From Ureibacillus sinduriensis BLB-1 = JCM 15800 (GTDB lineage Bacteria > Bacillota > Bacilli > Bacillales_A > Planococcaceae), in assembly GCF_000772955.1 (NCBI RefSeq), contig NZ_JPVO01000053.1, positions 124,001 to 188,000 of the forward strand: DNA of 64,000 bases, read 5' to 3'. Positions 1 to 64,000 of the stretch are shown here, piece by piece. The notes below the pieces were generated by a model that saw only the letters and a program-made list of their open reading frames with translations, searched no databases and was not told the origin of the DNA. Position numbers and translations under genes: made by a program. Within the stretch, counting starts at the first letter, position 1; each line of letters opens with the position of its first letter.

Positions 1-205
1 AGGATTAACGGGTAAAGAAGAAATCTCAGTAAATCTTACTGACGATGTAAAACCACGTGATATCTTAACTGTAACTGCAAAAGCTGAAGACGGAACTGTG
101 AAAACATTCCAAGCTCTTGCTCGTTTCGATTCAGAAGTAGAAGTAGACTACTACCGTCATGGTGGTATCCTTCAAATGGTTCTTCGCGCAAAAGCAGCTG
201 AATAA
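1..205 (+). CDS. acnA: aconitate hydratase, C-terminal fragment
   Basis: The window opens inside this gene; only the last 67 codons are present, read from base 2. Aconitase interconverts citrate and isocitrate in the cytosolic TCA cycle using a [4Fe-4S] cluster. The visible part is the typical tail of the C-terminal swivel domain, with a [11 protein letters not shown]-like strand and the family ending [14 protein letters not shown] rho-independent terminator follows within 10 bases, so it ends its transcript. In Bacillus subtilis the aconitase gene lies near small spore protein genes and yneP; here a small Asn-rich gene and a YneP-like thioesterase lie about 8.6-9.8 kb downstream, which supports the Bacillales assignment. 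Confidence 0.93.
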
Positions 206-210
206 TATAA

Positions 211-250
211 AAAAAACTGATAAGTTCAATTTGAACTTATCGGTTTTTTT
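211..250 (+). terminator. terminator after aconitase
   Basis: Inverted repeat AAAAAACTGATAAGTTCAA / TTGAACTTATCGGTTTTTTT, 5 bases after the stop codon and ending in a T-run. The A-rich 5' arm could also make it work in the reverse direction. Confidence 0.9.
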
Positions 251-429
251 GCGCTATATTAAGAAGAATCAAACAGAATTTCCAAATATAACCTCTATTT
301 TCGGAATTTTATAATAAGTAACACCAATTTTTTGAAAATTTATAGATTTTTAGATTTATATCGTATAAAATATAATAAAATTATAACAATACATAATTTT
401 AAAATTATTTTCTCGGAGGTTTTATTTGA

Positions 430-2631
430 ATGACATTTTCTAAAAGCAGCAAGATCTTCATCGCATCCGCAACAACCGCGGCTCTGGCATCTTCCGTTTT
501 AGTTATCACGCCTGAACAAACACAGGCAGCAAGTTCATTTAAGGACGTTTCTACGTCAGATACTCATTATGAATCTATTTTAAAATTATCGGAACTAGGC
601 ATTGTTAACGGTTTCAAAGATGGTACATATAAACCAAAAGCGGATGTTACTCGCGGACAGGTAGCGCAACTATTGGCCAAGATTCTAAAACTGGATACAG
701 AAAACCAAAAAGATCCCGGTTTTACTGATGTCTCAAAATCCAATGGTTATTATGGTGCGATTGCTGCATTGAAAGAAGCGAAAATTATCGAAGGTTATGA
801 AGATAAAACCTTCAAAGCAAATGAAAAGATTTCTCGCGCACATTTAGCAAAAATGATCTCTACTGCCTTAAAAATCTACCCCAAAAATAAAGAAGCATTA
901 CCATTTACAGATGTGAAATTGTTCAACGATGAAATTAAAGCACTATATGATTTCGGAATAACACTTGGCACATCAAAAACAACATTTGCCCCGAATAAAA
1001 ATGTTACGCGTGGTGAAGTAGCATCTTTCCTTTATCGTGCTCTAAATGTATATGACTCTACATTCTCTCTATCAATTATGCATAGCAACGATACACATAG
1101 TGCGGTTGAGATGGCACCAAAACGTGCTGCAGCGGTAAAAGAACAACGCGCTAAAAATCCTGATGCACTATTGCTAGATGCAGGCGATGCAAACACTGGA
1201 ACACTTTACTACAATGAATTTAAAGGACAAGCAGATGTTGCATTCATGAATTATATGCAATATGATGCCATGACATTTGGGAATCACGAATTTGATGCAG
1301 GTTCAACACCGGAAGGCCACCAAGCTTTAGTGGACTTTATCAATTCGGCTGATTTCCCATTAGTAAATGTAAATATTGACTTTTCGGCTGATGCGAAATT
1401 TACAGGTTTATTTACCGATTTGATCACCAGCGAACCTGAAAATGGAAAAATATACAACGGCATTGTGAAAGAAGTGAATGGTGAGAAAGTTGGTATCTTT
1501 GGATTAACAACTGCTGAAACTGCTGATATTTCTTCACCAGGTAGTATTGCTTTCCAGAACTATATAGAAGAGGCTAATAAAGCTGTTAAAGCATTTGAAG
1601 ATCTTGGAGTGGACAAAATTATTGCGCTATCTCATTTAGGTTTTGATGATAACCCTACTGTAGATAACGATGTCGTTTTAGCAGAAACTGTTAAGGGCAT
1701 TGACGTTATTGTTGGTGGCCACTCACATACAACATTAAACGAGCCATATGTAGTAAACACGAACACAACAGGTGAAGCAAAAAACACAACGTTAATCGTA
1801 CAAGCTGCCAATGCGAGCAACTATTTAGGTACACTCGACGTAACATTTGACACGGATGGGGCAGTTGTAGCATATAAAGGGGAATTATTGGACCTTGGCA
1901 AATATAATTATGATCCAGGGGCACTTAAACTTTTACAACCATATAAAACACGTGTTGATGAAGTGGGGAGCACAGAAATCAAAGCTTCAACAACTGAAGC
2001 ACTTGTTAGTCCACGTGTTTCCGATGAAGGGAATACAAAACAGTTAAGTGTTCGCAAAAATGAAACAGCTCTAGGCAACTTAATCACTGATGGAATGGTT
2101 GAGAAAGCGAGAAGCTTTACGAAAAAAGATATCATCATGGCAGTTCAAAACGGTGGGGGAATCCGTGCTGCGATTAATGCTGGACCTATTACGGTTGCAG
2201 AGGTAATAACAGTGCTACCATTCGCAAACACACTTGCTGTAATGGATGTAACAGGTGCGGAGTTAAAAGCGGCATTTGAAACTAGTATTGGTGTATATCC
2301 TAAAGAGGACGGTGGATTTTTACACGTATCAAAAGGTGTGAAAATTCAATTTGACTCATCTAAACCTGCTGGTGAGCGTGTTGTAAGCATTTCCTACACA
2401 AACGCGGAAGGTAAAGAGGTAGCACTTGAAAGTAATACAACTTACACGATAGCTACTAATGCATTTACTGCCAAAGGTGGAGACGGGTATGATATGTTCG
2501 CCAAAGCTTATGCGGAAGGCAGAGTAACAGACTTGGGCTTGTCGGATTGGGAAAACTTCAAAGAGCATCTGGAATCAATCGGTACGATCACACCGACAAT
2601 TGAAGGCCGTATTGTAGACGTAGCAAAATAA
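430..2631 (+). CDS. SLH-anchored secreted 5'-nucleotidase / metallophosphoesterase
   Basis: A 733-residue exported enzyme that probably strips phosphate from extracellular nucleotides. The first ~33 residues are a signal peptide (FIASATTAALASS core, TQAA cleavage region). Three SLH domains follow (about 36-205; e.g. FKDVSTSDTHYESI, VTRGQVAQLLAK), which should bind pyruvylated wall polymer. The metallophosphatase domain starts near 217, with metal-ligand motifs SNDTHS, LLDAGD, FGNHEFD and GGHSHT. The 5_nucleotid_C domain has GNLITDGM, QNGGGIRA and AFTAKGGDGYD. A TCGGAGG ribosome site lies 10 bases before the ATG. It is flanked by terminators and so is probably monocistronic. Fusion of SLH repeats to such an enzyme is common in S-layer Bacillales. 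Preferred substrate cannot be read from sequence. Confidence 0.92.
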   Translation: MTFSKSSKIFIASATTAALASSVLVITPEQTQAASSFKDVSTSDTHYESILKLSELGIVNGFKDGTYKPKADVTRGQVAQLLAKILKLDTENQKDPGFTDVSKSNGYYGAIAALKEAKIIEGYEDKTFKANEKISRAHLAKMISTALKIYPKNKEALPFTDVKLFNDEIKALYDFGITLGTSKTTFAPNKNVTRGEVASFLYRALNVYDSTFSLSIMHSNDTHSAVEMAPKRAAAVKEQRAKNPDALLLDAGDANTGTLYYNEFKGQADVAFMNYMQYDAMTFGNHEFDAGSTPEGHQALVDFINSADFPLVNVNIDFSADAKFTGLFTDLITSEPENGKIYNGIVKEVNGEKVGIFGLTTAETADISSPGSIAFQNYIEEANKAVKAFEDLGVDKIIALSHLGFDDNPTVDNDVVLAETVKGIDVIVGGHSHTTLNEPYVVNTNTTGEAKNTTLIVQAANASNYLGTLDVTFDTDGAVVAYKGELLDLGKYNYDPGALKLLQPYKTRVDEVGSTEIKASTTEALVSPRVSDEGNTKQLSVRKNETALGNLITDGMVEKARSFTKKDIIMAVQNGGGIRAAINAGPITVAEVITVLPFANTLAVMDVTGAELKAAFETSIGVYPKEDGGFLHVSKGVKIQFDSSKPAGERVVSISYTNAEGKEVALESNTTYTIATNAFTAKGGDGYDMFAKAYAEGRVTDLGLSDWENFKEHLESIGTITPTIEGRIVDVAK

Positions 2632-2641
2632 TACTTTTTTC

Positions 2642-2680
2642 AAAAGACTGGATTTGCAGTAACTTGTAAATCCAGTCTTT
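2642..2680 (+). terminator. terminator after the SLH nucleotidase
   Basis: AAAGACTGGATTT pairs with AAATCCAGTCTTT, 10 bases past the stop codon; the T-tract is short. Confidence 0.8.
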
Positions 2681-2813
2681 AATCGTTATGATGATGATAT
2701 ATCTTGCATATTCTTTCTAAAGTTTACATTCTATTAAAATTTTAGTTGAAATATATACATACTGTTAATAAAATAAATACAGATGCTTTATTCCAAAAAA
2801 AACAGGAGGAATT

Positions 2814-3086
2814 ATGGATAATAGATATAGTATCTTGGCGAAGTTTCGAGAAGGGCAGTATTTCTACTTAAACTTCAATAATCCTAAAATCTTAGATTGT
2901 TTAGAACAAGTTCCTCCACCACAAGGATTATTGGCACTGGCAGAGTGGCCTATATACAAACATGCAGAGATTGAATTTTTTGTTGAACTAATCAATGGGA
3001 ACATTAGTTATTACCACTTGAAGGATCGCCGGACAAAGGTGATGAAAACGATCAAACTCGATCAAACCGAGTTAGATAATAACTAA
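2814..3086 (+). CDS. hypothetical protein, 90 aa
   Basis: A clear ribosome site (AGGAGG, 4-5 bases before ATG) and good codon use support a real gene. The product is soluble, with no signal or membrane segment: MDNRYSILAKFREGQYFY at the start, a PPPQGLLALAEWP turn, then alternating charged and hydrophobic residues that suggest beta strands. I do not recognise the family. The 130 bp upstream is very A/T-rich and could hold its promoter. Its downstream terminator has been split and duplicated by the repeat at 3139-3390. Confidence 0.7.
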   Translation: MDNRYSILAKFREGQYFYLNFNNPKILDCLEQVPPPQGLLALAEWPIYKHAEIEFFVELINGNISYYHLKDRRTKVMKTIKLDQTELDNN

Positions 3087-3168
3087 TTACTAATTGAAGA
3101 AATAAGAATTAAACTGGAATTGACCAAGACCAAAATAGAAGGTATCACGAATGTGATACCTTCTCAGA

Positions 3169-3211
3169 GTGTAGACAAAGTCGATCTTCGACTTTGTCTA
3201 CACGTTTTTTT
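3169..3211 (+). terminator. hairpin with T-run inside the repeat
   Basis: 15-bp perfect stem (GTGTAGACAAAGTCG / CGACTTTGTCTACAC), 5-base loop, then GTTTTTTT. The same hairpin is kept in copy 2, so it is part of the repeat unit and could end transcription wherever the element lands. Confidence 0.85.
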
Positions 3212-3361
3212 AGGCTATTTCCTTCAAATTACCCAGACTGTCTTGAAAACGCTTGGCAGACAAGGCGGGCAGTCGAGTGAAGAGATGAATAGAACAAAAC
3301 GTTCATGAGGGGACGAACGAGACAACCAACGCAGGATGAAAGCGTTTGTCAACAGTCTGAA

Positions 3362-3390
3362 AAGGTATCACGAATGTGATACCTTTTTTT
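3362..3390. terminator. duplicated bidirectional terminator at the right end of the repeat
   Basis: 10-bp stem with GAAT loop followed by T7 on the plus strand. It lies just past the stop of the minus-strand YxcD-like gene (stop at 3399). It is identical to 3139-3162. Confidence 0.75.
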
Positions 3391-3398
3391 GCCGTTTT

Positions 3399-3692
3399 TT
3401 ACCATTCAATTTTAGCGATGATACCTTCATCCTCATGAAGATCCAGCAGGATTCTAGCTGAAATGGAATCCCGATTTAATTTCTCGTCAAGATACAGTCG
3501 AATAGCTGTAATAAAATTTACCGTATTATAAAACTCAACTTGACCGTGAAGGTAGGCTTCCGCGCTGTAACCAGACGCATCATCATACATCAATTCCACT
3601 TCAACTTCAGTCGGCTGCACTTGCTTAAATTTTGCATGGAAATAACATATTGCGTTAATGACTTCTTGCTCAGATAATGTCATCTTTTCCAC
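3399..3692 (-). CDS. YxcD family protein (DUF2653)
   Basis: A 97-residue cytosolic protein matching Bacillus YxcD throughout: LSEQEVINAICYFHAKFKQVQPTEVEVELMYDD near the start and LDLHEDEGIIAKIEW at the end. Its function is not known in any species to my knowledge. The GTG start has GAGGT about 9 bases upstream. It overlaps the end of the upstream membrane-protein gene by 13 bases, so the two are co-transcribed and probably translationally coupled. Confidence 0.85.
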   Translation of the reverse strand: MEKMTLSEQEVINAICYFHAKFKQVQPTEVEVELMYDDASGYSAEAYLHGQVEFYNTVNFITAIRLYLDEKLNRDSISARILLDLHEDEGIIAKIEW

Positions 3693-4141
3693 TGGTCAGT
3701 TACCTCTTTGTTTTTCTTTCTTTTCATCATTTGGAATATTTTCATACAAATGAAAACAATGAAGATTATGGCTGCTGCATTAATGGCGAACCCTAGAATA
3801 TTTCCGATGAGGCCCATATCTGAGAACAAACTACCAAATAGTAACCCGGCAAGTCCACCGATAAACAATCCTCTCATTAGACCACCGCTTGAAAATCCTC
3901 CTTTGGTCGTTGTTGTTTTTGTTGATTTATTTGTTGCCGTAGATTTGTTAACAGTCGATCCGGAATCATTATTGCGAATATTATTATTCGTTGTTCCTTG
4001 ATTTGTGTTATAGCTTTTCTTACCAGATTTGTACGATTTTGCTTCAGCAGTTTGTATGTGGTCGAAAAAAGGAATAACTGTGCCTACACTTGAGAACGCT
4101 AAAGCGAAGGCAAATAAGATTATAGCAAGTTTTTTTATCAA
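3680..4141 (-). CDS. exported/membrane protein with glycine-rich hairpin
   Basis: 153 residues. An N-terminal hydrophobic signal (about 1-30, IILFAFALAFSSVGTV, then QTAEA) is followed by a Ser/Thr/Asn/Lys-rich linker (35-85). A Gly-rich membrane stretch follows (GGLMRGLFIGGLAGLLFGSLF, then a helix at about 115-138) and a basic cytosolic tail. The Gly-rich part resembles the N-terminal region of Tim44-like bacterial proteins, but the Tim44 domain itself is absent. The start is TTG, chosen because GGAGG precedes it at good spacing. It overlaps the YxcD-like gene. Role unknown. Confidence 0.75.
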   Translation of the reverse strand: MIKKLAIILFAFALAFSSVGTVIPFFDHIQTAEAKSYKSGKKSYNTNQGTTNNNIRNNDSGSTVNKSTATNKSTKTTTTKGGFSSGGLMRGLFIGGLAGLLFGSLFSDMGLIGNILGFAINAAAIIFIVFICMKIFQMMKRKKNKEVTDQWKR

Positions 4142-4397
4142 TATAAATCCTCCTCTGTCAATTAAATTACACTTTTGATTGTGTGATAGTTTTGTGTGCT
4201 ACTTTATAATTATATCAAAATATAAATTAATTAAAAAATATTTACTATAGACCTTTAATCCCTAATCATATTATGGTGTTCTGTTTAGCTTCTATGATGG
4301 GGAATTTGTAGTTAATCTTCCATTTTGCTAAATGAGAAAGTATGATAGAAAAGGAAAATAAATCTAAGTTCTCGAAATGGTGAAAGGAATGAAAAAA

Positions 4398-4661
4398 ATG
4401 AGAGATGCACGTTTTAAAATTGCAAATCGGGAAGCCTTGATAGGTGTCGTACTTGTAATTATTAATTTCGCTATCTGGTTCGGCTTTGCATACGGACTCG
4501 GTTCTGGGGATCCTACCGAATATACCATGATTTTAGGATTTCCTGCCTGGTTCTTCTATAGTTGTATTGCAGGAACGATTTTTATGATTATCCTGATTTG
4601 GGTGGCGATAAAAGTCTTCTTCAAGGATGTACCATTCACCGATGAGGAGGAAGACATATGA
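4398..4661 (+). CDS. YhdT-like small membrane protein (DUF997)
   Basis: About 87 residues with two membrane helices (roughly 15-37 and 52-76) and an acidic tail FTDEEEDI. The sequence and its position directly before panF match the YhdT/DUF997 family, which is routinely paired with the pantothenate symporter; it may be an accessory subunit. In-frame ATGs exist at 4377, 4389 and 4398. I prefer 4398 because GAAAGGA lies 9 bases before it and the product then starts like its relatives. It overlaps the next gene by 4 bases (ATGA). Confidence 0.85.
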   Translation: MRDARFKIANREALIGVVLVIINFAIWFGFAYGLGSGDPTEYTMILGFPAWFFYSCIAGTIFMIILIWVAIKVFFKDVPFTDEEEDI

Positions 4662-6094
4662 TTCATTGGCAAGTTATTTTTCCACTAATTATCTTCCTCA
4701 TCATTATCTTTGCCATTGGTTTTTGGGCAAATAAACAAGTGAGAAATTCGGAATCCTTTTTGCAAGAGTATTTTTTAGGCGGCCGGGAAATGGGCGGTTT
4801 TCTACTAGCAATGACAATGATGGCCACTTATGGTAGTGCATCCAGTTTTATAGGGGGACCAGGAGTTTCTTACAATTTAGGACTCGGATGGGTTCTGCTC
4901 GCCATGGCTCAATTACCGGCTGGTTATTTTGTCCTGATGATTTTAGGCAAAAAATTTGCTATTATTTCGCGGCGCTATCAGGCCATTACTTTAATCGATT
5001 TTTTGAAAAAGCGATATAACAGTAATATTGTCGTTATCATTTCCGCGTTTAGTATTATCGTTTTCCTATTTGCTTCCATGACGGCACAGTGGGTTGGGGG
5101 AGCGCGCCTAATTGAATCATTAACAGGTTTAAATTACACGGTGGCTTTATTGATTTTTGCTGTAACAGTCCTGGTATATGTTATTATTGGTGGATTCCGC
5201 GCTGTGGCACTTACGGATGCCTTGCAAGGGACAATTATGATTATTGGTACTGTCGTGCTATTGATTGGAACCATCATAGCGGGTGGGGGGATAAATCATA
5301 TTATGGATGCCCTTTTAAATGAGAACCCTCAAATGTTATCGCCGTTCGGTTCCGATGGCTCTCTTACCCCTCTATATGTATCCACTTTCTGGATTTTGAT
5401 TGGGCTAGGGGTAATTGGACTGCCTCAAATTGCAGTTCGCGCAATGAGCTATAAGGATTCAAAAAGCTTGCACCGAGCAATTCTTATCGGAACGATAGGG
5501 ATAGGGACTATTATGTTTGGAATGCATTTAATTGGCGTTTTGGCTCGCCCTGTAACGCCAGGAATTGAAATAGCAGATAAAGTAATGCCAACGCTAACCC
5601 TGGAAGTTTTGCCACCGGTTCTTGCCGGCATTGTGCTTGCGGCTCCAATGGCTGCGATTATGTCGACCGTGAATGCTCTATTAATGCTTGTCAGTTCAAC
5701 AGTCGTAAAAGATGTTTACCTGAATTTCATTAACCCGAAGGCGACTGATTCACAAATTAAAGCAAGAAGCTTCTGGGTGACAACGATTATAGGACTAGCT
5801 GTCGTTCTTTTATCTTTGAATCCTCCTGAACTGTTAATCATGCTTAACCTTTTTGCGTTTGGTGGGTTAGAATCTGCCTTCTTATGGGCAGTAGTATTTG
5901 GGCTTTACTGGAAAAAAGCGAATAAATATGGAGCCATTTCTTCGATGATCGTTGGTTTAGTTTTATATATCGCCATCTATCAATTTTCGCCCAATATGTG
6001 GGGAATGCACTCAGTAACAATACCAATATTAGCATCTTTGGTAACTTTCGTGGTTATTAGTTTAGTGACCCACTATAAATCAACCTTAAATTAA
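4658..6094 (+). CDS. panF: sodium/pantothenate symporter
   Basis: A 478-residue integral membrane transporter of the sodium:solute symporter family with about 13 hydrophobic helices. It imports pantothenate (vitamin B5, CoA precursor) with Na+. Family signs include YFLGGREMGGFLLAMTMMATYGSASSFIGGPG near the start, GGFRAVALTDALQGTIM, and the later LPPVLAGIVLAAPMAAIMSTVNA. Ribosome site GAGGAGG lies just before the ATG, inside the upstream gene. Specificity for pantothenate rests on family resemblance and the YhdT-like neighbour. Confidence 0.9.
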   Translation: MIHWQVIFPLIIFLIIIFAIGFWANKQVRNSESFLQEYFLGGREMGGFLLAMTMMATYGSASSFIGGPGVSYNLGLGWVLLAMAQLPAGYFVLMILGKKFAIISRRYQAITLIDFLKKRYNSNIVVIISAFSIIVFLFASMTAQWVGGARLIESLTGLNYTVALLIFAVTVLVYVIIGGFRAVALTDALQGTIMIIGTVVLLIGTIIAGGGINHIMDALLNENPQMLSPFGSDGSLTPLYVSTFWILIGLGVIGLPQIAVRAMSYKDSKSLHRAILIGTIGIGTIMFGMHLIGVLARPVTPGIEIADKVMPTLTLEVLPPVLAGIVLAAPMAAIMSTVNALLMLVSSTVVKDVYLNFINPKATDSQIKARSFWVTTIIGLAVVLLSLNPPELLIMLNLFAFGGLESAFLWAVVFGLYWKKANKYGAISSMIVGLVLYIAIYQFSPNMWGMHSVTIPILASLVTFVVISLVTHYKSTLN

Positions 6095-6221
6095 CCAATT
6101 TTCAGATAAGATTTTTATATTTTGTTTTCTAGTTCAATATGATAAGGTCTTAAGTAACAAAGATGGGAATTCTATTGAGAGATGATCCATAGTTATCAAA
6201 GCAGAAGAGGGGTCGTTTCAA

Positions 6222-6800
6222 ATGACAAAAGATAGCAAAGCACAATATAATGGGTTGATTTTATTGACTGGATATTTACAAAGAGTGTATGTAGCAGAGA
6301 CGATTTACCGCCGTGTCGGGGAACCCTATGATAGTGAACGCTTTGAGAAGGCGAAAGCACTGCTAGACGAAGCGTATACGATACTGCCAGTATTTGAGGA
6401 AACAAAAAAACTGACAGCAGCTCAAAAAATTCAGCTTCAATTAATCGCACAGAGCACGGATAAACTAATGGGGAGTTATTTTAAACAAATGCCTTTATCA
6501 TTTAACCAAAAGTTGGCCATTGTTGGTTCTTCGTTATATGCGGAACAACATGTCAATTCAGGAATTATTCGTATGGGGGAATTGTTCAATATTGAGGTGA
6601 ATAAAGACTTCCATCAACGCACTAAATTCTACGAACAACGCATGAAGATGATTGATTACCTGGTCTTTACCTTGCACCATGAACAAGAGCCGGATGAACA
6701 GTTCAAAAAACCTGTTGATCCATGGTTTAATGACGTCATGAGAAACAAAGACTTTATTATGGCGGATTTCAAACAGGTTGGCCAGTTATTGGATTTTTAA
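6222..6800 (+). CDS. hypothetical protein, 192 aa
   Basis: A soluble, mostly helical protein with no signal peptide or membrane segment. It contains LTGYLQRVYVAETIYRRVGEPYD and KAKALLDEAYTILPVFEE at the start, a middle LSFNQKLAIVGSSLYAEQHVNSG, and a C-terminal VDPWFNDVMRNKDFIMADF. A purine-rich site (AGAGGGG) sits upstream of the ATG. It has its own terminator shared with the convergent GIY-YIG gene. I do not recognise the family. Confidence 0.75.
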   Translation: MTKDSKAQYNGLILLTGYLQRVYVAETIYRRVGEPYDSERFEKAKALLDEAYTILPVFEETKKLTAAQKIQLQLIAQSTDKLMGSYFKQMPLSFNQKLAIVGSSLYAEQHVNSGIIRMGELFNIEVNKDFHQRTKFYEQRMKMIDYLVFTLHHEQEPDEQFKKPVDPWFNDVMRNKDFIMADFKQVGQLLDF

Positions 6801-6808
6801 TGAAAAGC

Positions 6809-6851
6809 AAAAAGCTGATTCGAAGAAGTTCGTTCTTCCAATCAGCTTTTT
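6809..6851. terminator. bidirectional terminator between convergent genes
   Basis: Arms AAAAAGCTGATT / AATCAGCTTTTT with an inner GAAGAA/TTCTTC stem. A- and T-runs at both ends let it serve both convergent genes (6222-6800 and 6856-7230). Confidence 0.85.
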
Positions 6852-6855
6852 AATA

Positions 6856-7230
6856 TTATTCGAAAAATACTTTCTCAATATTGTATTTTGCACGAAGTTT
6901 ATTTATCGCATATGTTTCGTAAATTTCCCGTTCCATCGCATCTTCTACTTCATACACTTCGATTTTATATATTTCGTCACGGTATTTTCTCACTGGAGAA
7001 ACATTGTCTTCAAAATGCTTTTTAATGCGTTGACGGATTTTGCGGGCTTTCCCTACAAACAATACTTCGTTTGCTTTGTTATAAAATAGGAAAAATCCAC
7101 CTTTCTCACGAGTAATTTTATGGAAATCGATAAACCCGTGGAATGGAGTAATCGGCACTTCACCATCTTTCACTACTTGTTCTCTCTGATAGATTACAAC
7201 ATCTGGTTTTGGTAATTCAATTTTGATCAA
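6856..7230 (-). CDS. GIY-YIG nuclease domain protein (nucleotide excision repair endonuclease-like)
   Basis: 124 residues. The core is a GIY-YIG fold of the UvrC N-terminal type: GGFFLFYNKANEVLFVGKARKIRQRIKKHF, with the catalytic Arg/Lys helix and a later acidic helix EDAMEREIYETYAINKL. The canonical GIY is replaced by GFF and YIG by FVG, as in the small Bacillales proteins annotated as nucleotide excision repair endonuclease. No UvrC-like C-terminal domains are present, so this is a single-domain protein and its substrate is unknown. It stands alone on the minus strand. Confidence 0.8.
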   Translation of the reverse strand: MIKIELPKPDVVIYQREQVVKDGEVPITPFHGFIDFHKITREKGGFFLFYNKANEVLFVGKARKIRQRIKKHFEDNVSPVRKYRDEIYKIEVYEVEDAMEREIYETYAINKLRAKYNIEKVFFE

Positions 7231-7554
7231 AATAGTTCACGTCCTTCATATGAATAGAGTTTTATGCTACCATAAATGCCAATGAATTGCTATAAAGGAA
7301 AGGATAATCACTTTTTTTTGTTGTGCTTCTACTATTATTGACAGTAGGAGAGGTTGTTATAAATAGTATACGGGAAAATGTTTAAGCAGACTACTGATTT
7401 ATATACGAGGCAAGTTCTTTGGACTTAGTTTTAGAAGAGTTTTTTATTGAGGTATCTTTGCCAAATACAAAGATCATTTATGGACGATTATTATCAATTG
7501 CTCTTGGATACTCTAATAGAGGTTGAAAATTTTATACCAATTCAGGAGGTAAGT
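7231..7554. other. intergenic region between divergent genes
   Basis: No supported gene. It holds the 5' regions of the GIY-YIG gene (minus) and of the coat operon (plus). An open frame runs in phase into the coat gene from 7447 but has no ribosome site; the AGGAGG before 7555 decides that start. No sigma-A promoter with proper spacing was found, consistent with use of a sporulation sigma factor (inference). Confidence 0.5.
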
Positions 7555-7743
7555 ATGAAGGAAAAACTTGGAGTACATGAAAGACTGGAAATCCATGAGT
7601 TATTAACTTTCAAAACGCTCTGTCTAACTAAATCCACTGCAATGGCCCCACTTGCACAAGATGAAGAACTAAAACGATTGCTTTCTGAAACTTCGCAAAT
7701 CGATAGAGAAAGTATTCAAGCATTACAAGGTTATTTACAATAG
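7555..7743 (+). CDS. small spore coat protein-like (CotF/YraF type)
   Basis: 62 residues from the ATG preceded by CAGGAGGT at ideal spacing. The sequence HERLEIHELLTFKTLCLTKSTAM ... AQDEELKRLLSETSQIDRESIQALQGYL resembles the short coat proteins that accompany CotF-like proteins in Bacillus. It probably contributes to the spore coat made in the mother cell. It is followed after 12 bases by the CotF-domain gene, so the two form an operon. Confidence 0.75.
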   Translation: MKEKLGVHERLEIHELLTFKTLCLTKSTAMAPLAQDEELKRLLSETSQIDRESIQALQGYLQ

Positions 7744-7755
7744 GAGGCAAGACAC

Positions 7756-8052
7756 ATGACAAACAACCAAAATATGGGTGGAATGACCGCAATAACAGAT
7801 CAAGTGATTGCAACAGATTTACTTCTTGCAGCTAAGTCGGGAATTAAAAATTATGCAGTTGCCTTAACAGAAACAGCAACTCCCGAAGTAAGAGAGACCC
7901 TTAAGAATCAGTTGAGTACAGCTATTGAAACACACGGAAGAATTACGGACTATATGATTGCAAAAGGGTACTACTATCCGGGTGATGTATTCCAGCAATT
8001 GGATGTTGACTTGAAAGCTGCAGGAACAGCATTAAACCTTCCTCAACAATAA
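7756..8052 (+). CDS. spore coat protein, CotF domain
   Basis: 98 residues covering one Coat F domain (ferritin-like helical bundle): TDQVIATDLLLAAKSGIKNYAVALTETATPEVRETLKNQLSTAIETHGRITDYMIAKGYYYPGD. The YYYPGD-like ending before the last helix is typical of the family. The ribosome site TAGGAGG overlaps the stop of the partner gene. Its role is a structural component of the spore coat; the presence of this pair shows the host forms endospores. Confidence 0.88.
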   Translation: MTNNQNMGGMTAITDQVIATDLLLAAKSGIKNYAVALTETATPEVRETLKNQLSTAIETHGRITDYMIAKGYYYPGDVFQQLDVDLKAAGTALNLPQQ

Positions 8053-8114
8053 TATTAGGCTTACCGTAATGTCTTTTCTATTCTGAATATAATGACACAG
8101 CAAATTGTATTTCT

Positions 8115-8149
8115 AAAACTAAGAGATGAACATTTCTCTTAGTTTTTTT
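8115..8149 (+). terminator. terminator of the coat operon
   Basis: AAAACTAAGAGA / TCTCTTAGTTTT with a short loop and T7. Between it and the tRNA at 8361 the DNA holds no supported gene; a 62-codon open frame there starts inside the terminator. Confidence 0.88.
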
Positions 8150-8360
8150 AACTCAAACAAGTACGTAACCGTTTCTTCGGTATATAAATGTCTTGAAGGA
8201 TTACTTGTTTTTTTAGAAACGGAGGAGGTTGCATGTAATTCGAGTGAAAATACGCTTGGTTCAGCATTAAAGAGCAACATATCGAATAATAAATTGATTC
8301 TGTATAAAATATAGCTATTTTGGCAAATATACTCATGTAATCGTTAAAACATATTATTGT

Positions 8361-8435
8361 TCCGAAGTAGCTCAGTGGTAGAGCAATCGGCTGTTAACCG
8401 ATTGGTCGTAGGTTCGAGTCCTACCTTCGGAGCCA
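8361..8435 (+). tRNA. tRNA-Asn (anticodon GTT)
   Basis: Complete cloverleaf of 75 nt including an encoded CCA (8433-8435). Acceptor stem TCCGAAG/CTTCGGA; D-arm GCTCAGTGGTAGAGC; anticodon stem ATCGG/CCGAT around CTGTTAA; T-arm GTAGG-TTCGAGT-CCTAC. Discriminator is G. It is a lone tRNA rather than part of a cluster. Confidence 0.97.
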
Positions 8436-8509
8436 TTTTATTGATTCGCTTAAAGATTCAAAGAGTGCGGTGTTATCCAAAAAGGATAATGCTTTTCTTT
8501 ACTTTGCAG

Positions 8510-8614
8510 TTAAAATTTGGGGGCATAAACGCTGTTGAAGAAGTGTTTTTCGCTAAAGTCCAAGCCGATGGCAGCCTATATATCGATGGTAAAGAGGATA
8601 AAATGATGAATTGA
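8510..8614 (+). pseudogene. possible C-terminal remnant of a DUF421 (YetF-like) membrane protein
   Basis: An open frame reads INAVEEVFFAKVQADGSLYIDGKED before its stop. This resembles the short cytosolic C-terminal strand-rich part of DUF421/YetF membrane proteins (pattern EVFFA-x-x-x-DG-x-LY-x-D). No start codon, ribosome site or upstream membrane helices remain; the tRNA lies directly 5'. Best read as a decayed 3' end; the family call is from memory of the motif and is tentative. Confidence 0.4.
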
Positions 8615-8817
8615 TCAATAATTGCAGTCAATTTGGTTGAAGGTAATCAAATATCGGCTAATTGTGCTTGGTATATCCCCAAATCTTGCGCATACTCATA
8701 AAAAAAGAAAGCGATTTGATCAATAACACTGAGTTATATTTGTCCATTCGAATTTATCACATGTGCGAATAGAAATTCTATATTGACTCATAATAAGCTT
8801 CGGAGGTGAGATGGACA

Positions 8818-8991
8818 ATGGCACAAAACAATAACAATAGCAACCAACGCAACAACCGTCAAAATAATGATGCAAATAACCGTAACAACCGTGAGGAGTT
8901 TGCTGAGGAATTAAACTTTGACCGCAATAACAACAATAACAATAACAACCGCAACAATAACAACCAAAACAACAACAATGAAAACCGCTAA
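8818..8991 (+). CDS. Asn-rich small protein, candidate small acid-soluble spore protein
   Basis: 57 residues beginning MAQNNNNSNQ, about half asparagine, with a short EEFAEELNFD centre resembling the EFASE segment of gamma-type SASPs. GGAGGTGAG lies 7-8 bases before this ATG, which rules out the in-frame GTG at 8806. In B. subtilis the genes between aconitase and yneP are small spore proteins (sspN, tlp); this gene occupies the same place before a YneP-like thioesterase. Its composition and position suggest a spore-core protein used as an amino-acid reserve; the assignment is inference. Confidence 0.6.
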   Translation: MAQNNNNSNQRNNRQNNDANNRNNREEFAEELNFDRNNNNNNNNRNNNNQNNNNENR

Positions 8992-9023
8992 ACAGCCTCT
9001 CATCAATTAAATTGCAAAAAGCA

Positions 9024-9074
9024 AGACCCCGGATAATGTTTCTTTATGAAAAGTACATTATTCGGGGTTTTTTA
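9024..9074 (+). terminator. terminator after the Asn-rich gene
   Basis: AAGACCCCGGATAATGT pairs with ACATTATTCGGGGTTTTTT across a 15-base loop. Confidence 0.85.
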
Positions 9075-9362
9075 GTTGGTACTAGTTAAGTATGGGAAGA
9101 ATGAATCGTTACCAGTTAAACAGTACAGTGACAATATGACTCGGCACTTGAAATGAATTCTTTTTCAAGTTTGTACTTTTCAACCCTCAGTAGTCGTTTA
9201 AGTCGACGAATAAAATTTCCTTTGCATATACCTATAGGCGAACTGTTGATTCGGAATGGACAAAGTTAGTTAATTCGTTCCTATCACCAACTCTTGAAGC
9301 TTCAAGTTAAATTGCCGACACATGGTTGTTAGATAAGTTATAATAAGCATGAGGTGATAAAC

Positions 9363-9806
9363 ATGTTTATTAGTGAAAAACAAATAGAGATACGTTATGC
9401 AGAGACAGATCAGATGGGTGTGGTGTACCATGCAAATTATTTGGTGTGGATGGAGATCGGACGAACCCAATTAGTAAAAGATGCCGGCTTTAATTACGCC
9501 GGGCTTGAAGAGCAAGGATATCTATCACCAGTATTAGATTTGTCCATTCAATATAAAAAGGCAATGCGCTATGGACAGGTTGCCACGGTGAGAACTTGGG
9601 TAGAAGCCCATTCAAAATTAAAGACGATTTATGGATACGAAATTTTGCACGAGGATGGTTCGCTTGCAGCGAGTGCTACTTCATTACATACGTTAGTTAA
9701 AAAAGATAGTTTCCGACCATTTCCGCTCAGTAAAGTAGATGCTGCGTGGGATGCGAAATATTCGGAGATAGCTCATACAAAAAAGAAAGTCATTGATGCA
9801 GAGTAG
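9363..9806 (+). CDS. acyl-CoA thioesterase, hotdog fold (YneP/YbgC/FadM type)
   Basis: 147 residues, one 4HBT hotdog domain. The signature RYAETDQMGVVYHANYLVWMEIGRTQL contains the catalytic Asp region (ETD-Q-MGVVYHANY) of the YbgC/FadM group, which hydrolyses acyl-CoAs in the cytosol. The ATG at 9363 follows GAGGTGAT by 5 bases; the upstream GTG lies within that ribosome site. The stop codon TAG is also the first bases of the duplicated target of the repeat at 9804-10040, so the repeat has landed immediately behind the gene. Confidence 0.88.
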   Translation: MFISEKQIEIRYAETDQMGVVYHANYLVWMEIGRTQLVKDAGFNYAGLEEQGYLSPVLDLSIQYKKAMRYGQVATVRTWVEAHSKLKTIYGYEILHEDGSLAASATSLHTLVKKDSFRPFPLSKVDAAWDAKYSEIAHTKKKVIDAE

Positions 9807-10040
9807 CATTCGCTAATCTCAGACTGTTTAACAAACGCTTCCTCCTGTGTTGGTTGTCACGTTTGTCCCCTCATGGAAGTTTTGTTCTATTCGGGTCTTC
9901 AATCAATTGCCCGCCTTGTCTGCCAAGCGTTTTCAATACAGTCTGGGTAATCTTTCATTGAAGGAAATAGTCTAAAAAAACGTGTAGACAAAGTCGGATT
10001 ACAACTTTGTCTACACTCCGAGACTAGCATTCGCTAGTCT
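9804..10040 (-). repeat. terminator-embedded intergenic repeat, copy 2 (inverted)
   Basis: Read on the minus strand this matches copy 1 (3163-3361) nearly end to end: the T-run hairpin with GTGTAGACAAAGT, then TTTAGACTATTTCCTTCA, TTACCCAGACTG, AACGCTTGGCAGACAAGG, ATGAGGGGACAAACG and GACAACCAACACAGGAGG. Flanks are a near-perfect 16-bp direct duplication, TAGCATTCGCTAATCT at 9804 and TAGCATTCGCTAGTCT at 10025. The right copy is part of an intact terminator (arms AGACTAGC/GCTAGTCT, then T5). Confidence 0.85.
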
Positions 10041-10045
10041 TTTTA
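10021..10045 (+). terminator. terminator of the thioesterase gene, displaced by the repeat
   Basis: AGACTAGC / GCTAGTCT with ATTC loop and T5. It now lies over 200 bp from the stop codon because the repeat separates them. Confidence 0.75.
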
Positions 10046-10150
10046 TGTTGTCAACTTTCAAACTATTTTTGTCAAGCTACCAAGTAAAAAAGAATCTTGA
10101 TATAATAAAGTTTATGAGAAAAATTTGAAACAAAAAGGAGGGGTGTTGTC

Positions 10151-13100
10151 ATGGTGCAAAAAATGGAAACAATCGAGACTGTTAAATGCTTCATCGTCTT
10201 GACGAATACTGCCCGGGAAGCCATTAAACAACACTTTCAGGATGAGCACTCCTTCTTCAAACTACAAAATCCCTTTGAGGTTTATATTGAAAAGCAATCT
10301 GTTGAAGAAACGTCATTATCGTTGACCATTTTCTTTGATAATGAGCGAAATGAAAATTTGAAACAGAAGTTTGGTGACCGTGTCGTCATAATGGATTGTG
10401 CCTTCGATTTGAAAAATGGTTTGGTCGCTAAAAGTTTCAGAACCCGCGGGAAGAATACACCCATTGCCACCAATCGCCGGCAAAGAATGCGAATCCGCCT
10501 AGTGCCGTCGCGCATAAACGGTCACACGTACCCGAAAGAATTTATTTCAACACTGGCTCAACTTCCGATAGCCCAAGAACGGTTTGACTTTGTCAACAAA
10601 CGAATTTCCAGCTGGGAAGGGTATTTAAAAGTTCAATATAAAAATGCTTCTATTGACGATATAGATGCAACTTTTAATTCCATTCAATATAGTGCTGATT
10701 TTTCAAAAGTTTCTCTTCGCTGTAACGGAATAGATGAAAAGCAATGGAAGCAGCTAAAGGGATTAAGTGCTTATGTGAAAGGTTTCCCAAGAGAGATTGG
10801 GGAAGTAGTAAAAGCAAACAAGCAGGAGCGATCAATTCAGATTGAACTGAATCCAAGGGTTGCAAAACTTGCACGCACCAATGATTTTGATTTTACTTCC
10901 GAGTATATTACATTCAGCAATGCTTCGACTAAATCACAGTTAAATCGACTGTTAAAAGGCTTCGAACGATTAAAGGAAGGCCTTGCTGCAAACCCAAATC
11001 TTGAAAATATTTTATTTGAAGATACGCCTAAAATTAGTGAACGTAAAAATGAAATTGGGCTGGACTTTCATAATAATTTGAATGAATATCAAAGGGCTGC
11101 GGTTGCAGGGGCGGTCTCAGCCGATGATTTATATGTGATTCAAGGGCCACCAGGTACAGGAAAAACAACCGTTATTTCCGAAATATGCTATCAGAACGCA
11201 AAAGCAGGACTGAAAACATTAATTGCTTCCCAATCAAACTTGGCCGTTGATAATGCATTAAGCCGTCTATTATCCAATAAGGATATCCGGATTCTTCGCT
11301 ATGGACGTACCGAGAGCATCGAAGAAGAAGGGAAGAAATTCATCGAAGAAAACGTTTCTGAATATTGGAAGGAACAGACTTATGAAGCCATCAAAAAAGA
11401 AATTGAAGGCCATAAGACTAAGGAAATCCGGTTGAAAGAAGAAATTTTAAACTGTGAAAACGAAATAGGCGAACTTAAAGAAAAAGAAACCAAATTGCTT
11501 GAGGGAATTGAGATTAAGGCAACGGCAAAGGAAAAATTGGCGATTGTTTCTGAAAAAATCTCACAACTTAAAAAGCAAATTGTCCCCCTGAAAAAAGAAC
11601 GTGAAAAAACAGAAGAAACGCTGGAAAAACTAGTGGAATCAGGCAATAAAATCTCTGTACGAATAAACGAGATCAAACAATCCCTGGAAACGATCGGTAC
11701 AGCGACGACTATTGACGAAGAGATTCAAAAAGCAAAATCCAATATTGAAAAAAGTCGACGAATGATCGATTATATTCATGTGAAATCTGAGCTTGATAAA
11801 ATTGAATCACAGTTAGATGAAATCAAGACAGAAAGAAAAACTTTTGAAAACCGCAGTAGCATGATGGATTCTTCAATCCAAGAGGTACAGGCGCTGAAAA
11901 AAGTGCATGAAATTGTGTCGTTTATCGAGAAAAATCAAGTTCGGAGAGGGTATGTGTTAAATCGACTCTTTTCCGATATGGAAAAAATCCACGAACAATT
12001 GATTGGTTTCAAGTCACTTAATGAGATTTCCACTCGACTAGATAAAGCGATCGACTATAGCCAATCAATTCTTGGCATTCAAGTGCAAACCCCGGAATTA
12101 CCGGCAAATCATCATTATTCTCTACAAGAAATAGATGAATTTTTAACAAGACTGAGTCATGCCTTCGCCCAAAAGAAAATCAATAAAGAAAATGGTGTGC
12201 GTTCCATTCAAGGTCTATACTTAAGAAAGCTCGCGTTGGCCCAAATAGCTTATCGTTACCGGGCATTGATTGAAGAATCTTTGTTGATTTTCGGAAAAAT
12301 AAAAGAAGAGATAATCGACCAAATGATGCAGCAGGGCGGAATTGATCAAGCATCAATGAATTCCTTTAAAACGAAAGAAGAAACGCTGAACTCGAGATTG
12401 GTTCACTGTAAAACTCAACTCCAATCCTTTGATTTCTCTTTACTAGAAGTGGAGTCAATGCCATCCATCACAGAAATTCAGACCGTACTTGATGTACTGG
12501 AAAAGGAAATCGTTGAGCTAGAGCAAAATAAAGAAAAAATTGATGTCCTAAAATCTCAACTTTCGAGAAAAACAGATGAGCTTGAAAGTGTACAAGAACA
12601 AGTATCCAACGGTGAAGTTGTTTTAAAAGAGACGATTGCCCAATTAAAAGAGCTAAACTTGACTGGCATTCAGCTTGAAAAAGAAAGCGAGCAATTGGAA
12701 CAACTTACGAAGCAAAATCCTGAGCTTGAACTTGAAAAAACAAAGGAAAGAATGAATTATAAAACGCAAGAAATTGAAAGATTACATAAAAAAATCGAAA
12801 TGCTGCCTGTCGCACAGAATATGCAGATTCAATGGAAAGCTCTGCTAGAACAGGCGACAGAACATGACTTGGAAGAGATTCGAAAACTTTATGTAAAACA
12901 TGCAAATGTTATCGGTACAACCTGTGTCGCTTCTGCAAACAAAGAGTTTATGGAAAACTACCCAGTATTTGATGTAGTCATCATCGATGAAGTTTCAAAA
13001 GCAACTCCGCCTGAACTATTGTTGCCAATGCTAAAAGGGAAAAAGGTTGTGTTGGTGGGAGATCATCATCAGCTACCACCGTTAATCGGAGATGATACTT

Positions 13101-13936
13101 TTGAGGAGACACTGGAAACGGTTATAAAAGAAAGCAATACCTTTGAGGAAAAACGTGAATTAGAAAAGCTCCTGGAAGAATCTCTCTTTGAGCGTCTCTA
13201 TAAAAACCTGCCGGCATCGAACAAAAAGATGCTTGCGATACAATATCGAATGCATGAGAACATTATGAAAACCATTTCTCCATTCTATGAACATGGTAAT
13301 GATTCATTGCAATGCGGTCTTCCAGATTCAGATGCAATTCGGGACCATAAATTGGAAAGCGCGTTTGTTAAACGCAATGATCACCTCCTGTGGGTTGACA
13401 TCCCGAACAAACAGGAGTTCTTTGAGGAACGCATGAAGGAAGGATCAAGTTTACTAAACGAGTCGGAAATCGAAGTCATTCGTAAGATGTTGATTGATTT
13501 TAACGAAGCGACGGCCAATGCAAAAGCAAAAGGGTTAATGCCGGAAGATGAATTAAAATCGATTGGGGTAATTAGTTTTTATGCTGCCCAAGTTAAACGA
13601 ATCAACCGACTCATTGAGCAGGAACTAAATCTCCCTCACCTGCATATACGAACTGGTTCGGTCGATAAATTCCAGGGGATGGAGATGGACGTCATTTTGG
13701 TGAGCATGGTCCGCAATAATGATAATAAGCATGGTGATATCGGTTTTGCCAAAGATTATCGTCGCTTAAATGTTGCCTTATCCCGAGCTAGGGAACTGCT
13801 TGTATTAATTGGAAGCACAGAGATGTTTGTCAACCGACCGAAAAAAGAAGAAACTCGCAAAATGTATAAAACTTTATTAAATACGGTGAAATCACAAAAT
13901 GGTTACCAAAATAAGATTGAGAGTTATATTTCGTAA
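10151..13936 (+). CDS. UPF1-like superfamily 1 helicase with long coiled-coil insert
   Basis: 1261 residues. The N-terminal ~300 residues are a beta-rich region of unknown fold. Helicase motif I is GPPGTGKTTVISEI (about 333). A long coiled coil of roughly 500 residues (about 400-900) then separates it from motif II VVIIDEVSKATPPELLLP, motif III VLVGDHHQLPPLIG, IQYRMHENIM, and motifs V/VI GSVDKFQGMEMDVILVSMVRNN and RRLNVALSRAREL. This is the UPF1/DNA2-type AAA_11/AAA_12 layout. The coiled coil suggests SMC- or Rad50-like reach or dimerisation. AAGGAGGGG precedes the start. A partner gene follows 15 bases later. DNA repair or defence roles are both possible. Confidence 0.82.
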   Translation: MVQKMETIETVKCFIVLTNTAREAIKQHFQDEHSFFKLQNPFEVYIEKQSVEETSLSLTIFFDNERNENLKQKFGDRVVIMDCAFDLKNGLVAKSFRTRGKNTPIATNRRQRMRIRLVPSRINGHTYPKEFISTLAQLPIAQERFDFVNKRISSWEGYLKVQYKNASIDDIDATFNSIQYSADFSKVSLRCNGIDEKQWKQLKGLSAYVKGFPREIGEVVKANKQERSIQIELNPRVAKLARTNDFDFTSEYITFSNASTKSQLNRLLKGFERLKEGLAANPNLENILFEDTPKISERKNEIGLDFHNNLNEYQRAAVAGAVSADDLYVIQGPPGTGKTTVISEICYQNAKAGLKTLIASQSNLAVDNALSRLLSNKDIRILRYGRTESIEEEGKKFIEENVSEYWKEQTYEAIKKEIEGHKTKEIRLKEEILNCENEIGELKEKETKLLEGIEIKATAKEKLAIVSEKISQLKKQIVPLKKEREKTEETLEKLVESGNKISVRINEIKQSLETIGTATTIDEEIQKAKSNIEKSRRMIDYIHVKSELDKIESQLDEIKTERKTFENRSSMMDSSIQEVQALKKVHEIVSFIEKNQVRRGYVLNRLFSDMEKIHEQLIGFKSLNEISTRLDKAIDYSQSILGIQVQTPELPANHHYSLQEIDEFLTRLSHAFAQKKINKENGVRSIQGLYLRKLALAQIAYRYRALIEESLLIFGKIKEEIIDQMMQQGGIDQASMNSFKTKEETLNSRLVHCKTQLQSFDFSLLEVESMPSITEIQTVLDVLEKEIVELEQNKEKIDVLKSQLSRKTDELESVQEQVSNGEVVLKETIAQLKELNLTGIQLEKESEQLEQLTKQNPELELEKTKERMNYKTQEIERLHKKIEMLPVAQNMQIQWKALLEQATEHDLEEIRKLYVKHANVIGTTCVASANKEFMENYPVFDVVIIDEVSKATPPELLLPMLKGKKVVLVGDHHQLPPLIGDDTFEETLETVIKESNTFEEKRELEKLLEESLFERLYKNLPASNKKMLAIQYRMHENIMKTISPFYEHGNDSLQCGLPDSDAIRDHKLESAFVKRNDHLLWVDIPNKQEFFEERMKEGSSLLNESEIEVIRKMLIDFNEATANAKAKGLMPEDELKSIGVISFYAAQVKRINRLIEQELNLPHLHIRTGSVDKFQGMEMDVILVSMVRNNDNKHGDIGFAKDYRRLNVALSRARELLVLIGSTEMFVNRPKKEETRKMYKTLLNTVKSQNGYQNKIESYIS

Positions 13937-13951
13937 AATATAGGAGGGCCA

Positions 13952-14728
13952 ATGGAACTTCATACCTTACAACAGTCACTCAGAGATGAACTAACAAAAA
14001 AATCCAACGCTTCCATTCTGCAATCGGATACGTGGTGTGTTCCAGTTCATTCATTAAATGTCACTTATAAACCAGTCATCCGAACAAAAATGGATATTTT
14101 AATGAAGATGCTCTTTCTTTCATTAAAAGATACAAAATTCGAAAGTGCGGAGCAAATAAGTGAAATTCTCCTAGTTGAACAACTTTTTGTGGAGGACTTG
14201 CTATCAAAAATGCAAAAGACGGGGCTGATTGAAAAAGTTGATTTCTACTTCCAATTAACAGAAAAAGGCCAGAGACAATTTGCATCGGGAATCTTTGAAG
14301 AGGAACAGAATGAAACTTCCACTGAACTGTTATATAGTCCGACACATACAAGCTTTTTATATGGGGATATAGAAGAGGTACTGGAATTTGAAGATTTTCC
14401 CGAGCAAATTTTCCGTTACCAAGTTCAAGGGATGGATCTCTCCTTCGAAGATAGTGTTATTATTGCGGAGATCCAAGGAAGAAAAGAGGACAACGAAGAG
14501 ATTGTAGATGAACAAGGACAACTTTTTATTACATCCATCGATTCGCTAGAGGATGTCCAAGTCAATGACGTGCCATGCATCGAATATTTGCTATACGACG
14601 AAGAAAAGGATTTATTCACTGTTCGTGTATGGAATACTTTGATCAATAAATGGGATGATCAACTAGAACAACTAATTCAAGAATATGAAAGAACGACATG
14701 GAGAGACAAATTAGCAAGTGAAGCATAG
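13952..14728 (+). CDS. hypothetical partner of the UPF1-like helicase
   Basis: 258 residues, AGGAGG 5-6 bases before ATG, in one operon with the helicase. Residues ~55-105 (VIRTKMDILMKMLFLSLKDTKFESAEQISEILLVEQLFVEDLLSKMQKTGLIEKVDFYFQLTEKGQ) look like a winged helix-turn-helix with a LTEKG wing. The C-terminal half is acidic and strand-rich. No catalytic motif is seen. It may recognise DNA or load the helicase; function not known. Confidence 0.7.
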   Translation: MELHTLQQSLRDELTKKSNASILQSDTWCVPVHSLNVTYKPVIRTKMDILMKMLFLSLKDTKFESAEQISEILLVEQLFVEDLLSKMQKTGLIEKVDFYFQLTEKGQRQFASGIFEEEQNETSTELLYSPTHTSFLYGDIEEVLEFEDFPEQIFRYQVQGMDLSFEDSVIIAEIQGRKEDNEEIVDEQGQLFITSIDSLEDVQVNDVPCIEYLLYDEEKDLFTVRVWNTLINKWDDQLEQLIQEYERTTWRDKLASEA

Positions 14729-14810
14729 TAGGAGAACTTGTACGATATAAGAGTTCTTGAATATTGCAAAAACTTATCAACCATGATACCATTAATTTAA
14801 TTTCATCTAT

Positions 14811-14920
14811 CTTATCAAGAGAAGCAGAGGGAAATGGCCCGATGAAGCTTCAGCAACCTCTAACATCGTTAGAAAGGTGCTAATTCCAGCAAGACATAAG
14901 TGTCTTGGGAGATAAGAGTG
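14811..14920 (+). promoter_or_regulatory. SAM-I riboswitch (S-box) controlling metA
   Basis: The conserved S-box core is visible: CTTATCAAGAGAAGCAGAGG, GGCCCGATGAAGCTTCAGCAACC, AAGGTGCTAATTCC, and closing GGGAGATAAG pairing back to CTTATC. Binding of S-adenosylmethionine should favour the following terminator and switch metA off when methionine is plentiful. Confidence 0.96.
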
Positions 14921-14935
14921 CGCGTATATCTAATA

Positions 14936-14974
14936 CCCTCTCATTCTCACGCTGGAATGGGAGGTTTTTTTATT
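14936..14974 (+). terminator. riboswitch expression-platform terminator
   Basis: CCTCTCATTC / GGAATGGGAGG followed by T7, 16 bases after the S-box P1 stem and 46 bases before metA. Confidence 0.9.
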
Positions 14975-15019
14975 GGTTAGGTAGCATGAATTTGGCACGT
15001 ATAGAATGGGGGAACAAAA

Positions 15020-15958
15020 ATGCCGATTAATATACCGAAAAATTTGCCAGCTGGAGAAATATTGCGCAAAGAAAAGATTTTCGTTATGGAAGAAGACCGT
15101 GCGAACACACAACAAATCCGACCTTTAAATATTTTAGTGTGCAATTTAATGCCTGAAAAAGAGAAAACGGAGTTGCAATTGCTGCGCTTACTGGGAAATA
15201 CACCATTGCAGACTAATGTGACATTCCTCAATACGGCTACATATGCCTCCAGAAATGTTTCGAAATCACATTTAGACACTTTCTATAAAACGTTCCATGA
15301 AATAAAGCATCGCAGGTTCGATGGCATGATTATCACTGGAGCTCCTGTAGAACGTATGGATTTCGAAGACGTCAGTTACTGGGAAGAGATTTCTGAAATC
15401 ATGGACTGGGCGACTGAGAATGTTACTTCATGTATGTATATTTGCTGGGGAGCACAAGCAGCCCTTTATAAACACTTCAATATCGGGAAGTTCGAGCTTC
15501 CTAAAAAATGCTCGGGCATTTATTCGCATGTGATTACGGATTTAACGGTAGACTTAGTGCGAGGGTTTAGCGATGAATATGTAGCACCTCATTCTCGTCA
15601 TACTTCCGTCTCATTGGAAGATGTGCGTAATCATCCGGAGTTGCATTTACTAAGCTACTCAGAAGAAGCCGGTCCATTTATCGTCCAATCAAAAGATACA
15701 AAACACATTATGATCACTGGCCATTTAGAATACGATGCAACGACATTGGCAGACGAATATGCCCGAGATTTGGAGAAAGGGGATCCGGTCGACATTCCGG
15801 TGAACTACTTCCCGGAAAACGACCCGGCAAACACGCCGAAAAATACTTGGCGTGCCCATTCCTATTTGTTGTTCTACAACTGGCTAAACTACTATGTTTA
15901 CCAAGAAACACCATTTGATTGGCACTATGTTGAGGATTCCATTGAGTTTCACATTTAA
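15020..15958 (+). CDS. metA: homoserine O-acetyltransferase (MetA family)
   Basis: 312 residues, first committed step of methionine synthesis from homoserine. Catalytic residues fall where expected: Cys142 in [11 protein letters not shown], and His235 and Glu237 in ITGHLEYD. Residue 111 is Glu ([12 protein letters not shown]). In this family Glu111 is linked to acetyl-CoA use and Gly to succinyl-CoA, so the enzyme is predicted to acetylate although homologues are often labelled succinyltransferase. GGGGGAAC precedes the ATG. It is controlled by the upstream S-box and has its own terminator. Confidence 0.95.
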
Positions 15959-15987
15959 CTAGCTGTAGCTATGACATCTAATAAGAC

Positions 15988-16034
15988 TGCGCCCTAATTG
16001 TTGGATAATCCAACAATTAGGGCGCGGTTTTTCT
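15988..16034 (+). terminator. terminator after metA
   Basis: A long stem, GCGCCCTAATTGTTGG / CCAACAATTAGGGCGC with ATAAT-type loop, then GGTTTTTCT. Confidence 0.93.
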
Positions 16035-16231
16035 ATGGCTGAATTGAGGTGTTTTGCCGGAATTGACCATATTCATCTCATCTACTTTGCAATGAAACCT
16101 TCCCTGATCAACAAAAGATAAACCATGGCTTGATTTGCTGATTCTTATATTCTGGTAGGATCAATTGCTTATTCGAACTTGTTGATGAATTGTTTGCTAA
16201 AAGACATAGCAACCCAAAAGTATAGGGGAAG

Positions 16232-17085
16232 TTGTCCTTGAGAGGCTTGCTAAAGACAAAGTAGATCAAATTTATTTGAAGTTAACCAAAAAAGTACCTT
16301 CTATAGGACAAAGCGAATCGAGTTTAGTTGAATCTGTCGAATAGGGGGCTTCTATTAGACAAAGTAACTCCAAGTTTAGTTGAACTTGTCCATTAGAGGC
16401 ATTCTAATAGACAAGGAAACCTAATTTTAGTTGAACTTGTCCAAGAAAGTGCTTCAAATAGACAATAGTAACCTAAATTTGCAGGAACTTGTCCAATAGG
16501 GGGCTTCTATTAGACAAAGTAACTCTAAGTTTAGTTGAACCTGTCCAATAGAGTGCTTCAAATAGACAATAGCAACCAAAATCTGGAGGAACTTGTCTAT
16601 TAGGGAAGCGCTATTGGATAAAGCAACTTCAAGGTAAGCTGTATTTGTCCAATAGGGGCATTCTAAAAGACAAAGAAACCTAATTTTAGCTGAACTTGTC
16701 CAATAGGGGCATTCTAATAGACAAAGAAACCTAATTTTAGCTGAACTTGTCCAATAGGGGCATTCTAATAGACAAAGAAACCCAAGTTTAGTTGAACTTG
16801 TCCAATAGAGTGCTTCAAATAGACAATAGCAACCAAAATTTGGAGAAACTTGTCCAATAGGGACGCGCTATTGGACAAAGCATTCCCAAATTTAGCTGAA
16901 TTTGTCCGTGAGAGGCTTGCTAAAAGACAAAGTAAACCAAATTAAGTTGAACTTGTCCCATAAGAACATTCTAAAGGACAAAGCATCCCCTAGTTAAGCT
17001 GAACTTGTCCTTGAGAGTCCACTTTAAAAAGACATAGTAGACCAGACTCAGCTGTATTTCTCCTTGAAGGAACTCCTCAACCACA
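16232..17085 (+). repeat. tandem array of ~17 hairpin units, 51-52 bp period
   Basis: Units begin at about 16232, 16334, 16386, 16437, 16489, 16541, 16592, 16644, 16696, 16747, 16798, 16849, 16900, 16952, 17004 and 17056, with one degenerate unit near 16283. Each reads TTGTCCAATAG - 8-10 nt - CTA(T/A)TAGACAAAG and then an A/T-rich linker (e.g. AAACCTAATTTTAGCTGAA). The halves form an imperfect 10-11 bp hairpin, perfect in the unit at 16849. Sub-types recur in order (units at 16541-16592 match those at 16798-16849), so blocks of units were duplicated. No coding frame survives. The 1.27 kb between metA and 17226 holds nothing else. Confidence 0.9.
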
Positions 17086-17225
17086 ACGAAACGCTTAAAA
17101 GGAACACTGATAGAAAATCAAGTACATATAAATCCAATGACTCACATAATTTTGTAGGATTTTCTACTTTTGAATGAATATTCATCGGGTATATAGAAAA
17201 AATACTAAAGGAAGGAGGCAGAAAT

Positions 17226-18086
17226 ATGTCTGAACAAATGAATTATGGTGACGATTATAAATATATTCCAATGACTTCGGTTTCAAGCGGGAAAGGTATG
17301 GAAGTGAGGCCGGATATTTATTCTTTGACAATCCAGGTAGTCAATTTATGCATGATAGGTGACACAAACAATTCAACGGGGTGGACATTAGTCGATGCTG
17401 GGATGCCAAAGTCGGTCAATACCATTATTAAAGAAGCCGAAAAGCGCTTTGGACCAAACGCACGTCCAAACGGTATTGTGCTAACCCACGGACATTTTGA
17501 TCATGTGGGGGCGATTATTGAATTAGTAGAGCATTGGGATGTACCTGTCTATGCACACGAGTTAGAAATACCCTACTTGACAGGGGTTAAAAGCTATCCC
17601 GATCCAGACCCGACAGTCGAAGGTGGACTCGTTGCAAGAATGTCTCCGTTCTTTCCCAATGAACCAATCAATTTAGGGAAGCATGTAAAGCCCCTGCCAA
17701 GTGATGGGACTATACCATTGTTAAAGGATTGGAATTGGATTCATACACCAGGACATTCCCCGGGACACGTATCATTCTTTAGGGAAACTGATGGATCTTT
17801 AGTGGTGGGTGACGCGTTTGTTACGGTCAAACAGGAGTCACTCTTTAAAGTTCTCATTCAGGAACAAGAAATTAGCGGTCCACCACGCTATTTGACAACA
17901 GACTGGAAGCAAGCGTGGCACTCCGTAAAAACATTAAAGGATCTAAAACCGACTGTTGCCATCACAGGTCATGGGTTGCCTATGCAAGATCCGGAGCTGA
18001 CAGAAAACTTGGATTTACTAGTAAACGATTTTGACAAAATTGCAAAACCGAAATACGGCCGCTATGTAGATGGGATGGAAAACTAA
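17226..18086 (+). CDS. MBL-fold metallo-hydrolase
   Basis: 286 residues, cytosolic. The metal-binding motif is LTHGHFDHVGA (HxHxDH) near residue 80, followed by TPGHSPGHVSFF (His), VVGDAFVT (Asp) and ITGHGLPM (terminal His). This is a glyoxalase II/YtnP-like zinc hydrolase core without extra domains. The substrate cannot be told; lactonase, thioesterase or phosphodiesterase activities all occur in such proteins. AAGGAGGCAG lies before the ATG and a terminator follows, so it is a single-gene unit. Confidence 0.87.
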   Translation: MSEQMNYGDDYKYIPMTSVSSGKGMEVRPDIYSLTIQVVNLCMIGDTNNSTGWTLVDAGMPKSVNTIIKEAEKRFGPNARPNGIVLTHGHFDHVGAIIELVEHWDVPVYAHELEIPYLTGVKSYPDPDPTVEGGLVARMSPFFPNEPINLGKHVKPLPSDGTIPLLKDWNWIHTPGHSPGHVSFFRETDGSLVVGDAFVTVKQESLFKVLIQEQEISGPPRYLTTDWKQAWHSVKTLKDLKPTVAITGHGLPMQDPELTENLDLLVNDFDKIAKPKYGRYVDGMEN

Positions 18087-18094
18087 ATACTTTC

Positions 18095-18124
18095 AAAAAA
18101 GGATGTGCTACGCATCCTTTTTTT
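18095..18124 (+). terminator. terminator after the MBL-fold gene
   Basis: AAAAAAGGATG / CATCCTTTTTTT around TGCTACG-type loop. Confidence 0.9.
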
Positions 18125-18241
18125 ATTAGTCTAATATGTGTAGTTAGTGTTTGGGTTTTATCGTGCGGTTTTCCTTATTAGTGCGTAACTCTGCTTATCT
18201 ATTATTTTTGGAAAAAACTAGTGTAATAAGCACCTAATGTC

Positions 18242-18632
18242 AGAGAGAATAATATTCATTTTGAAGAGACTTCATTCGAAATGTGGAGTACTGATAATTA
18301 TGATGCAATTTTTATTTTAGAGGAAAATCTATCGGACATCAAATCAAGATAACATTCAAAAATACAAAGATAGTAGTGTCCCGGTATTTTTTCTACATAC
18401 AAAGGCTGAACACTTACCTTTTATAGAACTTGAAAATTCTTTAAGCTATGAAGAGGTCGCAGAGCAAGTAAATAATACGCAAGATCCAATTGCAGGAATT
18501 TTATATTCGGATGAAGAGGATGAATATAAAACATGGGCCTTTAGTAATCCAGTCAAAAACAGTCGATTGCAAACTTCTGACATCGTAAGTGTATATTCAC
18601 AAGTGTTCAAGGTAATTGAGGAATTGAAATAG
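18242..18632 (+). pseudogene. frameshifted remnant of an unrecognised gene
   Basis: Two overlapping frames give one continuous-looking protein: WSTDNYDAIFILEENLSDI in the first (stop at 18350), then DNIQKYKDSSVPVFFLHTK... to VFKVIEELK in the next frame (stop at 18632). There is no start codon with ribosome site. The reading is acidic and soluble and I cannot assign a family. A single indel near 18345 would rejoin the frames. Confidence 0.5.
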
Positions 18633-18855
18633 TTTCTATTCTTGAAGCATAAACAGGAACAACACAAATCCACCCTTATTCAGGAGTCTACAGTAAATTA
18701 ACTTGATGGATTTAGACCATATTATATATTTTCTTGTTAAACCATTTACCGGATCCATTGAACATTATGGTCAGATTGTCTTGTGTTTTTCAAAAGGGTT
18801 AAACTGCAACAATAACGATGGTCATAGCGTTATTCCATCGTAATTTGCGGATAAT

Positions 18856-18892
18856 GAAGTGGGTCTTCTGTGCTCCAGAAAACCCACATTTA
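18856..18892 (-). terminator. hairpin downstream of the transporter fragment
   Basis: GTGGGTCTTCTG / CCAGAAAACCCAC with TGCT loop, just beyond the minus-strand stop. The T-tract is poor, so terminator function is uncertain. Confidence 0.4.
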
Positions 18893-18897
18893 AATTT

Positions 18898-19053
18898 TTA
18901 CAGCAAGAACATCGCCACAATTGTCGTCACAACTAGACCAATGACAACGGGGACTAAGTTTCTGCGTGCTAGTTCAAAGGGACTCACATTGCAAATGGCT
19001 GCAGCAGGAATGAGTGCCCAAGGGACAAGTGTACCTCCATAAATAAAAGACAT
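18898..19053 (-). pseudogene. 3' fragment of an integral membrane transporter cut by the prophage
   Basis: The minus frame from about 19053 reads GGTLVPWALIPAAAICNVSP then FELARRNLVPVVIGLV and a final helix VTTIVAMFLL. This looks like the last segments of a YuiF/NhaC-type Na+/H+ antiporter or related carrier. Everything upstream is replaced by the integrase gene, whose stop codon lies in the same frame at 19075. The missing 5' part should lie beyond the right edge of the window at the other prophage end. Confidence 0.65.
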
Positions 19054-19074
19054 TTTGTGTATATGTGAAAATAT

Positions 19075-20499
19075 CTATTTATATGACACAATAATTACTT
19101 CACGAGGATACTTACTTCCTCGATAATCATCCATAGTATCGACAACAATTTGTTCAAATATTGTAGTGATTAGTGCTTTTCGTTCTTGATCGTCAGCATA
19201 ATTCCAAACTTCGTCCATATTTTCTATTATTGATTTGAGCTCGAGAGTATTATTATTATTCATTTTTTCAAGTCTAGCTATTTCTTTTTGCAAATTTTTT
19301 TCTTTAAGTCTTAATTCATCTGTAGAGGAAATCAATTCATCAATGTCGATAATATCATTCTCGAACATAGTTTTTTTCTTTTTCATTAATTTTTGGACAG
19401 AAGATAATTCTAATTTCAATTCATTTAAATGTCCTTTGTCAGTATTTGATTCTTCGACATCACTATTTAATGTTAGTTTAATTTCTTCCAACTTTTTAAA
19501 AAAAGCATTTACCAACTTTTCTTCTAAAAAAATATGACTTGTACAATTTTTACCCGCTTTTTTACCTGAACAACGGTATGTTTTTATCTTATTAGCTCCT
19601 CGATGTCCAGATAAAGAATGTCCACAGCGGGCACATTTTAAGATAGATGAGAAATAATAATTGCTTGTTTCGCGTTTTCCTCCGAATTTCCTACGTCTAT
19701 CTAATACGTCTTGCAAGTCCCAGAATTCTTTGCGGTCAATAATAACATCGTGATTACCTTCGTAAAGTTTCTGCTCTCGTGGTGGTTTTTTATAGTCTTT
19801 TGATGATTCATTAAAAGTTAAGTATCCTGCATAAATAGGGTTGTTAGCTATGGCTCGTACAGAATCGACATGCCAATCTCCACCTTTTCGTGTTGAAATT
19901 CCTTTCAAGGTCAATTGCTTAGCGATTGTATAAAAGCCGAATGTTTTTGATAACATAAAAATTTCTTTTATTATTTCTGACTCAAATTCATCAATTTCAA
20001 GCTTCCCATTAATAACTTTGTATCCAAAAGGGGCCATGCCACCTTTCCATTCACCAAGTTTAGTCTTTTTCTCCATCCCCATACGAACACGTTCAGCAGT
20101 ATTTTCACGCTCCCATTGAGCGATAGCTGCTACTAATGTGATAAATAATCTACCCATAGCGTTAGTAGTATCATATACTTCGGTAGCAGATTTAAACTTA
20201 CAGTTATATTTATCTAGTTCATTTAATATCTCATATAGGTCAGATACAGACCTAGTTAGTCGATCTAATCGATAAACTAATAATACGTCAATGCCTCCAG
20301 CTTTGATTTGCTGTAACATTTCTTGAAACTGTGGACGGTTCAAATCTTTGGCTGAATAACCATCGTCAATAAATTGTTTGACGAGTTCCCATCCCTGCGA
20401 AATACAATATGCTTCTAATTTTTCTAATTGAGCAGCAATTGAATAACCATGTTTTGCTTGTTCGTCTGTAGAAACACGAACATAGATGATACATTTCAT
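19075..20499 (-). CDS. large serine recombinase (phage integrase)
   Basis: About 474 residues. The N-terminal resolvase domain has the nucleophile in YVRVSTDEQ (Ser10 from this start) and the Arg patch YRLDRLTRS; the Recombinase domain follows (GMAPFGYKV ... GGDWHVDSVRAIANNPIYAG). A zinc ribbon comes next, with CARCGHSLSG and CSGKKAGKNC, then a coiled-coil arm (about 335-430). Such enzymes integrate phage DNA between attP and attB and need a directionality factor to excise. The ATG at 20499 fits AGAGGTG spacing better than the GTG at 20508. It is the leftmost prophage gene, next to the junction. Confidence 0.95.
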   Translation of the reverse strand: MKCIIYVRVSTDEQAKHGYSIAAQLEKLEAYCISQGWELVKQFIDDGYSAKDLNRPQFQEMLQQIKAGGIDVLLVYRLDRLTRSVSDLYEILNELDKYNCKFKSATEVYDTTNAMGRLFITLVAAIAQWERENTAERVRMGMEKKTKLGEWKGGMAPFGYKVINGKLEIDEFESEIIKEIFMLSKTFGFYTIAKQLTLKGISTRKGGDWHVDSVRAIANNPIYAGYLTFNESSKDYKKPPREQKLYEGNHDVIIDRKEFWDLQDVLDRRRKFGGKRETSNYYFSSILKCARCGHSLSGHRGANKIKTYRCSGKKAGKNCTSHIFLEEKLVNAFFKKLEEIKLTLNSDVEESNTDKGHLNELKLELSSVQKLMKKKKTMFENDIIDIDELISSTDELRLKEKNLQKEIARLEKMNNNNTLELKSIIENMDEVWNYADDQERKALITTIFEQIVVDTMDDYRGSKYPREVIIVSYK

Positions 20500-20543
20500 C
20501 ATTTTCACCTCTGTTAAAATAAAAGCAAACTAATGGATTTATT

Positions 20544-21173
20544 TTAAAATAAGTCTCGTGTTACCCGTACTGCTTTTCCAATAATTTTAGCGGGGTTACT
20601 TTCTGTAATTACAATTGGTTCGTACTTTGAGTTGTCAGGCATTAAAATAATCATATTACCTTGTTTCTTTACTCTCTTTAAAGTTGCTTCTGTATCTCCA
20701 TTAACTAGTACGGCAGCTATCTCACCGTTTTCCACAAAAGATTGTTCCCTAACAATTACTTTGCTGCCATTCTGAATAGTTGGTTCCATTGAATCACCTT
20801 TAGCAATTAGCGTAAATAATTTTCCACTAGGTAATCCATCAGCCACTTCATAGATATAACCTTCCATATTCTCTTCAGCTAAAATAGGCTCTCCACAAGC
20901 AATAGTTCCAAGAATAGGGATCTTAATAAAGTTTGGTTGTATTTCAACAATATTGTTTGGTCTGTCTTCCGTTAAATCAGATCTTCTAATGTTAAAGTAA
21001 TCAGCCATTAATTGAATTTTATCAGGTCTAGGATATGTTTCTGCCTTCATCCAGTTTGAAACAGTGGTTTCTGGGATATTTAAATCTCTTGCCATATCAG
21101 TTTGAGTAATACCTTTTCTTTCTAAATACCTTTTTAAATTATTTGATAGGGTTAATTTAATTGAATCTTTCAC
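20544..21173 (-). CDS. CI/LexA-like phage repressor
   Basis: 209 residues. An XRE helix-turn-helix occupies about 8-62 (GITQTDMARDLNIPETTVSNWMKAE). The C-terminal S24 peptidase domain has cleavage region GTIACGEP, catalytic Ser in AKGDSMEP and Lys in EATLKRVKK, so RecA-stimulated self-cleavage should trigger induction. It starts with GTG; AGGAGTG lies 12 bases upstream. It is divergent from the Cro-like gene with 15-bp operators in between. Confidence 0.93.
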   Translation of the reverse strand: MKDSIKLTLSNNLKRYLERKGITQTDMARDLNIPETTVSNWMKAETYPRPDKIQLMADYFNIRRSDLTEDRPNNIVEIQPNFIKIPILGTIACGEPILAEENMEGYIYEVADGLPSGKLFTLIAKGDSMEPTIQNGSKVIVREQSFVENGEIAAVLVNGDTEATLKRVKKQGNMIILMPDNSKYEPIVITESNPAKIIGKAVRVTRDLF

Positions 21174-21202
21174 TTTTATATTTCACTCCTGTTCTTATTT
21201 AT

Positions 21203-21303
21203 ATGTTACCGAAAAACGGTAGTGAAGTAAACTATTAAAGTACCTATAAAAAGTATTTTTTTGCATAATTTTGGTTGACTCTACCGTTTAAAGGTATTAT
21301 AGT
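21203..21303. promoter_or_regulatory. lysis-lysogeny switch: divergent promoters with three operators
   Basis: Operators follow TACC-N7-GGTA: 21207-21221 (TACCGAAAAACGGTA), 21241-21255 (weaker, ends AGTA) and 21282-21296 (TACCGTTTAAAGGTA). The rightward promoter is TTGACT (21275-21280), 17-bp spacer, TATAGT (21298-21303). The leftward promoter, read on minus, is TTTACT (21226-21231), 17-bp spacer, TAACAT (21203-21208). Each outer operator sits in the spacer, so repressor or Cro binding directly blocks RNA polymerase. Confidence 0.85.
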
Positions 21304-21335
21304 ATATTTACAACAAGTGGACAGGAGGTGATGTA

Positions 21336-21584
21336 ATGATACAAATTTCATTAGAAGCAGCTAGGGTAAACGCTCAATTAAAACAAGAGCATGCGGCAAA
21401 GAAGCTGGGTATTACTGCAAAGACCCTAAGTAATTATGAGCGAGGAATATCTGCAATTCCGGGGTATATTTTTAAAAAAGCAGCAAGAATCTATGGTATT
21501 CCTGAAGAAATGATTAGATTACCAATTGTTAATGATGGAGGATATGATGATGATGAATTTTTTTTAACCTCAAGTACCGTTTAA
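21336..21584 (+). CDS. Cro-like XRE regulator
   Basis: 82 residues with a helix-turn-helix (LKQEHAAKKLGITAKTLSNYERGIS) and an acidic tail DGGYDDDEFF. ACAGGAGGTGATG precedes the ATG. It is the first gene of the rightward early operon and divergent from the repressor, the usual Cro place. Its stop codon TAA lies inside a fourth operator. Confidence 0.85.
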   Translation: MIQISLEAARVNAQLKQEHAAKKLGITAKTLSNYERGISAIPGYIFKKAARIYGIPEEMIRLPIVNDGGYDDDEFFLTSSTV

Positions 21585-21589
21585 CGGTA
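21575..21589. promoter_or_regulatory. fourth phage operator, overlapping the cro-like stop codon
   Basis: TACCGTTTAACGGTA is a perfect palindrome of the operator class. The TTTAAC centre contains the TAA that ends the Cro-like gene, so coding and operator constraints overlap. Confidence 0.8.
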
Positions 21590-21685
21590 TTTTATACTCG
21601 CTTGGAAGTGTAAATTTAGACAAAAACCAACAATAAGGAAACAGACGAGCCTAATCGACATATTCTGATTTGAAGGAGTGTGAAA

Positions 21686-21832
21686 ATGGAGGGTTTTATT
21701 ACTGAAGATAAGGTACGGAAATTACTGCCACTTGTAGAGAAGATTCTGTCTAAGAAATACGGACGAAATCTAAAACTGAAAAATCTTACAGTTTGTGGGG
21801 TGACAGTTCAGAGAAAGGATTGCGCTAGTTAG
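21686..21832 (+). CDS. small phage early protein, 48 aa
   Basis: AAGGAGTG precedes ATG at good spacing. The product begins MEGFITEDKVRKLLPLVEKI and is basic, with a possible amphipathic helix. Its last codons overlap a TGCGCTA/TAGCGCA palindrome followed by TTTT (21821-21840), which may attenuate the early transcript. Family unknown. Confidence 0.6.
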   Translation: MEGFITEDKVRKLLPLVEKILSKKYGRNLKLKNLTVCGVTVQRKDCAS

Positions 21833-21881
21833 CGCAGTTTTCAAGAAAAAAGTACAAGCTCTAAAAGGAAGGTGAATTCAA

Positions 21882-21983
21882 TTGAAAATCGATGTTCGAG
21901 AATGGAAACAGTTAACGAATGAACAAAAGCGCATCAAAGTTGTACAAGCTATAGCAATCAACGCCCATAAATTTGGCCGTTAA
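21882..21983 (+). CDS. small phage early protein, 33 aa
   Basis: TTG start after GGAAGGTGAA. It reads MKIDVREWKQLTNEQKRIKV... and ends AHKFGR. It is helical and charged. Tight placement between two other small genes supports it; function unknown. Confidence 0.5.
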   Translation: MKIDVREWKQLTNEQKRIKVVQAIAINAHKFGR

Positions 21984-22021
21984 TCTATTAATCTTTTAAA
22001 AGTTTGAGAGGGAGTGAAATC

Positions 22022-22165
22022 ATGCGTAAAACAGTCTTCGCAAAGAATCGCAAAACACTACGTGAACGGTTATTCGACAATCTGTATAACGGTTGGAAAC
22101 AGGTCGGAAAAGTTCATTATATCGATGGCAAATTCCAAGTGAAAGTAGAAAAGGGAGGAAATTAA
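22022..22165 (+). CDS. small phage early protein, 47 aa
   Basis: GAGAGGGAGTG precedes ATG. The product is basic (MRKTVFAKNRKTLRERLFDN...), with a VGKVHYIDGKFQVKVEKGG end that carries the ribosome site of the next gene in its last codons. Unknown function, possibly nucleic-acid binding. Confidence 0.6.
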   Translation: MRKTVFAKNRKTLRERLFDNLYNGWKQVGKVHYIDGKFQVKVEKGGN

Positions 22166-22166
22166 A

Positions 22167-22433
22167 TTGAAATCAACAGGCATTGTAAGAAAAGTGGACG
22201 AGTTAGGACGCGTAGTAATTCCAAAAGAACTTCGTACAACTTTAGGGATTGCTGAAAAGGATCCGTTAGAAATCTACGTAGATGGTGACAAAATCATTCT
22301 TCAAAAGTATGAACCTAGTGTAAGTGTTGAAGAAAGATTTTCCGTTTTAGCCAATTTGCAAAGTATGGCAGAAATTGAAAAGAACCCAAATAAAAAAGAA
22401 ACAATCGTTCGTGCGATCGCATTAATTCAATAA
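22167..22433 (+). CDS. AbrB/SpoVT-type transition-state regulator
   Basis: 88 residues. The N-terminal swapped-hairpin DNA-binding domain is typical: STGIVRKVDELGRVVIPKELR and GIAEKDPLEIYVDGDKIILQKYEP. TTG start one base after the previous stop with GGGAGGA in place. The short helical C-terminus probably mediates oligomers. It may repress phage or host genes on entry or during sporulation. Confidence 0.88.
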   Translation: MKSTGIVRKVDELGRVVIPKELRTTLGIAEKDPLEIYVDGDKIILQKYEPSVSVEERFSVLANLQSMAEIEKNPNKKETIVRAIALIQ

Positions 22434-22445
22434 GGAGGAAAAGGG

Positions 22446-22772
22446 ATGAAAGTTACAGTTACAAAAGAAGTGGCCAAAGCTTTTGAATACTTGAAGGAAA
22501 TACGGAACTACACTTCTGATAATGATTTATTAAGTGAACATGCAGAGGCTATTACGACTAAAGATTGGTACGACAATTTACAGCCATTAAACAAAGTAGA
22601 TTTGATGACTTTTGCAAAGATGTTGATTAATGGCTATGAGGTTGAAGCTACAGCCGAAGAAAGCATCCTTAAATATTTTAATACTACGAGTTGGAAACAA
22701 GAAAGAGATGCTGTGGTTTTTGTATTAAATACTCTCAAAGTCAAAATCCCTGGAGTGAATGACATTGCCTGA
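22446..22772 (+). CDS. hypothetical phage protein, 108 aa
   Basis: AAGGAGG before ATG; in the early operon. Sequence MKVTVTKEVAKAFEYLKEIRNYT ... DWYDNLQPLNKVDLMTFAKMLINGYEVE is acidic and helical. No family recognised. It overlaps the next gene by 14 bases. Confidence 0.7.
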   Translation: MKVTVTKEVAKAFEYLKEIRNYTSDNDLLSEHAEAITTKDWYDNLQPLNKVDLMTFAKMLINGYEVEATAEESILKYFNTTSWKQERDAVVFVLNTLKVKIPGVNDIA

Positions 22773-22971
22773 TATCGAAAACCCGATGGTGTCACCAATA
22801 CTAACTGACGATCCATTTGCTCAACAAGTTGGAAAGTGTCACTACAGACATTGTGAAGAAGTTGTTTATGAAGAACAAGGTATCAAATTTGATGGTTATA
22901 TCTACTGTTCTACTTCTTGTTTAGGTGAAGACCTACTAGCAGAAGGAGTTGCGGTTGATTTATCCAAATAA
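22759..22971 (+). CDS. small cysteine-containing phage protein, 70 aa
   Basis: Contains GKCHYRHCEEVVYEEQGI then IYCSTSCLGE, a paired C-x4-C / C-x3-C arrangement that suggests one zinc site. It starts inside the previous gene. A stem (CACTCAC/GTGAGTG, 22977-23005) follows. Function unknown. Confidence 0.65.
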   Translation: MTLPDIENPMVSPILTDDPFAQQVGKCHYRHCEEVVYEEQGIKFDGYIYCSTSCLGEDLLAEGVAVDLSK

Positions 22972-22976
22972 AAAAC

Positions 22977-23005
22977 ACTCACCAAGGCGGCAACCGAAGT
23001 GAGTG
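22977..23005. other. hairpin downstream of the small Cys protein
   Basis: CACTCAC and GTGAGTG flank CAAGGCGGCAACCGAA. No T-run follows, so this is not a clear terminator; it may be an RNA processing or stability element before the recombination genes. Confidence 0.4.
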
Positions 23006-23083
23006 CACATACAAATAAAATCCTATAAGCAGTATAGCACCAAATTTTAAATTTTAGAACTAAAAATTCATGGAGGTAATCGA

Positions 23084-23938
23084 ATGAACGACTTATCAGC
23101 TCAATTCAACAGTCAACCAACGATGCAACAACCCAATGGTGTTATGGCCCAAGCAAGTTCGTCTCGTGAAATGGAAGAAGTAAAAGGTGCTATTTTCCTA
23201 GCGAAGCAATTTCCACGTAACTACATTGAAGCTGAGCGCAGAATCTTAGATGCATGTAAACGTCCTTCACTTGCTGCAACTTCTATGTACTCCTATCCTC
23301 GCGGTGGTTCCAAGGTTACCGGCCCATCAATTCGAATGGCCGAAGTTTTAGCACAAAACTGGGGCAATTTATCATACGGAATCAAAGAGCTCGAACAACG
23401 TGATGGTGAATCGGTAGCCATGGCTTATTGCTGGGACCTCGAAACCAATGTGCGACAAGAGAAAGTTTTCGCTGTAAAGCATGTTCGTAGTGCGAGAGGT
23501 AGTTTGAACAAATTAACGGATCCACGCGATATCTATGAAAAAGTTGCGAACGATGGTGCTCGTAGATTAAGAGCTTGTATTCTTGGTGTCATTCCTGGGG
23601 ATGTAGTTGAGATGGCCATTAAGGAATGTGAAAAAACATTGTCCGGCCAAAACACTGGGCCATTAAAAGATCGCATTGCTCAAGCATTGAACATGTTCAA
23701 GGAAAACTACAAGGTAACTACTGAAATGGTTGAAACGAAGTTTGGTTATAACATCGGCTCATTTACTGAAATTGATTTGGTTGAACTAGGTAAAATCTTC
23801 AACTCGCTTAAAGATGGCATGTCAAAAGTTGAGGATTGGTTCGCAAAAGAAGATGCCAAAAATCAGAAGAGTGATCTAGCTGCTGAATTTGAAAAGGGTG
23901 TGACTAACGTTGCAGAAACTCTTACTCAATCAGAATAA
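23084..23938 (+). CDS. phage recombination-module protein, possible single-strand annealing protein
   Basis: 284 residues with GGAGGTAATCG before ATG. Features include AIFLAKQFPRNYIEAERRIL, PRGGSKVTGPSIRMAEVLAQNWGN, and DGARRLRACILGVIPGDVVE. It sits directly before, and overlaps by 29 bases, a PD-(D/E)XK nuclease, with SSB further down. That is the arrangement of RecT/Sak annealing proteins with their exonuclease. No RecT or Rad52 signature is obvious to me, so the role is inferred from context. Confidence 0.6.
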   Translation: MNDLSAQFNSQPTMQQPNGVMAQASSSREMEEVKGAIFLAKQFPRNYIEAERRILDACKRPSLAATSMYSYPRGGSKVTGPSIRMAEVLAQNWGNLSYGIKELEQRDGESVAMAYCWDLETNVRQEKVFAVKHVRSARGSLNKLTDPRDIYEKVANDGARRLRACILGVIPGDVVEMAIKECEKTLSGQNTGPLKDRIAQALNMFKENYKVTTEMVETKFGYNIGSFTEIDLVELGKIFNSLKDGMSKVEDWFAKEDAKNQKSDLAAEFEKGVTNVAETLTQSE

Positions 23939-24710
23939 CTATTACTCTCAAGAAGCGAATTTCGACTACATGTCAGTCTCTCAATTCAAGAGTTTTATGG
24001 AGTGTGAAGCACGAACGTTTGCAGAGTTGAGGGGCGATTATTCTCGTCCTCACTCTAACGCTTTGATGGGCGGTTCTTATGTGCACGCAGCTTTTGAAGG
24101 TGAAGATGAGTTTGCTAAGTTCGTTGTAGATAACGCTGTAAATATAGCTAAAAAACGTGGAATGGGTAAACTTTCAGAATTTGTTCAAGCCGACAAGATG
24201 ATTGAAGCGCTCAAGAATGACAAGTTTGCCATGTTCGCACTTGAAGGTGAAAAAGAGGTTATTTACACTGGTGAGCTCTTTGGAGTCGAATGGAAAATTA
24301 AGGTCGATAACATCAATCACGAACGCAAATTTTTCAGCGATATTAAAACGACTCAAGAGCTGGGCAAACGATATTGGAGCGATAAGTACTCGCAATATGT
24401 GTCCTTTGTACAAGCTTATGATTACATCCTTCAAATGTACGTGTATCAACAAATCATCTTTCAGAACACCGATGAAATTTACCAGCCATATATTGTGGCC
24501 GTGACTAAACAAGATCCACCGGATAAAGCAATTTTACATTTTGATGAATCAAGGTTCGAGTTTGAGAAGGAATATGTTCAAACATATTTACCCGGCATTA
24601 TACAAACTAAAAATGGTGAAAAAGAACCGATTCGTTGTGAAAAATGTGATTATTGTCGGTCTACAAAGCAATTAAAAAATACATTCGAAATTGAATTTTT
24701 ACTAGAGTAG
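23910..24710 (+). CDS. PD-(D/E)XK nuclease-like phage exonuclease
   Basis: 266 residues of the RecB-like type found next to annealing proteins. Likely active-site elements are VDNINHERKFFSDIKTT (Asp ... D-x-K) with a preceding helix ESQ-like MGGSYVHAAFEG. The C-terminal Cys cluster CEKCDYCR could bind a metal or Fe-S cluster. It should resect double-stranded DNA to leave tails for annealing. No independent ribosome site is clear, so translation is probably coupled to the overlapping upstream gene; the true start could be the internal Met of DYMSVSQF. Confidence 0.75.
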   Translation: MQKLLLNQNNYYSQEANFDYMSVSQFKSFMECEARTFAELRGDYSRPHSNALMGGSYVHAAFEGEDEFAKFVVDNAVNIAKKRGMGKLSEFVQADKMIEALKNDKFAMFALEGEKEVIYTGELFGVEWKIKVDNINHERKFFSDIKTTQELGKRYWSDKYSQYVSFVQAYDYILQMYVYQQIIFQNTDEIYQPYIVAVTKQDPPDKAILHFDESRFEFEKEYVQTYLPGIIQTKNGEKEPIRCEKCDYCRSTKQLKNTFEIEFLLE

Positions 24711-24721
24711 GAGGTTGCTGC

Positions 24722-25528
24722 ATGTCCGGCTGGATTAGTTTACATCGAAAACTCATGGACAACCCAATCTATTCTAATGCGGGCATGCTGAAACTTTGGG
24801 TTCATTGTTTGTTAAAGGCATCGCACGCAGAACATGAACAACTAGTTGGAAATCAAGTTATAAAGTTGCAACCAGGACAATTTGTGACTGGAAGAAATGC
24901 CTTAGCCACTGAGTTTAATAAGGGTGCAAAGAAAGAAGATATCGTTTCACCAATAACGCTTTGGAGATGGTTGAACTTATTCGAAAAACTCGAAATGTTG
25001 AACATCAAAAAAACTACAAAATACAGCGTGGTTACTGTGATTAACTGGGGTGGTTATCAACATCATGAACAACAGGTGAACAACAAACGAACAACAAATG
25101 AACAACAGATGAACACAAACAATAATGTTAATAATGTAAATAATGATAATAATATATCCTCTCGTAAACAAAAAAGAGTTTACGAGGAAGATTCAGATGA
25201 AATGAAATTGACTAATTTCTTTATACAAGAGGTTCAGAAAAACGATTCGTTATTTACTTGTAAAAACAAACAATCTTGGTGTGAGGATTTTAGGAAGATT
25301 ATTGAAATAGATAAAAGGGATAAGAGTGAGATTTCTAAATTGATACGTTGGATACAACAAGATGATTTTTGGAAGTCGAATGTTTTGTCACCTAGCAAGC
25401 TAAGAAAGCAATATTCTAATTTACTAATCAAGATGAACGCTACTAAGCCTGTAGTTACTCAAGAACCTAAATCACCAAGTTATGTTAATAACGTGAGTGA
25501 AAAGGACCTTCTGAACATGGGGGAATAA
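24722..25528 (+). CDS. phage replication initiator / replisome organiser
   Basis: 268 residues. N-terminal winged-helix region GWISLHRKLMDNPIYSNAGMLKLWVHCLLKA with LQPGQFVTGRNALA and SVVTVINWGGYQ, as in DnaD-type or O-like phage initiators. A low-complexity Gln/Asn linker (about 118-145) encodes 11-bp DNA iterons, and a helical C-terminal domain follows. AGGAGGTTGC lies before the ATG. The DnaB-like helicase gene comes next, one base later. It should bind the origin in its own gene and recruit the helicase. Confidence 0.8.
   Translation: MSGWISLHRKLMDNPIYSNAGMLKLWVHCLLKASHAEHEQLVGNQVIKLQPGQFVTGRNALATEFNKGAKKEDIVSPITLWRWLNLFEKLEMLNIKKTTKYSVVTVINWGGYQHHEQQVNNKRTTNEQQMNTNNNVNNVNNDNNISSRKQKRVYEEDSDEMKLTNFFIQEVQKNDSLFTCKNKQSWCEDFRKIIEIDKRDKSEISKLIRWIQQDDFWKSNVLSPSKLRKQYSNLLIKMNATKPVVTQEPKSPSYVNNVSEKDLLNMGE
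25066..25160 (+). other. candidate phage replication origin inside the initiator gene
   Basis: Five direct repeats at exact 11-bp steps start at 25066, 25077, 25088, 25099 and 25110: TGAACAACAGG, TGAACAACAAA, CGAACAACAAA, TGAACAACAGA, TGAACACAAAC. They are followed by about 40 bp of nearly pure A/T with AATAATG/AATAATA runs, as expected of a DNA unwinding element. An origin inside the initiator gene parallels lambda O. Confidence 0.7.
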
Positions 25529-25529
25529 C

Positions 25530-26804
25530 ATGGAACACAACTTACTAGAAATGTCGATTATAGGCACAATTATTAATCATCCATTTTTATTAAAAGAATC
25601 TGGCATAAATATAGGCCATTTCGACTCCAAAATTAATGTAAATATCATTTCAGTGATTGAGCAGCTAATGAGTGAAGGTAAAGAAGTAGAATTTGTCACT
25701 ATACTAATGCATCAAACGCCAGAATTTGTTGGTGGGGCCTCTTACTTAACAACCTGCATAGATAATTCAAACCTGGATAAATTCAACGGTCGTGTAGCTG
25801 AATTCCTTGATAAATGGAAGCAACGTGAAACTAGAAGAATCCAAAGCCTAAGTTTGCAAGAAGGATGGTCTGCCCAGGAGATTATCCAAAAGCTTTCAGA
25901 CTTGGACACTACAAGAATCGATGATCGCAAAAGTATTAAAAGCGAACTGGTGAAGTATTTCGAAATGCCATTTAACGAAACTCAAAAAGTAGATACTGGC
26001 ATCGAAAGTGGGATTACAGAGCTTGATAAATTAATTGAGGGATTCAGGCCAAAGGAGCTCACAATCATATCTGCAAGACCATCCGTAGGGAAAACCGATG
26101 TGATATTAACCATCGGGAAGAATGCAGGACTAAGGCATGTGACAACGATGTTTAAAAAGCGTGTTATACCCGTTGTTTTCAGCTTAGAAATGGAAACCGA
26201 ATTATTAGTCCTTAAAAGGTTAATTCCTTCTACAGTAGGCTTTAATCGTGGCAAAACGAAAGATTTATTCAACTTACTGACGGCCGAGCAAAAAGATAAG
26301 TGGTCAACTGATTTAGGCATCTTGTCTGAAAGTGGTTTTGAGTTCTTTGATAAACCTGGCCAAAAAGTATCTGAGATGCGTTCGAAAGTTCGGTTGCTAC
26401 AAAATGAGTACCCAGATTGCGAGTTTTTGGTCATGATTGATTACTTATCAATTATCAAGCCTGAGCAACCTGGCCAAAACCGGAATATAGAAATCGGTCA
26501 AATTACAAACGACTTAAAAACGATGGCAAAAGAATTGGGAGTACACGTAATTGTTTTGTCTCAACTTTCGAGAAATATCGAAACAAGACCAAACAAACGG
26601 CCAATGAATTCAGATTTACGTGAATCCGGTGAAATTGAACAAATCGCTGATATGATCATCGGTTTGTATCGAGAAGGCTACTACAACGAAGAAGTGAACA
26701 ATCAGACTTGGCAGCCATTTGAATTTTGCGTAACAAAAAATCGTAATGGTGGGGTTGGAACCGTAACAGCTGCTTACAACAGATTCTTAGGTGTTATTAA
26801 ATGA
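25530..26804 (+). CDS. DnaB-type replicative helicase
   Basis: 424 residues. The N-terminal domain matches DnaB (LLEMSIIGTIINHPFLL). The RecA-like core has Walker A SARPSVGKTD, EMETELLVLKRL, Walker B-type FLVMIDYLSIIKP, and VIVLSQLSRNIETRPNKRPMNSDLRESGEIEQIADMI. It unwinds phage DNA 5'-3' as a hexamer. The gene starts one base after the initiator's stop and overlaps the next gene by 4 bases. Confidence 0.93.
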   Translation: MEHNLLEMSIIGTIINHPFLLKESGINIGHFDSKINVNIISVIEQLMSEGKEVEFVTILMHQTPEFVGGASYLTTCIDNSNLDKFNGRVAEFLDKWKQRETRRIQSLSLQEGWSAQEIIQKLSDLDTTRIDDRKSIKSELVKYFEMPFNETQKVDTGIESGITELDKLIEGFRPKELTIISARPSVGKTDVILTIGKNAGLRHVTTMFKKRVIPVVFSLEMETELLVLKRLIPSTVGFNRGKTKDLFNLLTAEQKDKWSTDLGILSESGFEFFDKPGQKVSEMRSKVRLLQNEYPDCEFLVMIDYLSIIKPEQPGQNRNIEIGQITNDLKTMAKELGVHVIVLSQLSRNIETRPNKRPMNSDLRESGEIEQIADMIIGLYREGYYNEEVNNQTWQPFEFCVTKNRNGGVGTVTAAYNRFLGVIK

Positions 26805-27235
26805 CGTATCAAGAACTCCTGTTAGATGCCATTAAGTACGACGAGGAGAAACTAGCTTATTCGGTTTACTGGCTTATTAAAAACAAAGTGGTGAAAGGTA
26901 CTCAATACTCTCATGGTGTTAATTGGGATCAAGTGAATCATGCAGAAGTACAAGCCATGAGAGAACAAAATGAATTGAATCTCAATCCTATCAAACTATT
27001 CTCAGTTCCGATGGGAAACAATAGGCACATGCTTATTTTTGCTAAAGATGAACTGTCGGCTAGAGGGCATTATCTGAACGAAACGAATGAATTACCACCA
27101 AAGATATTCAACATTTCAAACGATATGGATAAAAGCTTTTGGTTCCCGGATAAAAACAAAAATCAGTCATTGCGCGAGTTAAAGGATGCAACGTTGATGT
27201 TTCCAGCTACAGCGATGATATTCGAAAAAGGGTGA
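26801..27235 (+). CDS. hypothetical phage protein, 144 aa
   Basis: Coupled to the helicase by an ATGA overlap. Soluble; contains YSVYWLIKNKVVKGTQYSHGVNWD and a C-terminal WFPDKNKNQSLRELKDATLMFPATAMIFEK. No family recognised. Its place suggests a replication accessory role. Confidence 0.65.
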   Translation: MTYQELLLDAIKYDEEKLAYSVYWLIKNKVVKGTQYSHGVNWDQVNHAEVQAMREQNELNLNPIKLFSVPMGNNRHMLIFAKDELSARGHYLNETNELPPKIFNISNDMDKSFWFPDKNKNQSLRELKDATLMFPATAMIFEKG

Positions 27236-27239
27236 TTAT

Positions 27240-27368
27240 GTGGAGAAAGAAAAGTTGGTTGAAGCATTACAACAAATTGCAGATATTACGGAACATCTAA
27301 CTGGATTCAATCCCACTTATGAAATTATAAACAGCATCGCAAACGGTGCGCTGGAGGAATCAAAATGA
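27240..27368 (+). CDS. small phage protein, 42 aa
   Basis: GTG start (VEKEKLVEALQQIADITEHL), ends GALEESK, overlapping ssb by 4 bases (ATGA). It is acidic and helical and carries the ribosome site GGAGG for ssb in its last codons. Function unknown. Confidence 0.5.
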   Translation: MEKEKLVEALQQIADITEHLTGFNPTYEIINSIANGALEESK

Positions 27369-27862
27369 TTAATCGTGTCATACTAGTTGGCCGACTTACT
27401 AAAGACCCGGAGCTTTCATATACACCTTCTGGAATACCGAAGACTCGCTTTACAGTCGCAGTAAATCGCTTCAAAAAAGAAGGTGAAGAACAACAAGCTG
27501 ACTTCATTAGCTGCATCGCCTGGAGAAAACAAGCTGAGAACCTAGCAAACTTCATGAAGAAAGGCAGTTTGATAGGTGTAGAAGGTCGAATCCAAACAAG
27601 TAGCTTTGAGGGCCAAGATGGAAAACGAGTTTATACAACCGATGTTGTAGCTGATCACATTCAATTCCTGGAACGAAATAATACGCAGCAAAGCCAACCT
27701 CAATCGAACCAACAAACACAACAATATAGCCAACCACAGCAACAACAACCTTGGGGGCAACAAACTAACAATCAGCAACAAAATTACACACGTGTAGATG
27801 AAGATCCATTCGCATCGAGTAGAGGGCCAGTGAATGTGTCAGAGGATGATTTGCCCTTCTAA
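27365..27862 (+). CDS. ssb: single-stranded DNA-binding protein
   Basis: 165 residues. OB-fold with MINRVILVGRLTKDPELSYTPSG, ISCIAWRKQAENLANFMKKGSLIGVEGRIQT, a Gln/Asn-rich flexible linker (about 110-145) and the acidic tip SEDDLPF that recruits partner proteins. It protects phage single strands in replication and recombination. GCTGGAGGAATC precedes the ATG. Confidence 0.96.
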   Translation: MINRVILVGRLTKDPELSYTPSGIPKTRFTVAVNRFKKEGEEQQADFISCIAWRKQAENLANFMKKGSLIGVEGRIQTSSFEGQDGKRVYTTDVVADHIQFLERNNTQQSQPQSNQQTQQYSQPQQQQPWGQQTNNQQQNYTRVDEDPFASSRGPVNVSEDDLPF

Positions 27863-27873
27863 GGAGTGATATT

Positions 27874-28452
27874 TTGGACAGATTTCTTGTTAAATACCTT
27901 GATAAGTCAGCTGGGGGCGTAACGGATATAGAAGTCGATGCAGACAATGCAGAAGTAGCTAGAATAAAAATTCGCCAATTCATAGGTATCGGAAAACCAA
28001 TACTGGACGTCGTGCCAATCAAGGTGCAGAAGAACAAATATAAAAACAAAAAAGTGGAATATGACGGGATTAAGTTTGATTCCAAGATGGAGCGAGATTA
28101 CTATATTCACCTCAAACAGTTGCAAGCAAACGGTATCGTTTACGAGTTCTTCATGCAAAAGAATTATGTTCTGATAGATGCTTACACAAGGAATGATGGA
28201 ACTAAAGTTAGGGCGAGTTATTACAAAGCCGATTTCGAGGTCCATTACTCCGATAATCGTGTTGAAGTAATTGATATTAAAGGGATGCTGACGGAAGTTT
28301 TCAAATTAAAGCAGAAAATCTTCGAAACTCGTTATCCCTTTGAACTGAAATTAATAACTTACTCAAAAAAATATGGTGGTTGGATTACGCTGCAGGATTT
28401 AGAAGAGAAACGTAAACAAAATAAACTACTAAACCAAAAGGGGACTATATAA
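27874..28452 (+). CDS. DUF1064 family phage nuclease-like protein
   Basis: 192 residues, TTG start after AAGGAGTG. The core VEYDGIKFDSKMERDYYIHLKQLQANGIV ... YYKADFEVHYSDNRVEVIDIKGM has the E ... D ... D-x-K pattern of PD-(D/E)XK nucleases and matches DUF1064. Holliday-junction or VRR-type endonuclease activity is suggested by the fold but not shown for this family to my knowledge. Confidence 0.8.
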   Translation: MDRFLVKYLDKSAGGVTDIEVDADNAEVARIKIRQFIGIGKPILDVVPIKVQKNKYKNKKVEYDGIKFDSKMERDYYIHLKQLQANGIVYEFFMQKNYVLIDAYTRNDGTKVRASYYKADFEVHYSDNRVEVIDIKGMLTEVFKLKQKIFETRYPFELKLITYSKKYGGWITLQDLEEKRKQNKLLNQKGTI

Positions 28453-28453
28453 C

Positions 28454-28784
28454 ATGAAAAAACTATTAGTGCAAAAAGAACAATGGATCGCTTACAAAAG
28501 AAGAAGCAGAGGAAATTGTAAATGATGCAAAAGAAAATGATGAAATGAACATGCACAAGATCACTGAAAAGTTTAATAAAAACGGAGTTTACTTCTTGGT
28601 TGATGTTCAGTATCACTATGGAACACCAAAAGAAGTAATGGAAACTACACCACCGGAGAAGGATAAAGCTCCAGACGGCCAGCTAAGTATTGATGACGTT
28701 CATGAAGGCGTTGAGTATGCAGTTGAAGGTGATGGGACGGTATCTGTAACCGAAAAGCAAGAAGCCGAAGAAGTAACACAATAA
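28454..28784 (+). pseudogene. phage gene with a frameshift in an A5 run
   Basis: The ATG at 28454 opens MKKLLVQKEQ and then stops early. Another frame continues sensibly from the same point, NGSLTKEEAEEIVNDAKEND, through HKITEKFNKNGVYFLVDVQYHYG to an acidic tail ending QEAEEVTQ. Removing one A from the A5 run at 28473-28477 would give one protein of about 109 residues. The downstream frame's own first ATG (28545) has no ribosome site. It may be a mutation, a sequencing error or recoding. Confidence 0.6.
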
Positions 28785-28858
28785 AACTAAATAGGGAGTT
28801 CTCTTAAGGGGAGCTCTCTTTCTTTATACCAAAATTACCTAAAACGAGGTGCGTTCTA

Positions 28859-29230
28859 ATGAGGGAGATTAAGTTTCGAGCTTGGGATAAAGAAGAAGGT
28901 GAGTTTATAAACATTAGGTCATTTGGAATCTTGGAAAATGGTGAAGTTTGGTACGTACAAGCGATAGATGAAAATGAGAGAGATATTGACCCTCCATACT
29001 TTACCGATAGAGATGATTTAGTAATTATGCAATACACAGGCCTAAAAGACAAAAACGGTCGTGAGATTTATGAAGGGGATATTTGTTCCATAGACCATAG
29101 TGAACCACCAGTATTAATAAGGTACGAGGACACAAAAGGCAGATTTATATTTGAGGATAAGTTTTATGAAACGGAATGGAAAATTGATGATTTCCATTTG
29201 GACGAACTAAAAGTGGTTGGCAACATATAG
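28859..29230 (+). CDS. YopX family phage protein
   Basis: 123 residues. The family signature is clear: MREIKFRAWDKEEGEF at the start, LVIMQYTGLKDKNGREIYEGDIC in the middle, and the ending LDELKVVGNI. YopX proteins are widespread in Firmicutes phages and of unknown function. Ribosome site is modest (CGAGGTGCG). Confidence 0.92.
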   Translation: MREIKFRAWDKEEGEFINIRSFGILENGEVWYVQAIDENERDIDPPYFTDRDDLVIMQYTGLKDKNGREIYEGDICSIDHSEPPVLIRYEDTKGRFIFEDKFYETEWKIDDFHLDELKVVGNI

Positions 29231-29262
29231 GAAAATCCCGAACTACTAGAAGGTGATGCCAA

Positions 29263-29463
29263 ATGACAGTAACCAAATCCAAATGGCAAAATCGCAAAGC
29301 TGTCAGTGGCCGAAACAAAACTGAATTAGATAAATTCGTAAAGCAGCATGAAGCACGAGGATGGAAAAAGGTCGGGAAAGGTGTAGAAATCCATGGAGCT
29401 TACAAAACGGAATATATCCAGGTGATGGAGTTTGGTCGGTTGGTGAATGAAGTTGGCATATGA
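29263..29463 (+). CDS. hypothetical phage protein, 66 aa
   Basis: AGAAGGTGATG before ATG. Basic protein, KSKWQNRKAVSGRNKTELDKFVKQHEARGWKKVGKGVE, possibly nucleic-acid binding. Its C-terminal codons overlap the next start by 17 bases. Confidence 0.65.
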   Translation: MTVTKSKWQNRKAVSGRNKTELDKFVKQHEARGWKKVGKGVEIHGAYKTEYIQVMEFGRLVNEVGI

Positions 29464-29656
29464 GCCGAAAAAACATTTCAACAATCGTATCTATGCTTTG
29501 TATCGTGGTGAGAATTATTTAACAGATGGCACACAGGAAGAACTCGCTCAATATTTAGGTGTTAAAAGAAAGACGATTCAATTTTATACGACACCGTCAT
29601 GGTTAAAACGATCGAGTGAAAAAGCATTGAGAGTTATTGCTTTGGATGATGATTAA
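29447..29656 (+). CDS. small helix-turn-helix phage protein, 69 aa
   Basis: Contains GENYLTDGTQEELAQYLGVKRKTIQFYTTPSWLKR, a short helix-turn-helix-like segment as found in many phage proteins of this length. Overlaps the preceding gene. Probably DNA binding; role unknown. Confidence 0.65.
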   Translation: MKLAYEPKKHFNNRIYALYRGENYLTDGTQEELAQYLGVKRKTIQFYTTPSWLKRSSEKALRVIALDDD

Positions 29657-29673
29657 CAGGGAGGTTTTAGCAG

Positions 29674-29982
29674 GTGGAATATGTTCAAGCTAAACGTTTG
29701 TTGGAACAGGCTCTCGAAAATCAGAAGACTATTAAAATCGATAAATTGAAGGAAATTATGGATGTAATAAAAGCGCATAAAAAAAGCGAGCTTCAATACT
29801 ACAAAGATAAATCCATTAATTTGGAGCGACGTTTGAAACAAATGAAACGGCAAAGCGAAAGTGTAATCGTTGTTAAAACGAAGCATGGCATTCCATCGGT
29901 AATTCAGCTATATGGTGTGCGTTATACACGTGATTCATCGTATAAGGTGTTCAACGGCAAGGTTATAAAAGGTGGCGAGTGA
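29674..29982 (+). CDS. hypothetical phage protein, 102 aa
   Basis: GTG start after CAGGGAGG. N-terminal two-thirds is a charged coiled-coil-like helix (LLEQALENQKTIKIDKLKEIMDVIKAHKKSEL). The end is strand-like: VVKTKHGIPSVIQLYGVRYT. Unknown family. Confidence 0.65.
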   Translation: MEYVQAKRLLEQALENQKTIKIDKLKEIMDVIKAHKKSELQYYKDKSINLERRLKQMKRQSESVIVVKTKHGIPSVIQLYGVRYTRDSSYKVFNGKVIKGGE

Positions 29983-30024
29983 GTGATTGCACCAAATTGC
30001 GAAGTAAAGGAGGAAGAATAGATT

Positions 30025-30162
30025 ATGCGATTTCAATGTGAAGAATGTATGAGTGATGAATACATTGAAATGGTTGGTAGTGGTGAAGATTCAAAAGGAG
30101 AATTCGAAGATTATGAGTGTGGAGAATGTCATCATATAAATCGAATTTATGATGAAGTGTAA
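30025..30162 (+). CDS. small zinc-ribbon phage protein, 45 aa
   Basis: AAAGGAGGAAG precedes ATG. Two CxxC pairs (FQCEECMS and YECGECHH) separated by an acidic loop form a likely zinc ribbon. Function unknown. Confidence 0.65.
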   Translation: MRFQCEECMSDEYIEMVGSGEDSKGEFEDYECGECHHINRIYDEV

Positions 30163-30202
30163 TGAACATACGAAGATTAAACGACAAAGGAGTAAATAGA
30201 CG

Positions 30203-30577
30203 TTGAACAGCATTCCAGAAATCGTTGAAATCGAAACAAGTAAATCAAAACGCTGTAAATGTAATCCGAAGTGTCAGGAATTTTACAGAGTAAACGGAAT
30301 TGATACCTATTGCAAAAAGCAACTTGAACAATTAGCTATCAATATCCTAAACACTGTAAACGGAACAATGATCGCACAGAAGAATTACAACAATCGAGGT
30401 TGGACAACTCTCCAGGAGCGAGCCATTATCGATTTTGTTGAAAAGAATGGTGTGCAGTTTGGTACCTATCGAATAATTGGTGAAATGATTGGGAAACCGA
30501 GAACAGCAGTTAAACGAAAAGTATATCAATTAGAAGAACAAGGTCGGTTAAAACGGAATCGAACGAAAGGGAGTTAA
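30203..30577 (+). CDS. putative DNA-binding phage protein, 124 aa
   Basis: TTG start after AAAGGAGT. An N-terminal Cys-rich piece (KRCKCNPKCQEFY ... YCKK) precedes a helix-turn-helix-like C-terminal domain, WTTLQERAIIDFVEKNGVQFGTYRIIGEMIGKPRTAVKRKVYQLEEQGRLKR. This resembles SANT/Myb-like or GcrA-like readers. Likely a regulator of middle or late genes. Confidence 0.65.
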   Translation: MNSIPEIVEIETSKSKRCKCNPKCQEFYRVNGIDTYCKKQLEQLAINILNTVNGTMIAQKNYNNRGWTTLQERAIIDFVEKNGVQFGTYRIIGEMIGKPRTAVKRKVYQLEEQGRLKRNRTKGS

Positions 30578-30579
30578 AC

Positions 30580-30924
30580 ATGACAATCGATGAACACATT
30601 ATCGCAAATGATGTATTGCGAAACGTAATGGATAAATTTAAAAATCAGCAAGTTAAAGGATTAGCGAAGTACGGTGAAACGGTCAATCCGGAATCGTATG
30701 ATGTTGTAGGCTGGCTGAACCATATGCAACAAGAAATGATTGATGGGGTTGTATATGCAGAAGTGTTGATTGGAGTAACCTCTAAGATTGTGGAGGAAAA
30801 TAAGAGGTTGCGTAAAGCATTAGAAGATATAGACAAACAAACATCTTATTTTTGGATGAATAAGAACGAGCAAATTAATCAAGCAAACGAAACTGCAAAA
30901 ATAGCATTGGAGGAATCAAAATGA
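30580..30924 (+). CDS. hypothetical phage protein, 114 aa
   Basis: Follows by 2 bases and overlaps the MazG-like gene by 4. N-terminal VMDKFKNQQVKGLAKYGETVNPESYDVVGWLNHMQQEMIDGVVYAEVL resembles the small helical phage proteins related to nucleotide pyrophosphohydrolases (E-x-x-D helix). Pairing with a MazG-like gene supports nucleotide metabolism, tentatively. Confidence 0.65.
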   Translation: MTIDEHIIANDVLRNVMDKFKNQQVKGLAKYGETVNPESYDVVGWLNHMQQEMIDGVVYAEVLIGVTSKIVEENKRLRKALEDIDKQTSYFWMNKNEQINQANETAKIALEESK

Positions 30925-31229
30925 ATGAATTAATCACAAAAGTAGAAGAATGGTCAAAAAATAAAGGATTGGATAAAGCTGAATCTAGTAAGCAGTTTTT
31001 GAAGGTTGTGGAGGAAGTCGGCGAAGTTGCTGCAGCATTAGCACGAAATGATAAAGATGCATTGCGTGATGGCATTGGTGATGTAGTCGTTACTTTAATC
31101 ATCTTAGCTCAACAAAACGACATGGATTTATACGAATGCTTAAATTGTGCGTATGACGAGATTAAAGGTCGAACAGGTAAGATGGTCGATGGAGTGTTTA
31201 TTAAGGAATCGGACTTGCAAGAGCAATAA
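30921..31229 (+). CDS. MazG-like nucleotide pyrophosphohydrolase
   Basis: 102 residues with the MazG/all-alpha NTP-PPase metal motif: FLKVVEEVGEVAAAL (E-x-x-E) followed by DALRDGIGDVVVTLIILAQQ (E/D-x-x-D). It hydrolyses (d)NTPs, or (p)ppGpp-type alarmones in some cases. Phages use such enzymes to adjust nucleotide pools or blunt host stress signalling. Confidence 0.88.
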   Translation: MNELITKVEEWSKNKGLDKAESSKQFLKVVEEVGEVAAALARNDKDALRDGIGDVVVTLIILAQQNDMDLYECLNCAYDEIKGRTGKMVDGVFIKESDLQEQ

Positions 31230-31355
31230 CACATCGTTTTACTGTTAAATTAAATGATTCTAGAGGTTTTAACTACTAGGATGATAATTTTGTTCACCTG
31301 AAACTTGAAACCTCTTAAATCGAACGCTAGATACCTTAAAATAGGTGGTGTAAAA

Positions 31356-31529
31356 ATGGCTCGTTCTATCCCTTTTCGAATGGTGAAAAATGTACCTTCT
31401 GATATTTGTGAAGGTGATGTAATAACTGTGGAAGGTAACGTAAAACAGAAAATAACAAAAAATAAATCTGTTAAATTTTTAGATATGCGAACTATGGTGA
31501 TAATTGGCCTTTGCAAAGATGTAGATTAG
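31356..31529 (+). CDS. small phage protein, 57 aa
   Basis: ATG chosen because AGGTGGTG precedes it; the upstream in-frame start at 31305 has none. The product is beta-rich (RMVKNVPSDICEGDVITVEG) and perhaps a small barrel. Unknown function. Confidence 0.55.
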   Translation: MARSIPFRMVKNVPSDICEGDVITVEGNVKQKITKNKSVKFLDMRTMVIIGLCKDVD

Positions 31530-31540
31530 GTGGTGCTTAA

Positions 31541-31939
31541 ATGTACGAATGGTTAAAAGAATATATCAAGCTACGAGAAGAAATATCCTATCTAGAATTA
31601 AAACTTGACCAGAATCAAACGGAATTAAAGCGATGGGTTGAAGGTGACCTGTCAAAGGTTAAGTTAGAAGCTGATTCAATTGCTTCTGGTTTAGAAGATA
31701 AGATTGAAATGCAATTGAAACTGTTAGATGAGAAAAAGAAACAACGTGATGAATTGATCGCGCTAGTAGAGAAGTTTGAAGGATTGGACAATCAAATCTT
31801 ACGTATGAAATGGTTTGAGGGTAAAACATTAGAACAAATTGCAGAGGAATTGCAATATAGTTACGGTTATATCAAACGAAAACATGCAGACATTATGAAA
31901 ATGATTAAGTTTGCCGATTCATTAGCTAGTAACCTTTGA
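31541..31939 (+). CDS. phage late-gene regulator with sigma-70 region 4-like HTH
   Basis: 132 residues. An N-terminal coiled coil (LREEISYLELKLDQNQTELKRW) is followed by LVEKFEGLDNQILRMKWFEGKTLEQIAEELQYSYGYIKRKHADIMKMI, a region-4-like helix-turn-helix. It is last in the early/middle operon, the usual place of ArpU/RinA-type activators of late genes. A terminator follows (32027-32058). Confidence 0.75.
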   Translation: MYEWLKEYIKLREEISYLELKLDQNQTELKRWVEGDLSKVKLEADSIASGLEDKIEMQLKLLDEKKKQRDELIALVEKFEGLDNQILRMKWFEGKTLEQIAEELQYSYGYIKRKHADIMKMIKFADSLASNL

Positions 31940-32026
31940 GTTAGTAACCTTTTGGATACGCTCTTTCTGGGTGCTGAATCTATTGTAAGAACGTTATATT
32001 ATGAGATTGTAATAGTTTGCAAGTTA

Positions 32027-32058
32027 GCAATCACTCCTAAGAAGAGTGGTTGCTTTTT
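32027..32058 (+). terminator. terminator closing the early/middle operon
   Basis: GCAATCACTC / GAGTGGTTGC with a short loop and TTTTT. It separates early genes from the cargo block. Confidence 0.85.
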
Positions 32059-32176
32059 CTTTATCAGAATTCTTCCATACAATTAATTTTCGATTAGAAT
32101 TACTGGGTGTATTGTCATAAAAATATGGAAGACATATACTGAGAAGGGTATAAATTATTTAGTAGGAGGAATTTGA

Positions 32177-33424
32177 ATGGATTTTAAAAATGAATTACAT
32201 AATTATTTACAAAATTTAAATGCTCTATCATATTTTTTATCTTTACAAGACGAAATTATGGAGAAATTTAGCTTTTCAGGTGAAATTGGTGAGTTGCTAG
32301 ATGTCAAACCAGATGCAGTTAGTATATTGGAAAAAAGTGCCCACTTGTATGGATTAGATGGAGAGTTGGTAATGGCGGAGCTAGCGAGTGCTAATGAAGA
32401 ATTTAATTCTTTAGGAGTAGAATTTTCTATAAGTGATGAAGACAACAAAAGTGTTAGGCTGAATATAAAAAATAAGTCTGTAATTTACGATATTCAAAAA
32501 GCAATGCAGTTAGGTGATTTATCTAATAGACAAATGCAAATGCTAAATAGAAGTTCTTTAACAAGCTTGATGATTTATTTTGAAAGTCTAATTGCTAGTA
32601 TAATTAAAGCTAGATTAGTTAAGTTTCCAAATGCATTTAATCCAAATGATAAATCTATAAAATATAAAGACTTAATGGATTTTGATAGTATGGATGAAGC
32701 ACTAGAACATTTAATAGAGATTGAAGTTGTGGATATAATGTACAATGGATTCAAAGTATGGATTCAATACTTATCTAAATCAGGAATAAAAATTGACATG
32801 ATTGAAGATTTGATTGAAGAGATAAATGAAATTTCCCAACGAAGAAACTTGTTTGTACATAACGATGGTGTAGTTAATAAAATATATTTAAATAAAGTGG
32901 ATTCTAAATTTATTAAGGAGGTGAAAAAAAACGATAGATTATCAATTTCAAAGGAGTATTTAAAAAATGCCATTAAAATTATAAAAATATTTGGTACTAT
33001 CATTTTGCTAGAAGCATGGAGAAACTTCGAAAAAGAAGATTTCGACCAAAATATAAGTTATCTTTCTAATTTAGGATTTGAAGGTCTCAGAGATGAAGAA
33101 TGGGAATTTTCTAAGTACATTTATGAGGGTATCTATAAGTACTCAGATTACCATGCTGTTAAAACATCAATGCAAATAAATATTTGGTTATGTCAAAAGC
33201 AATTGGGATATTTCGAATCGATAAAAGATAATATCTCAAAATTCGATGTCTCAGGAATGCAAACATACTTTAAGTTATGTATTCATGCTTTGCTCGAAGA
33301 AAATGATGATTTCTTTTCATTATTAGAAAAAGAACCAAATGCAATTTCAAAGGATGACCTTATAACATGGCCTATATTTAAACTAATAAGAGAAGATAGT
33401 AGATTTAGTAATTTTGTAAACTAA
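32177..33424 (+). CDS. HEPN-like domain protein, candidate abortive-infection cargo
   Basis: 415 residues, notably A/T-rich. The middle helical region holds RRNLFVHNDG (R223-N224 ... H228), the R-N-x3-H ribonuclease motif of HEPN domains, preceded by an acidic helix (MIEDLIEEINEIS) and a long N-terminal helical part (SLMIYFESLIASIIKARL). The C-terminal ~130 residues are helical and TPR-like. TAGGAGG precedes ATG. It has terminators on both sides and sits in a cargo slot between the late regulator and the packaging genes. HEPN proteins often act as toxins or RNA cutters in phage defence; activity here is inferred. Confidence 0.6.
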   Translation: MDFKNELHNYLQNLNALSYFLSLQDEIMEKFSFSGEIGELLDVKPDAVSILEKSAHLYGLDGELVMAELASANEEFNSLGVEFSISDEDNKSVRLNIKNKSVIYDIQKAMQLGDLSNRQMQMLNRSSLTSLMIYFESLIASIIKARLVKFPNAFNPNDKSIKYKDLMDFDSMDEALEHLIEIEVVDIMYNGFKVWIQYLSKSGIKIDMIEDLIEEINEISQRRNLFVHNDGVVNKIYLNKVDSKFIKEVKKNDRLSISKEYLKNAIKIIKIFGTIILLEAWRNFEKEDFDQNISYLSNLGFEGLRDEEWEFSKYIYEGIYKYSDYHAVKTSMQINIWLCQKQLGYFESIKDNISKFDVSGMQTYFKLCIHALLEENDDFFSLLEKEPNAISKDDLITWPIFKLIREDSRFSNFVN

Positions 33425-33476
33425 GTTATTTAAAATTCGATTTGAAACTTAGATTTTTAATATGCTGAAAAAATTC

Positions 33477-33517
33477 AACATCCAGATTTGTTGGGGTTGT
33501 TAGCAGTGGATGTTTTG
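33477..33517 (+). terminator. possible terminator after the HEPN-like gene
   Basis: CAACATCCA / TGGATGTTTTG around a 21-base loop, weaker than the others here. Confidence 0.5.
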
Positions 33518-33637
33518 CCTGTTATAGAATAGTAATTTAGTAAGTCACACTCAATGAGCTGTGGCTTTTGTTTTGTCAAAAATGTATTAATGACAGCATT
33601 CCTTTATATATGTATGATGTGTAAAGGAGGTCGGAAA

Positions 33638-34291
33638 ATGTTTAAAAATTGGACTAATAGAGACTGGTTTTGGTTATCGAGTTATTTTATTTTTATAGTA
33701 ATATTGCTTTTAGCAAACTTCTATCTTGAATGGGAAACGAATCTTTCGATAATTTCAAGCGCTACATCAATTGCTTTGGCTATTTTAGCGATTTTCTTAT
33801 CACTAAAGCAAGATTCTGAAAACAAAATATCGTCTGATACCAAACACTTAGATTTATCAAAACAGTTGAGAGAATTGTCACTTTCGATTATTAATAAACA
33901 AGATGGAATAACTGAGGTTTTAAATAATGTTGAGAAATCAGTAGATACAAATAATGAATTGGAAGAAAAACAAGAAAATTATACTCATGAACAATTATTA
34001 GAATATGGGGAAAAAGTTAAAAAAGAAACGATTCAAAAGTTTGAAAAAGAGTTAAATAAACAGATGTTAAAGAACTATGAAGATTTGGATAGAATTCAAA
34101 AAGGTTTCACTAACAGTGGGAAAAGAGATCCTAAAGAAATAATTAAAAACTATATTGAGAGCGTGAGTCACTATACAATTGAAGATGTACAGTTTCATTT
34201 AAGAGGTTATGGAATTGAAATGTCTACTCGAGCTATAAAAGTTATTTTAAATATGATTAAAAAAGAAGTGAATAATAAATTTGAACTATAA
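33638..34291 (+). CDS. two-helix membrane protein with cytosolic coiled coil
   Basis: 217 residues from the ATG preceded by AAAGGAGGTCG; the longer frame from 33554 has no such site. Membrane helices at about 11-32 (WLSSYFIFIVILLLANFYLEW) and 37-55 (SIISSATSIALAILAIFLSL). The rest is a charged cytosolic part with coiled coil and a basic C-terminal helical domain. Neighbour of the HEPN-like gene, low GC, own terminator. It could be a superinfection-exclusion protein or a membrane partner of its neighbour; no family recognised. Confidence 0.65.
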   Translation: MFKNWTNRDWFWLSSYFIFIVILLLANFYLEWETNLSIISSATSIALAILAIFLSLKQDSENKISSDTKHLDLSKQLRELSLSIINKQDGITEVLNNVEKSVDTNNELEEKQENYTHEQLLEYGEKVKKETIQKFEKELNKQMLKNYEDLDRIQKGFTNSGKRDPKEIIKNYIESVSHYTIEDVQFHLRGYGIEMSTRAIKVILNMIKKEVNNKFEL

Positions 34292-34310
34292 CTTAAGTAA
34301 TTATTAAAAC

Positions 34311-34338
34311 GGTCACATCAATTACGATGTGGCTTTTT
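34311..34338 (+). terminator. terminator after the membrane-protein gene
   Basis: GGTCACATC / GATGTGGC with AATTAC loop and T5. The same CACATC/GATGTGGCTTTT style appears again at 35027. Confidence 0.8.
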
Positions 34339-34387
34339 ATTATGCAAAATTAGCTGAAACTTAATGTAAAAAACTTACATTTTTATA

Positions 34388-34416
34388 TTGACTCACGTAA
34401 ATATAAGTGGTATAAT
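34388..34416 (+). promoter_or_regulatory. consensus sigma-A promoter
   Basis: TTGACT (34388-34393), 17-bp spacer, TATAAT (34411-34416). It drives the small hydrophobic peptide gene at 34442 and perhaps the genes after it. The spacer and upstream bases hold an imperfect inverted repeat (ACTTACATTTTTATA / GTAAATATAAGT). Confidence 0.8.
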
Positions 34417-34441
34417 TAAAATATAGAAAGGAGGTAAGAAA

Positions 34442-34567
34442 ATGGAACTTGAAAGAGTAGTAGCAATAACAGCATTCATCAATTTAGCAATCGCACTGCT
34501 TAACTTCCAAACAGCGAAGATAAACAGTAAGAAAGCAAAAGAAAAAGACACTACCCCAAAGAAGTAG
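34442..34567 (+). CDS. small hydrophobic peptide, 41 aa (type I toxin-like)
   Basis: AAAGGAGGTAAG precedes ATG. One membrane helix (VVAITAFINLAIALLNF) followed by a Lys-rich tail (KINSKKAKEKD). This layout resembles TxpA/BsrG or holin-like toxins of Bacillus prophages. A perfect promoter lies 25 bases upstream and a hairpin follows, typical of a short stable mRNA. An antisense antitoxin is not proven. Confidence 0.6.
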   Translation: MELERVVAITAFINLAIALLNFQTAKINSKKAKEKDTTPKK

Positions 34568-34588
34568 TGCCAAACAGAAATTAAAAAT

Positions 34589-34617
34589 GAAGGTTAAGGC
34601 TCACACCCTTAGCCTTC
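34589..34617 (+). terminator. hairpin after the 41-aa gene
   Basis: GAAGGTTAAGG / CCTTAGCCTTC with CTCACAC-type loop. The following bases are only moderately T-rich. Confidence 0.55.
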
Positions 34618-34690
34618 TACCCAAATATAATTGATTTGAGTAAATTGTACAACGGATATAAATAAAAAATTATACAAAGAGGTGATTCTT

Positions 34691-34780
34691 ATGACGACTA
34701 TTACAATAATTCTAACTGTTGTAACGCTCTTGGTAATTGGTGCGACAGTTGTTACAATGAGAAAAAGTAACAAAAAATAG
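34691..34780 (+). CDS. small hydrophobic peptide, 29 aa
   Basis: AGAGGTGATTCTT precedes ATG. Almost entirely one membrane helix (TIILTVVTLLVIGATVVT) with a basic end (MRKSNKK). Second tiny membrane peptide within 300 bp. Toxin-like or regulatory; function unknown. Confidence 0.5.
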   Translation: MTTITIILTVVTLLVIGATVVTMRKSNKK

Positions 34781-34792
34781 GTGGTGCAATTT

Positions 34793-35026
34793 ATGTCTGA
34801 AAACTACTCTTTCAAGAACCGTGAAGAAATAACAGTGTATATTCAAAATGAAATCATTAATACAACTGAAGCATTGGAAATATTGCAATGTTCCAGGCAG
34901 AATTTGAATAATCTTGTGATGCGTGGAGTAATAAAGCCGATCAAGGATTTACCTAGAGACAGGTTATTCTTTAAAGAAGATATCATTAAACGCAAAACTG
35001 AAATGGATAACAAAGCGAAAAAATAA
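34793..35026 (+). CDS. small MerR/excisionase-like DNA-binding protein, 77 aa
   Basis: ATG chosen after AGGTGGTG. Core IINTTEALEILQCSRQNLNNLVMRGVIKPIKDLPRDRLFFKEDIIKRK is a winged-helix fold of the excisionase/MerR type (helix-turn-helix, then wing with a RLFFKEDI strand). It might be a regulator or the directionality factor for the serine integrase, although it is far from the integrase gene. Confidence 0.7.
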   Translation: MSENYSFKNREEITVYIQNEIINTTEALEILQCSRQNLNNLVMRGVIKPIKDLPRDRLFFKEDIIKRKTEMDNKAKK

Positions 35027-35055
35027 GTCACATCCAACTGGGGTGTGGCTTTTCT
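35027..35055 (+). terminator. terminator after the excisionase-like gene
   Basis: GTCACATCC / GGGTGTGGC with AACTG loop and TTTT, beginning one base after the stop codon. Confidence 0.8.
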
Positions 35056-35082
35056 TATGCACAAAAACAGGAAGGTGAGGCT

Positions 35083-35283
35083 ATGCGAATTGAACACATC
35101 ATAGACAGTGAAACAAAGGCGAGATTAAGAGTTTCAGAGGTAAGTAAGGGGAAAGTTCATCCTAGACGAAATAAGCCTAGGAAACGTAATCAGAAGCCTT
35201 TAAGTGAACGTGAATTAAAAGAACTAATGGGTGTACATCGAGATACATACACACGTAGGAATGGTGCAGTAAGACGCAAATGA
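35083..35283 (+). CDS. small basic phage protein, 66 aa
   Basis: AGGAAGGTGAGG before ATG. Very basic (HPRRNKPRKRNQKPLSERELKELMGVHRDTYTRRNGAVRRK), with a possible HTH-like ELKELMGVHRDTY. Probably nucleic-acid binding; unknown family. Confidence 0.65.
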   Translation: MRIEHIIDSETKARLRVSEVSKGKVHPRRNKPRKRNQKPLSERELKELMGVHRDTYTRRNGAVRRK

Positions 35284-35300
35284 TTGTGGAGGGATAAGGA

Positions 35301-35612
35301 ATGAGCAACAAATGTTTTGCAGATGGTTGCACTAATGAAGCTCTAACAGAGTTCTGTCCAGAATGTTTAGCCAATGGTGGTATGAAACCTGTTAGGCGTA
35401 AAACGAATGAAATTGAAATCATCATGACTAATGTAAACGAACCACCAAAGATTAAGCTGAATGGCAAAGAGATTAAAGGTATTGTGGAACTCGATTATAA
35501 GTACGTGACTAAGAGTGCTGAACCAGGTTATCACAACTTCACTGTTAAGTATTGTGATAAAGAATCAAACACTGTTCGAACTGTATCAGCTAATAAGATT
35601 TGGGAGGGATAA
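35301..35612 (+). CDS. zinc-finger phage protein, 103 aa
   Basis: N-terminal CFADGCTNEALTEFCPECL gives four Cys suited to one zinc ion. The C-terminal half is strand-rich (PPKIKLNGKEIKGIVELDYKY). GGAGGGATAAGG precedes ATG. Unknown function, next to packaging genes. Confidence 0.65.
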   Translation: MSNKCFADGCTNEALTEFCPECLANGGMKPVRRKTNEIEIIMTNVNEPPKIKLNGKEIKGIVELDYKYVTKSAEPGYHNFTVKYCDKESNTVRTVSANKIWEG

Positions 35613-35614
35613 GG

Positions 35615-35779
35615 ATGGTAGGATTAAAGGGGATAACGATTGATGTATCAGTAAAACTTGATGAAGAACGTTTGCAAAAAGCTATCAAGGTATTCGAACA
35701 AGAAGTATCAGAGTGTTTCTCTATTGAAGTTGGCAAGAAGAATGATGAACTACCAACAAGTCTCGAAGGTAGTGAATAG
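35615..35779 (+). CDS. small phage protein, 54 aa
   Basis: GGGAGGGATAAGG before ATG, 2 bases after the previous gene. Reads MVGLKGITIDVSVKLDEERLQ and ends in an acidic tail. No family recognised. Confidence 0.55.
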   Translation: MVGLKGITIDVSVKLDEERLQKAIKVFEQEVSECFSIEVGKKNDELPTSLEGSE

Positions 35780-35799
35780 ATTGAAAGAAGGTGATGTCA

Positions 35800-36138
35800 A
35801 TGGACAAAGACAAGCTATACGATTTAACCAAGAGGAATCAAGAAAGCAAACAATTCTATGCTTCATCTTCTTGGGCTAAAGCGAGAGAACTTGCCTTAAT
35901 CCGTGACAAGTACCTTTGCCAATCATGTTTAAAAAAGAAACGATTTCGAAAAGCAGAAGTTGTTCATCACATCAAGGAACTGCGCGACCATCCAGAACTA
36001 GGATTAGAATTATCAAACTTAATATCATGGTGCAATAAATGTCACACATCACACCATAAAAGCAGCGATACAAAATCAAAAAATATTAAAACTAAAATAG
36101 AAGTGGTTACAACCAAAACAAACATTGAAAGATTTTGA
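35800..36138 (+). CDS. HNH endonuclease next to terminase
   Basis: 112 residues. HNH/treble-clef motif: CQSCLKKKRFRKAEVVHHIKELRDHPELGLELSNLISWCNKCH, with zinc Cys pairs and catalytic VVHHI. ATG at 35800 fits AAGGTGATG. In HK97-type phages HNH proteins beside terminase stimulate specific cos cleavage, which fits a cos-type phage here. Confidence 0.9.
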   Translation: MDKDKLYDLTKRNQESKQFYASSSWAKARELALIRDKYLCQSCLKKKRFRKAEVVHHIKELRDHPELGLELSNLISWCNKCHTSHHKSSDTKSKNIKTKIEVVTTKTNIERF

Positions 36139-36215
36139 ATAGCCCCCCTGGTCTGAAAATATTTTTTCAGCTTTTTAGGGACCGAGCGGGGTCCTTCGTT
36201 TGCTACGCGGATTAA
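36139..36215. other. candidate cos / packaging region
   Basis: The only non-coding gap in the HNH-TerS junction, with a C6 run near 36143 (AGCCCCCCTGG), a GAAAATATTTTTTC palindrome and GGGACC ... GGGGTCC inverted repeat. Its composition differs from its surroundings. Position between HNH and small terminase is where cos sites lie in related phages. Confidence 0.45.
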
Positions 36216-36236
36216 TTTATGAAAGGGGGGGAACTG

Positions 36237-36560
36237 ATGGGAGAAGTTACAAACGATTTGTTACGGAGCTATTTAGGTGAGAATTATCAACCTTCTGATG
36301 AACAATTGATTACTTTGTATGTGGAAACTTATGAATTCTACAAACGGATGCAGGAAGAATTGAAGAAAATGCCGTTGATGATGAAACATACGAATAAAGC
36401 TAGCGCAACAAATTACATCAAGAATCCTCTTTCGATTGAATTAACCAAAACGGTGCAAACTCTGAATAATTTACTAAAATCGTTAGGTTTAACACCTTCT
36501 CAACGAAAGGAATTTAAGTTGGGTGGTGGTCACGTTGACGATGGCTTCGACAGTTTCTAA
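36237..36560 (+). CDS. phage terminase small subunit (P27 family)
   Basis: 107 residues from the ATG after AAAGGGGGG. Features: LLRSYLGENYQPSDEQLITLYVETYEFYKRMQEEL, NPLSIELTKTVQTLNNLLKSLGLTPSQRKEF, typical of P27-like small terminases that recognise the packaging start. Its end overlaps the large subunit by 20 bases. Confidence 0.85.
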   Translation: MGEVTNDLLRSYLGENYQPSDEQLITLYVETYEFYKRMQEELKKMPLMMKHTNKASATNYIKNPLSIELTKTVQTLNNLLKSLGLTPSQRKEFKLGGGHVDDGFDSF

Positions 36561-38262
36561 GATTGACGGTTTATTGATCGTTGTAAAACCTTCACCAGTA
36601 TTACTAACGACTTGGTATGCTAATCAAGTTGTGGAGGGCAACATCATCGCCTGCAACAAAGTAAGACAAGCTTGCCAGCGACATTTAAACGATTTGAAAA
36701 GGCAAGGAACCGAGGATTTCCCTTGGGTCTTTGATGAAGAGTTAGCACATAGACCAATACAGTTTATCGAAAAATTTTGTAAGCCTTCAAAAGGTGCTTT
36801 TCGACAACTCACTATGCAAGCGTGGCAGCATTTTAGTTTAGGTTCTGTTTTTGGTTGGGTTCATAAAGATACTCAAATTAGACGGTTCAAAGAGGCTCTG
36901 ATATTCGTTGCTCGTAAGCAAGGTAAAACAACAAAGATTGCAGGAGTTACCTTGTATGGCGCTTCAAAGGATAATGAACAAGGTGCGGATATTGTATTGT
37001 TAGCAAACAGTATGAAACAAGCGCGGTTATTATTTGATGAAGCAAAAGCGATGGTGAAGTCTTCCCCTGCTTTAGCGAGACGATTCAGACCGTTACGAGA
37101 TGCGATTCATTTTGATACAACTTTCTCTAAAATCGAACCACAGGCATCTGATTCAGAAAAACTCGATGGATTAAATACACATATTGGAGTATTCGATGAA
37201 ATTCACGAGTACAAAGATTACAAATTGATTAACGTTATTAAGAACAGTCGCCAAAGTCGTACACAGCCACTACTCATTTACATTACAACAGCAGGCTATC
37301 AATTAGATGGCCCATTGGTAAATTATTATGAACAAGGCGCTGATGTATTGAATGGTGATATCATCGATGAACGAACATTCTATTACATTGCTGAATTAGA
37401 TAGTGTTGATGAGTTTGATAAACCTGAAATGTGGATTAAAGCAAATCCAAATATGGGTGTTTCTATCAAGCTTGCTGACATGATTGAAGATTGGGAGAAA
37501 GCAAAACGTACTCCCTCTGAACGAAACGACTTTATTACAAAACGTTTCAATAAGTTTGTAAGCAGCAATGAGGCTTCATTCTTGGATTATGAAGTATTGA
37601 AACGTAATGAAAAGGTTATTGATTACACTACAATTAAAACTTCTGCTGTTGGTGGTTTCGACTTATCGGACAGTGAGGACCATACAAGTGCATATCTCGA
37701 ATGGCCAATTCAAGAAACTGGCGAGGTTGCTTTGTTAGGGCACACTTGGGTTCCACAAGCTAAAGTAGATGCTGATAACGAGAAAATCGATTATCAGAGT
37801 TTACAAGAAGAAGGACTTTTAACAATTGTTCCTGGAGAGTACGTAAAGAAAGAGTATGTATACGATTGGTTTGTTGAGCAGTCGAAAAAATATTCAATCG
37901 AAAAGATTATGTATGATCCAGCAAAAGCATTCGGCTTAGTTGAAATGTTACAGGCTTATGGATTTACTTGTGAAATTGTTCGACAAGGATTTATAACGCT
38001 TGGTCCTGCATTAGACGATGCGAAAGAGCGTTTTATTGATGGGAATGTAATTTTCAATAATAATCGTTTATTCCGTTGGTACACTAACAACGTCATCCTT
38101 GTGGAAGATAGAAATAAAAATAAGATGCCTACGAAACAAAGTCGCTACCGTAAAATAGACGGTTTTGCGGCTTTTTTAAATGCCCATGTAGAGGTTATGA
38201 AGAAAATGGTCGTGGCGCAAGGAAGTGGAGAAATATCATTTGTATCCATTAATGACTTGTAG
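36541..38262 (+). CDS. phage terminase large subunit
   Basis: 573 residues. ATPase motifs: Walker A-like FVARKQGKTTKIAG and Walker B GVFDEIHEY. Nuclease domain: FDLSDSEDHTSAY and later DGFAAFLNAH near the end. It translocates DNA into proheads and cuts it. The gene begins inside terS; in-frame GTG at 36523 is possible, but ATG at 36541 sits better behind GGGTGGTGG. Confidence 0.93.
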   Translation: MASTVSKIDGLLIVVKPSPVLLTTWYANQVVEGNIIACNKVRQACQRHLNDLKRQGTEDFPWVFDEELAHRPIQFIEKFCKPSKGAFRQLTMQAWQHFSLGSVFGWVHKDTQIRRFKEALIFVARKQGKTTKIAGVTLYGASKDNEQGADIVLLANSMKQARLLFDEAKAMVKSSPALARRFRPLRDAIHFDTTFSKIEPQASDSEKLDGLNTHIGVFDEIHEYKDYKLINVIKNSRQSRTQPLLIYITTAGYQLDGPLVNYYEQGADVLNGDIIDERTFYYIAELDSVDEFDKPEMWIKANPNMGVSIKLADMIEDWEKAKRTPSERNDFITKRFNKFVSSNEASFLDYEVLKRNEKVIDYTTIKTSAVGGFDLSDSEDHTSAYLEWPIQETGEVALLGHTWVPQAKVDADNEKIDYQSLQEEGLLTIVPGEYVKKEYVYDWFVEQSKKYSIEKIMYDPAKAFGLVEMLQAYGFTCEIVRQGFITLGPALDDAKERFIDGNVIFNNNRLFRWYTNNVILVEDRNKNKMPTKQSRYRKIDGFAAFLNAHVEVMKKMVVAQGSGEISFVSINDL

Positions 38263-38274
38263 GGAGGTGAGAAA

Positions 38275-39519
38275 TTGAAAATATGGCAACGAACTAAAAG
38301 AGCGGTTTATATGGCTTACGCAGGTTGGAAAGGTGCAACGTGGGATTTTAGTAACTGGATGGGACGAACCTTCTGGGGAATTGATAACAGTCAACTAGCT
38401 ACCAATGAAACGATATTCAGTGTGATTACTAGGTTAGCTAATACGTTGTCAGTATTGCCCATCAAGTTATATAAGGACTTTGATTTCGTAATGAACCAAG
38501 CAGCCGATGTATTGATAAACGATCCGAATCAAAATATGAGTTCATTTGATTTTATCAACGCAATGGAAGTTAGTCGTAATGAACATGGAAATGGCTACGC
38601 AGTAATCGTCAGAGACATTCGATTGCAGCCAATAGAAATTGTTCCATTAGATCCTACTACTGTAACAGAGGTTATCAATCGTGATGATGATTCTTTATGG
38701 TATCAAGTACTCGGAGAATCGAAAACGATGTATGTTCACAATTTAGATATGATTCATGTTAAGCATATCCGAGGTCCTAATCGTTGGCGAGGTATTAGTC
38801 CGTTAAAAGTTTTGGCAAATACGATTAAGTACGATAAAGCTGTTCAAGAGTTTTCCTTGTCTGAAATGGAAAAGAAAGAATCCTTTATTTTGTCTTATGC
38901 AGCCAATGTAGATGCTGATAAAAGAGCTCAAATTATTGCTGATTTTAGACGATTCTACTCTGAAAATGGTGGGATTTTATTTAAAGAACCTGGTGTGGAA
39001 ATAGATCAATTAGAAAAGAAATACTTCGCTTCAGATACATTGGCATCCGAACAAATTACACGTTCAAGGGTGGCCAATGTTTTTACTGTGCCCGTAAGTT
39101 TCTTGAATGAAACCACTGGCGGTACGTTCGGAAGTAATGAGCAAGAGATGATTCGCTTTGTAAACATGACGATATTACCAATTGTGCGCCAATATGAACA
39201 TGAATTTAACCGTAAATTACTCACTCGGTTAGAAAGACAAAATGGATTGTACTTTAAATTTAACATCGGTGGTTTATTACGAGGGGATACTGCAGCTCGC
39301 ACAGCATTCTATCAAATGATGATTCGTTCATCAGGTATGAAACCGAATGAGGTTCGTAGGCTTGAAGATTTACCACCTGATAAGTCTCCGAACGCTGATA
39401 AATTATGGATTTCGGGTGATATGTACCCATTAGATATGGATCCAACACAAAGGAAAGCTACTGCTACTGCATCAACTGTGGAAGGAGGTGGAAACAATGA
39501 GCAAACAGAAGAAAAATAA
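38275..39519 (+). CDS. HK97-family phage portal protein
   Basis: 414 residues, TTG start after AGGGAGGTGAG. Portal signatures: LANTLSVLPIKLYKDF, EVSRNEHGNGYAVIVRD, MIHVKHIRGPNRWRGISPLKVL, and TTGGTFGSNEQEMIRFVNMTILPIVRQYE. It forms the dodecameric DNA channel at the head vertex. Its 3' end overlaps the protease gene. Confidence 0.94.
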   Translation: MKIWQRTKRAVYMAYAGWKGATWDFSNWMGRTFWGIDNSQLATNETIFSVITRLANTLSVLPIKLYKDFDFVMNQAADVLINDPNQNMSSFDFINAMEVSRNEHGNGYAVIVRDIRLQPIEIVPLDPTTVTEVINRDDDSLWYQVLGESKTMYVHNLDMIHVKHIRGPNRWRGISPLKVLANTIKYDKAVQEFSLSEMEKKESFILSYAANVDADKRAQIIADFRRFYSENGGILFKEPGVEIDQLEKKYFASDTLASEQITRSRVANVFTVPVSFLNETTGGTFGSNEQEMIRFVNMTILPIVRQYEHEFNRKLLTRLERQNGLYFKFNIGGLLRGDTAARTAFYQMMIRSSGMKPNEVRRLEDLPPDKSPNADKLWISGDMYPLDMDPTQRKATATASTVEGGGNNEQTEEK

Positions 39520-40249
39520 ATTTTTCGAAATGAAAGCATCTACTGATGGTAAATCGGCTGATGTTTTTATTTATGGAGAAATTACTAAATATGCTTGGGA
39601 AGAGTATGGTGAAGTTTCCTCAATTACTTTCAAAAATGAACTAGATTCATTGGGGAATGATGTAGAAGTGATTAATCTATACATTAATTCGCCAGGAGGT
39701 TCCGTATTTGAGGCAATGGCAATTATCGCTATGTTACAACGTCACCCTGCAAGAATTATTTCTCATGTAGATGGTGTTGCAGCTTCATGTGCATCGGTTA
39801 TTCCAATGATTTCAAAAAAAGTGATCATGCCAGCCAATGCTTTAATGATGATACACCACGCTATGACAGGTGCTTGGGGTAATGCTACCCAGTTAAGAAA
39901 GGCAGCAGATGACGTTGAACGTATTAGTCAATCGATGTGTCAATATTATCTCGACAAGGCCGGAGATAAACTGGATAGCGAAACTTTAAATGAAATGCTT
40001 AAAGAAGATACTTGGTTAACTGCTGAACAAGCTTTAGAGATTGGATTGTGTGATGAAATCGTTACGGCTAATAATGCCGTTGCATTTGCATTTGATGAAA
40101 AGTTTGCACAGCAGTATAAAAATGTGCCACAACAACTTCTGGAACCACAACAAAAAGCACCTGAAATGTCAGCAGAAGAGAAAGAATTGCGAGAGAAGAT
40201 TCTTACAGATTCAAAAGCTAATTTAACTTACTTAAATACAATTCTATAA
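39497..40249 (+). CDS. ClpP-like prohead protease
   Basis: 251 residues; ATG after GAAGGAGGTGG. ClpP/S49 fold with INSPGGSVFEAMAI, catalytic Ser in DGVAASCASVIPM, His in MMIHHAMTGAWG, and DTWLTAEQALEIGLCDEIV. It matures the capsid by removing the N-terminal scaffolding domain of the next gene's product. Confidence 0.93.
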   Translation: MSKQKKNKFFEMKASTDGKSADVFIYGEITKYAWEEYGEVSSITFKNELDSLGNDVEVINLYINSPGGSVFEAMAIIAMLQRHPARIISHVDGVAASCASVIPMISKKVIMPANALMMIHHAMTGAWGNATQLRKAADDVERISQSMCQYYLDKAGDKLDSETLNEMLKEDTWLTAEQALEIGLCDEIVTANNAVAFAFDEKFAQQYKNVPQQLLEPQQKAPEMSAEEKELREKILTDSKANLTYLNTIL

Positions 40250-40270
40250 AATAACGGGAGGTTTTCACTC

Positions 40271-41506
40271 ATGAAAACACAAACTAAAAAACTATTAAAA
40301 TCATTAGAAAACAAAAATTCTATGAAAATGTTTTTACCACTTGATATTCAATTTTTTGCTGGGAACAAAACACTTTACGAGCTAAAACAAGCAATGGCTA
40401 CAATTGGTCAACAATTAGCTAAAACAGAAGAAGACTTAGCTACAAAGGCAATGGATCCATCTGCTTCACTTGATGATATTAAAGCAACTCAAACTGTGAA
40501 AGCTGATTTGCAAGCTCGTTTTGATGTAATCAAAGCTCAACATGATCAACTTGAAAAGGAACAAGCTGAAAAGTTTGCTCAAAAACAAAATACTATTGCA
40601 GGAATTGAAGATCCAAAACAAAAAGTTGTGTCTGCAAAAGCTGATTTAATTCGTTCTACAATGCGCGGTAAGGCAATTGATAGTGATGTTCGCGCGGCAT
40701 TAGGTGATAACTCAACAACTGGGGGAAGTAAATTCCTACCAAAAACAGTATCAAACGATATCATCATGGAACCTTTAGCGAAAAATCCATTACGTGGTCA
40801 CTCAGTTGTAACGAACATTACGAATTTAGAACTTCCTAAATTGAGTTACACACTAGATGACGATGATTTTATTGCAGATACTGAAACAGCAAAAGAACTA
40901 GAATTAACGGGCGATACAGTATCTTTCGGTCGTCATAAATTCAAAGTATATGCAGGTGTATCTGAAACAGTAATCAATGGATCTGATGCAAATTTAGTTG
41001 GCCATGTAGAGAATGCATTAAAATCAGGTGTTGCTGCCAAAGAAAAGAAGGTGGCATTCGCGACTACTCCAAAACCTGGAGAAGAACATATGTCATTCTA
41101 TTCAACTCAAAATGGTATCAAAGTGGTTACTGGTGCAGACAAATACAAAGCAATTAAAGCAGCTATTGCTGATCTACATGAAGATTACCGTGAAAATGCA
41201 AAAATCTTTATGACATTTGCGGATTACTCTGACATCATCGAGACACTTGCGAATGGAAGTGCAACTTTATATACAGCTCAACCAGAACAAGTATTAGGTA
41301 AACCTGTAGTATTTGCTGATGGTGCAGTAAAACCAATCGTTGGTGATTTTTCTTACTCTCAGTTCAACTATGACATTGGTGAACTATTCGAACGTGATAA
41401 AGATATCAAAACGGGTATCGAACAATTCGTTGTTACAGCTTGGTTTGACCACCAAATTAAGTTGAAATCTGCATTCCGTATCGCAGATGTTACTTCTACT
41501 CCCTAA
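40271..41506 (+). CDS. HK97-fold major capsid protein (zero-frame form)
   Basis: 411 residues. Residues 1-~120 are a helical scaffold (LYELKQAMATIGQQLAKTEEDLATKA), and the mature HK97-fold shell domain starts near KGKAIDSD/ALGDNSTTGGSKFLPKTVSNDI. The N-terminus has an LDIQFFAG motif shared in style with the tail protein. GGGAGG precedes ATG. It ends TSTP-stop in CCC-TAA. The +1 frame continues 18 codons to 41561 with the same peptide tag as the tail protein, so a longer minor form is predicted. Confidence 0.95.
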   Translation: MKTQTKKLLKSLENKNSMKMFLPLDIQFFAGNKTLYELKQAMATIGQQLAKTEEDLATKAMDPSASLDDIKATQTVKADLQARFDVIKAQHDQLEKEQAEKFAQKQNTIAGIEDPKQKVVSAKADLIRSTMRGKAIDSDVRAALGDNSTTGGSKFLPKTVSNDIIMEPLAKNPLRGHSVVTNITNLELPKLSYTLDDDDFIADTETAKELELTGDTVSFGRHKFKVYAGVSETVINGSDANLVGHVENALKSGVAAKEKKVAFATTPKPGEEHMSFYSTQNGIKVVTGADKYKAIKAAIADLHEDYRENAKIFMTFADYSDIIETLANGSATLYTAQPEQVLGKPVVFADGAVKPIVGDFSYSQFNYDIGELFERDKDIKTGIEQFVVTAWFDHQIKLKSAFRIADVTSTP

Positions 41507-41561
41507 TACAGCGGCATCTATAGGCGATGCCGTAATCGGTGAAAGTTTAATTGTTCAATAG
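41501..41561 (+). promoter_or_regulatory. predicted +1 frameshift site and capsid C-terminal extension
   Basis: CCC-TAA at 41501-41506: slipping from CCC to CCT bypasses the stop and reads NTAASIGDAVIGESLIVQ, ending at TAG 41559-41561. A 7-bp stem (41512-41518 with 41526-41532, loop TATAGGC) begins 5 bases after the stop. The arrangement recurs at 43944. Slow stop decoding after Pro-CCC is the known setting for +1 slips. Confidence 0.8.
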
Positions 41562-41578
41562 ATAATAAAGGAGGATAA

Positions 41579-41887
41579 ATGGCTATGGCTACAAAAGAAG
41601 AATTAAAAGTATTATTTGCTACTGGAAAAAAACCAACAGGTGATGATTTCTCTAAATTAATTGATGGTGTAGAAGGACCTGCTGGACCTCAAGGGGAAGT
41701 TGGTCCCCCAGGTCCACAAGGTGAGACGGGAGCAACAGGTGCAAAAGGCACGACTGGCGCTAAAGGTGATCCAGGTGTAGGAGTTAAGTCAATCGCTCTA
41801 ACTGTTGATGCAGAAGGTAAAGTAACAGGTGGAACAATGACGTTAACAGATAATTCTACAGCTCCAATTACAGTAACTACAGCTTAA
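41579..41887 (+). CDS. collagen-like phage head fibre protein
   Basis: 102 residues, AAAGGAGGATAA before ATG. N-terminal anchor [26 protein letters not shown], then G-x-y triplets [20 protein letters not shown] to about residue 66, then a beta-rich C-terminal knob. The layout fits a trimeric head fibre or decoration protein as in other Bacillus phages. Located directly after the capsid gene and its extension. Confidence 0.82.
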
Positions 41888-41913
41888 AAAGCTCTCTTTT
41901 TGGGGGCTTTTTG
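41886..41913 (+). terminator. terminator after the head-fibre gene
   Basis: AAAAAGCTCTC / GGGGGCTTTTT hairpin, partly G-U paired, then TTGC. It may lower expression of the downstream connector genes relative to capsid. Confidence 0.75.
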
Positions 41914-41944
41914 CTTTAAAATGAGCTGAAAAGAGTGATAAACA

Positions 41945-42262
41945 ATGACATTACTCGATGAATTAAAGGAATATCTGAGAGTAGATGGGGATGATGAAAC
42001 ACAGTCCCTTTCTACTTTTATAAATGCTGCTGAAGTAGTTTTGAAGAATTCAGGAGTAAAACTTCCACAGGATTATTATCAAATTGTGGATGGCAAAGAC
42101 ATTTATTCCGAACATCGGTTGGCAGTATTAATTTTGGCATCTCATTATTATGAAAATCGTCAAATTTCATCTCAAAATGCACAAAATGAGATACCTTTTA
42201 GCGTTCAAACAATGATTTTGCAATTGAAATGGGTGAATATCGATGAATCCAGCCCAATTTAA
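41945..42262 (+). CDS. head-tail connector protein (gp6/gp15-like)
   Basis: 105 residues, helical: LLDELKEYLRVDGDDETQSLSTFINAAEVVLKNSGV ... LAVLILASHYYENRQ. This is the standard first connector gene of HK97-like phages. Overlaps the next gene by 20 bases. Confidence 0.85.
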   Translation: MTLLDELKEYLRVDGDDETQSLSTFINAAEVVLKNSGVKLPQDYYQIVDGKDIYSEHRLAVLILASHYYENRQISSQNAQNEIPFSVQTMILQLKWVNIDESSPI

Positions 42263-42578
42263 TCGCCGTATTTCACTATTTAAACGAACAATAACTGTAG
42301 ATGAACTACTACAAGAAATTGAGACTTTTGAAGAAGTTAAGAAGCTATGGGCGATGATTAAAACCTTAAAAGGTGAAGAAGTTCAAAAAGCTGATTCTTC
42401 CACAATCAATACGTCTCGTTTTGTAGTTAGATACTCAAAATTTCTTCATGATCTATTCGAAGATGAAAAAACATCGTTAGAAATCCATTATCGTGGTGTG
42501 ATTTATGATATAAAAAGCGTGATAAACGACGATGAGGCCAATATAACCTACACAATCGTTGCCGAAGGGCGGATGTAA
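42243..42578 (+). CDS. phage head closure / head-tail adaptor protein
   Basis: 111 residues, beta-rich: MNPAQFNRRISLFKRTITVDELLQEIETFEEVKKLWAMIKTL and IHYRGVIYDIKSVINDDE, as in SPP1 gp16-like stoppers. Connector operon position supports this. Confidence 0.87.
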   Translation: MNPAQFNRRISLFKRTITVDELLQEIETFEEVKKLWAMIKTLKGEEVQKADSSTINTSRFVVRYSKFLHDLFEDEKTSLEIHYRGVIYDIKSVINDDEANITYTIVAEGRM

Positions 42579-42580
42579 CC

Positions 42581-42934
42581 ATGGCGAATGTAAATAACAT
42601 AGCTAATGAAATTGTTCGTTCCCTCAGACAATATACAGACGAAGTGAAAGTAAAAGTTAATGAAGCAGGGAAAGAAGTTTCTGAATATGGTGTGCGACGA
42701 CTTAAAGTGGAAAGTCCTAAAAAGACAGGTAAGTATGCTCAAGGTTGGCGATTAAAAAAAGTGGGGACCAAATGGGTTACTTACAACAAACTTTATCGAC
42801 TTACTCACTTGCTTGAAAAAGGCCATGCAAAGGTAAATGGTGGCCGTGTTGCTGCAAGGGTTCATATTGCCCCTGTTGAACACAAAATGATTGAAGAATA
42901 TACACAAAAAGTTGAGGAGGCCATTAGAGGATGA
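42581..42934 (+). CDS. HK97 gp10-like tail completion protein
   Basis: 117 residues: VNEAGKEVSEYGVRRLKVESPKKTGKYAQGWRLKKVG and RLTHLLEKGHAKVNGGRVAARVHIAPVE, the hallmark of the HK97 gp10 family. Connects head to tail. Overlaps the next gene by 4 bases. Confidence 0.92.
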   Translation: MANVNNIANEIVRSLRQYTDEVKVKVNEAGKEVSEYGVRRLKVESPKKTGKYAQGWRLKKVGTKWVTYNKLYRLTHLLEKGHAKVNGGRVAARVHIAPVEHKMIEEYTQKVEEAIRG

Positions 42935-43245
42935 CATTACCTGAATTAGCTCAAGCATTAAAAGGCTTAGGTTATCCAGTCGCCTATTCTCACTTTTTAA
43001 CTACTCAAGATCCACCATTTATTTGTTATTTAGTACTTGATTCGGCTACTTTCAATGCTGATAACAAGCCGATTCATGAAACAATAAGCGTAGATATTGA
43101 ACTTTATACAAAAACGAAGTCTTTAGCGATAGAAAAGCAAATAAAGGATTTACTAACAACAAACGAACTCCCTTGGTTTTTCGATGAAATTCACATCGAA
43201 GACGAGGGAGTTTTTAAATGTACTTTTTCAATTACATTAACTTAA
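42931..43245 (+). CDS. tail terminator-like protein (gp11/DUF3168 type)
   Basis: 104 residues: LPELAQALKGLGYPVAYSHFLTTQDPPFICYLVLDS ... ISVDIELYTKTKSLAIEKQIKDLL, as in minor tail/tail terminator proteins located just before the tail-tube gene. Confidence 0.82.
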   Translation: MTLPELAQALKGLGYPVAYSHFLTTQDPPFICYLVLDSATFNADNKPIHETISVDIELYTKTKSLAIEKQIKDLLTTNELPWFFDEIHIEDEGVFKCTFSITLT

Positions 43246-43262
43246 AAATGGAGCGTGAAAGC

Positions 43263-43949
43263 ATGTATAACGTATTAAATGACAACAAAGTTATTCAAAG
43301 TGTATCAAGTGACAAAGTAGTAATTCCTTTCCATTGGAAATCGATTATGAAATTAGATATTCAATACTTTGCTGAAAACAAAGTTGAATATGGTTTATCG
43401 AACGTTCACTATGCAACTTATACAACTGGTGCAGATGGAACAATTACATTTGATAAACCTATCCCGATTCCAGGTGCGGTAAGTATGACAGGAGATCCAG
43501 TAGGTGAAGCAACAAAATTCTTTGCTGATAACATGGTTTATTACGTTGCAAAAAGTAACCAAGGTTATGAAGCAACATTGAGTATTGCTACAATTCCACA
43601 GCAATTCGCTATCGATGCATTGGGTGAAGAATTAGACGAAGTAGATGGAGTAATTAACGAAGTTGCAGATGCACAAGGCAAACCGTTTGCACTTTTATTC
43701 CAATTCGAAGGCGATGTTAAAGCGACACGTCACATTATGTATAACTGTACAGCTAACCGTCCGAGTCTTAACGGAAATACAAAAACGGAAAGTACGGAGA
43801 TTACGCCAAACGAATTAACATTAACAGCTGCTCCAATCAAAATTGGTGATAAAACTCTAGTAAAAACAAAAACTACATCTGCTACAACTGCAGCTATCTA
43901 TGATTCATGGTTCGATACGGTTTACCAAAAGACAAATGCTACTCCCTAA
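43263..43949 (+). CDS. major tail (tube) protein (zero-frame form)
   Basis: 228 residues from ATG 43263, which follows TGGAGCG; the open frame extends to 43218 but without a ribosome site. It contains LDIQYFAENKVEYGL, then the tube fold GAVSMTGDPVGEATKFFADNMVYYV, and ends TNATP-stop in CCC-TAA. The +1 frame continues to 44004 with an 18-residue tag that nearly repeats the capsid tag, so two forms are expected, the longer being the minority. Confidence 0.92.
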   Translation: MYNVLNDNKVIQSVSSDKVVIPFHWKSIMKLDIQYFAENKVEYGLSNVHYATYTTGADGTITFDKPIPIPGAVSMTGDPVGEATKFFADNMVYYVAKSNQGYEATLSIATIPQQFAIDALGEELDEVDGVINEVADAQGKPFALLFQFEGDVKATRHIMYNCTANRPSLNGNTKTESTEITPNELTLTAAPIKIGDKTLVKTKTTSATTAAIYDSWFDTVYQKTNATP

Positions 43950-44004
43950 TGAAGCCGCATCTATAGGCGATGCGGTTTTAGGCACAAATTTCATTATTCA
44001 GTAA
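43944..44004 (+). promoter_or_regulatory. predicted +1 frameshift site and tail-protein C-terminal extension
   Basis: CCC-TAA at 43944-43949. The +1 frame reads NEAASIGDAVLGTNFIIQ and stops at TAA 44002-44004. Stem 43955-43961 with 43969-43975, same loop TATAGGC and same 5-base spacing as the capsid site. One stem pair is G-C in the capsid site and C-G here, through synonymous Ala codons on both arms. Confidence 0.8.
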
Positions 44005-44018
44005 CAACATAAATGCTA

Positions 44019-44052
44019 AGACCTCCCACAGATTTGATGGGAGGTTATTTTG
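44019..44052 (+). terminator. terminator after the tail-protein gene
   Basis: ACCTCCCA / TGGGAGGT with CAGATTTGA-type loop, then TATTTT. It lies after the extension stop, which fits abundant tail-protein transcript ending here. Confidence 0.8.
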
Positions 44053-44078
44053 ATTAATAATCTGTGGGGGAATAACTA

Positions 44079-44414
44079 ATGGAAAAAACAATTGAAATCT
44101 CTGGTAAACAAATCACTTTTAAAAGCACTGGTGCAGTTCCTAAACGGTATAAAATGCAGTTTGGTCGTGATTTCTTTGCGGATTTATTAGCCATGGAAGG
44201 AACGATTAATAAAGAGAACCCTTCTGTGGAAGAAATGCGAAAAATTGATTTCGAAGTTTTCTATGACATTGCTTGGACGTTTGCGAAAACAGCTGACAGT
44301 TCAGTACAAGATCCATTAACATGGTTAGATTCATTTGAATCATTCCCAATTATAGAAATCCTTCCGGAACTTCAAGATATGTTGGCAGCATCCATTCAGA
44401 CTAAAAAAAAATAA
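44079..44414 (+). CDS. tail assembly chaperone gpG-like
   Basis: 111 residues: EISGKQITFKSTGAVPKRYKMQFGRDFFADLLAM ... SFPIIEILPELQDMLAASIQTKKK. Typical of Firmicutes gpG-type chaperones that coat the tape measure. Ends in a run of nine A (44403-44411) directly before TAA, a slippery site for the -1 fusion with the next frame. Confidence 0.87.
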   Translation: MEKTIEISGKQITFKSTGAVPKRYKMQFGRDFFADLLAMEGTINKENPSVEEMRKIDFEVFYDIAWTFAKTADSSVQDPLTWLDSFESFPIIEILPELQDMLAASIQTKKK

Positions 44415-44620
44415 GTAAATCAAAGGGTACGTCAAATGGTGAAACAATCAACACTGAGACGTACCTTGTTTTATGTCATGAATGCAAGCTTGCTCACGAT
44501 GATTTAGAAACCATGACACTAGGGATGGTGCTAGATTATATCGACGAATACATGGAAATGAAAAATCCTGATAAAAAGAAAGTTCGCAAGGCTTCCCAGG
44601 AAGACTTTGACAAATTCTAA
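44411..44620 (+). CDS. gpT-like part of the tail chaperone, made by -1 frameshift
   Basis: In the -1 frame after the A9 run the reading continues ISKSKGTSNGETINTETYLV, then LCHECKLAHDDLETMTLGMVLDYIDEYMEMKNPDKKKVR, to TAA at 44618. It has no start codon or ribosome site of its own. The DLETMTLGMVLDYIDEY helix is typical of gpT-like tails. Product would be gpGT of about 180 residues, the classical tail chaperone design. Confidence 0.85.
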   Translation: MSKSKGTSNGETINTETYLVLCHECKLAHDDLETMTLGMVLDYIDEYMEMKNPDKKKVRKASQEDFDKF

Positions 44621-44670
44621 GCACTCACTTTTGTGGGTGTTTTTTATTTTACATAAAAGGCGGTGAAAAT

Positions 44671-47600
44671 ATGGCAAATGGAAATATTCGTGGTATTACA
44701 ATTGAACTGAATGGCGATACAACCGGTCTGGACAATGCTCTTAGGGATGTAAATAGGCAAAGTAAAAACTTACAAGGTGAATTAAAGGAAGTTGAAAAAG
44801 CCTTAAAACTAGATCCAGGTAATATTGAGTTGGTTAGACAAAAGCAACAATTGCTAACTCAATCAATTCAATCCACAAGCGATAAATTAAATACTTTACG
44901 ACAAGTTCAAGGCCAAGTAGAAGCACAGTTGAGACGTGGTGAAATTGGCGAGGAGCAATATCGTGCATTTCGTAGAGAGTTGGTAAACGCAGAAAATAGT
45001 ATGCGTAGTTTTGAAGGACAACTGGATTCTTTGCAAACAGAACAACAACGCTTAGCTGACACTACACGCTCTTTAGGAGCATTTTTTAATGCCACGGGAA
45101 CTGATGTCGAACAATTCTCAGGAACGCTTGGAACAAGGCTTACACAAGCTATTCGGAATGGTACAGCAAACGCTGACCAAATGGAACGAGCTTTACGTTT
45201 AATGGGCAGACAAGCCTTAGGTGCTAGTACGGACATTGATGAAATGCGAAGAGTGTTAAATCAAATAAATAATGGCGGTTCCATTGATTCAATTCGTTCT
45301 GAATTACAACAAATGAACCAAGTTGTTGTTACGGCCCAGGATGAATTGAAAGAGATTGACAAGCTTTTAAAGTTCAATCCCAATAGCACCGAACTCTTAA
45401 CTCAGAAACAAGCATTACTTAGTCGATCCATTCAAGATTCTTCCACAGAACTTCTACAATTACAGCAAAGACAAAGAGAAGTAGAAACGCAATTCCGTAG
45501 TGGTCAAATGGGAGAAGAACAGTATCGTGCTTTTAGGCGTGAAATTGAGCAAACGGAGCAAAGTTTAAGAGGTTATCAGAACGAGCTACGTAACATGGAG
45601 CAAGAACAACAAGCGGTACGTTCTTCTGCAAGGCAGCTAGAAACCTTGTTCAATGCGACTGGAATGTCTGCTCGGGATTTTGCTGATGTACTAGGTAACG
45701 ATCTGACTAGGGCTATTACAGAAGGTCGTGCAACATCTGCACAATTTGAGCAAGCATTAGATCGCGTTGGCCGAAGTGCATTAGGTTCAAGAGCTGACCT
45801 TACTCAAATGCGTGAAGCGTTGAGAAATATCGATAACGGTGCGAATTTAGATCAAATACGTGCTGATTTAGACCGAATTGCAAATAGTGCTAATCAAGCT
45901 GAAAACGATGTAAACGGGTTAGGAGATTCTCTAGCTAATGTAGCAGGTGCCCTTGTTGCAGGCGGTGGAATTGCCGGAGTAATTGAGCAAGCATTAGATA
46001 CATCAAATTTAGACACAAAAATCGATATATTATTCGAAGTACCCGAAGAAAACAAGGAATATATAAAGGAAATCATTAGATCGATAGAAGCTTATGGTAT
46101 TGATGGAGAAGAAGCGCTTGAAGCTGTACGTCGACAATGGGCATTAAATGCTGATGCAACAGATGAAGCTAATCGCAAGATTGTGGAAGGCGCAGGAGTT
46201 ATTGCAAGTGCCTATAACGGTATTGATTTCATTGAATTAATTCAAGAGATTAATGAAATTGCAGTGGCGCTGAATGTTACTGATGAAGAAGCGCTAGCTT
46301 TGACAAATACATTATTGAAAACAGGATTCCCACCCGAACAATTAGATATTATAGCTGAATATGGAACGCAGTTAAAAATCGCCGGCTATAATGCTGAAGA
46401 AATTCAAGCAATTATGGCTTCTGCTAGTTCTCAAAATTCTTGGAATATCGACAACCTTCTTGACGGTCTAAAAGAAGGGCGGATTAAGCTAACAGAATTT
46501 GGTGATGGTTGGAGCGATGCTTTATCTGATTTAATCGAAGGTACTAAAATTAGTACTGAAATGCTTGATGGTTGGGGGAGAGCAGTAGCAAAAGGTGGCG
46601 AAGAAGGTTCTAAAGCTATGCGTGATGCTGCTCAAGCTGTTTCCGAAATTGAAGACCCTACTAAAAAGGCTTTAATAATGGTTGAGATGTTCGGAACCAT
46701 GGCAGAGGACCAAGGTAATACAATCGCTAATACTTTAATCGAGATGGGTCAGCACATGACTACGGCAGCTGAAAATCAAGAAGGGCTAAATGAAGCGATT
46801 AACAAGATGGAGAAAGATCCAACAGTTCAATTGCGACAAGCTTTAGCTGATTTGAAAACGGCTCTTGACCCAGTAATACAAGTGGTTGCTGATATTGTTT
46901 CTGAAATAGCTACTTGGATAAGTGAAAACAGCAAATTAGCAGGTGTTATTTTAGCTGTTACAACTGCACTAGGAATTGTTGTGGGAGCTATAATGGCACT
47001 CGCTCCTGCCGTTGCATCCTTGGTATATTTATTTACTCCTTTAATTGGAGCATTCACAACTGCCGGAGGTGTAGCAGGTGTTTTCTCATCTGCAATTGGT
47101 GGATTAGCACCTATATTTACTGCATTAACCGGACCAATTGGAATCGCAGTTGCTGCAATAACAGGAATAGTTGCAGCTTTAGTTACAGCATATAACAAAG
47201 TCGAATGGTTCCGAGACGGTGTAAATCAAATTTGGAACATTATCAAAGATTACACTTCCCAAGCATTTGGAGCAGTCAAAGAGTTGATTTCTTCACTGAT
47301 TTCCAGCGGTGTTGAGTTTGCAAAAGGAATCCTTGATAAGTTTAAAGCCTTTTGGGATGAAAACGGCAAGGCCATTACAGAGATTGTGAAAAATAATTTC
47401 GAACGAGTGAAATCTAATATTGAGATGGTCATGGGTATTATTAAAGGTATCTTCGAAGTTGTATGGCCAATTATATCGAATCTCGTAAAAGTTGTTTGGA
47501 AGGCTATCCAGTTAACTATCGGAAATGCGTTAGATATTGTATTAGGTATTATTCAAACTGTGCTGAAATTAATTCAAGGTGATTGGAAGGGTGCCTGGGA

Positions 47601-49374
47601 ATCGATAAAAGGTGTTGCAGAAAACATCATGAGGAATATTATTAAATTCTTTAAAGATATTAACTTATTCCAAATCGGGAAAGATGTAGTTCAAGGATTT
47701 GTTAATGGTATCGGTTCGATGGCTTCAGCGGTTGTGAATAAAGCTAAAGATCTAGCAAACAGCGTGACCAAGACTATAAAGAATGTATTAGACATCCATT
47801 CACCATCTCGTGAAATGAAACGAATCGGATTGTGGACAGGTGAAGGTCTTGTTATAGGGTTAACTTCATCAAGTTCGTCAGTTAATAAAGCGATGGAGAA
47901 TATCGGTAATGGAATTCTCAATGTTTCTAAATCTTATCAGAAAGAATACGAAAGTTTAATTGATGAATTTAATAAGAAAAATGAGGATAAAAACGATAAA
48001 ACATTAGAAAAAATTTACAAGATACAAAATAATGCAGCTAAGAAAAAACGTGCATTAACTCAGAAGGAACAACAAGAGATCGCTTCGTTAGAGGCTTCGT
48101 ATAGAGATTCTAAGCTTAAAACAGATCAGGATTTTAATAAAAAATATATGGCACTTGTTGAGAAATCAGAAAAAGAGTATCTAGAAGTTATCAAAAAATA
48201 TATCGATGATAAAAAATCTTTAGATCAAATGTCCATATTAGATGAAGCAAGGATTTGGGAACAGTCTATGGAATTGTTTTCTGAAGGCACAACAGAACGG
48301 ATTAAAGCTCAACAAGAGTATAAAAAAGCCGTAGAAGCTGTGAATAAAGAAATCACGGCTATTAATGCTGAATATTCAGGTCAAGTGATGAAGATTAATG
48401 AAGAGTTGATAAAGAGTGAAGAAGCGTTAAATAAAGCTTATGAAGATGCCGTTTCTAAACGTGAAAACTCCCTTAAAAATACAAAAGGCTTATTTGACGA
48501 ATTCACAGTGGACTTAAGTCGAACTGGTGATGAGCTCATGAAAAATTTACAAACGCAAATTGTTCATTTTGAAGGATGGCAAAGGGAAATTGAAGCATTA
48601 TCAAAAAGGGCAATTGATGGAGGGTTATTAGCTGAATTAAGAGAAATGGGACCAAACGCTTTAGCAGAAATCGTAGCTTTAAACAGTATGACTGATACAC
48701 AGCTCACAAAGTACAGTGAATTATATAGAACCAAATCTAAATGGGCCAGAGAAGTAGCTGAAAAAGAGCATGTGGATATGAAAAACAATACTGATAAGCA
48801 AATAAAAGAGATGCGAACAAATGCTGAAAAGCAACTTGATAACTTAAACAAAGAGTGGAATGCAAAAATTAAATCCCTTACAAAAGATACTTCCACAGAA
48901 TTATCAAGTCTAGAGCAGATTGGTAGAGATGCTGGTAATGGATTGTTGAGCGGGCTTTCTTCAACATCAAATGCGATAAAAAGCAAAGCTTTGGACATTG
49001 CTAATTCGGTGAGAAAGACAATTCAATCGGCTTTGGATATCCACAGTCCCTCACGTGTGATGAAGGGCTTTGGTATTAACGTTGGTGAAGGTTTAATTAT
49101 TGGAATGGACGACATGATTTCAAAAGTTGCCCAATCATCTGCTCGATTATCTGAAGCTGTTGTAAATGCTCAAGGTTCTTTGGCAAGTAGTGCTCAAAAA
49201 TCGGTGGAATATAGGGCATCAAGTGTAACATCATCTACTTCCACAATTGATAATTCAAAATACATGCAACCGAACATCACAATTATTAACCAAGTGCCAA
49301 ATGCTTCACCTTCTGAAATTGCACGGAAAGCACTTCAAACTCAACGTCAACTAGCCATGGAATGGGGTGTGTAA
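44671..49374 (+). CDS. phage tail tape measure protein
   Basis: 1567 residues, the longest gene here; its length sets tail length. The N-terminal ~400 residues are two copies of one coiled-coil unit (about 30-210 and 222-400; both with LxxxK/QALLxxSIQ, GEEQYRAFRRE and LxxxFNATG). A hydrophobic block near 745-835 should insert in the host membrane. Two copies of an LDIHSPSR-x-MK-x-x-G motif (about 1043 and 1450) flank a second coiled coil. GGCGGTG precedes ATG. Confidence 0.95.
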   Translation: MANGNIRGITIELNGDTTGLDNALRDVNRQSKNLQGELKEVEKALKLDPGNIELVRQKQQLLTQSIQSTSDKLNTLRQVQGQVEAQLRRGEIGEEQYRAFRRELVNAENSMRSFEGQLDSLQTEQQRLADTTRSLGAFFNATGTDVEQFSGTLGTRLTQAIRNGTANADQMERALRLMGRQALGASTDIDEMRRVLNQINNGGSIDSIRSELQQMNQVVVTAQDELKEIDKLLKFNPNSTELLTQKQALLSRSIQDSSTELLQLQQRQREVETQFRSGQMGEEQYRAFRREIEQTEQSLRGYQNELRNMEQEQQAVRSSARQLETLFNATGMSARDFADVLGNDLTRAITEGRATSAQFEQALDRVGRSALGSRADLTQMREALRNIDNGANLDQIRADLDRIANSANQAENDVNGLGDSLANVAGALVAGGGIAGVIEQALDTSNLDTKIDILFEVPEENKEYIKEIIRSIEAYGIDGEEALEAVRRQWALNADATDEANRKIVEGAGVIASAYNGIDFIELIQEINEIAVALNVTDEEALALTNTLLKTGFPPEQLDIIAEYGTQLKIAGYNAEEIQAIMASASSQNSWNIDNLLDGLKEGRIKLTEFGDGWSDALSDLIEGTKISTEMLDGWGRAVAKGGEEGSKAMRDAAQAVSEIEDPTKKALIMVEMFGTMAEDQGNTIANTLIEMGQHMTTAAENQEGLNEAINKMEKDPTVQLRQALADLKTALDPVIQVVADIVSEIATWISENSKLAGVILAVTTALGIVVGAIMALAPAVASLVYLFTPLIGAFTTAGGVAGVFSSAIGGLAPIFTALTGPIGIAVAAITGIVAALVTAYNKVEWFRDGVNQIWNIIKDYTSQAFGAVKELISSLISSGVEFAKGILDKFKAFWDENGKAITEIVKNNFERVKSNIEMVMGIIKGIFEVVWPIISNLVKVVWKAIQLTIGNALDIVLGIIQTVLKLIQGDWKGAWESIKGVAENIMRNIIKFFKDINLFQIGKDVVQGFVNGIGSMASAVVNKAKDLANSVTKTIKNVLDIHSPSREMKRIGLWTGEGLVIGLTSSSSSVNKAMENIGNGILNVSKSYQKEYESLIDEFNKKNEDKNDKTLEKIYKIQNNAAKKKRALTQKEQQEIASLEASYRDSKLKTDQDFNKKYMALVEKSEKEYLEVIKKYIDDKKSLDQMSILDEARIWEQSMELFSEGTTERIKAQQEYKKAVEAVNKEITAINAEYSGQVMKINEELIKSEEALNKAYEDAVSKRENSLKNTKGLFDEFTVDLSRTGDELMKNLQTQIVHFEGWQREIEALSKRAIDGGLLAELREMGPNALAEIVALNSMTDTQLTKYSELYRTKSKWAREVAEKEHVDMKNNTDKQIKEMRTNAEKQLDNLNKEWNAKIKSLTKDTSTELSSLEQIGRDAGNGLLSGLSSTSNAIKSKALDIANSVRKTIQSALDIHSPSRVMKGFGINVGEGLIIGMDDMISKVAQSSARLSEAVVNAQGSLASSAQKSVEYRASSVTSSTSTIDNSKYMQPNITIINQVPNASPSEIARKALQTQRQLAMEWGV

Positions 49375-50235
49375 ATGGCAGTGGAAAAAGTAATATTCAA
49401 GAATAGTAGAGGGCAATCGATTGAATTAACGAATCGATTGCCTTTTCTTCTTGAATCTGTGGAGGGCCGAGGGGAAGTTGGGGCAGATATTCAATTGCAA
49501 TCAGCGCCGTTTCAAGATGGCGCAACGTTTATCGATACTACCCTTACTACAAGAAGCTTGGCGTTAAATGTTAGTTTGATAGCTAAAAGTCGAGATGGGT
49601 TGAACGATTTACGACACAAAATCAGCACAGTTTTTAACCCGAAATTGGGATTAGGTAAATTAATCTACTCAAACGGAAATGTCGAACGAGAAATCGAAGT
49701 GGTTGTGGATGGTTCCCCTGCATTCCCGGTTGGTGATGCGAAGGGACGTTGGTTCCAAAGGACAGTAATTAATCTAATTGCACCAAATCCATTTTGGGAA
49801 GGTGTAGCAGTTGATAACTACAAACTAGAAGATTTTGTAGGGAATTTCCGATTCAAATTCCGTTTCCCAGTACGATTCGCAACTCGTGGAGATAGTCGTG
49901 CATTGATAAATAAAGGGGACGTACCGACACCAATTCGAGTAGAGTTTCGCGGGCCAGTTACAAATCCGAAAATTACTAATGTAACAACAGGCGAGTTTAT
50001 CAAAGTAAATGCAACGATTCCAGCTAACTACAAGTTAATTTTAAATACTTCATTTGGGAATAAGCGTGTTGAAATCATCGCACCTGATGGAGTTGTACAA
50101 AATGCGTTCCACTATATCGATTTGGAGTCAACATTCTTTTCTTTAGATATTGGCGAAAACCGTTTCGGCTTTATTACTGAAGGTGGTAATCCAGAGGTTT
50201 ATGTGGAATACAAACACAGATATTTAAGTGTATAA
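49375..50235 (+). CDS. distal tail protein (Dit family)
   Basis: 286 residues: VIFKNSRGQSIELTNRLPFLLESVEG, RDGLNDLRHKISTVFNPKLGLGKLIYSNG and VINLIAPNPFWEG are typical of siphophage Dit N-terminal domains; a galectin-like C-terminal domain follows. It begins right at the tape-measure stop and links tail tube to baseplate. Confidence 0.9.
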   Translation: MAVEKVIFKNSRGQSIELTNRLPFLLESVEGRGEVGADIQLQSAPFQDGATFIDTTLTTRSLALNVSLIAKSRDGLNDLRHKISTVFNPKLGLGKLIYSNGNVEREIEVVVDGSPAFPVGDAKGRWFQRTVINLIAPNPFWEGVAVDNYKLEDFVGNFRFKFRFPVRFATRGDSRALINKGDVPTPIRVEFRGPVTNPKITNVTTGEFIKVNATIPANYKLILNTSFGNKRVEIIAPDGVVQNAFHYIDLESTFFSLDIGENRFGFITEGGNPEVYVEYKHRYLSV

Positions 50236-50247
50236 GGATGTGAAGGT

Positions 50248-51717
50248 ATGGCGGAAAAATTTAGATTTTTCGATGCAGTAGAAGATGAGAATGGCGTATA
50301 CGATCGTGAGTATAATGCCCAAGAATTTACGGATTACTTCAAAGCATTAGTGACAACGGGAATCATGAAAGGTGCAGGAAATCAGTTAGCAGTCACTACA
50401 AACGGCTCAAGTATGATTACGAGCATTAATACCGGTATAGCGTTTATTCTTGGTCGCTATTACGAGAATGATAGTCCACTTGAATTGACGCATGATACCG
50501 AAACGGTTGGTAATAATCGTATTGACCGTATTGTGATTCGAATGGATTTAAGTACCGAAGCGCGTTATGTAAAAGCGTTTATTAAGAAGGGTGTACCTTC
50601 CACAAATCCGATTGCGCCGAATTTAACACAAACAGCTAATTTGTATGAAATATCACTGGCACAAATAAAAATCGTTGGGGGTCAAACTTATATTGCAGTT
50701 GATGATGTAAGAGATGAACGGGGAACGGATGTGATTTGTCCTTGGGCAGGGTCGAATATACTACCTAATTTTAATGATGAGGCATTAGCAGAATTAGTTG
50801 CACAGGTTGAAGGACTTGAAAACCAAAAAGCTCGTCCTAATGGAATAGCAACTCTCGATTCAAATGGTAGTGTGCCAATGTCGCAATTGAAGAATGTACC
50901 GTTGCCACAGGATGCATCAACTACCCAAAAAGGTGTGGTGCAATTAAATACAGCACTTAACAGCCCAAGCACTACACAAGCAGCAACGCCAAGTGCAATA
51001 AAAGCTGTTAATGATAAGCTGACTGGATCGAATTTATCTTTAGGTATAGGCTCGTCGGCAACATTAGCTGGGGCAGTAGCTCTAGGACAAGTCAGTTCAG
51101 CTAATAGTTATTTTGGAATCGCAATTGGATATAACGCAAGAGCAGATAAGGAAAATTCAGTAGCAATTGGTTATGGTGTCAGTGCGACAATGGCTAGTGA
51201 TGCAAAGTTAGGAGTGGGTACTAATGGTTACGGACCTTGGAATTGGCTGATTCCAGGGCAATTATATGTGTCGGGAACAAAAAACTTCCAAATGGCTCAT
51301 CCTCATCCAGATAAAAAAGCTACTCACGTTATACGGCACGGGGCAGTAGAAAGTCCTACAACAGGAGATACGCTATATCGTTATACAATTGAAGCAAACG
51401 AACCTAACCAAGTAGTAGAGGTGTTGTTACCGGATTATTTCGAACACCTTAATATTAATGTTGATGTGTGGGTTAATCCTCATTTGCATTTTGGAAGAGC
51501 CTACGGAATAGTTGAAGGCGATAAACTCAAAGTGACGTGTGAAACCCCAGGGCAGTATAAGGCTCTAATTATCGGTACACGTAACGATGATGATGTTCAA
51601 GATTGGTATATTAAAGGAGTCGAACGAGAGATTGGAGAAACCTGGTTAGGTGAAACCTACGAATTTGAAGTCATTGAATACACTGAAATACAGGAAATAA
51701 AGGAGGAAGTACAATAA
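50248..51717 (+). CDS. baseplate / tail fibre protein, likely receptor binding
   Basis: 489 residues. N-terminal baseplate domain (FRFFDAVEDENGVYDREYNAQEFTDYFKALVTTGIMKG). A fibre repeat (ASTTQKGVVQLNTALNSPST) and a YadA-head-like left-handed coil with AIGYNARADKENSVAIGYGVSA follow. The C-terminus is beta-rich. A trimeric fibre that contacts the host surface is likely. It overlaps the next gene by one base. Confidence 0.8.
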   Translation: MAEKFRFFDAVEDENGVYDREYNAQEFTDYFKALVTTGIMKGAGNQLAVTTNGSSMITSINTGIAFILGRYYENDSPLELTHDTETVGNNRIDRIVIRMDLSTEARYVKAFIKKGVPSTNPIAPNLTQTANLYEISLAQIKIVGGQTYIAVDDVRDERGTDVICPWAGSNILPNFNDEALAELVAQVEGLENQKARPNGIATLDSNGSVPMSQLKNVPLPQDASTTQKGVVQLNTALNSPSTTQAATPSAIKAVNDKLTGSNLSLGIGSSATLAGAVALGQVSSANSYFGIAIGYNARADKENSVAIGYGVSATMASDAKLGVGTNGYGPWNWLIPGQLYVSGTKNFQMAHPHPDKKATHVIRHGAVESPTTGDTLYRYTIEANEPNQVVEVLLPDYFEHLNINVDVWVNPHLHFGRAYGIVEGDKLKVTCETPGQYKALIIGTRNDDDVQDWYIKGVEREIGETWLGETYEFEVIEYTEIQEIKEEVQ

Positions 51718-51926
51718 TGATAGAAATCAGAGAAGTAAAAATTCAGTTTAAAAATCCGATAACTGGTCAACCAACAAGAGCTGTAGAATCACATTATTAT
51801 GGACGTTCCGTTCGAGCAACAGTAAATGAGGAGGAGCAATTATTCCGATTTACTCCCAGTGAATTACCTTTTATAGCAACAGAAGAAGATATGATTCTAG
51901 CGATTCAGAATAGATTGAGTGAATAA
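51717..51926 (+). CDS. small baseplate-associated protein, 69 aa
   Basis: TAAAGGAGGAAGTAC before ATG. Beta-rich: EVKIQFKNPITGQPTRAVESHYYGRSVRATVNEEEQLFRF. Lies between fibre and Gp37-like genes. Role unknown. Confidence 0.65.
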   Translation: MIEIREVKIQFKNPITGQPTRAVESHYYGRSVRATVNEEEQLFRFTPSELPFIATEEDMILAIQNRLSE

Positions 51927-51929
51927 TTA

Positions 51930-53078
51930 ATGAAAAAGCCAATCCGTATCCTATCATCCACAATGGATATTCTAGGTGAAATCGACAATTACGAATCATT
52001 GTTCTTTATTCGCTCCTGGCATGGTATCGGCTCAATCGAATTACGAATGAATCGATATAAAAAATACGCAAATACATTATTAAAAGATAATCTTATTCTT
52101 GTTGGAATTGACTTGAATAAGGTTTTTATTATTAAGCATCGTGAAATTGAACTTGATGAGAACGGTAGAGCAACAGAAAATTGGCTGATTAAAGGATATG
52201 CTTTAAAATCGATTGTTGCTCAACGTATTACAATGCCACCTTCACACACAGCTTATGATAATAAATCGGGCAGCTATGAAACTGTCATAAAGCATTATGT
52301 TAATAATAATCTTGTTAATCCAGGAGAAGTAAGACGTAAAATCCAACAATTAATAATTGCAGATGATTTACAACGAGGCGGTAAAATATCATATTCATCT
52401 CGCTTTAAAAACGTAGCTGATGAAATGTCCACATTATCTTTAGCGAGTGGATTAGGGTGGGATGTAACGTTGGATTTGGTCAATAAACAATGGGTATTCG
52501 ATGTTGTGGTAGGGCGTCAGTTAATTGCTGGGCAAAACGTTAATCCACCAGTTATATTTAGTCCACAATTCGAAAGTTTGAAGTCCTTACAATATGCACA
52601 AAGCGAATTGAACTATAAGAATGTAGCAATCGTTGCAGGGCAAGGTGAAGGTGTAGAAAGGCGAGTAATTGAAGTCGGTTCATTCAATGGTTTGAATCGA
52701 CATGAAATCTTTGTAGATGCGCGTGATGTGGAAGAAGTGGATGATGATGGTCAATCAATTCCAGTACAGCAAATTATCCAAGCGTTAACGGATCGTGGCC
52801 AGCAACAACTTAATGAATTACTTCAAGAGGAATATTTGGAAGGGCAGATATTAACTAACAGTCCTTTCAAATATGAAACTGATTATGATTTAGGTGATAT
52901 CGTAACTATCCAGAACAAAGACTGGGGCGTAACAATGGATGCGCGAATTACGGAAATCAAGGAAGTTTATGAAGCGGCCGGATTCAGCATTGAAGCAACC
53001 TTTGGAAATAGTCGCCCTACATTGATTCAGAAGATTAAGCAGGAACTTTCGCAGATTAGTGGGGAAGTTAGACGGTGA
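51930..53078 (+). CDS. siphovirus Gp37-like tail protein (tail-associated)
   Basis: 382 residues matching the siphovirus ReqiPepy6 Gp37-like family: IRILSSTMDILGEIDNYESLFFIRSWHGIGSIELRMN, WLIKGYALKSIVAQRIT, and FKYETDYDLGDIVTIQNKDWGVTMDARITEIKEVYEA near the end. It corresponds to the tail hub/Tal position. In many phages it precedes the fibre gene; here it follows. Confidence 0.87.
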   Translation: MKKPIRILSSTMDILGEIDNYESLFFIRSWHGIGSIELRMNRYKKYANTLLKDNLILVGIDLNKVFIIKHREIELDENGRATENWLIKGYALKSIVAQRITMPPSHTAYDNKSGSYETVIKHYVNNNLVNPGEVRRKIQQLIIADDLQRGGKISYSSRFKNVADEMSTLSLASGLGWDVTLDLVNKQWVFDVVVGRQLIAGQNVNPPVIFSPQFESLKSLQYAQSELNYKNVAIVAGQGEGVERRVIEVGSFNGLNRHEIFVDARDVEEVDDDGQSIPVQQIIQALTDRGQQQLNELLQEEYLEGQILTNSPFKYETDYDLGDIVTIQNKDWGVTMDARITEIKEVYEAAGFSIEATFGNSRPTLIQKIKQELSQISGEVRR

Positions 53079-53106
53079 ACGCAGTATAGGCTAGCGTTTT
53101 TATAGC

Positions 53107-53137
53107 AAGAAATCTTTAAAGGATTTCTCCTCCTTTT
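53107..53137 (+). terminator. terminator closing the tail operon
   Basis: AGAAATC / GATTTCT with TTTAAAG loop, then CTCCTCCTTTTG. The T-run is weak. Confidence 0.55.
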
Positions 53138-53169
53138 GTCGAATAAAAACCCTTGAAAGGAGGGGTATT

Positions 53170-53424
53170 TTGATTAAGATTAATAAAGCCTTATTTGAAG
53201 AAAAATTAAATGAAAAACTAAATAAAGCTAGGATTGCTAAATATGAATTTATAGAAATTAATGCAGGCGAATTTCATCGAGAAGTGGGATTATATCCTTC
53301 AAATAATCATAGAATGGCGACCTGCAGTATTGTTATGAAAGAAAGAATGAAGACGAATGACAAAATAATCAATTCTCCAAACAAAGGAAAGGGTGCTTCA
53401 TTAACAATTAGATATTATTTATAA
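53170..53424 (+). CDS. small conserved protein of unknown function, 84 aa
   Basis: TTG start after AAAGGAGGGG. Pattern KYEFIEINAGEFHREVGLYPSNNHRMATCSIVMKE and KGKGASLTIRYYL recalls a small family often seen beside restriction or HNH genes in mobile elements. No catalytic motif is clear. It sits alone between tail and lysis modules, a common cargo slot. Confidence 0.65.
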   Translation: MIKINKALFEEKLNEKLNKARIAKYEFIEINAGEFHREVGLYPSNNHRMATCSIVMKERMKTNDKIINSPNKGKGASLTIRYYL

Positions 53425-53521
53425 GATATGCCTTCACAATTTGTGGATGGTTTTTATTGTGCAACAAGACCTAAGCAATGCATTGTACCGAGCAGTGTAA
53501 TTTGGAAAAGTAGGTGAGGTT

Positions 53522-53788
53522 ATGGAACCAGTATCAGCAGTAACAACAGCAAGTCAAATAGCTACATCGCAAGCCGTATGGTCAATATGTGCTATTTTGC
53601 TAGTGGTATATGTATTTTGGCACTCTAACAAACGAGAAACTAGACTATTGGATAATCTAAGTGAACTTACAAAAGCTCAAGGTGATCAAGCGAATACAAT
53701 GCAAGAAATCAGTAATAGTTTGACATCACTTGAAGGCCGCATGGATCGAATGGAAAAATACACTTATAAATACGGAGATGATGAATGA
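53522..53788 (+). CDS. BhlA/UviB-like holin
   Basis: 88 residues. One N-terminal membrane helix (AVWSICAILLVVYVFWH) then a charged coiled coil (NKRETRLLDNLSELTKAQGDQ), the typical BhlA layout. First gene of the lysis cassette; overlaps the next by 4 bases. Confidence 0.87.
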   Translation: MEPVSAVTTASQIATSQAVWSICAILLVVYVFWHSNKRETRLLDNLSELTKAQGDQANTMQEISNSLTSLEGRMDRMEKYTYKYGDDE

Positions 53789-54039
53789 TGACGGCAGATA
53801 AATTAAAACAATATATCGCATTATTCGGAGGGGTGCTTGGAGCAATCCTTTTATTTTTGCAAACTTTAGGGATTAACTTCACTTGGTTCACCAACGATTC
53901 AATTAATTCATTTGTTGAGGTTCTAATTGCAGCAGTGCCATTTGTTTTAGTGATCTATGGAGTCTATAAAAATACCTATATCATGAGTGAAAATGCTAAA
54001 GAACAAGAGGAGCTTCTTAAAAAGAGAGGGTTGAAGTAA
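53785..54039 (+). CDS. phi LC3-type holin
   Basis: 84 residues with two membrane helices (YIALFGGVLGAILLFLQTLGI and FVEVLIAAVPFVLVIYGVY) and charged tail SENAKEQEELLKKRG. It should permeabilise the membrane to release the amidase. Translationally coupled to the BhlA-like gene. Confidence 0.87.
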   Translation: MMTADKLKQYIALFGGVLGAILLFLQTLGINFTWFTNDSINSFVEVLIAAVPFVLVIYGVYKNTYIMSENAKEQEELLKKRGLK

Positions 54040-54801
54040 ATGGCAAAAGAAATTGAAATTCATCCCGGCCATTGGAACCTAACTAATAGTGGAGCGAATG
54101 GGTATATCAATGAAGTTAAAGAAGCGCGCAGAGTAGCAAAGAGAGTGTATGAGATACTCAAGTCCTCAAAGGTACGGGCGACTTATTACGAGGATAATTC
54201 ATCTAAAAATCAACGTGAGAATATCAATTACTTGGTTAGCCAACACAACAAAGATTGCGATGGATTAATCGTGTCAATTCATTTTAATGCTTCTAGCGGC
54301 AGTTCAAGTAAGGGTATTGGCACTGAGGTACTTTATTATTCTGAAAAGGACTTGGCTATTAAAGTTGCTAAAGCAATCAGCGATGTATCGGGACTTCTCA
54401 ATCGCGGAGCGAAGAAACGAACAGATTTAGGAGTATTAGCGAAAACGTATGAGCCGGCAATCTTAATTGAAGTTTGTTTTGTAAACAGCTCAGTGGATGT
54501 AGCGTTGTATCGTAGAGACTTTGAAAAGATATGCCAGGCTATTGCGCAGGTATTAGCGAATTATCTAGGGAAATCAACTAAGCCTTCCACACAAATAATT
54601 GTGGAGAAAAAGGAGGAAAAACCAGTGGACTTATTAAATAAAACTGGCCGGGCAGAAACTAAAGAGCTGATTAAACGTGGAGTAGCTGAAAATTTATTCA
54701 CATCAAAGCACCAGGATGTTGATAAGTATACCGATGCTGAGTTGATCAGTTACTCGTTTGCTTACATCAATCGAAAATTAAAAAACGTTGACAAATTATA
54801 G
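54040..54801 (+). CDS. N-acetylmuramoyl-L-alanine amidase (endolysin)
   Basis: 253 residues. Amidase_3 domain with zinc and catalytic sites: IHPGHW, GLIVSIHFNAS and ILIEVCFVNS. Cuts the bond between muramic acid and the stem peptide. The C-terminal region after a Lys/Glu linker (LLNKTGRAETKELIKRGVAENLF) is a likely wall-binding part. Starts directly at the holin stop. Confidence 0.94.
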   Translation: MAKEIEIHPGHWNLTNSGANGYINEVKEARRVAKRVYEILKSSKVRATYYEDNSSKNQRENINYLVSQHNKDCDGLIVSIHFNASSGSSSKGIGTEVLYYSEKDLAIKVAKAISDVSGLLNRGAKKRTDLGVLAKTYEPAILIEVCFVNSSVDVALYRRDFEKICQAIAQVLANYLGKSTKPSTQIIVEKKEEKPVDLLNKTGRAETKELIKRGVAENLFTSKHQDVDKYTDAELISYSFAYINRKLKNVDKL

Positions 54802-54898
54802 TTTCAAATATTTATTTTCTGGGAATTACTTGTATAATCCTCCCTGGATTATACAATATAAATATCGAATATACGATTGAGAAATCAATCAAAAATTA

Positions 54899-54934
54899 AA
54901 CCGTCTTCCATATTCCGGAAGGCGGTTTTTTCTC
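54899..54934 (+). terminator. terminator of the lysis operon
   Basis: AACCGTCTTCC / GGAAGGCGGTT with ATATTC-type loop and T6. Confidence 0.9.
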
Positions 54935-54945
54935 GGCTGCTTGAA

Positions 54946-55824
54946 TTACTTATGACCAAGCGTTAAAGAGACTGAGCCATCAGCAGGGCTGAATGTTGCT
55001 GTTACCTTTCTTCCGTTAGCAGTAAACTGTTCTGGAATGTCATTACTATTGAAGTAATTCCATACTCTATTAGCATCACTGCCAAAGTAAAGTTTGAACA
55101 CTTCTTTTGCTACGACTGGAATACGTTCTGAATATTTTAAAGCAGGGTCAGTCCATCCCATGAACTTAATTCCAACTTCGTTTGAAGATGATGAACTTTG
55201 TCCAATTACACTAATCACTCCAGGATAAGAAGGGAGTGAATATACACCACGATTATTAAACCCAAGTTCATTTTCCAGTGTACGGAAGTTTACCGCAGGG
55301 TCAGAACTCCAAGGAGTTTTTAATACTGGTGCAACCCAACCATCAGGATATACTTTCCCAGTTTGTTCTTTAACTTCTCCATCAAATGTGATTAACACTA
55401 GACTTTGATTACTTTTCCATTCAACGTTTGCTCCTAGAGCTTCACTTACAAATCTCAACGGAACTAAAGTACGTCCGTTCACAGACTTTCCAGGAACATC
55501 TAAATCTTTCTTTTTCCCGTTTATTGTTGCTTGTTTACTATTTAGAGTAAGAGAAACAATTATGCTGCCGTTTGTGGCCTTTACGGTTTTTGTTCTATCC
55601 GACCATTCAATTTTCGCACCCATTGCTTCGAAGATTGCTCTCATTGGAACTAGTACTCTACCATTTTCCATAATAGGCTGTTGATCAAAATAAAGTTCCT
55701 GCGAATTAATTTTTACGCTTATAGGAGTTGCTGCTTCAACATTATTATTACTTAATGTGAAGGGCAACAATAGACCTATCGCCAGGATAGAAATCTTAAT
55801 GAAATATTTCATGCAAAATCTCAT
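54946..55824 (-). CDS. secreted copper amine oxidase-like N-terminal domain protein
   Basis: 292 residues. Signal peptide (KYFIKISILAIGLLLPFTLS, cleavage near VEAA). Two tandem Cu_amine_oxidN1 repeats follow (QPIMENGRVLVPMRAIFEAMGAKIEWSDRTKTV; KSVNGRTLVPLRFVSEALGANVEWKSN). The C-terminal ~130 residues are unrelated and unassigned. Such repeats occur in cell-surface proteins of Bacillales and are not enzymatic by themselves. Opposite to phage late genes, so likely expressed in the lysogen. Confidence 0.82.
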   Translation of the reverse strand: MRFCMKYFIKISILAIGLLLPFTLSNNNVEAATPISVKINSQELYFDQQPIMENGRVLVPMRAIFEAMGAKIEWSDRTKTVKATNGSIIVSLTLNSKQATINGKKKDLDVPGKSVNGRTLVPLRFVSEALGANVEWKSNQSLVLITFDGEVKEQTGKVYPDGWVAPVLKTPWSSDPAVNFRTLENELGFNNRGVYSLPSYPGVISVIGQSSSSSNEVGIKFMGWTDPALKYSERIPVVAKEVFKLYFGSDANRVWNYFNSNDIPEQFTANGRKVTATFSPADGSVSLTLGHK

Positions 55825-55939
55825 TATGCATATGTATTTTTTACCATAGCAATTTTCTCTTATATAGTTTTATTTTTCAAGTCAATTTAGAAATTTAAAC
55901 CATAGAAGCGTTTTAAATAGCTATTTTGCTTATTTAAAA

Positions 55940-55966
55940 AAGCCCCAAATATTTATTTTGGGCGCT
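55940..55966 (-). terminator. hairpin with minus-strand T-run
   Basis: GCCCCAAA / TTTGGGCG-type stem preceded by AAAAAA on the plus strand, i.e. a T-run on the minus strand. No minus-strand gene upstream needs it within 2 kb, so it may shield 54946-55824 from antisense read-through. Confidence 0.45.
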
Positions 55967-56033
55967 TATCAAATATTTAACAGCCTAATTTTAATTTCAA
56001 TGTTATCCTCTTTGAAAAAAGGAGGTATTGTAG

Positions 56034-56330
56034 GTGGGTAATTTTCTTTCTTTTCCACAAAATCAGCACTTAGAAATCGAAGTTATCACACTTTTCAATG
56101 GGGAAAAATTTCATGTAGTGAAGGTTTTGGACAAAAAAGACATTAGTGTGTCACTGTTTCTTCATTCTAAAGAAATTACGCAAGTGACTGATTATAAAGA
56201 TTGTTTAGACCTCGGATACTATGCTTTCAAAACAATTGAACAAGCACGTAAGTTTCACAAACAAATAGAACATATGTCAGCAATTGACTTAATGATCTTA
56301 CAAACTCAATCTAATAAGCAAGAATGTTAA
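56034..56330 (+). CDS. hypothetical protein, 98 aa
   Basis: GTG start after AAAGGAGGTATTG. Strand-rich first half (LEIEVITLFNGEKFHVVKVLDKKDISVSLF) then helical YYAFKTIEQARKFHKQIEHM. No signal peptide. Family unknown; a cargo gene by position. Confidence 0.65.
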   Translation: MGNFLSFPQNQHLEIEVITLFNGEKFHVVKVLDKKDISVSLFLHSKEITQVTDYKDCLDLGYYAFKTIEQARKFHKQIEHMSAIDLMILQTQSNKQEC

Positions 56331-56364
56331 AACCGTCTTCCTATTGTTGAGGGCGATTTTTTAA
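56331..56364 (+). terminator. terminator after the 98-aa gene
   Basis: AACCGTCTTCC / GAGGGCGATT-type imperfect stem and T6, similar in sequence to the lysis terminator at 54899. Confidence 0.7.
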
Positions 56365-56479
56365 TTATGAAAGAGAAAAGAGAGTGCTAAATAAAGTGTT
56401 GTCCCACTTGGTATATTATGGTTAAATAGTATTTAAGGATTACATAAATATCTAAGTATAGTACAAAAGAGGTAAAATT

Positions 56480-57910
56480 ATGAACAGAAAATCAACCTAT
56501 TGCAAGTCTTTAGCAGGGGCATTAGCGCTTAGCGTGAGTATGCCAGCAATCGTAATTCCAGTGGAAGCACAAACTGTTGAAACAGCAAATGATACATTAT
56601 TCAGTGATGTTACTCCAAAGCACTGGGCATACTCTTCTATTATGAAAGCATCTCAACAAGGTTTAGTAGAAGGTTACAATGGAAAGTTTAATCCGAATGG
56701 CAAGGTAACTAGAGCTGAGTTTGCAACATTCCTTTCACGTGTGTTTGATGGAGGTAAAGGTCTACAAAATACGTTTTCTGATGTTCCAAGCACTCACTGG
56801 GCAACCGATGCTATTAACGAAGGGATTGCACTAGGTTTTATCAAACCAAACGATTACAATAATAACAAATTTTCACCCGACCAGACTATGACACGTAATG
56901 AGATCGTGAAGTGGTTAGTCAATGGGTTAGTATCACAAAATCCAATATATAGCACCATTTTAGAGGAATTAGATTCTGATTTAACCTTGTTACCAGTGAC
57001 AGAGTTTTACAAAGGGGGACTTGATAAAGAGGATATTCCATATTTTGGTGTTGCTCTAGGTACTGGATTAATTACTGGCTATGCTGATTTCTCAATTCGT
57101 CCGAATGGCAACACATCTCGCTCGGAAGTCGTGGTCATGTTATTCCGCATACAAGATATCCTATCTAAAGATCCAAACATGTTTAGCGACTTGAATGAAC
57201 TGCGTGAAGTCGCAATAACTGGGACGAATATTCTTTCACTCACAAAATATGAAAAAAAGCGACATTCTAACGATAATGATTTTTGGTATAGGGTTACTGA
57301 GGATGCTGCAAAAAAGGAAAATCTAACTCTAGAGGAATATGTAAAAAAGTACTTTGGAGAGGCTTTTAAACTCCCAGTTGCGGGGGAAGAGTTTGGTGGT
57401 TTTGAGGATGTGCTAGGAAAACCGTATACGTTGCATAACAACCGTGCTGTAAATACGATAGAACGTGCTATTTTTGTAGATACAACAGGTCCGCAAGCCA
57501 AAGGTATCTATAAAGATATGTTCTTTGACAATGAACCAATTGCTTTAAATAGAAACTATTATGCAATATATTACGAATACACAACAACCCCAAGTAAAGA
57601 TAGCACTTTATTTAGTCTAGGGAACGGTTCAATTAGTTGGCAAGTAGGTAATGACACTGTTAATTCGGCAAAAGCGAAACAATTTGGTATCACAACACCT
57701 CCAACATTAACGGGATGGTACTACGAGGAAGGTGAAGATGGAGTATTTAACAAAATAATTGATAACTTCTTCACAAAAGGGAAGACAGTCCGCTATTGGG
57801 CTGTTAAAAGTGCTGGAGGCAAAGCGGTTGATGATCCATTTTCAGATTATGATCAAATAAGAGGAAGAACAGATAATGGTAGTCAATTTTATTATGAAAT
57901 TTTAAAATAA
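56480..57910 (+). CDS. secreted SLH-domain surface protein
   Basis: 476 residues. Signal peptide (SLAGALALSVSMPAIVIPVEAQ). Three SLH domains to about 215 (FSDVTPKHWAYSSIMKASQQG; FSDVPSTHWATDAINEGI; LGTGLITGYADFSIRPNG). The remaining ~260 residues form an unassigned, probably extracellular domain (FWYRVTEDAAKKENL, ending GSQFYYEILK). It should sit on the host S-layer polymer. Carried among lysogeny genes, so it may alter the surface of lysogens. Confidence 0.85.
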   Translation: MNRKSTYCKSLAGALALSVSMPAIVIPVEAQTVETANDTLFSDVTPKHWAYSSIMKASQQGLVEGYNGKFNPNGKVTRAEFATFLSRVFDGGKGLQNTFSDVPSTHWATDAINEGIALGFIKPNDYNNNKFSPDQTMTRNEIVKWLVNGLVSQNPIYSTILEELDSDLTLLPVTEFYKGGLDKEDIPYFGVALGTGLITGYADFSIRPNGNTSRSEVVVMLFRIQDILSKDPNMFSDLNELREVAITGTNILSLTKYEKKRHSNDNDFWYRVTEDAAKKENLTLEEYVKKYFGEAFKLPVAGEEFGGFEDVLGKPYTLHNNRAVNTIERAIFVDTTGPQAKGIYKDMFFDNEPIALNRNYYAIYYEYTTTPSKDSTLFSLGNGSISWQVGNDTVNSAKAKQFGITTPPTLTGWYYEEGEDGVFNKIIDNFFTKGKTVRYWAVKSAGGKAVDDPFSDYDQIRGRTDNGSQFYYEILK

Positions 57911-57931
57911 AAATATTTTTGTCATAAAATA

Positions 57932-57975
57932 AGTGCCCCCAAATGTTAGTGAAGGTTTAACATTTGGGGGCAGTT
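57932..57975 (+). terminator. terminator after the SLH gene
   Basis: TGCCCCCAAATGTTA / TAACATTTGGGGGCA with a GTGAAGGTT-type loop; modest T content after it. Confidence 0.75.
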
Positions 57976-58000
57976 CACTATTATGGAGGATGGTCTTTTT

Positions 58001-58204
58001 TTATTTGATCTCGAATATTTCGTTAAAATCTTCGATTTCTAACGCTTTTAAAACCTTTGCTGCATGTTCGCGGTTTATTGTTTGACGACTATTATTAGCC
58101 ATTTCGCTGATTGTATTTGGTCTTAATCCAGTTAACTCAACCAAATCTTTTTGCGACATTTCCTTCTTCAAAAGGACTTCTTTAAGCTTCATTTTCAACT
58201 CCAT
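58001..58204 (-). CDS. XRE-family regulator, 67 aa
   Basis: Single helix-turn-helix domain: LKEVLLKKEMSQKDLVELTGLRPNTISEMANNSRQTINREHAAKVLKALEI, in the style of small Cro/CI-like regulators. GGGGG lies upstream of the ATG. It is divergent from the FtsK operon, with TATCGATA palindromes in between, so it likely controls itself and that operon. Confidence 0.85.
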   Translation of the reverse strand: MELKMKLKEVLLKKEMSQKDLVELTGLRPNTISEMANNSRQTINREHAAKVLKALEIEDFNEIFEIK

Positions 58205-58278
58205 CTACAAACCCCCAATATATGCCACATGTCTAATATTTATTATATCGATATCTAAGAATTTTCTCCACAATAATA

Positions 58279-58321
58279 TTGACATATTGAAATAATGGAA
58301 TTATTATCGATATATCGATAT
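58279..58321 (+). promoter_or_regulatory. promoter and TATCGATA operators before the FtsK operon
   Basis: TTGACA (58279-58284), 17-bp spacer, TATTAT (58302-58307). Overlapping the -10 and start is ATCGATATATCGATAT (58306-58321), two overlapping palindromes; another ATATCGATAT lies near 58246-58255. The rest of the 375-bp gap (58205-58579) is non-coding, with a CTTATTACTATGTAATAAG palindrome near 58469. Confidence 0.75.
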
Positions 58322-58579
58322 TTTTGTTCCATATGGATATCCAATTGGAATTCCAGATACTCTTCCTAATTAATTTCCACCTTAGCAATCAATCGAGAAA
58401 CTTGTCCTTCCACAATTACCAACTACTCTAAGACACTACAATTCTTCCAGATGACGACAACTTATTACTATGTAATAAGAACCCGTGGCAATTTCCATTC
58501 CTAATTTAACCTACTCTCACCAACAAAAAAACACCTAAAAAATTTTGGATAAAAAATAAAAAATCGAAAGGGGATAATA

Positions 58580-59857
58580 TTGCTTTTTGAAATTTTGACT
58601 ACTTCCATTTTTGGCGGATTAGCATTAAATGCGTTTGTGAAAAAGAAAGGTCTTGCTACAAACGACAGTGGTAAAATTCAACGCATTATGGCATTAAGTG
58701 ATCTAAACGTAAAAGATGGGAAAGACACGCTAACAACCACTCTTATTCGAAAAAAGCAACATTCCTGGGGATGGGAGTACAAATACCGAATTCCAGATGG
58801 CCGTAGCTTCAATGACTACCTAAGTAAAATGGATGTCCTTCAAGATGGTTTGAATAACAGACGTAAGAAGATTAATTTTACCGATTTAACAAAGTTAAAA
58901 TTCGACAGAACTATTATTCAGCAACTTCAAGAATTGTGGAGGACCAAACTTACGGAACAAAAAGAAATCGAATTAGATTTTGATGGATTATTGATAATTA
59001 GAGTATACGATAAGCCATTAGCAACCAAAATCGATTGGGACGAAATGCTTTTAAAGCCTAAGTCGTGGAGTGTTCCAATTGGTTATACACGTAAAGGCGA
59101 TTTAATTGAACACAACTTTGACAAATCTAAACATCTAATTATTGCAGGAGCAACAGGTTATGGTAAAAGCGCAATTCTAAAATTAGTTGTAACTACTTTA
59201 ATTGACCAACAACCTGACAATGCAGAGCTATCCTTAATCGATTTGAAGGGCGGTTCTGCCTTCCACAGATTTAGAAACTGTAAGCAGGTAAAATACTATT
59301 CTCGTGATCCAGAAAGCGCTGAGGATTTTTTAAAAAATGTTCAAATCGATATGCAGAAATCATTTGAGAAGGTAGTAGATAACGGCTTTGAGGATGTAAA
59401 AGAAGCGAAAATAAAGAAACGTCATTTCATTATAATCGATGAAGCTGCCGATTTATCTGAGTATGCCGATGCGATGGATATTATAACGGATATAGCACGC
59501 AGAGGACGTTCAGCAGGCTTTTATTTAATATTTTGTACGCAATATCCAACAGCTCAAGTAATACCTTCACAGACTAAAAGAAACATTATAGCTCGACTGT
59601 GCTATGCAGTTGATACGGACACAGCTTCTAGAGTTGTACTTGATGAAGGCGGAGCAGATAAACTTCCAGATATTCCAGGCCGTGGGATATATAAGAACAA
59701 CGTGAAGAGATATATCATTCAATCTCCATTCATTGAGAATGAAGCTATCCAGCAACAGATTGAACCTTATATCATCAAGAAAAAGGAGGTTGAGCATGAG
59801 GACGAAAGCTCTCAATCAAAGGCAGGAGCAGATATTGCTACTTTTACAGAAGTTTGA
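58580..59857 (+). CDS. FtsK/SpoIIIE-type DNA translocase
   Basis: 425 residues, TTG start after GAAAGGGGA. Walker A in IIAGATGYGKSAILKLV, Walker B in RHFIIIDEAADLSEY, and ARRGRSAGFYLIFCTQYPTAQVIP as in FtsK/TcpA motor domains. Only a short hydrophobic N-terminus is present, so it is not a full division protein. Similar genes with a replication-relaxation partner occur in Bacillus temperate phages and plasmids, where they may move or maintain phage DNA. Confidence 0.9.
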   Translation: MLFEILTTSIFGGLALNAFVKKKGLATNDSGKIQRIMALSDLNVKDGKDTLTTTLIRKKQHSWGWEYKYRIPDGRSFNDYLSKMDVLQDGLNNRRKKINFTDLTKLKFDRTIIQQLQELWRTKLTEQKEIELDFDGLLIIRVYDKPLATKIDWDEMLLKPKSWSVPIGYTRKGDLIEHNFDKSKHLIIAGATGYGKSAILKLVVTTLIDQQPDNAELSLIDLKGGSAFHRFRNCKQVKYYSRDPESAEDFLKNVQIDMQKSFEKVVDNGFEDVKEAKIKKRHFIIIDEAADLSEYADAMDIITDIARRGRSAGFYLIFCTQYPTAQVIPSQTKRNIIARLCYAVDTDTASRVVLDEGGADKLPDIPGRGIYKNNVKRYIIQSPFIENEAIQQQIEPYIIKKKEVEHEDESSQSKAGADIATFTEV

Positions 59858-60389
59858 CTTTCTTACTCGTGATCAATTAAATCGGTATTTCAATCTTGGT
59901 TCAATTCGCAATACCAACTATGTGCTTAATAGCCTTTCAGAGTACCTACATTGCGTTCGGAATGGCTATCAATCTATTTATTATCTAAGCCGAGAAGGTC
60001 GCTTATACGTTGAATGTGACAAGGTGAGAAAGAAGGGAAGTCACGTTGAACACACAATCATGAGAAATGAAATGTGGATGTATTACAAATGCCCAGTGGA
60101 TTGGAAGAATGAAGTGAAGATATCAAATAGTAAAACTTATGTAATCGCAGATGCAACGTTCAATCTAAATGGATTTCAGTGTATTTTAGAAGTCGATAAT
60201 TTACAGAGCATGAAAGAGAACAAAGAGAAGATAAAGAAGTACAAAGAACTGATGCAAAGTGTTGTCATGAAATTGGGCTATTACCCAACTTTAATTTGGC
60301 TTACTACAACTGAATTAAGAAGAAAGCAAACAGAGGAAGAATGCCAAGGTTTAAAAGTGAAGGTATACACGATTACAGACATCAATTAG
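59796..60389 (+). CDS. replication-relaxation family protein
   Basis: 197 residues; the ATG at 59796 has AAAGGAGGTTGAGC inside the end of the FtsK gene. N-terminal winged helix (ALNQRQEQILLLLQKFDFLTRDQLNRYFNLG) and a nuclease-like fold (KTYVIADATFNLNGFQCILEVDNLQSMKENKEKIKKY), typical of the family. These relate to plasmid relaxation or initiation factors; the nuclease core may be active (D ... E-x-D). Confidence 0.85.
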   Translation: MRTKALNQRQEQILLLLQKFDFLTRDQLNRYFNLGSIRNTNYVLNSLSEYLHCVRNGYQSIYYLSREGRLYVECDKVRKKGSHVEHTIMRNEMWMYYKCPVDWKNEVKISNSKTYVIADATFNLNGFQCILEVDNLQSMKENKEKIKKYKELMQSVVMKLGYYPTLIWLTTTELRRKQTEEECQGLKVKVYTITDIN

Positions 60390-60401
60390 GAGGGAACTGA
60401 A

Positions 60402-60875
60402 ATGTTTAAAAGAAACAAAATTGAGGTTGTTCCTGCCATGACAGAATTTGCATACGAGGAAGAGAAAGCTAAATATAAATATGCAACTCGTACGGAAGTT
60501 GCCGTTGCTACAGCTATACCGGTAGTAGCAAGTGTTGGTTTTGCAGCTCATCAATACTCATTATTAAATAATCTTACACCCTTATCTGTTAATGGAGAAT
60601 TGGGAGCACAATCCCACGCAACTATACCTACAGGATTTATCGCAGATACTTCATTAAATGCTTTGGCCAATATACTGGATCCAGTAATCCAAATCTTAGT
60701 AGCCATTTCATTCCCTATAGCCAGTGTAATAATGATTGGCGCCTGCTTCTTCTTCATGTTTGGCAATAGCGACAAGGCATGGTCCATGATTCTTAATGCT
60801 GGATTGGGATATGTATTAATTCAATTATCTCCATTATTCTTGGATATTTTAAAAACTGTGGGTGCATCAGTTTAG
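60402..60875 (+). CDS. membrane protein of the FtsK cassette
   Basis: 157 residues with three hydrophobic helices (about 32-50, 92-120, 122-145), e.g. IQILVAISFPIASVIMIGACFFFMFG. TAGGAGGGAAC before ATG. The double-helix C-terminal part recalls TrbC/VirB2-like pilins. It probably partners the FtsK-like motor at the membrane; inference. Confidence 0.7.
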   Translation: MFKRNKIEVVPAMTEFAYEEEKAKYKYATRTEVAVATAIPVVASVGFAAHQYSLLNNLTPLSVNGELGAQSHATIPTGFIADTSLNALANILDPVIQILVAISFPIASVIMIGACFFFMFGNSDKAWSMILNAGLGYVLIQLSPLFLDILKTVGASV

Positions 60876-60920
60876 AAACGTGTGATATGACAATTTAGAT
60901 GATGATGAACAAGCATAACC

Positions 60921-60943
60921 CCCCGTCCTAAGTAAGGACGGGG
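60921..60943. repeat. GC-rich palindrome
   Basis: CCCCGTCCT / AGGACGGGG with AAGTA loop, then AAAAAAG. The T-run is on neither productive side, so it is not a standard terminator. Palindromes of this kind are found at ends of IS200/IS605-type elements, but no transposase is nearby. Confidence 0.5.
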
Positions 60944-61144
60944 AAAAAAGCTATAGTTGTTTAATTTTAGGGTAAGATATTTCGCTACACTACTAAATAT
61001 AAACATAAGTCGTTAAAAATTGTGGAGTAGCAAATCAATGGTGACTTACTATTTACACGGTAAACTAAAAAACGAATATTGTATTTTTATAAAATTTATC
61101 TTTGTCAGTTCCATATATTTATAAAGCAACACCAATAAAAGGTT

Positions 61145-61759
61145 TTAATCTGTATTAGGATCTATTTCAGCTGTCCATGAACCAGAAGCTGTCTTAATTA
61201 GTTTACCATTTACGTAAACTGATGAAATTGAGTAATATTCCGCTTTAGTAGAACTGATTAGTTTATAGTAAGTAGTACCTTTTATAGTGATATTTGTAGT
61301 ACCAACAAGAGAAGCTGCGGCAAGTAATGTAGCTGTAAGCTCTTCTGATAGACGAAGTCGTTTTGCAGTAAAAGCAGCAGCATACGATAGGCCCATAATC
61401 ATTACTGAATTAGAAACCGAACCGTTAACTTGGAAAGATCCATCCCAGTATGTGCTCCCACCACCCGGATCAACGGCAAATGGTGTTATAAGGGTGTTAT
61501 CATTTATAGAATAGTTAGAGAATTGTGTGAATCCTTGTGGTACTTCAAAAGTATTATTTTCTGTTACAACTTCGTTTGAAATGATACCATTTTCTAAAAT
61601 TTCCTTAGCTAAAGCTTCATTGCTTGAATTTACTGTCAATACCTTTGGAGCTAATGGAATTGGTTTTTCTGAGTTTGCACTTGCTAGATTTGCTGTAATT
61701 GAAGGAACTACTAATGATGAAGCTATTAATCCTGTTAAAATCTTCTTTGGTATACTCAT
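61145..61759 (-). CDS. secreted protein of unknown function, 204 aa
   Basis: Signal peptide (KKILTGLIASSLVVPSITANLASA). Then a pro-like region and a C-terminal domain starting near FAVDPGGGSTYWDGSFQVNGS, with a helical MIMGLSYAAAFTAKRLRLSEELTATLLAAASLVG and beta strands. Possibly a secreted peptide or inhibitor of the lysogen. AGAGGAGATTG lies upstream on the minus strand. No family recognised. Confidence 0.7.
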   Translation of the reverse strand: MSIPKKILTGLIASSLVVPSITANLASANSEKPIPLAPKVLTVNSSNEALAKEILENGIISNEVVTENNTFEVPQGFTQFSNYSINDNTLITPFAVDPGGGSTYWDGSFQVNGSVSNSVMIMGLSYAAAFTAKRLRLSEELTATLLAAASLVGTTNITIKGTTYYKLISSTKAEYYSISSVYVNGKLIKTASGSWTAEIDPNTD

Positions 61760-61893
61760 ACAATCTCCTCTTCCCTTTTTTTATATAATATGGTATTTTT
61801 TACATATTACTATTTAAATATTAATATAATAAGTTAATTTTTTCAATACCTTATTGTAAAATAGTGTAAATAAGGATTAAGGGGAGAGGAATA

Positions 61894-62079
61894 ATGTATC
61901 TATTTTTTAAAGTATTGATTTTTTCGGCTATAGCAATAGGTTATTACCGTATAACAGAAAACAGCGAAATTAGTATATTTGTAGATTTTGTAATACTTTT
62001 TATTTTAATTTATCTTGTTTCTAGGATACTGGGAAAAATTGAGAAGCTAATCAAAGAAAAAAGAACAAAAGCACTTTAG
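61894..62079 (+). CDS. small membrane protein, 61 aa
   Basis: Two membrane helices (LFFKVLIFSAIAIGYYRI and FVDFVILFILIYLVSRILG) and a basic tail. AAGGGGAGAGG before ATG. Divergent from the secreted 204-aa protein; an immunity-type partner is conceivable but unproven. Confidence 0.65.
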   Translation: MYLFFKVLIFSAIAIGYYRITENSEISIFVDFVILFILIYLVSRILGKIEKLIKEKRTKAL

Positions 62080-62098
62080 TTAAATAGGCATTATATTC

Positions 62099-62125
62099 GA
62101 CACAACTCCAGTAAAAAGGAATTGT
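62099..62125 (+). terminator. terminator after the 61-aa gene
   Basis: GACACAACTCC / GGAATTGTGTC, AGTAAAAA loop, T5. Confidence 0.85.
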
Positions 62126-62310
62126 GTCTTTTTAATTTTCTCTGAAAAGCAGATGACTCACGTATGAATGGAGGTAAAATATTTTAAATAAAATTAATTC
62201 TATTAAGGTCTTATTTAACAGCAAATAAAGAACTCCATTTTTAAAAAAATGATTAAAATGGATGCTGCTTCAAAATCTGGCACCTTGTTAAATAAACAAC
62301 TTTATTCTTA

Positions 62311-62336
62311 AACCAGGGATAGTTACCTGGTTTTTC
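62311..62336 (+). terminator. hairpin terminator upstream of the SOS operon
   Basis: AAACCAGG / CCTGGTTTTT with GATAGTTA loop. Between 62126 and this site no gene is supported. Confidence 0.75.
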
Positions 62337-62339
62337 TTA

Positions 62340-62369
62340 TTGTCAAAACAAGAACATTTGTTCTATAAT
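62340..62369 (+). promoter_or_regulatory. LexA (SOS) box overlapping a sigma-A promoter
   Basis: GAACATTTGTTC (62352-62363) matches the GAAC-N4-GTTC LexA/DinR box. TTGTCA at 62340 and TATAAT at 62364-62369 give an 18-bp spacer that contains the box. The three-gene operon at 62414-63312 should be induced by DNA damage. Confidence 0.8.
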
Positions 62370-62413
62370 TAACATAAAATAAGGACGGTTGTTCGATAAT
62401 GTGGAGGGCAGAA

Positions 62414-62635
62414 ATGAAAAATCAATTAATGAAATTGTTTGAACGTGGTCAATTAGTGGATATGATGTACATTGCTCAAAGCGGTGAAATTAGTAAGAGA
62501 CGTATTAAAATTTCTAAACTGTTAGATGATAAATTCACGGCTTATTGTTTTACAAAGCATGCCAATCGAACTTTTATAATTGATAATATTTTGGCCCTTG
62601 CACCTGTAATTAGAAAAGAGCGTGAAGTCATTTGA
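62414..62635 (+). CDS. small SOS-operon protein, 73 aa
   Basis: ATG at 62414 chosen after GTGGAGGG. Beta-rich barrel-like sequence, LVDMMYIAQSGEISKRRIKISKLLDDKFTAYCFTKHANRTFIIDNILAL, in the style of WYL or SH3-like small domains found beside YolD. Unknown function. Confidence 0.7.
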   Translation: MKNQLMKLFERGQLVDMMYIAQSGEISKRRIKISKLLDDKFTAYCFTKHANRTFIIDNILALAPVIRKEREVI

Positions 62636-62982
62636 TTAATCGAGAAGTTGTAGGACTAACTCATAAACAAATTATTACCGACTTAACTATTCGAACTCTT
62701 GAGCGCGATCGTAAATATATTGGAGATTTCAAAATGCAACGAGCATTTGACATGTGGTTTGATAATCAAATCATGATGCTGCACAGTGATTTGAAAAACA
62801 TTAAAGCGGAGTTAGGGAAGAATGGAGTTAAACTACAAGGGAGCAAACCAGATGGAGATTTTACTGTCTATACAATAGTAGAAAAAGGAATGGTGTCAGA
62901 AGAAAAAAGATATTCAAACATCGCGCTAAGAAACCATTGTGAAGTGGAAATAAAACGTTTATTGGGATTGGAGGGTAAGTAA
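62632..62982 (+). CDS. SOS-operon hypothetical protein, 116 aa
   Basis: TTG start overlapping the previous stop. Soluble and mixed alpha/beta: IITDLTIRTLERDRKYIGDFKMQRAFDMWFDNQIMML and SEEKRYSNIALRNHCEVEIKRLLGL. No known family. Co-transcribed with the YolD-like gene. Confidence 0.65.
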   Translation: MINREVVGLTHKQIITDLTIRTLERDRKYIGDFKMQRAFDMWFDNQIMMLHSDLKNIKAELGKNGVKLQGSKPDGDFTVYTIVEKGMVSEEKRYSNIALRNHCEVEIKRLLGLEGK

Positions 62983-63312
62983 ATGTTGAAAGATAGAGGT
63001 AATAAGAAATGGACGGCCATGATGTTAACAGAGCATGTTACAGATTTAAGGAATTGGTACGAGAGCGATAATGATATTCCTGAACCTGAATTTGATGAAT
63101 TTAGTTTGAATTCTTTGGCTGACGATTTAAATATTGCATTTCAAACAAAATCAAATGTTCGCATCACGTACTGGAGCAATAAAAGAACGGAGAATTACGA
63201 AGGGGAAATAATAGAATTGCTTCCTAATGAACAAGCAGTAAGAATTAAAATAAATGATTACAGTATTAAGCTACTCTTGAAAAACATTGTAAAGCTTAAT
63301 GTGTACGATTAA
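62983..63312 (+). CDS. YolD-like family protein
   Basis: 109 residues: LKDRGNKKWTAMMLTEHVTDLRNW is the YolD signature, and INDYSIKLLLKNIVKLNVY closes the domain. YolD proteins usually accompany UvrX/DinB Y-family polymerases under LexA control. Here the polymerase is absent and two other small genes take its place. Confidence 0.88.
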   Translation: MLKDRGNKKWTAMMLTEHVTDLRNWYESDNDIPEPEFDEFSLNSLADDLNIAFQTKSNVRITYWSNKRTENYEGEIIELLPNEQAVRIKINDYSIKLLLKNIVKLNVYD

Positions 63313-63338
63313 AAAAAGCCACTCAAATGAGTGACTTG
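63311..63338 (-). terminator. terminator of the lipoprotein gene
   Basis: GTCACTC / GAGTGGC with ATTT loop and T7 when read on the minus strand. It overlaps the YolD stop and could serve both directions. Confidence 0.75.
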
Positions 63339-63345
63339 TCATTTA

Positions 63346-64000
63346 TTATTTATTAACCTCTATTACATGTTTAACATCTTCGCCGACTTTATCAAAGTTT
63401 GAGTTAGTTGGGGCAGAGATACGAATTTCGATAGAAGTTAAATCTTCTACAGCTGAATTTTTAAGGATATATACATTATGGCCTTCTTGCCTTACTTGAC
63501 CTAAATAATCGCCTTCAATATGTTCAGAAAGTAACATGTCAGGTTCTAATTGTTCTTTTGTATTTGTGATAATTACAGCCTGCCCTAAATAAAAAGACAT
63601 ATCTTCTTCAGAAGTGTTTTCTCCAGCCATCTCAATTGTAATAGCATTTACTTCATCACCAATCGCTACTTCAAACAGATCGGCAGCTTCTTGAGTTTTT
63701 GGAGTAATTTTCTTTAACTGTACAGCTGGAATTTCGTACTTCATTGGTCCGACTTCACCAGTGATACCAAGTTCTTTATTGGTATAAGTATTAACATTTT
63801 TTATGTTTTCATCTTCTTGTATATCCTCATCCTCAGAAGATTCTTCCTTATTTGTTTCTTCATTAGCTACTTCTTCTTTTTCAGTTGTCTCATTGCTACT
63901 TGCTGAATTTGATTCTTCTTTTGGCTCGCTAGAAGTTTCTTCTTGTCCTCCACAAGCTGCTAGAACAAGAATCATTAACATTACAAAACCGATTAATATT
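63346..64000 (-). CDS. lipoprotein with acidic linker (DUF4352-like), 5' end outside the window
   Basis: Lipobox LVLAAC followed by GGQEETSSE. A Glu/Ser/Thr-rich linker (about 15-65) precedes an immunoglobulin-like domain (ELGITGEVGPMKYEIPAVQLK ... LGQAVIITNTKEQL). The frame stays open to the window edge (ILIGFV before the first internal ATG), giving a normal signal peptide, so the real start lies beyond base 64000. The protein should be membrane-anchored outside the cell. Whether it is phage cargo or host is unclear. Confidence 0.75.
   Translation of the reverse strand, partial: ILIGFVMLMILVLAACGGQEETSSEPKEESNSASSNETTEKEEVANEETNKEESSEDEDIQEDENIKNVNTYTNKELGITGEVGPMKYEIPAVQLKKITPKTQEAADLFEVAIGDEVNAITIEMAGENTSEEDMSFYLGQAVIITNTKEQLEPDMLLSEHIEGDYLGQVRQEGHNVYILKNSAVEDLTSIEIRISAPTNSNFDKVGEDVKHVIEVNK

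Follow-up and report, generated by a model that had tools for sequence, protein, structure and literature searches.

Matching predicted C-terminal tags on the head and tail proteins of one phage, and their proposed role in docking an accessory protein

Why would a single phage carry apparent frameshift sites at the ends of both its major capsid gene and its major tail gene? The question arises from a window of 64,000 nucleotides of Ureibacillus sinduriensis BLB-1 DNA, the whole stretch that we analysed, in which all features described here lie on the + strand. The gene for the major capsid protein (0-frame product 40271..41506; Pfam Phage_capsid PF05065, E 2.3e-13; phrog_10 major head protein, E 8.6e-58) and the gene for the major tail protein (listed ORF 43218..43949; phrog_88 major tail protein, E 7.8e-54 for 43263-43946) both end in ACT-CCC-TAA, where a slip from CCC to CCU opens the +1 frame. 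The ATG at 43263 is a likelier start of the tail gene than the listed start at 43218, and the tail product has no Pfam match at E 0.01. The capsid shift site (41501..41506; CCC 41501-41503, stop 41504-41506) is identical to the SPP1 gp17.1 site as given in the accessible part of PMC6316719, and it leads into the tag NTAASIGDAVIGESLIVQ (41505..41558; stop 41559-41561); the tail site (43944..43949; CCC 43944-43946, stop 43947-43949) leads into the tag NEAASIGDAVLGTNFIIQ (43948..44001; stop 44002-44004). Re-deriving the two +1 frames bore out the sequence-only reading that each extension is 18 residues long and that 12 residues are identical between them. Such sites, with CCC directly 5' of the stop and an open, conserved +1 extension behind it, are of the SPP1 and PSA type, although the window extensions, at 18 residues, hold no complete Ig-like domain. 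The CCC +1 shift itself is already known: in the available portions of the reports, the SPP1 tail tube forms gp17.1 and gp17.1* arise in a 3:1 ratio from a +1 slip at CCC-UAA that adds an FN3 extension (PMC6316719; PMC8718954), and Listeria phage PSA shifts +1 at CCC in both its capsid (Cps) and tail (Tsh) genes (PMC5009743). From conservation and from the known SPP1 site, we infer that frameshifting probably occurs at the window sites as well.

The gene directly 3' of the capsid gene is a third component that had been overlooked in the sequence-only reading. This gene, the proposed ligand partner of both tags (41579..41887), has an SD-like AGGAGG upstream of its ATG and encodes a protein of 102 aa (phrog_34916) comprising a KEELKxLFxTGKKPTGxDFxxLIDGV head, a Gly-x-y collagen-like repeat, and a C-terminal domain. 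Its sole Pfam match is Collagen (PF01391, 31.1 bits against a cut-off of 27.2, residues 30-66), and nothing in the phage record collection matched it.

We determined how tags and partners are distributed among 116 distinct capsid ends, drawn from 143 loci that were selected by homology and that include L002, the contig of the window itself. A class-matched partner lies directly downstream of all 17 capsids with a short +1 tag: a KxPT-type partner follows the 18-residue tag in 6/6, and a partner comprising FN3 strands C-G follows the FN3-hairpin tag in 11/11. A separate partner follows 0/66 of the capsids sorted as untagged, a group that includes five distinct Enterococcus ends whose -1 tags went unscored by the HMM (L075, L078, L079, L100, and L103) and L107, which has an unsplit Big_2 domain in the -1 frame; L108, with a Big_2 half tag, was sorted as "other 30-60" and falls outside both counts. 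The association is strong (Fisher 4.9e-18; class match 8e-5), although the counts are not independent events because many of the loci are near relatives. Two mis-sorted groups were re-placed after their sequences were read: L039/L091, first sorted as short-tag, were removed from the FN3-hairpin group because their FN3 is unsplit and lies in the -1 frame, and L028/L053, first sorted as untagged with a partner, have an unsplit FN3 and so joined the untagged capsids that lack a separate partner. Where the tail gene was in view, 13 of 16 loci carried a tail tag of the same class (18-residue 5/5; FN3 8/11); a recognizable one was absent from the FN3-class loci L029, L109, and L124. The L124 tail has CCC-TAA followed by an unrelated, possibly decayed, 12-residue extension. 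Scans that started from the partner and made no use of the tag recovered a matching upstream tag for 34/39 KxPT matches and 23/25 FN3-half matches. The five KxPT matches without a scored tag were L259, L261, L262, L263, and L265, of which L262 has an unscored, tag-like in-frame end; in L249 an 18-type tag is encoded in frame, and in L248 one gene separates tag from partner. Two further candidates were set aside: a shared N-terminal motif, whose loose version occurs in only 5/40 tagged capsids and 1/32 tails, and a possible tail tag in L134, an untagged locus, which matched only in part (11.3 bits) and which we take as chance.

The relatives of the FN3 class suggest what the pairing could mean. 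Their tags, of 20-23 residues, correspond to FN3 strands A-B, and their partners to strands C-G. At L048 the tag alone covers positions 2-23 of the 84 in Pfam fn3 (15.1 bits, short of the 25 required), so that no complete Ig-like domain is present in it; the partner covers 32-83 (29.5 bits), and the two joined cover 2-83 (46.9 bits). A Big_2 domain is divided likewise at L108 (4-32 and 35-67 of 79), and complementary parts were recognized at further loci by reading the sequences. AlphaFold modeled FN3 tag, linker, and partner with a pLDDT of 87 (tag means 92 and 96; linker 26-34 <50; partner 89-97) in a construct whose halves were tied covalently by reading through the stops, and the best PDB matches of the model were mostly FN3 domains. 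By profile coverage and by this model, tag and partner in these relatives are predicted to be complementary parts of one Ig-like domain, and docking would therefore be fold completion. Completion of an Ig-like fold by a short strand from another protein is familiar from pilin donor-strand complementation, which uses one donor strand, and from SpyTag/SpyCatcher, which was split by design and is joined by an isopeptide bond; here we propose a two-strand hairpin that a frameshift product supplies on virions, and the proposal implies no covalent bond. The same split anatomy is reached through -1 frames in Enterococcus loci and phage BC611, and is coded in frame at L288. Bacillus phage vB_BpsS-140 offers a further FN3 pair, with the tag on AZS49213 and AZS49214 as its counterpart. 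The comparison also suggests that the Saphexavirus "major tail protein" beside the head gene, and PHROG 341, are the acceptor half of a split FN3 domain. For the 18-residue tag and its partner, AlphaFold gave a pLDDT of 57 and a pTM of 0.21, and so docking of the window tags to the collagen-like protein, by whatever binding chemistry this class would use, rests on co-occurrence.

A shared binding module displayed at low copy on head and tail, as the sequence-only reading had it, still looks right as regards the shared module, while its low copy number is something we infer. That reading also offered a host surface ligand for the tag. In its fuller form this alternative has the tag itself binding a host-surface or environmental ligand while the downstream gene, an independent decoration protein, merely travels along; Ig-like and FN3 tail extensions have indeed been proposed to bind cell-wall carbohydrates, according to the accessible part of PMC8718954. 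A hitchhiking gene, however, fits poorly with the class agreement between tag and partner at every short-tag capsid, with FN3-class tags and partners that form complementary parts of a single domain, and with the recovery of tags from partners alone. We regard this alternative as unlikely, and favor the product of the neighboring gene as the ligand.

The tags could also be decaying leftovers of full FN3 domains, or could serve only the RNA hairpin or the control of termination. Chance origin can be put aside: a reversed-DNA control reached at most 6.3 bits, compared with up to 44.7 bits at real loci, for a profile of 21 tags built partly from contigs among the loci scored. Recent duplication of the whole flank, an alternative raised at the outset, is likewise rejected, because ungapped capsid-tail identity is 43/58 over stop, tag, and tag stop and falls to 21/60 just upstream and 20/60 just downstream; five of the 12 identical residues are encoded differently at the two sites. 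Tags within one genome are more alike than tags across genomes (p 6e-4 for 10 representatives of the 18-type; p 5e-5 for 23 of the FN3 class), where all distinct pairs were thinned by rule from 16 to 10 and from 26 to 23. Across tagged relatives, the +1 frame has a pN/pS of about 0.5, against values >1 for either of the remaining frames; in the 18-residue class the +1 value is 0.54 for 20 capsid tags and 0.44 for 22 tail tags, the sets including loci found with DNA patterns that fix some site or tag bases, though not the tested third bases, and being divided by ORF length, so that some truncated capsids were counted as tails. Purifying selection in the +1 frame extends to both genes and both tag classes; post-stop sequences that diverge freely, which would have spoken against a conserved tag, were not what we found among tagged relatives.

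The RNA was assessed, on the same tag sets, by comparing the folding stability of 40 nt from the stop with 300 synonymous shuffles. Hairpins are predicted just 3' of the capsid stop (41511..41533; 8 bp, -13.1 kcal/mol, z -1.8) and of the tail stop (43950..43980; 12 bp, -16.7 kcal/mol, z -2.8), with stability above expectation at the tail (p 0.010) and borderline at the capsid (p 0.053). The stem pair originally described was found as well: Ala codons GCG/GCC and GCC/GCG make it G-C at the capsid site and C-G at the tail site. All 42 distinct tags of the 18-residue class have negative z (mean -2.2), while FN3-hairpin tags give little signal (mean z -0.62 and -0.34; 66 tags). The stem thus belongs to the 18-residue class and is ruled out as a general trait of all tags; its stimulatory role is putative. 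The early suggestion that peptide and RNA fold are both selected holds in that class, in which synonymous codons favor the hairpin. Unsplit FN3 relatives, the selected hairpin, numerous untagged relatives (among them L003, with an 87% identical capsid), and the perhaps decayed L124 tail would suit leftovers or an RNA function. Such readings nevertheless have little probability in our view, given the selection on the peptide frame, the conservation of FN3-hairpin tags despite their slight hairpin signal, and the fact that two unrelated proteins bear paired tags of the same class and of similar length.

A different objection is that nothing is split at all, and that ribosomes continue past the tag into the partner, by hopping or by reading on, to make one complete FN3-extended capsid protein. 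The FN3-class partner does start 76-122 nt past the capsid stop and does make one domain with the tag, and relatives with unsplit FN3 extensions exist. But stops intervene, partners are called with start codons and SD-like sequences, and the frames vary, only 10 of the 22 FN3-class loci with a called partner being in frame. Moreover, genes other than the partner follow the tail tags in the loci read, except L108; Enterococcus L075, L079, and L103, like L108, have the partner gene behind the tail gene. We judge hopping very unlikely. Equally improbable is an assembly element between head subunits or between head and tail, in place of a socket for an accessory protein, which the presence of the tag on both proteins would suit, since the partner gene adjoins every short-tag capsid, tag class stays constant while tail proteins differ, and an assembly part could hardly be dispensable, as the tag system is judged to be from its absence in close relatives such as L003.

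We therefore return to docking, and consider it probable that frameshifting makes a few head and tail tags that recruit one accessory protein. A ribosome would wait at CCC-UAA, a rare Pro codon beside the stop, and a minority would slip +1, assisted in the 18-residue class by the hairpin a few bases downstream. Of the two major virion proteins, capsid and tail, a few copies each would thereby gain a short C-terminal tag, and this peptide would dock the accessory protein encoded directly 3' of the capsid gene. In the window, the collagen-like protein may decorate both head and tail tube, and the rate of shifting would fix its copy number; the virion protein of the relatives would present FN3 strands A-B, to be met by strands C-G from a separate gene.

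Some known systems come close. The C-terminally extended SPP1 tail protein is made by the same kind of slip, but its extension is a complete FN3 of 87 residues on the tail protein, according to the part of the SPP1 report available, whereas here 18-23 residues occur on capsid and tail, and a separate gene supplies either what the domain still needs (FN3 class) or, in the window, a collagen-like partner. PSA likewise shifts in both genes of one phage, with a pseudoknot reported at the capsid site and none at the tail site; the accessible portion of PMC5009743 treats it among frameshift-made Ig-like extensions and describes neither a short shared tag nor a separate complementary gene. SPP1 gp12 is a predicted collagen-like trimeric head decoration, reported at the hexamer center and resembling the window partner by description, with no frameshift tag described in the available part of PMC7602432. 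The literature searched yielded no description of split-domain docking.

With somewhat less confidence, we favor a broader reading in which naturally split Ig-like domains serve Firmicutes phages as plug and socket. Recoding (+1 or -1) or in-frame coding would place a donor hairpin on a few head and tail subunits, and a free acceptor would snap on by fold completion; this would hold for FN3, for Big_2, and for a third type of partner, which bears collagen. Because some acceptors (L172/L285, on one contig, and L284) end in a donor hairpin of their own, acceptor chains could polymerize on the virion. If this is true, the reason for frameshifting in both head and tail genes of one phage would be the copy number of one accessory protein on both, and a ready-made, genetically encoded docking system is predicted. 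The half-domain peptides and separate-gene halves of many relatives suggest a natural plug-and-socket for virion decorations.

The window holds a siphophage-type module on the forward strand, comprising a portal, a Clp-type protease, the capsid gene (40271-41506), a collagen-like gene of 102 residues (41579-41887; the partner following the capsid's 18-residue tag), small genes, a tail protein gene (43218-43949), and a long ORF; from gene order and length, the small genes are connector-like and the long ORF is tape-measure-like. The capsid and tail genes both end 3' in ACT-CCC-TAA, and the +1 frame at each CCC-TAA encodes an 18-residue C-terminal tag; the two tags are identical at 12 of 18 residues, with different codons at 5 of these 12. 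A hairpin starts a few bases past the stop in both genes, and the silent, compensating base pair that the sequence-only reading placed in its stem is present in the capsid and tail copies. We also observed an N-terminal motif, LDIQ[FY]FA, common to the window's capsid and tail proteins (40340-40360 and 43353-43373); a loose version occurs in only 5/40 tagged capsids and 1/32 tagged tails.

We compared 143 capsid ends, namely the best 80 of 160 viral-contig capsid relatives (L-numbers denote loci of relatives, except that L002 is the sequence of the window itself), together with 63 loci from genomes sampled at one per species. Their +1 extensions fall into five classes: none, 18 residues, 20-23 residues (in most, W is the penultimate residue), a complete FN3 domain (about 86-95 residues), and 37-53 residues (mostly Pro/Glu-rich). 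Short-tagged capsids are usually accompanied by a tail protein, not homologous to them, whose own tag matches in class and is close in length. The close capsid relatives L003 and L006-L015 (73-87% identity) have no CCC-stop (mostly CCT-TAA), no tag, and no partner, and in most of these loci a YKVINRF-type gene follows the capsid. Separately, untagged capsids of L020, L089, L094, L101, L138, L140, and L144 have a small downstream gene of the LTPGSKITADGKQAxAIADHxDPxxATxxxIATKQNxILAALRxxGII type, possibly another type of head fibre.

The gene directly after a tagged capsid varies with tag class. After 18-residue tags, the partner starts M[A]xTKEELKxxFxTGxxPTxxDFxxLID (KxPT type), often followed by collagen-like repeats; after 20-23-residue tags, it starts like MATTYNVYRDGxKI..GLTEKSYTDTGLTPNTEYTYQVSAxNxxGESELS. 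By sequence, the latter partner is an FN3 domain without its first two strands, and the tag provides these. At L048, the tag matched positions 2-23 of the 84 in Pfam fn3 (15.1 bits, below the curated cut-off), the partner matched 32-83 (29.5 bits), and the two joined matched 2-83 (46.9 bits). Big_2 is split likewise at L108, where the tail tag covers 4-32 and the partner 35-67 of the 79 positions and the two joined score 44.1 bits; here the partner gene lies after the tail gene. AlphaFold modeling of the L048 tag, linker, and partner (glycine in place of the stops; 10 rows read through and 9 with the partner only) gave a mean pLDDT of 87.3 and a pTM of 0.76. The two tag strands, at 4-11 (block mean 92) and 15-21 (96), are followed by a linker at 26-34 below 50 and then by five partner strands (blocks 89-97). 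Foldseek with this model returned 405 PDB matches at E ≤0.001, the top 50 being mostly FN3 domains. For the 18-residue class (L236, 26 rows), this modeling gave no confident fold (pLDDT 57.3, pTM 0.21); one reason would be that the partner works only as a trimer.

We sorted 116 distinct capsid ends by profile HMMs and corrected two groups, L039/L091 and L028/L053 (both unsplit FN3), by reading. A short +1 tag was found on 17 of the 116 (18-residue class, 6; FN3 class, 11), and in 17/17 the class-matched partner was next after the capsid. A separate partner lay directly downstream in 0/66 ends sorted as untagged. L028/L053 and L107 are counted among the 66, as are five ends from Enterococcus that carry -1 tags; in the four of these five with the tail in view (L075, L078, L079, L103), the partner is found downstream, and in L075, L079, and L103, which were read completely, it comes after the tail gene. 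Among 16 tagged ends with the tail in view, 13 had a same-class tail tag and L029, L109, and L124 had none. The HMMs scored a tail tag in 1/55 untagged ends with the tail in view (L134, rejected as a chance partial match); reading added -1 tail tags in L075, L078, L079, and L103, which are among the 55. Reciprocal scans began from the partner alone. The KxPT scan found 39 loci, 34 with a tag upstream (31 CCC-stop +1, 1 cut by a contig end, 1 via -1, 1 in frame), and at L248 one gene separates tag and partner; the FN3-half scan found 25 loci, 22 with a +1 tag, 1 (L288) where reading showed a hairpin in frame, and 2 that are ordinary contiguous FN3 (L289, L290). These counts are not independent events because many loci are close relatives or previously counted contigs.

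Such tags are also encoded without a +1 shift. The capsid -1 frame of Enterococcus L075, L078, L079, and L103 gives [VI]APAVVGKVTPTADGATIELS-type tags, with similar tags on the tail; in Enterococcus phage BC611, the -1 frames give TAPKNLQASGVTEDSVTLTWE.. on the head protein and EAPTELSASDISEDSVTLTWK on the tail, and the acceptor half is efb15, which follows the head gene and carries the annotation major tail protein. The head/tag/partner-start region of BC611 is matched by 72 phage records. Directly before the partner gene, L288 (near 4501) has an FN3 hairpin tag and L249 (4439) an 18-type tag, both in frame with no frameshift. We regard -1 and in-frame coding as convergent routes to such tags. 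In Bacillus phage vB_BpsS-140, both +1 tags are present, and AZS49214, of 66 residues, is the acceptor.

Several further arrangements were observed. L262 (near 4501) has a tag-like C-terminus in frame directly before the partner gene. Unsplit extensions via the -1 frame near A-rich stretches occur at L107 (Big_2, 7155-7388) and, after the capsid, at L039 and L091 (FN3). Some FN3 acceptors (L172/L285, one contig; L284, 4699; L227, 4995-5483) have their own A-B donor hairpin at the C-terminus, e.g. PGGLSSTGNTDTTVDLGWN, and so could link up into head-to-tail chains. A hairpin-ended acceptor of this kind follows a baseplate gene in Latilactobacillus phage TMW 1.1381 P1. Saphexavirus 'major tail protein' genes adjoining the head gene (L225 5001-5438, L224 6001-6438, PHROG 341) resemble the split-FN3 acceptor half, and their label is probably a systematic misannotation.

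In both tag classes, and in capsid and tail genes alike, pN/pS was 0.44-0.54 in the +1 frame and >1 in the two non-tag frames. The RNA hairpin is favoured in the 18-residue class (synonymous shuffles; capsid, n=20, mean z -2.22, p<0.05 in 12/20; tail, n=22, mean z -2.16, 14/22), while the FN3-hairpin class shows little sign of this (capsid, n=34, mean z -0.62, 3/34; tail, n=32, mean z -0.34, 4/32). Across the 18-residue class the hairpin occurs in two registers and different bases rebuild the stem. It is built by rare codons: tag codon 3 is CCC in 29/36 (background 7.5%) and the first IG Gly is GGG in 32/42 (background 10.5%). Despite their little hairpin signal, FN3-hairpin tags encode Pro at tag codon 3 as CCC in 62/66 (background 6.5%), a second CCC after the shift site. 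Paired tags are more alike within than between genomes (18-type, p 6e-4, 10 representatives of 16 distinct pairs; FN3-type, p 5e-5, 23 representatives of 26 pairs).

The +1 slip is already known: at CCC-UAA in SPP1 (PMC6316719) and, in the Listeria phages PSA, A118, and A500, at CCC (PMC5009743). Our proposal is that the short extension serves as donor for a separate acceptor protein. We assign this role in the FN3 class because of the anatomy of tag and partner; in the window's 18-residue class, we infer it by analogy, given how tag types pair with partner types. Our searches of open-access papers, among them PMC5009743, PMC6316719, PMC8718954, PMC13370021, and PMC7602432, showed no account of a split FN3 pair on virions or of a short tag common to head and tail. 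The end product would be a virion whose head and tail both bear the collagen-like protein, in copy numbers governed by slippage.
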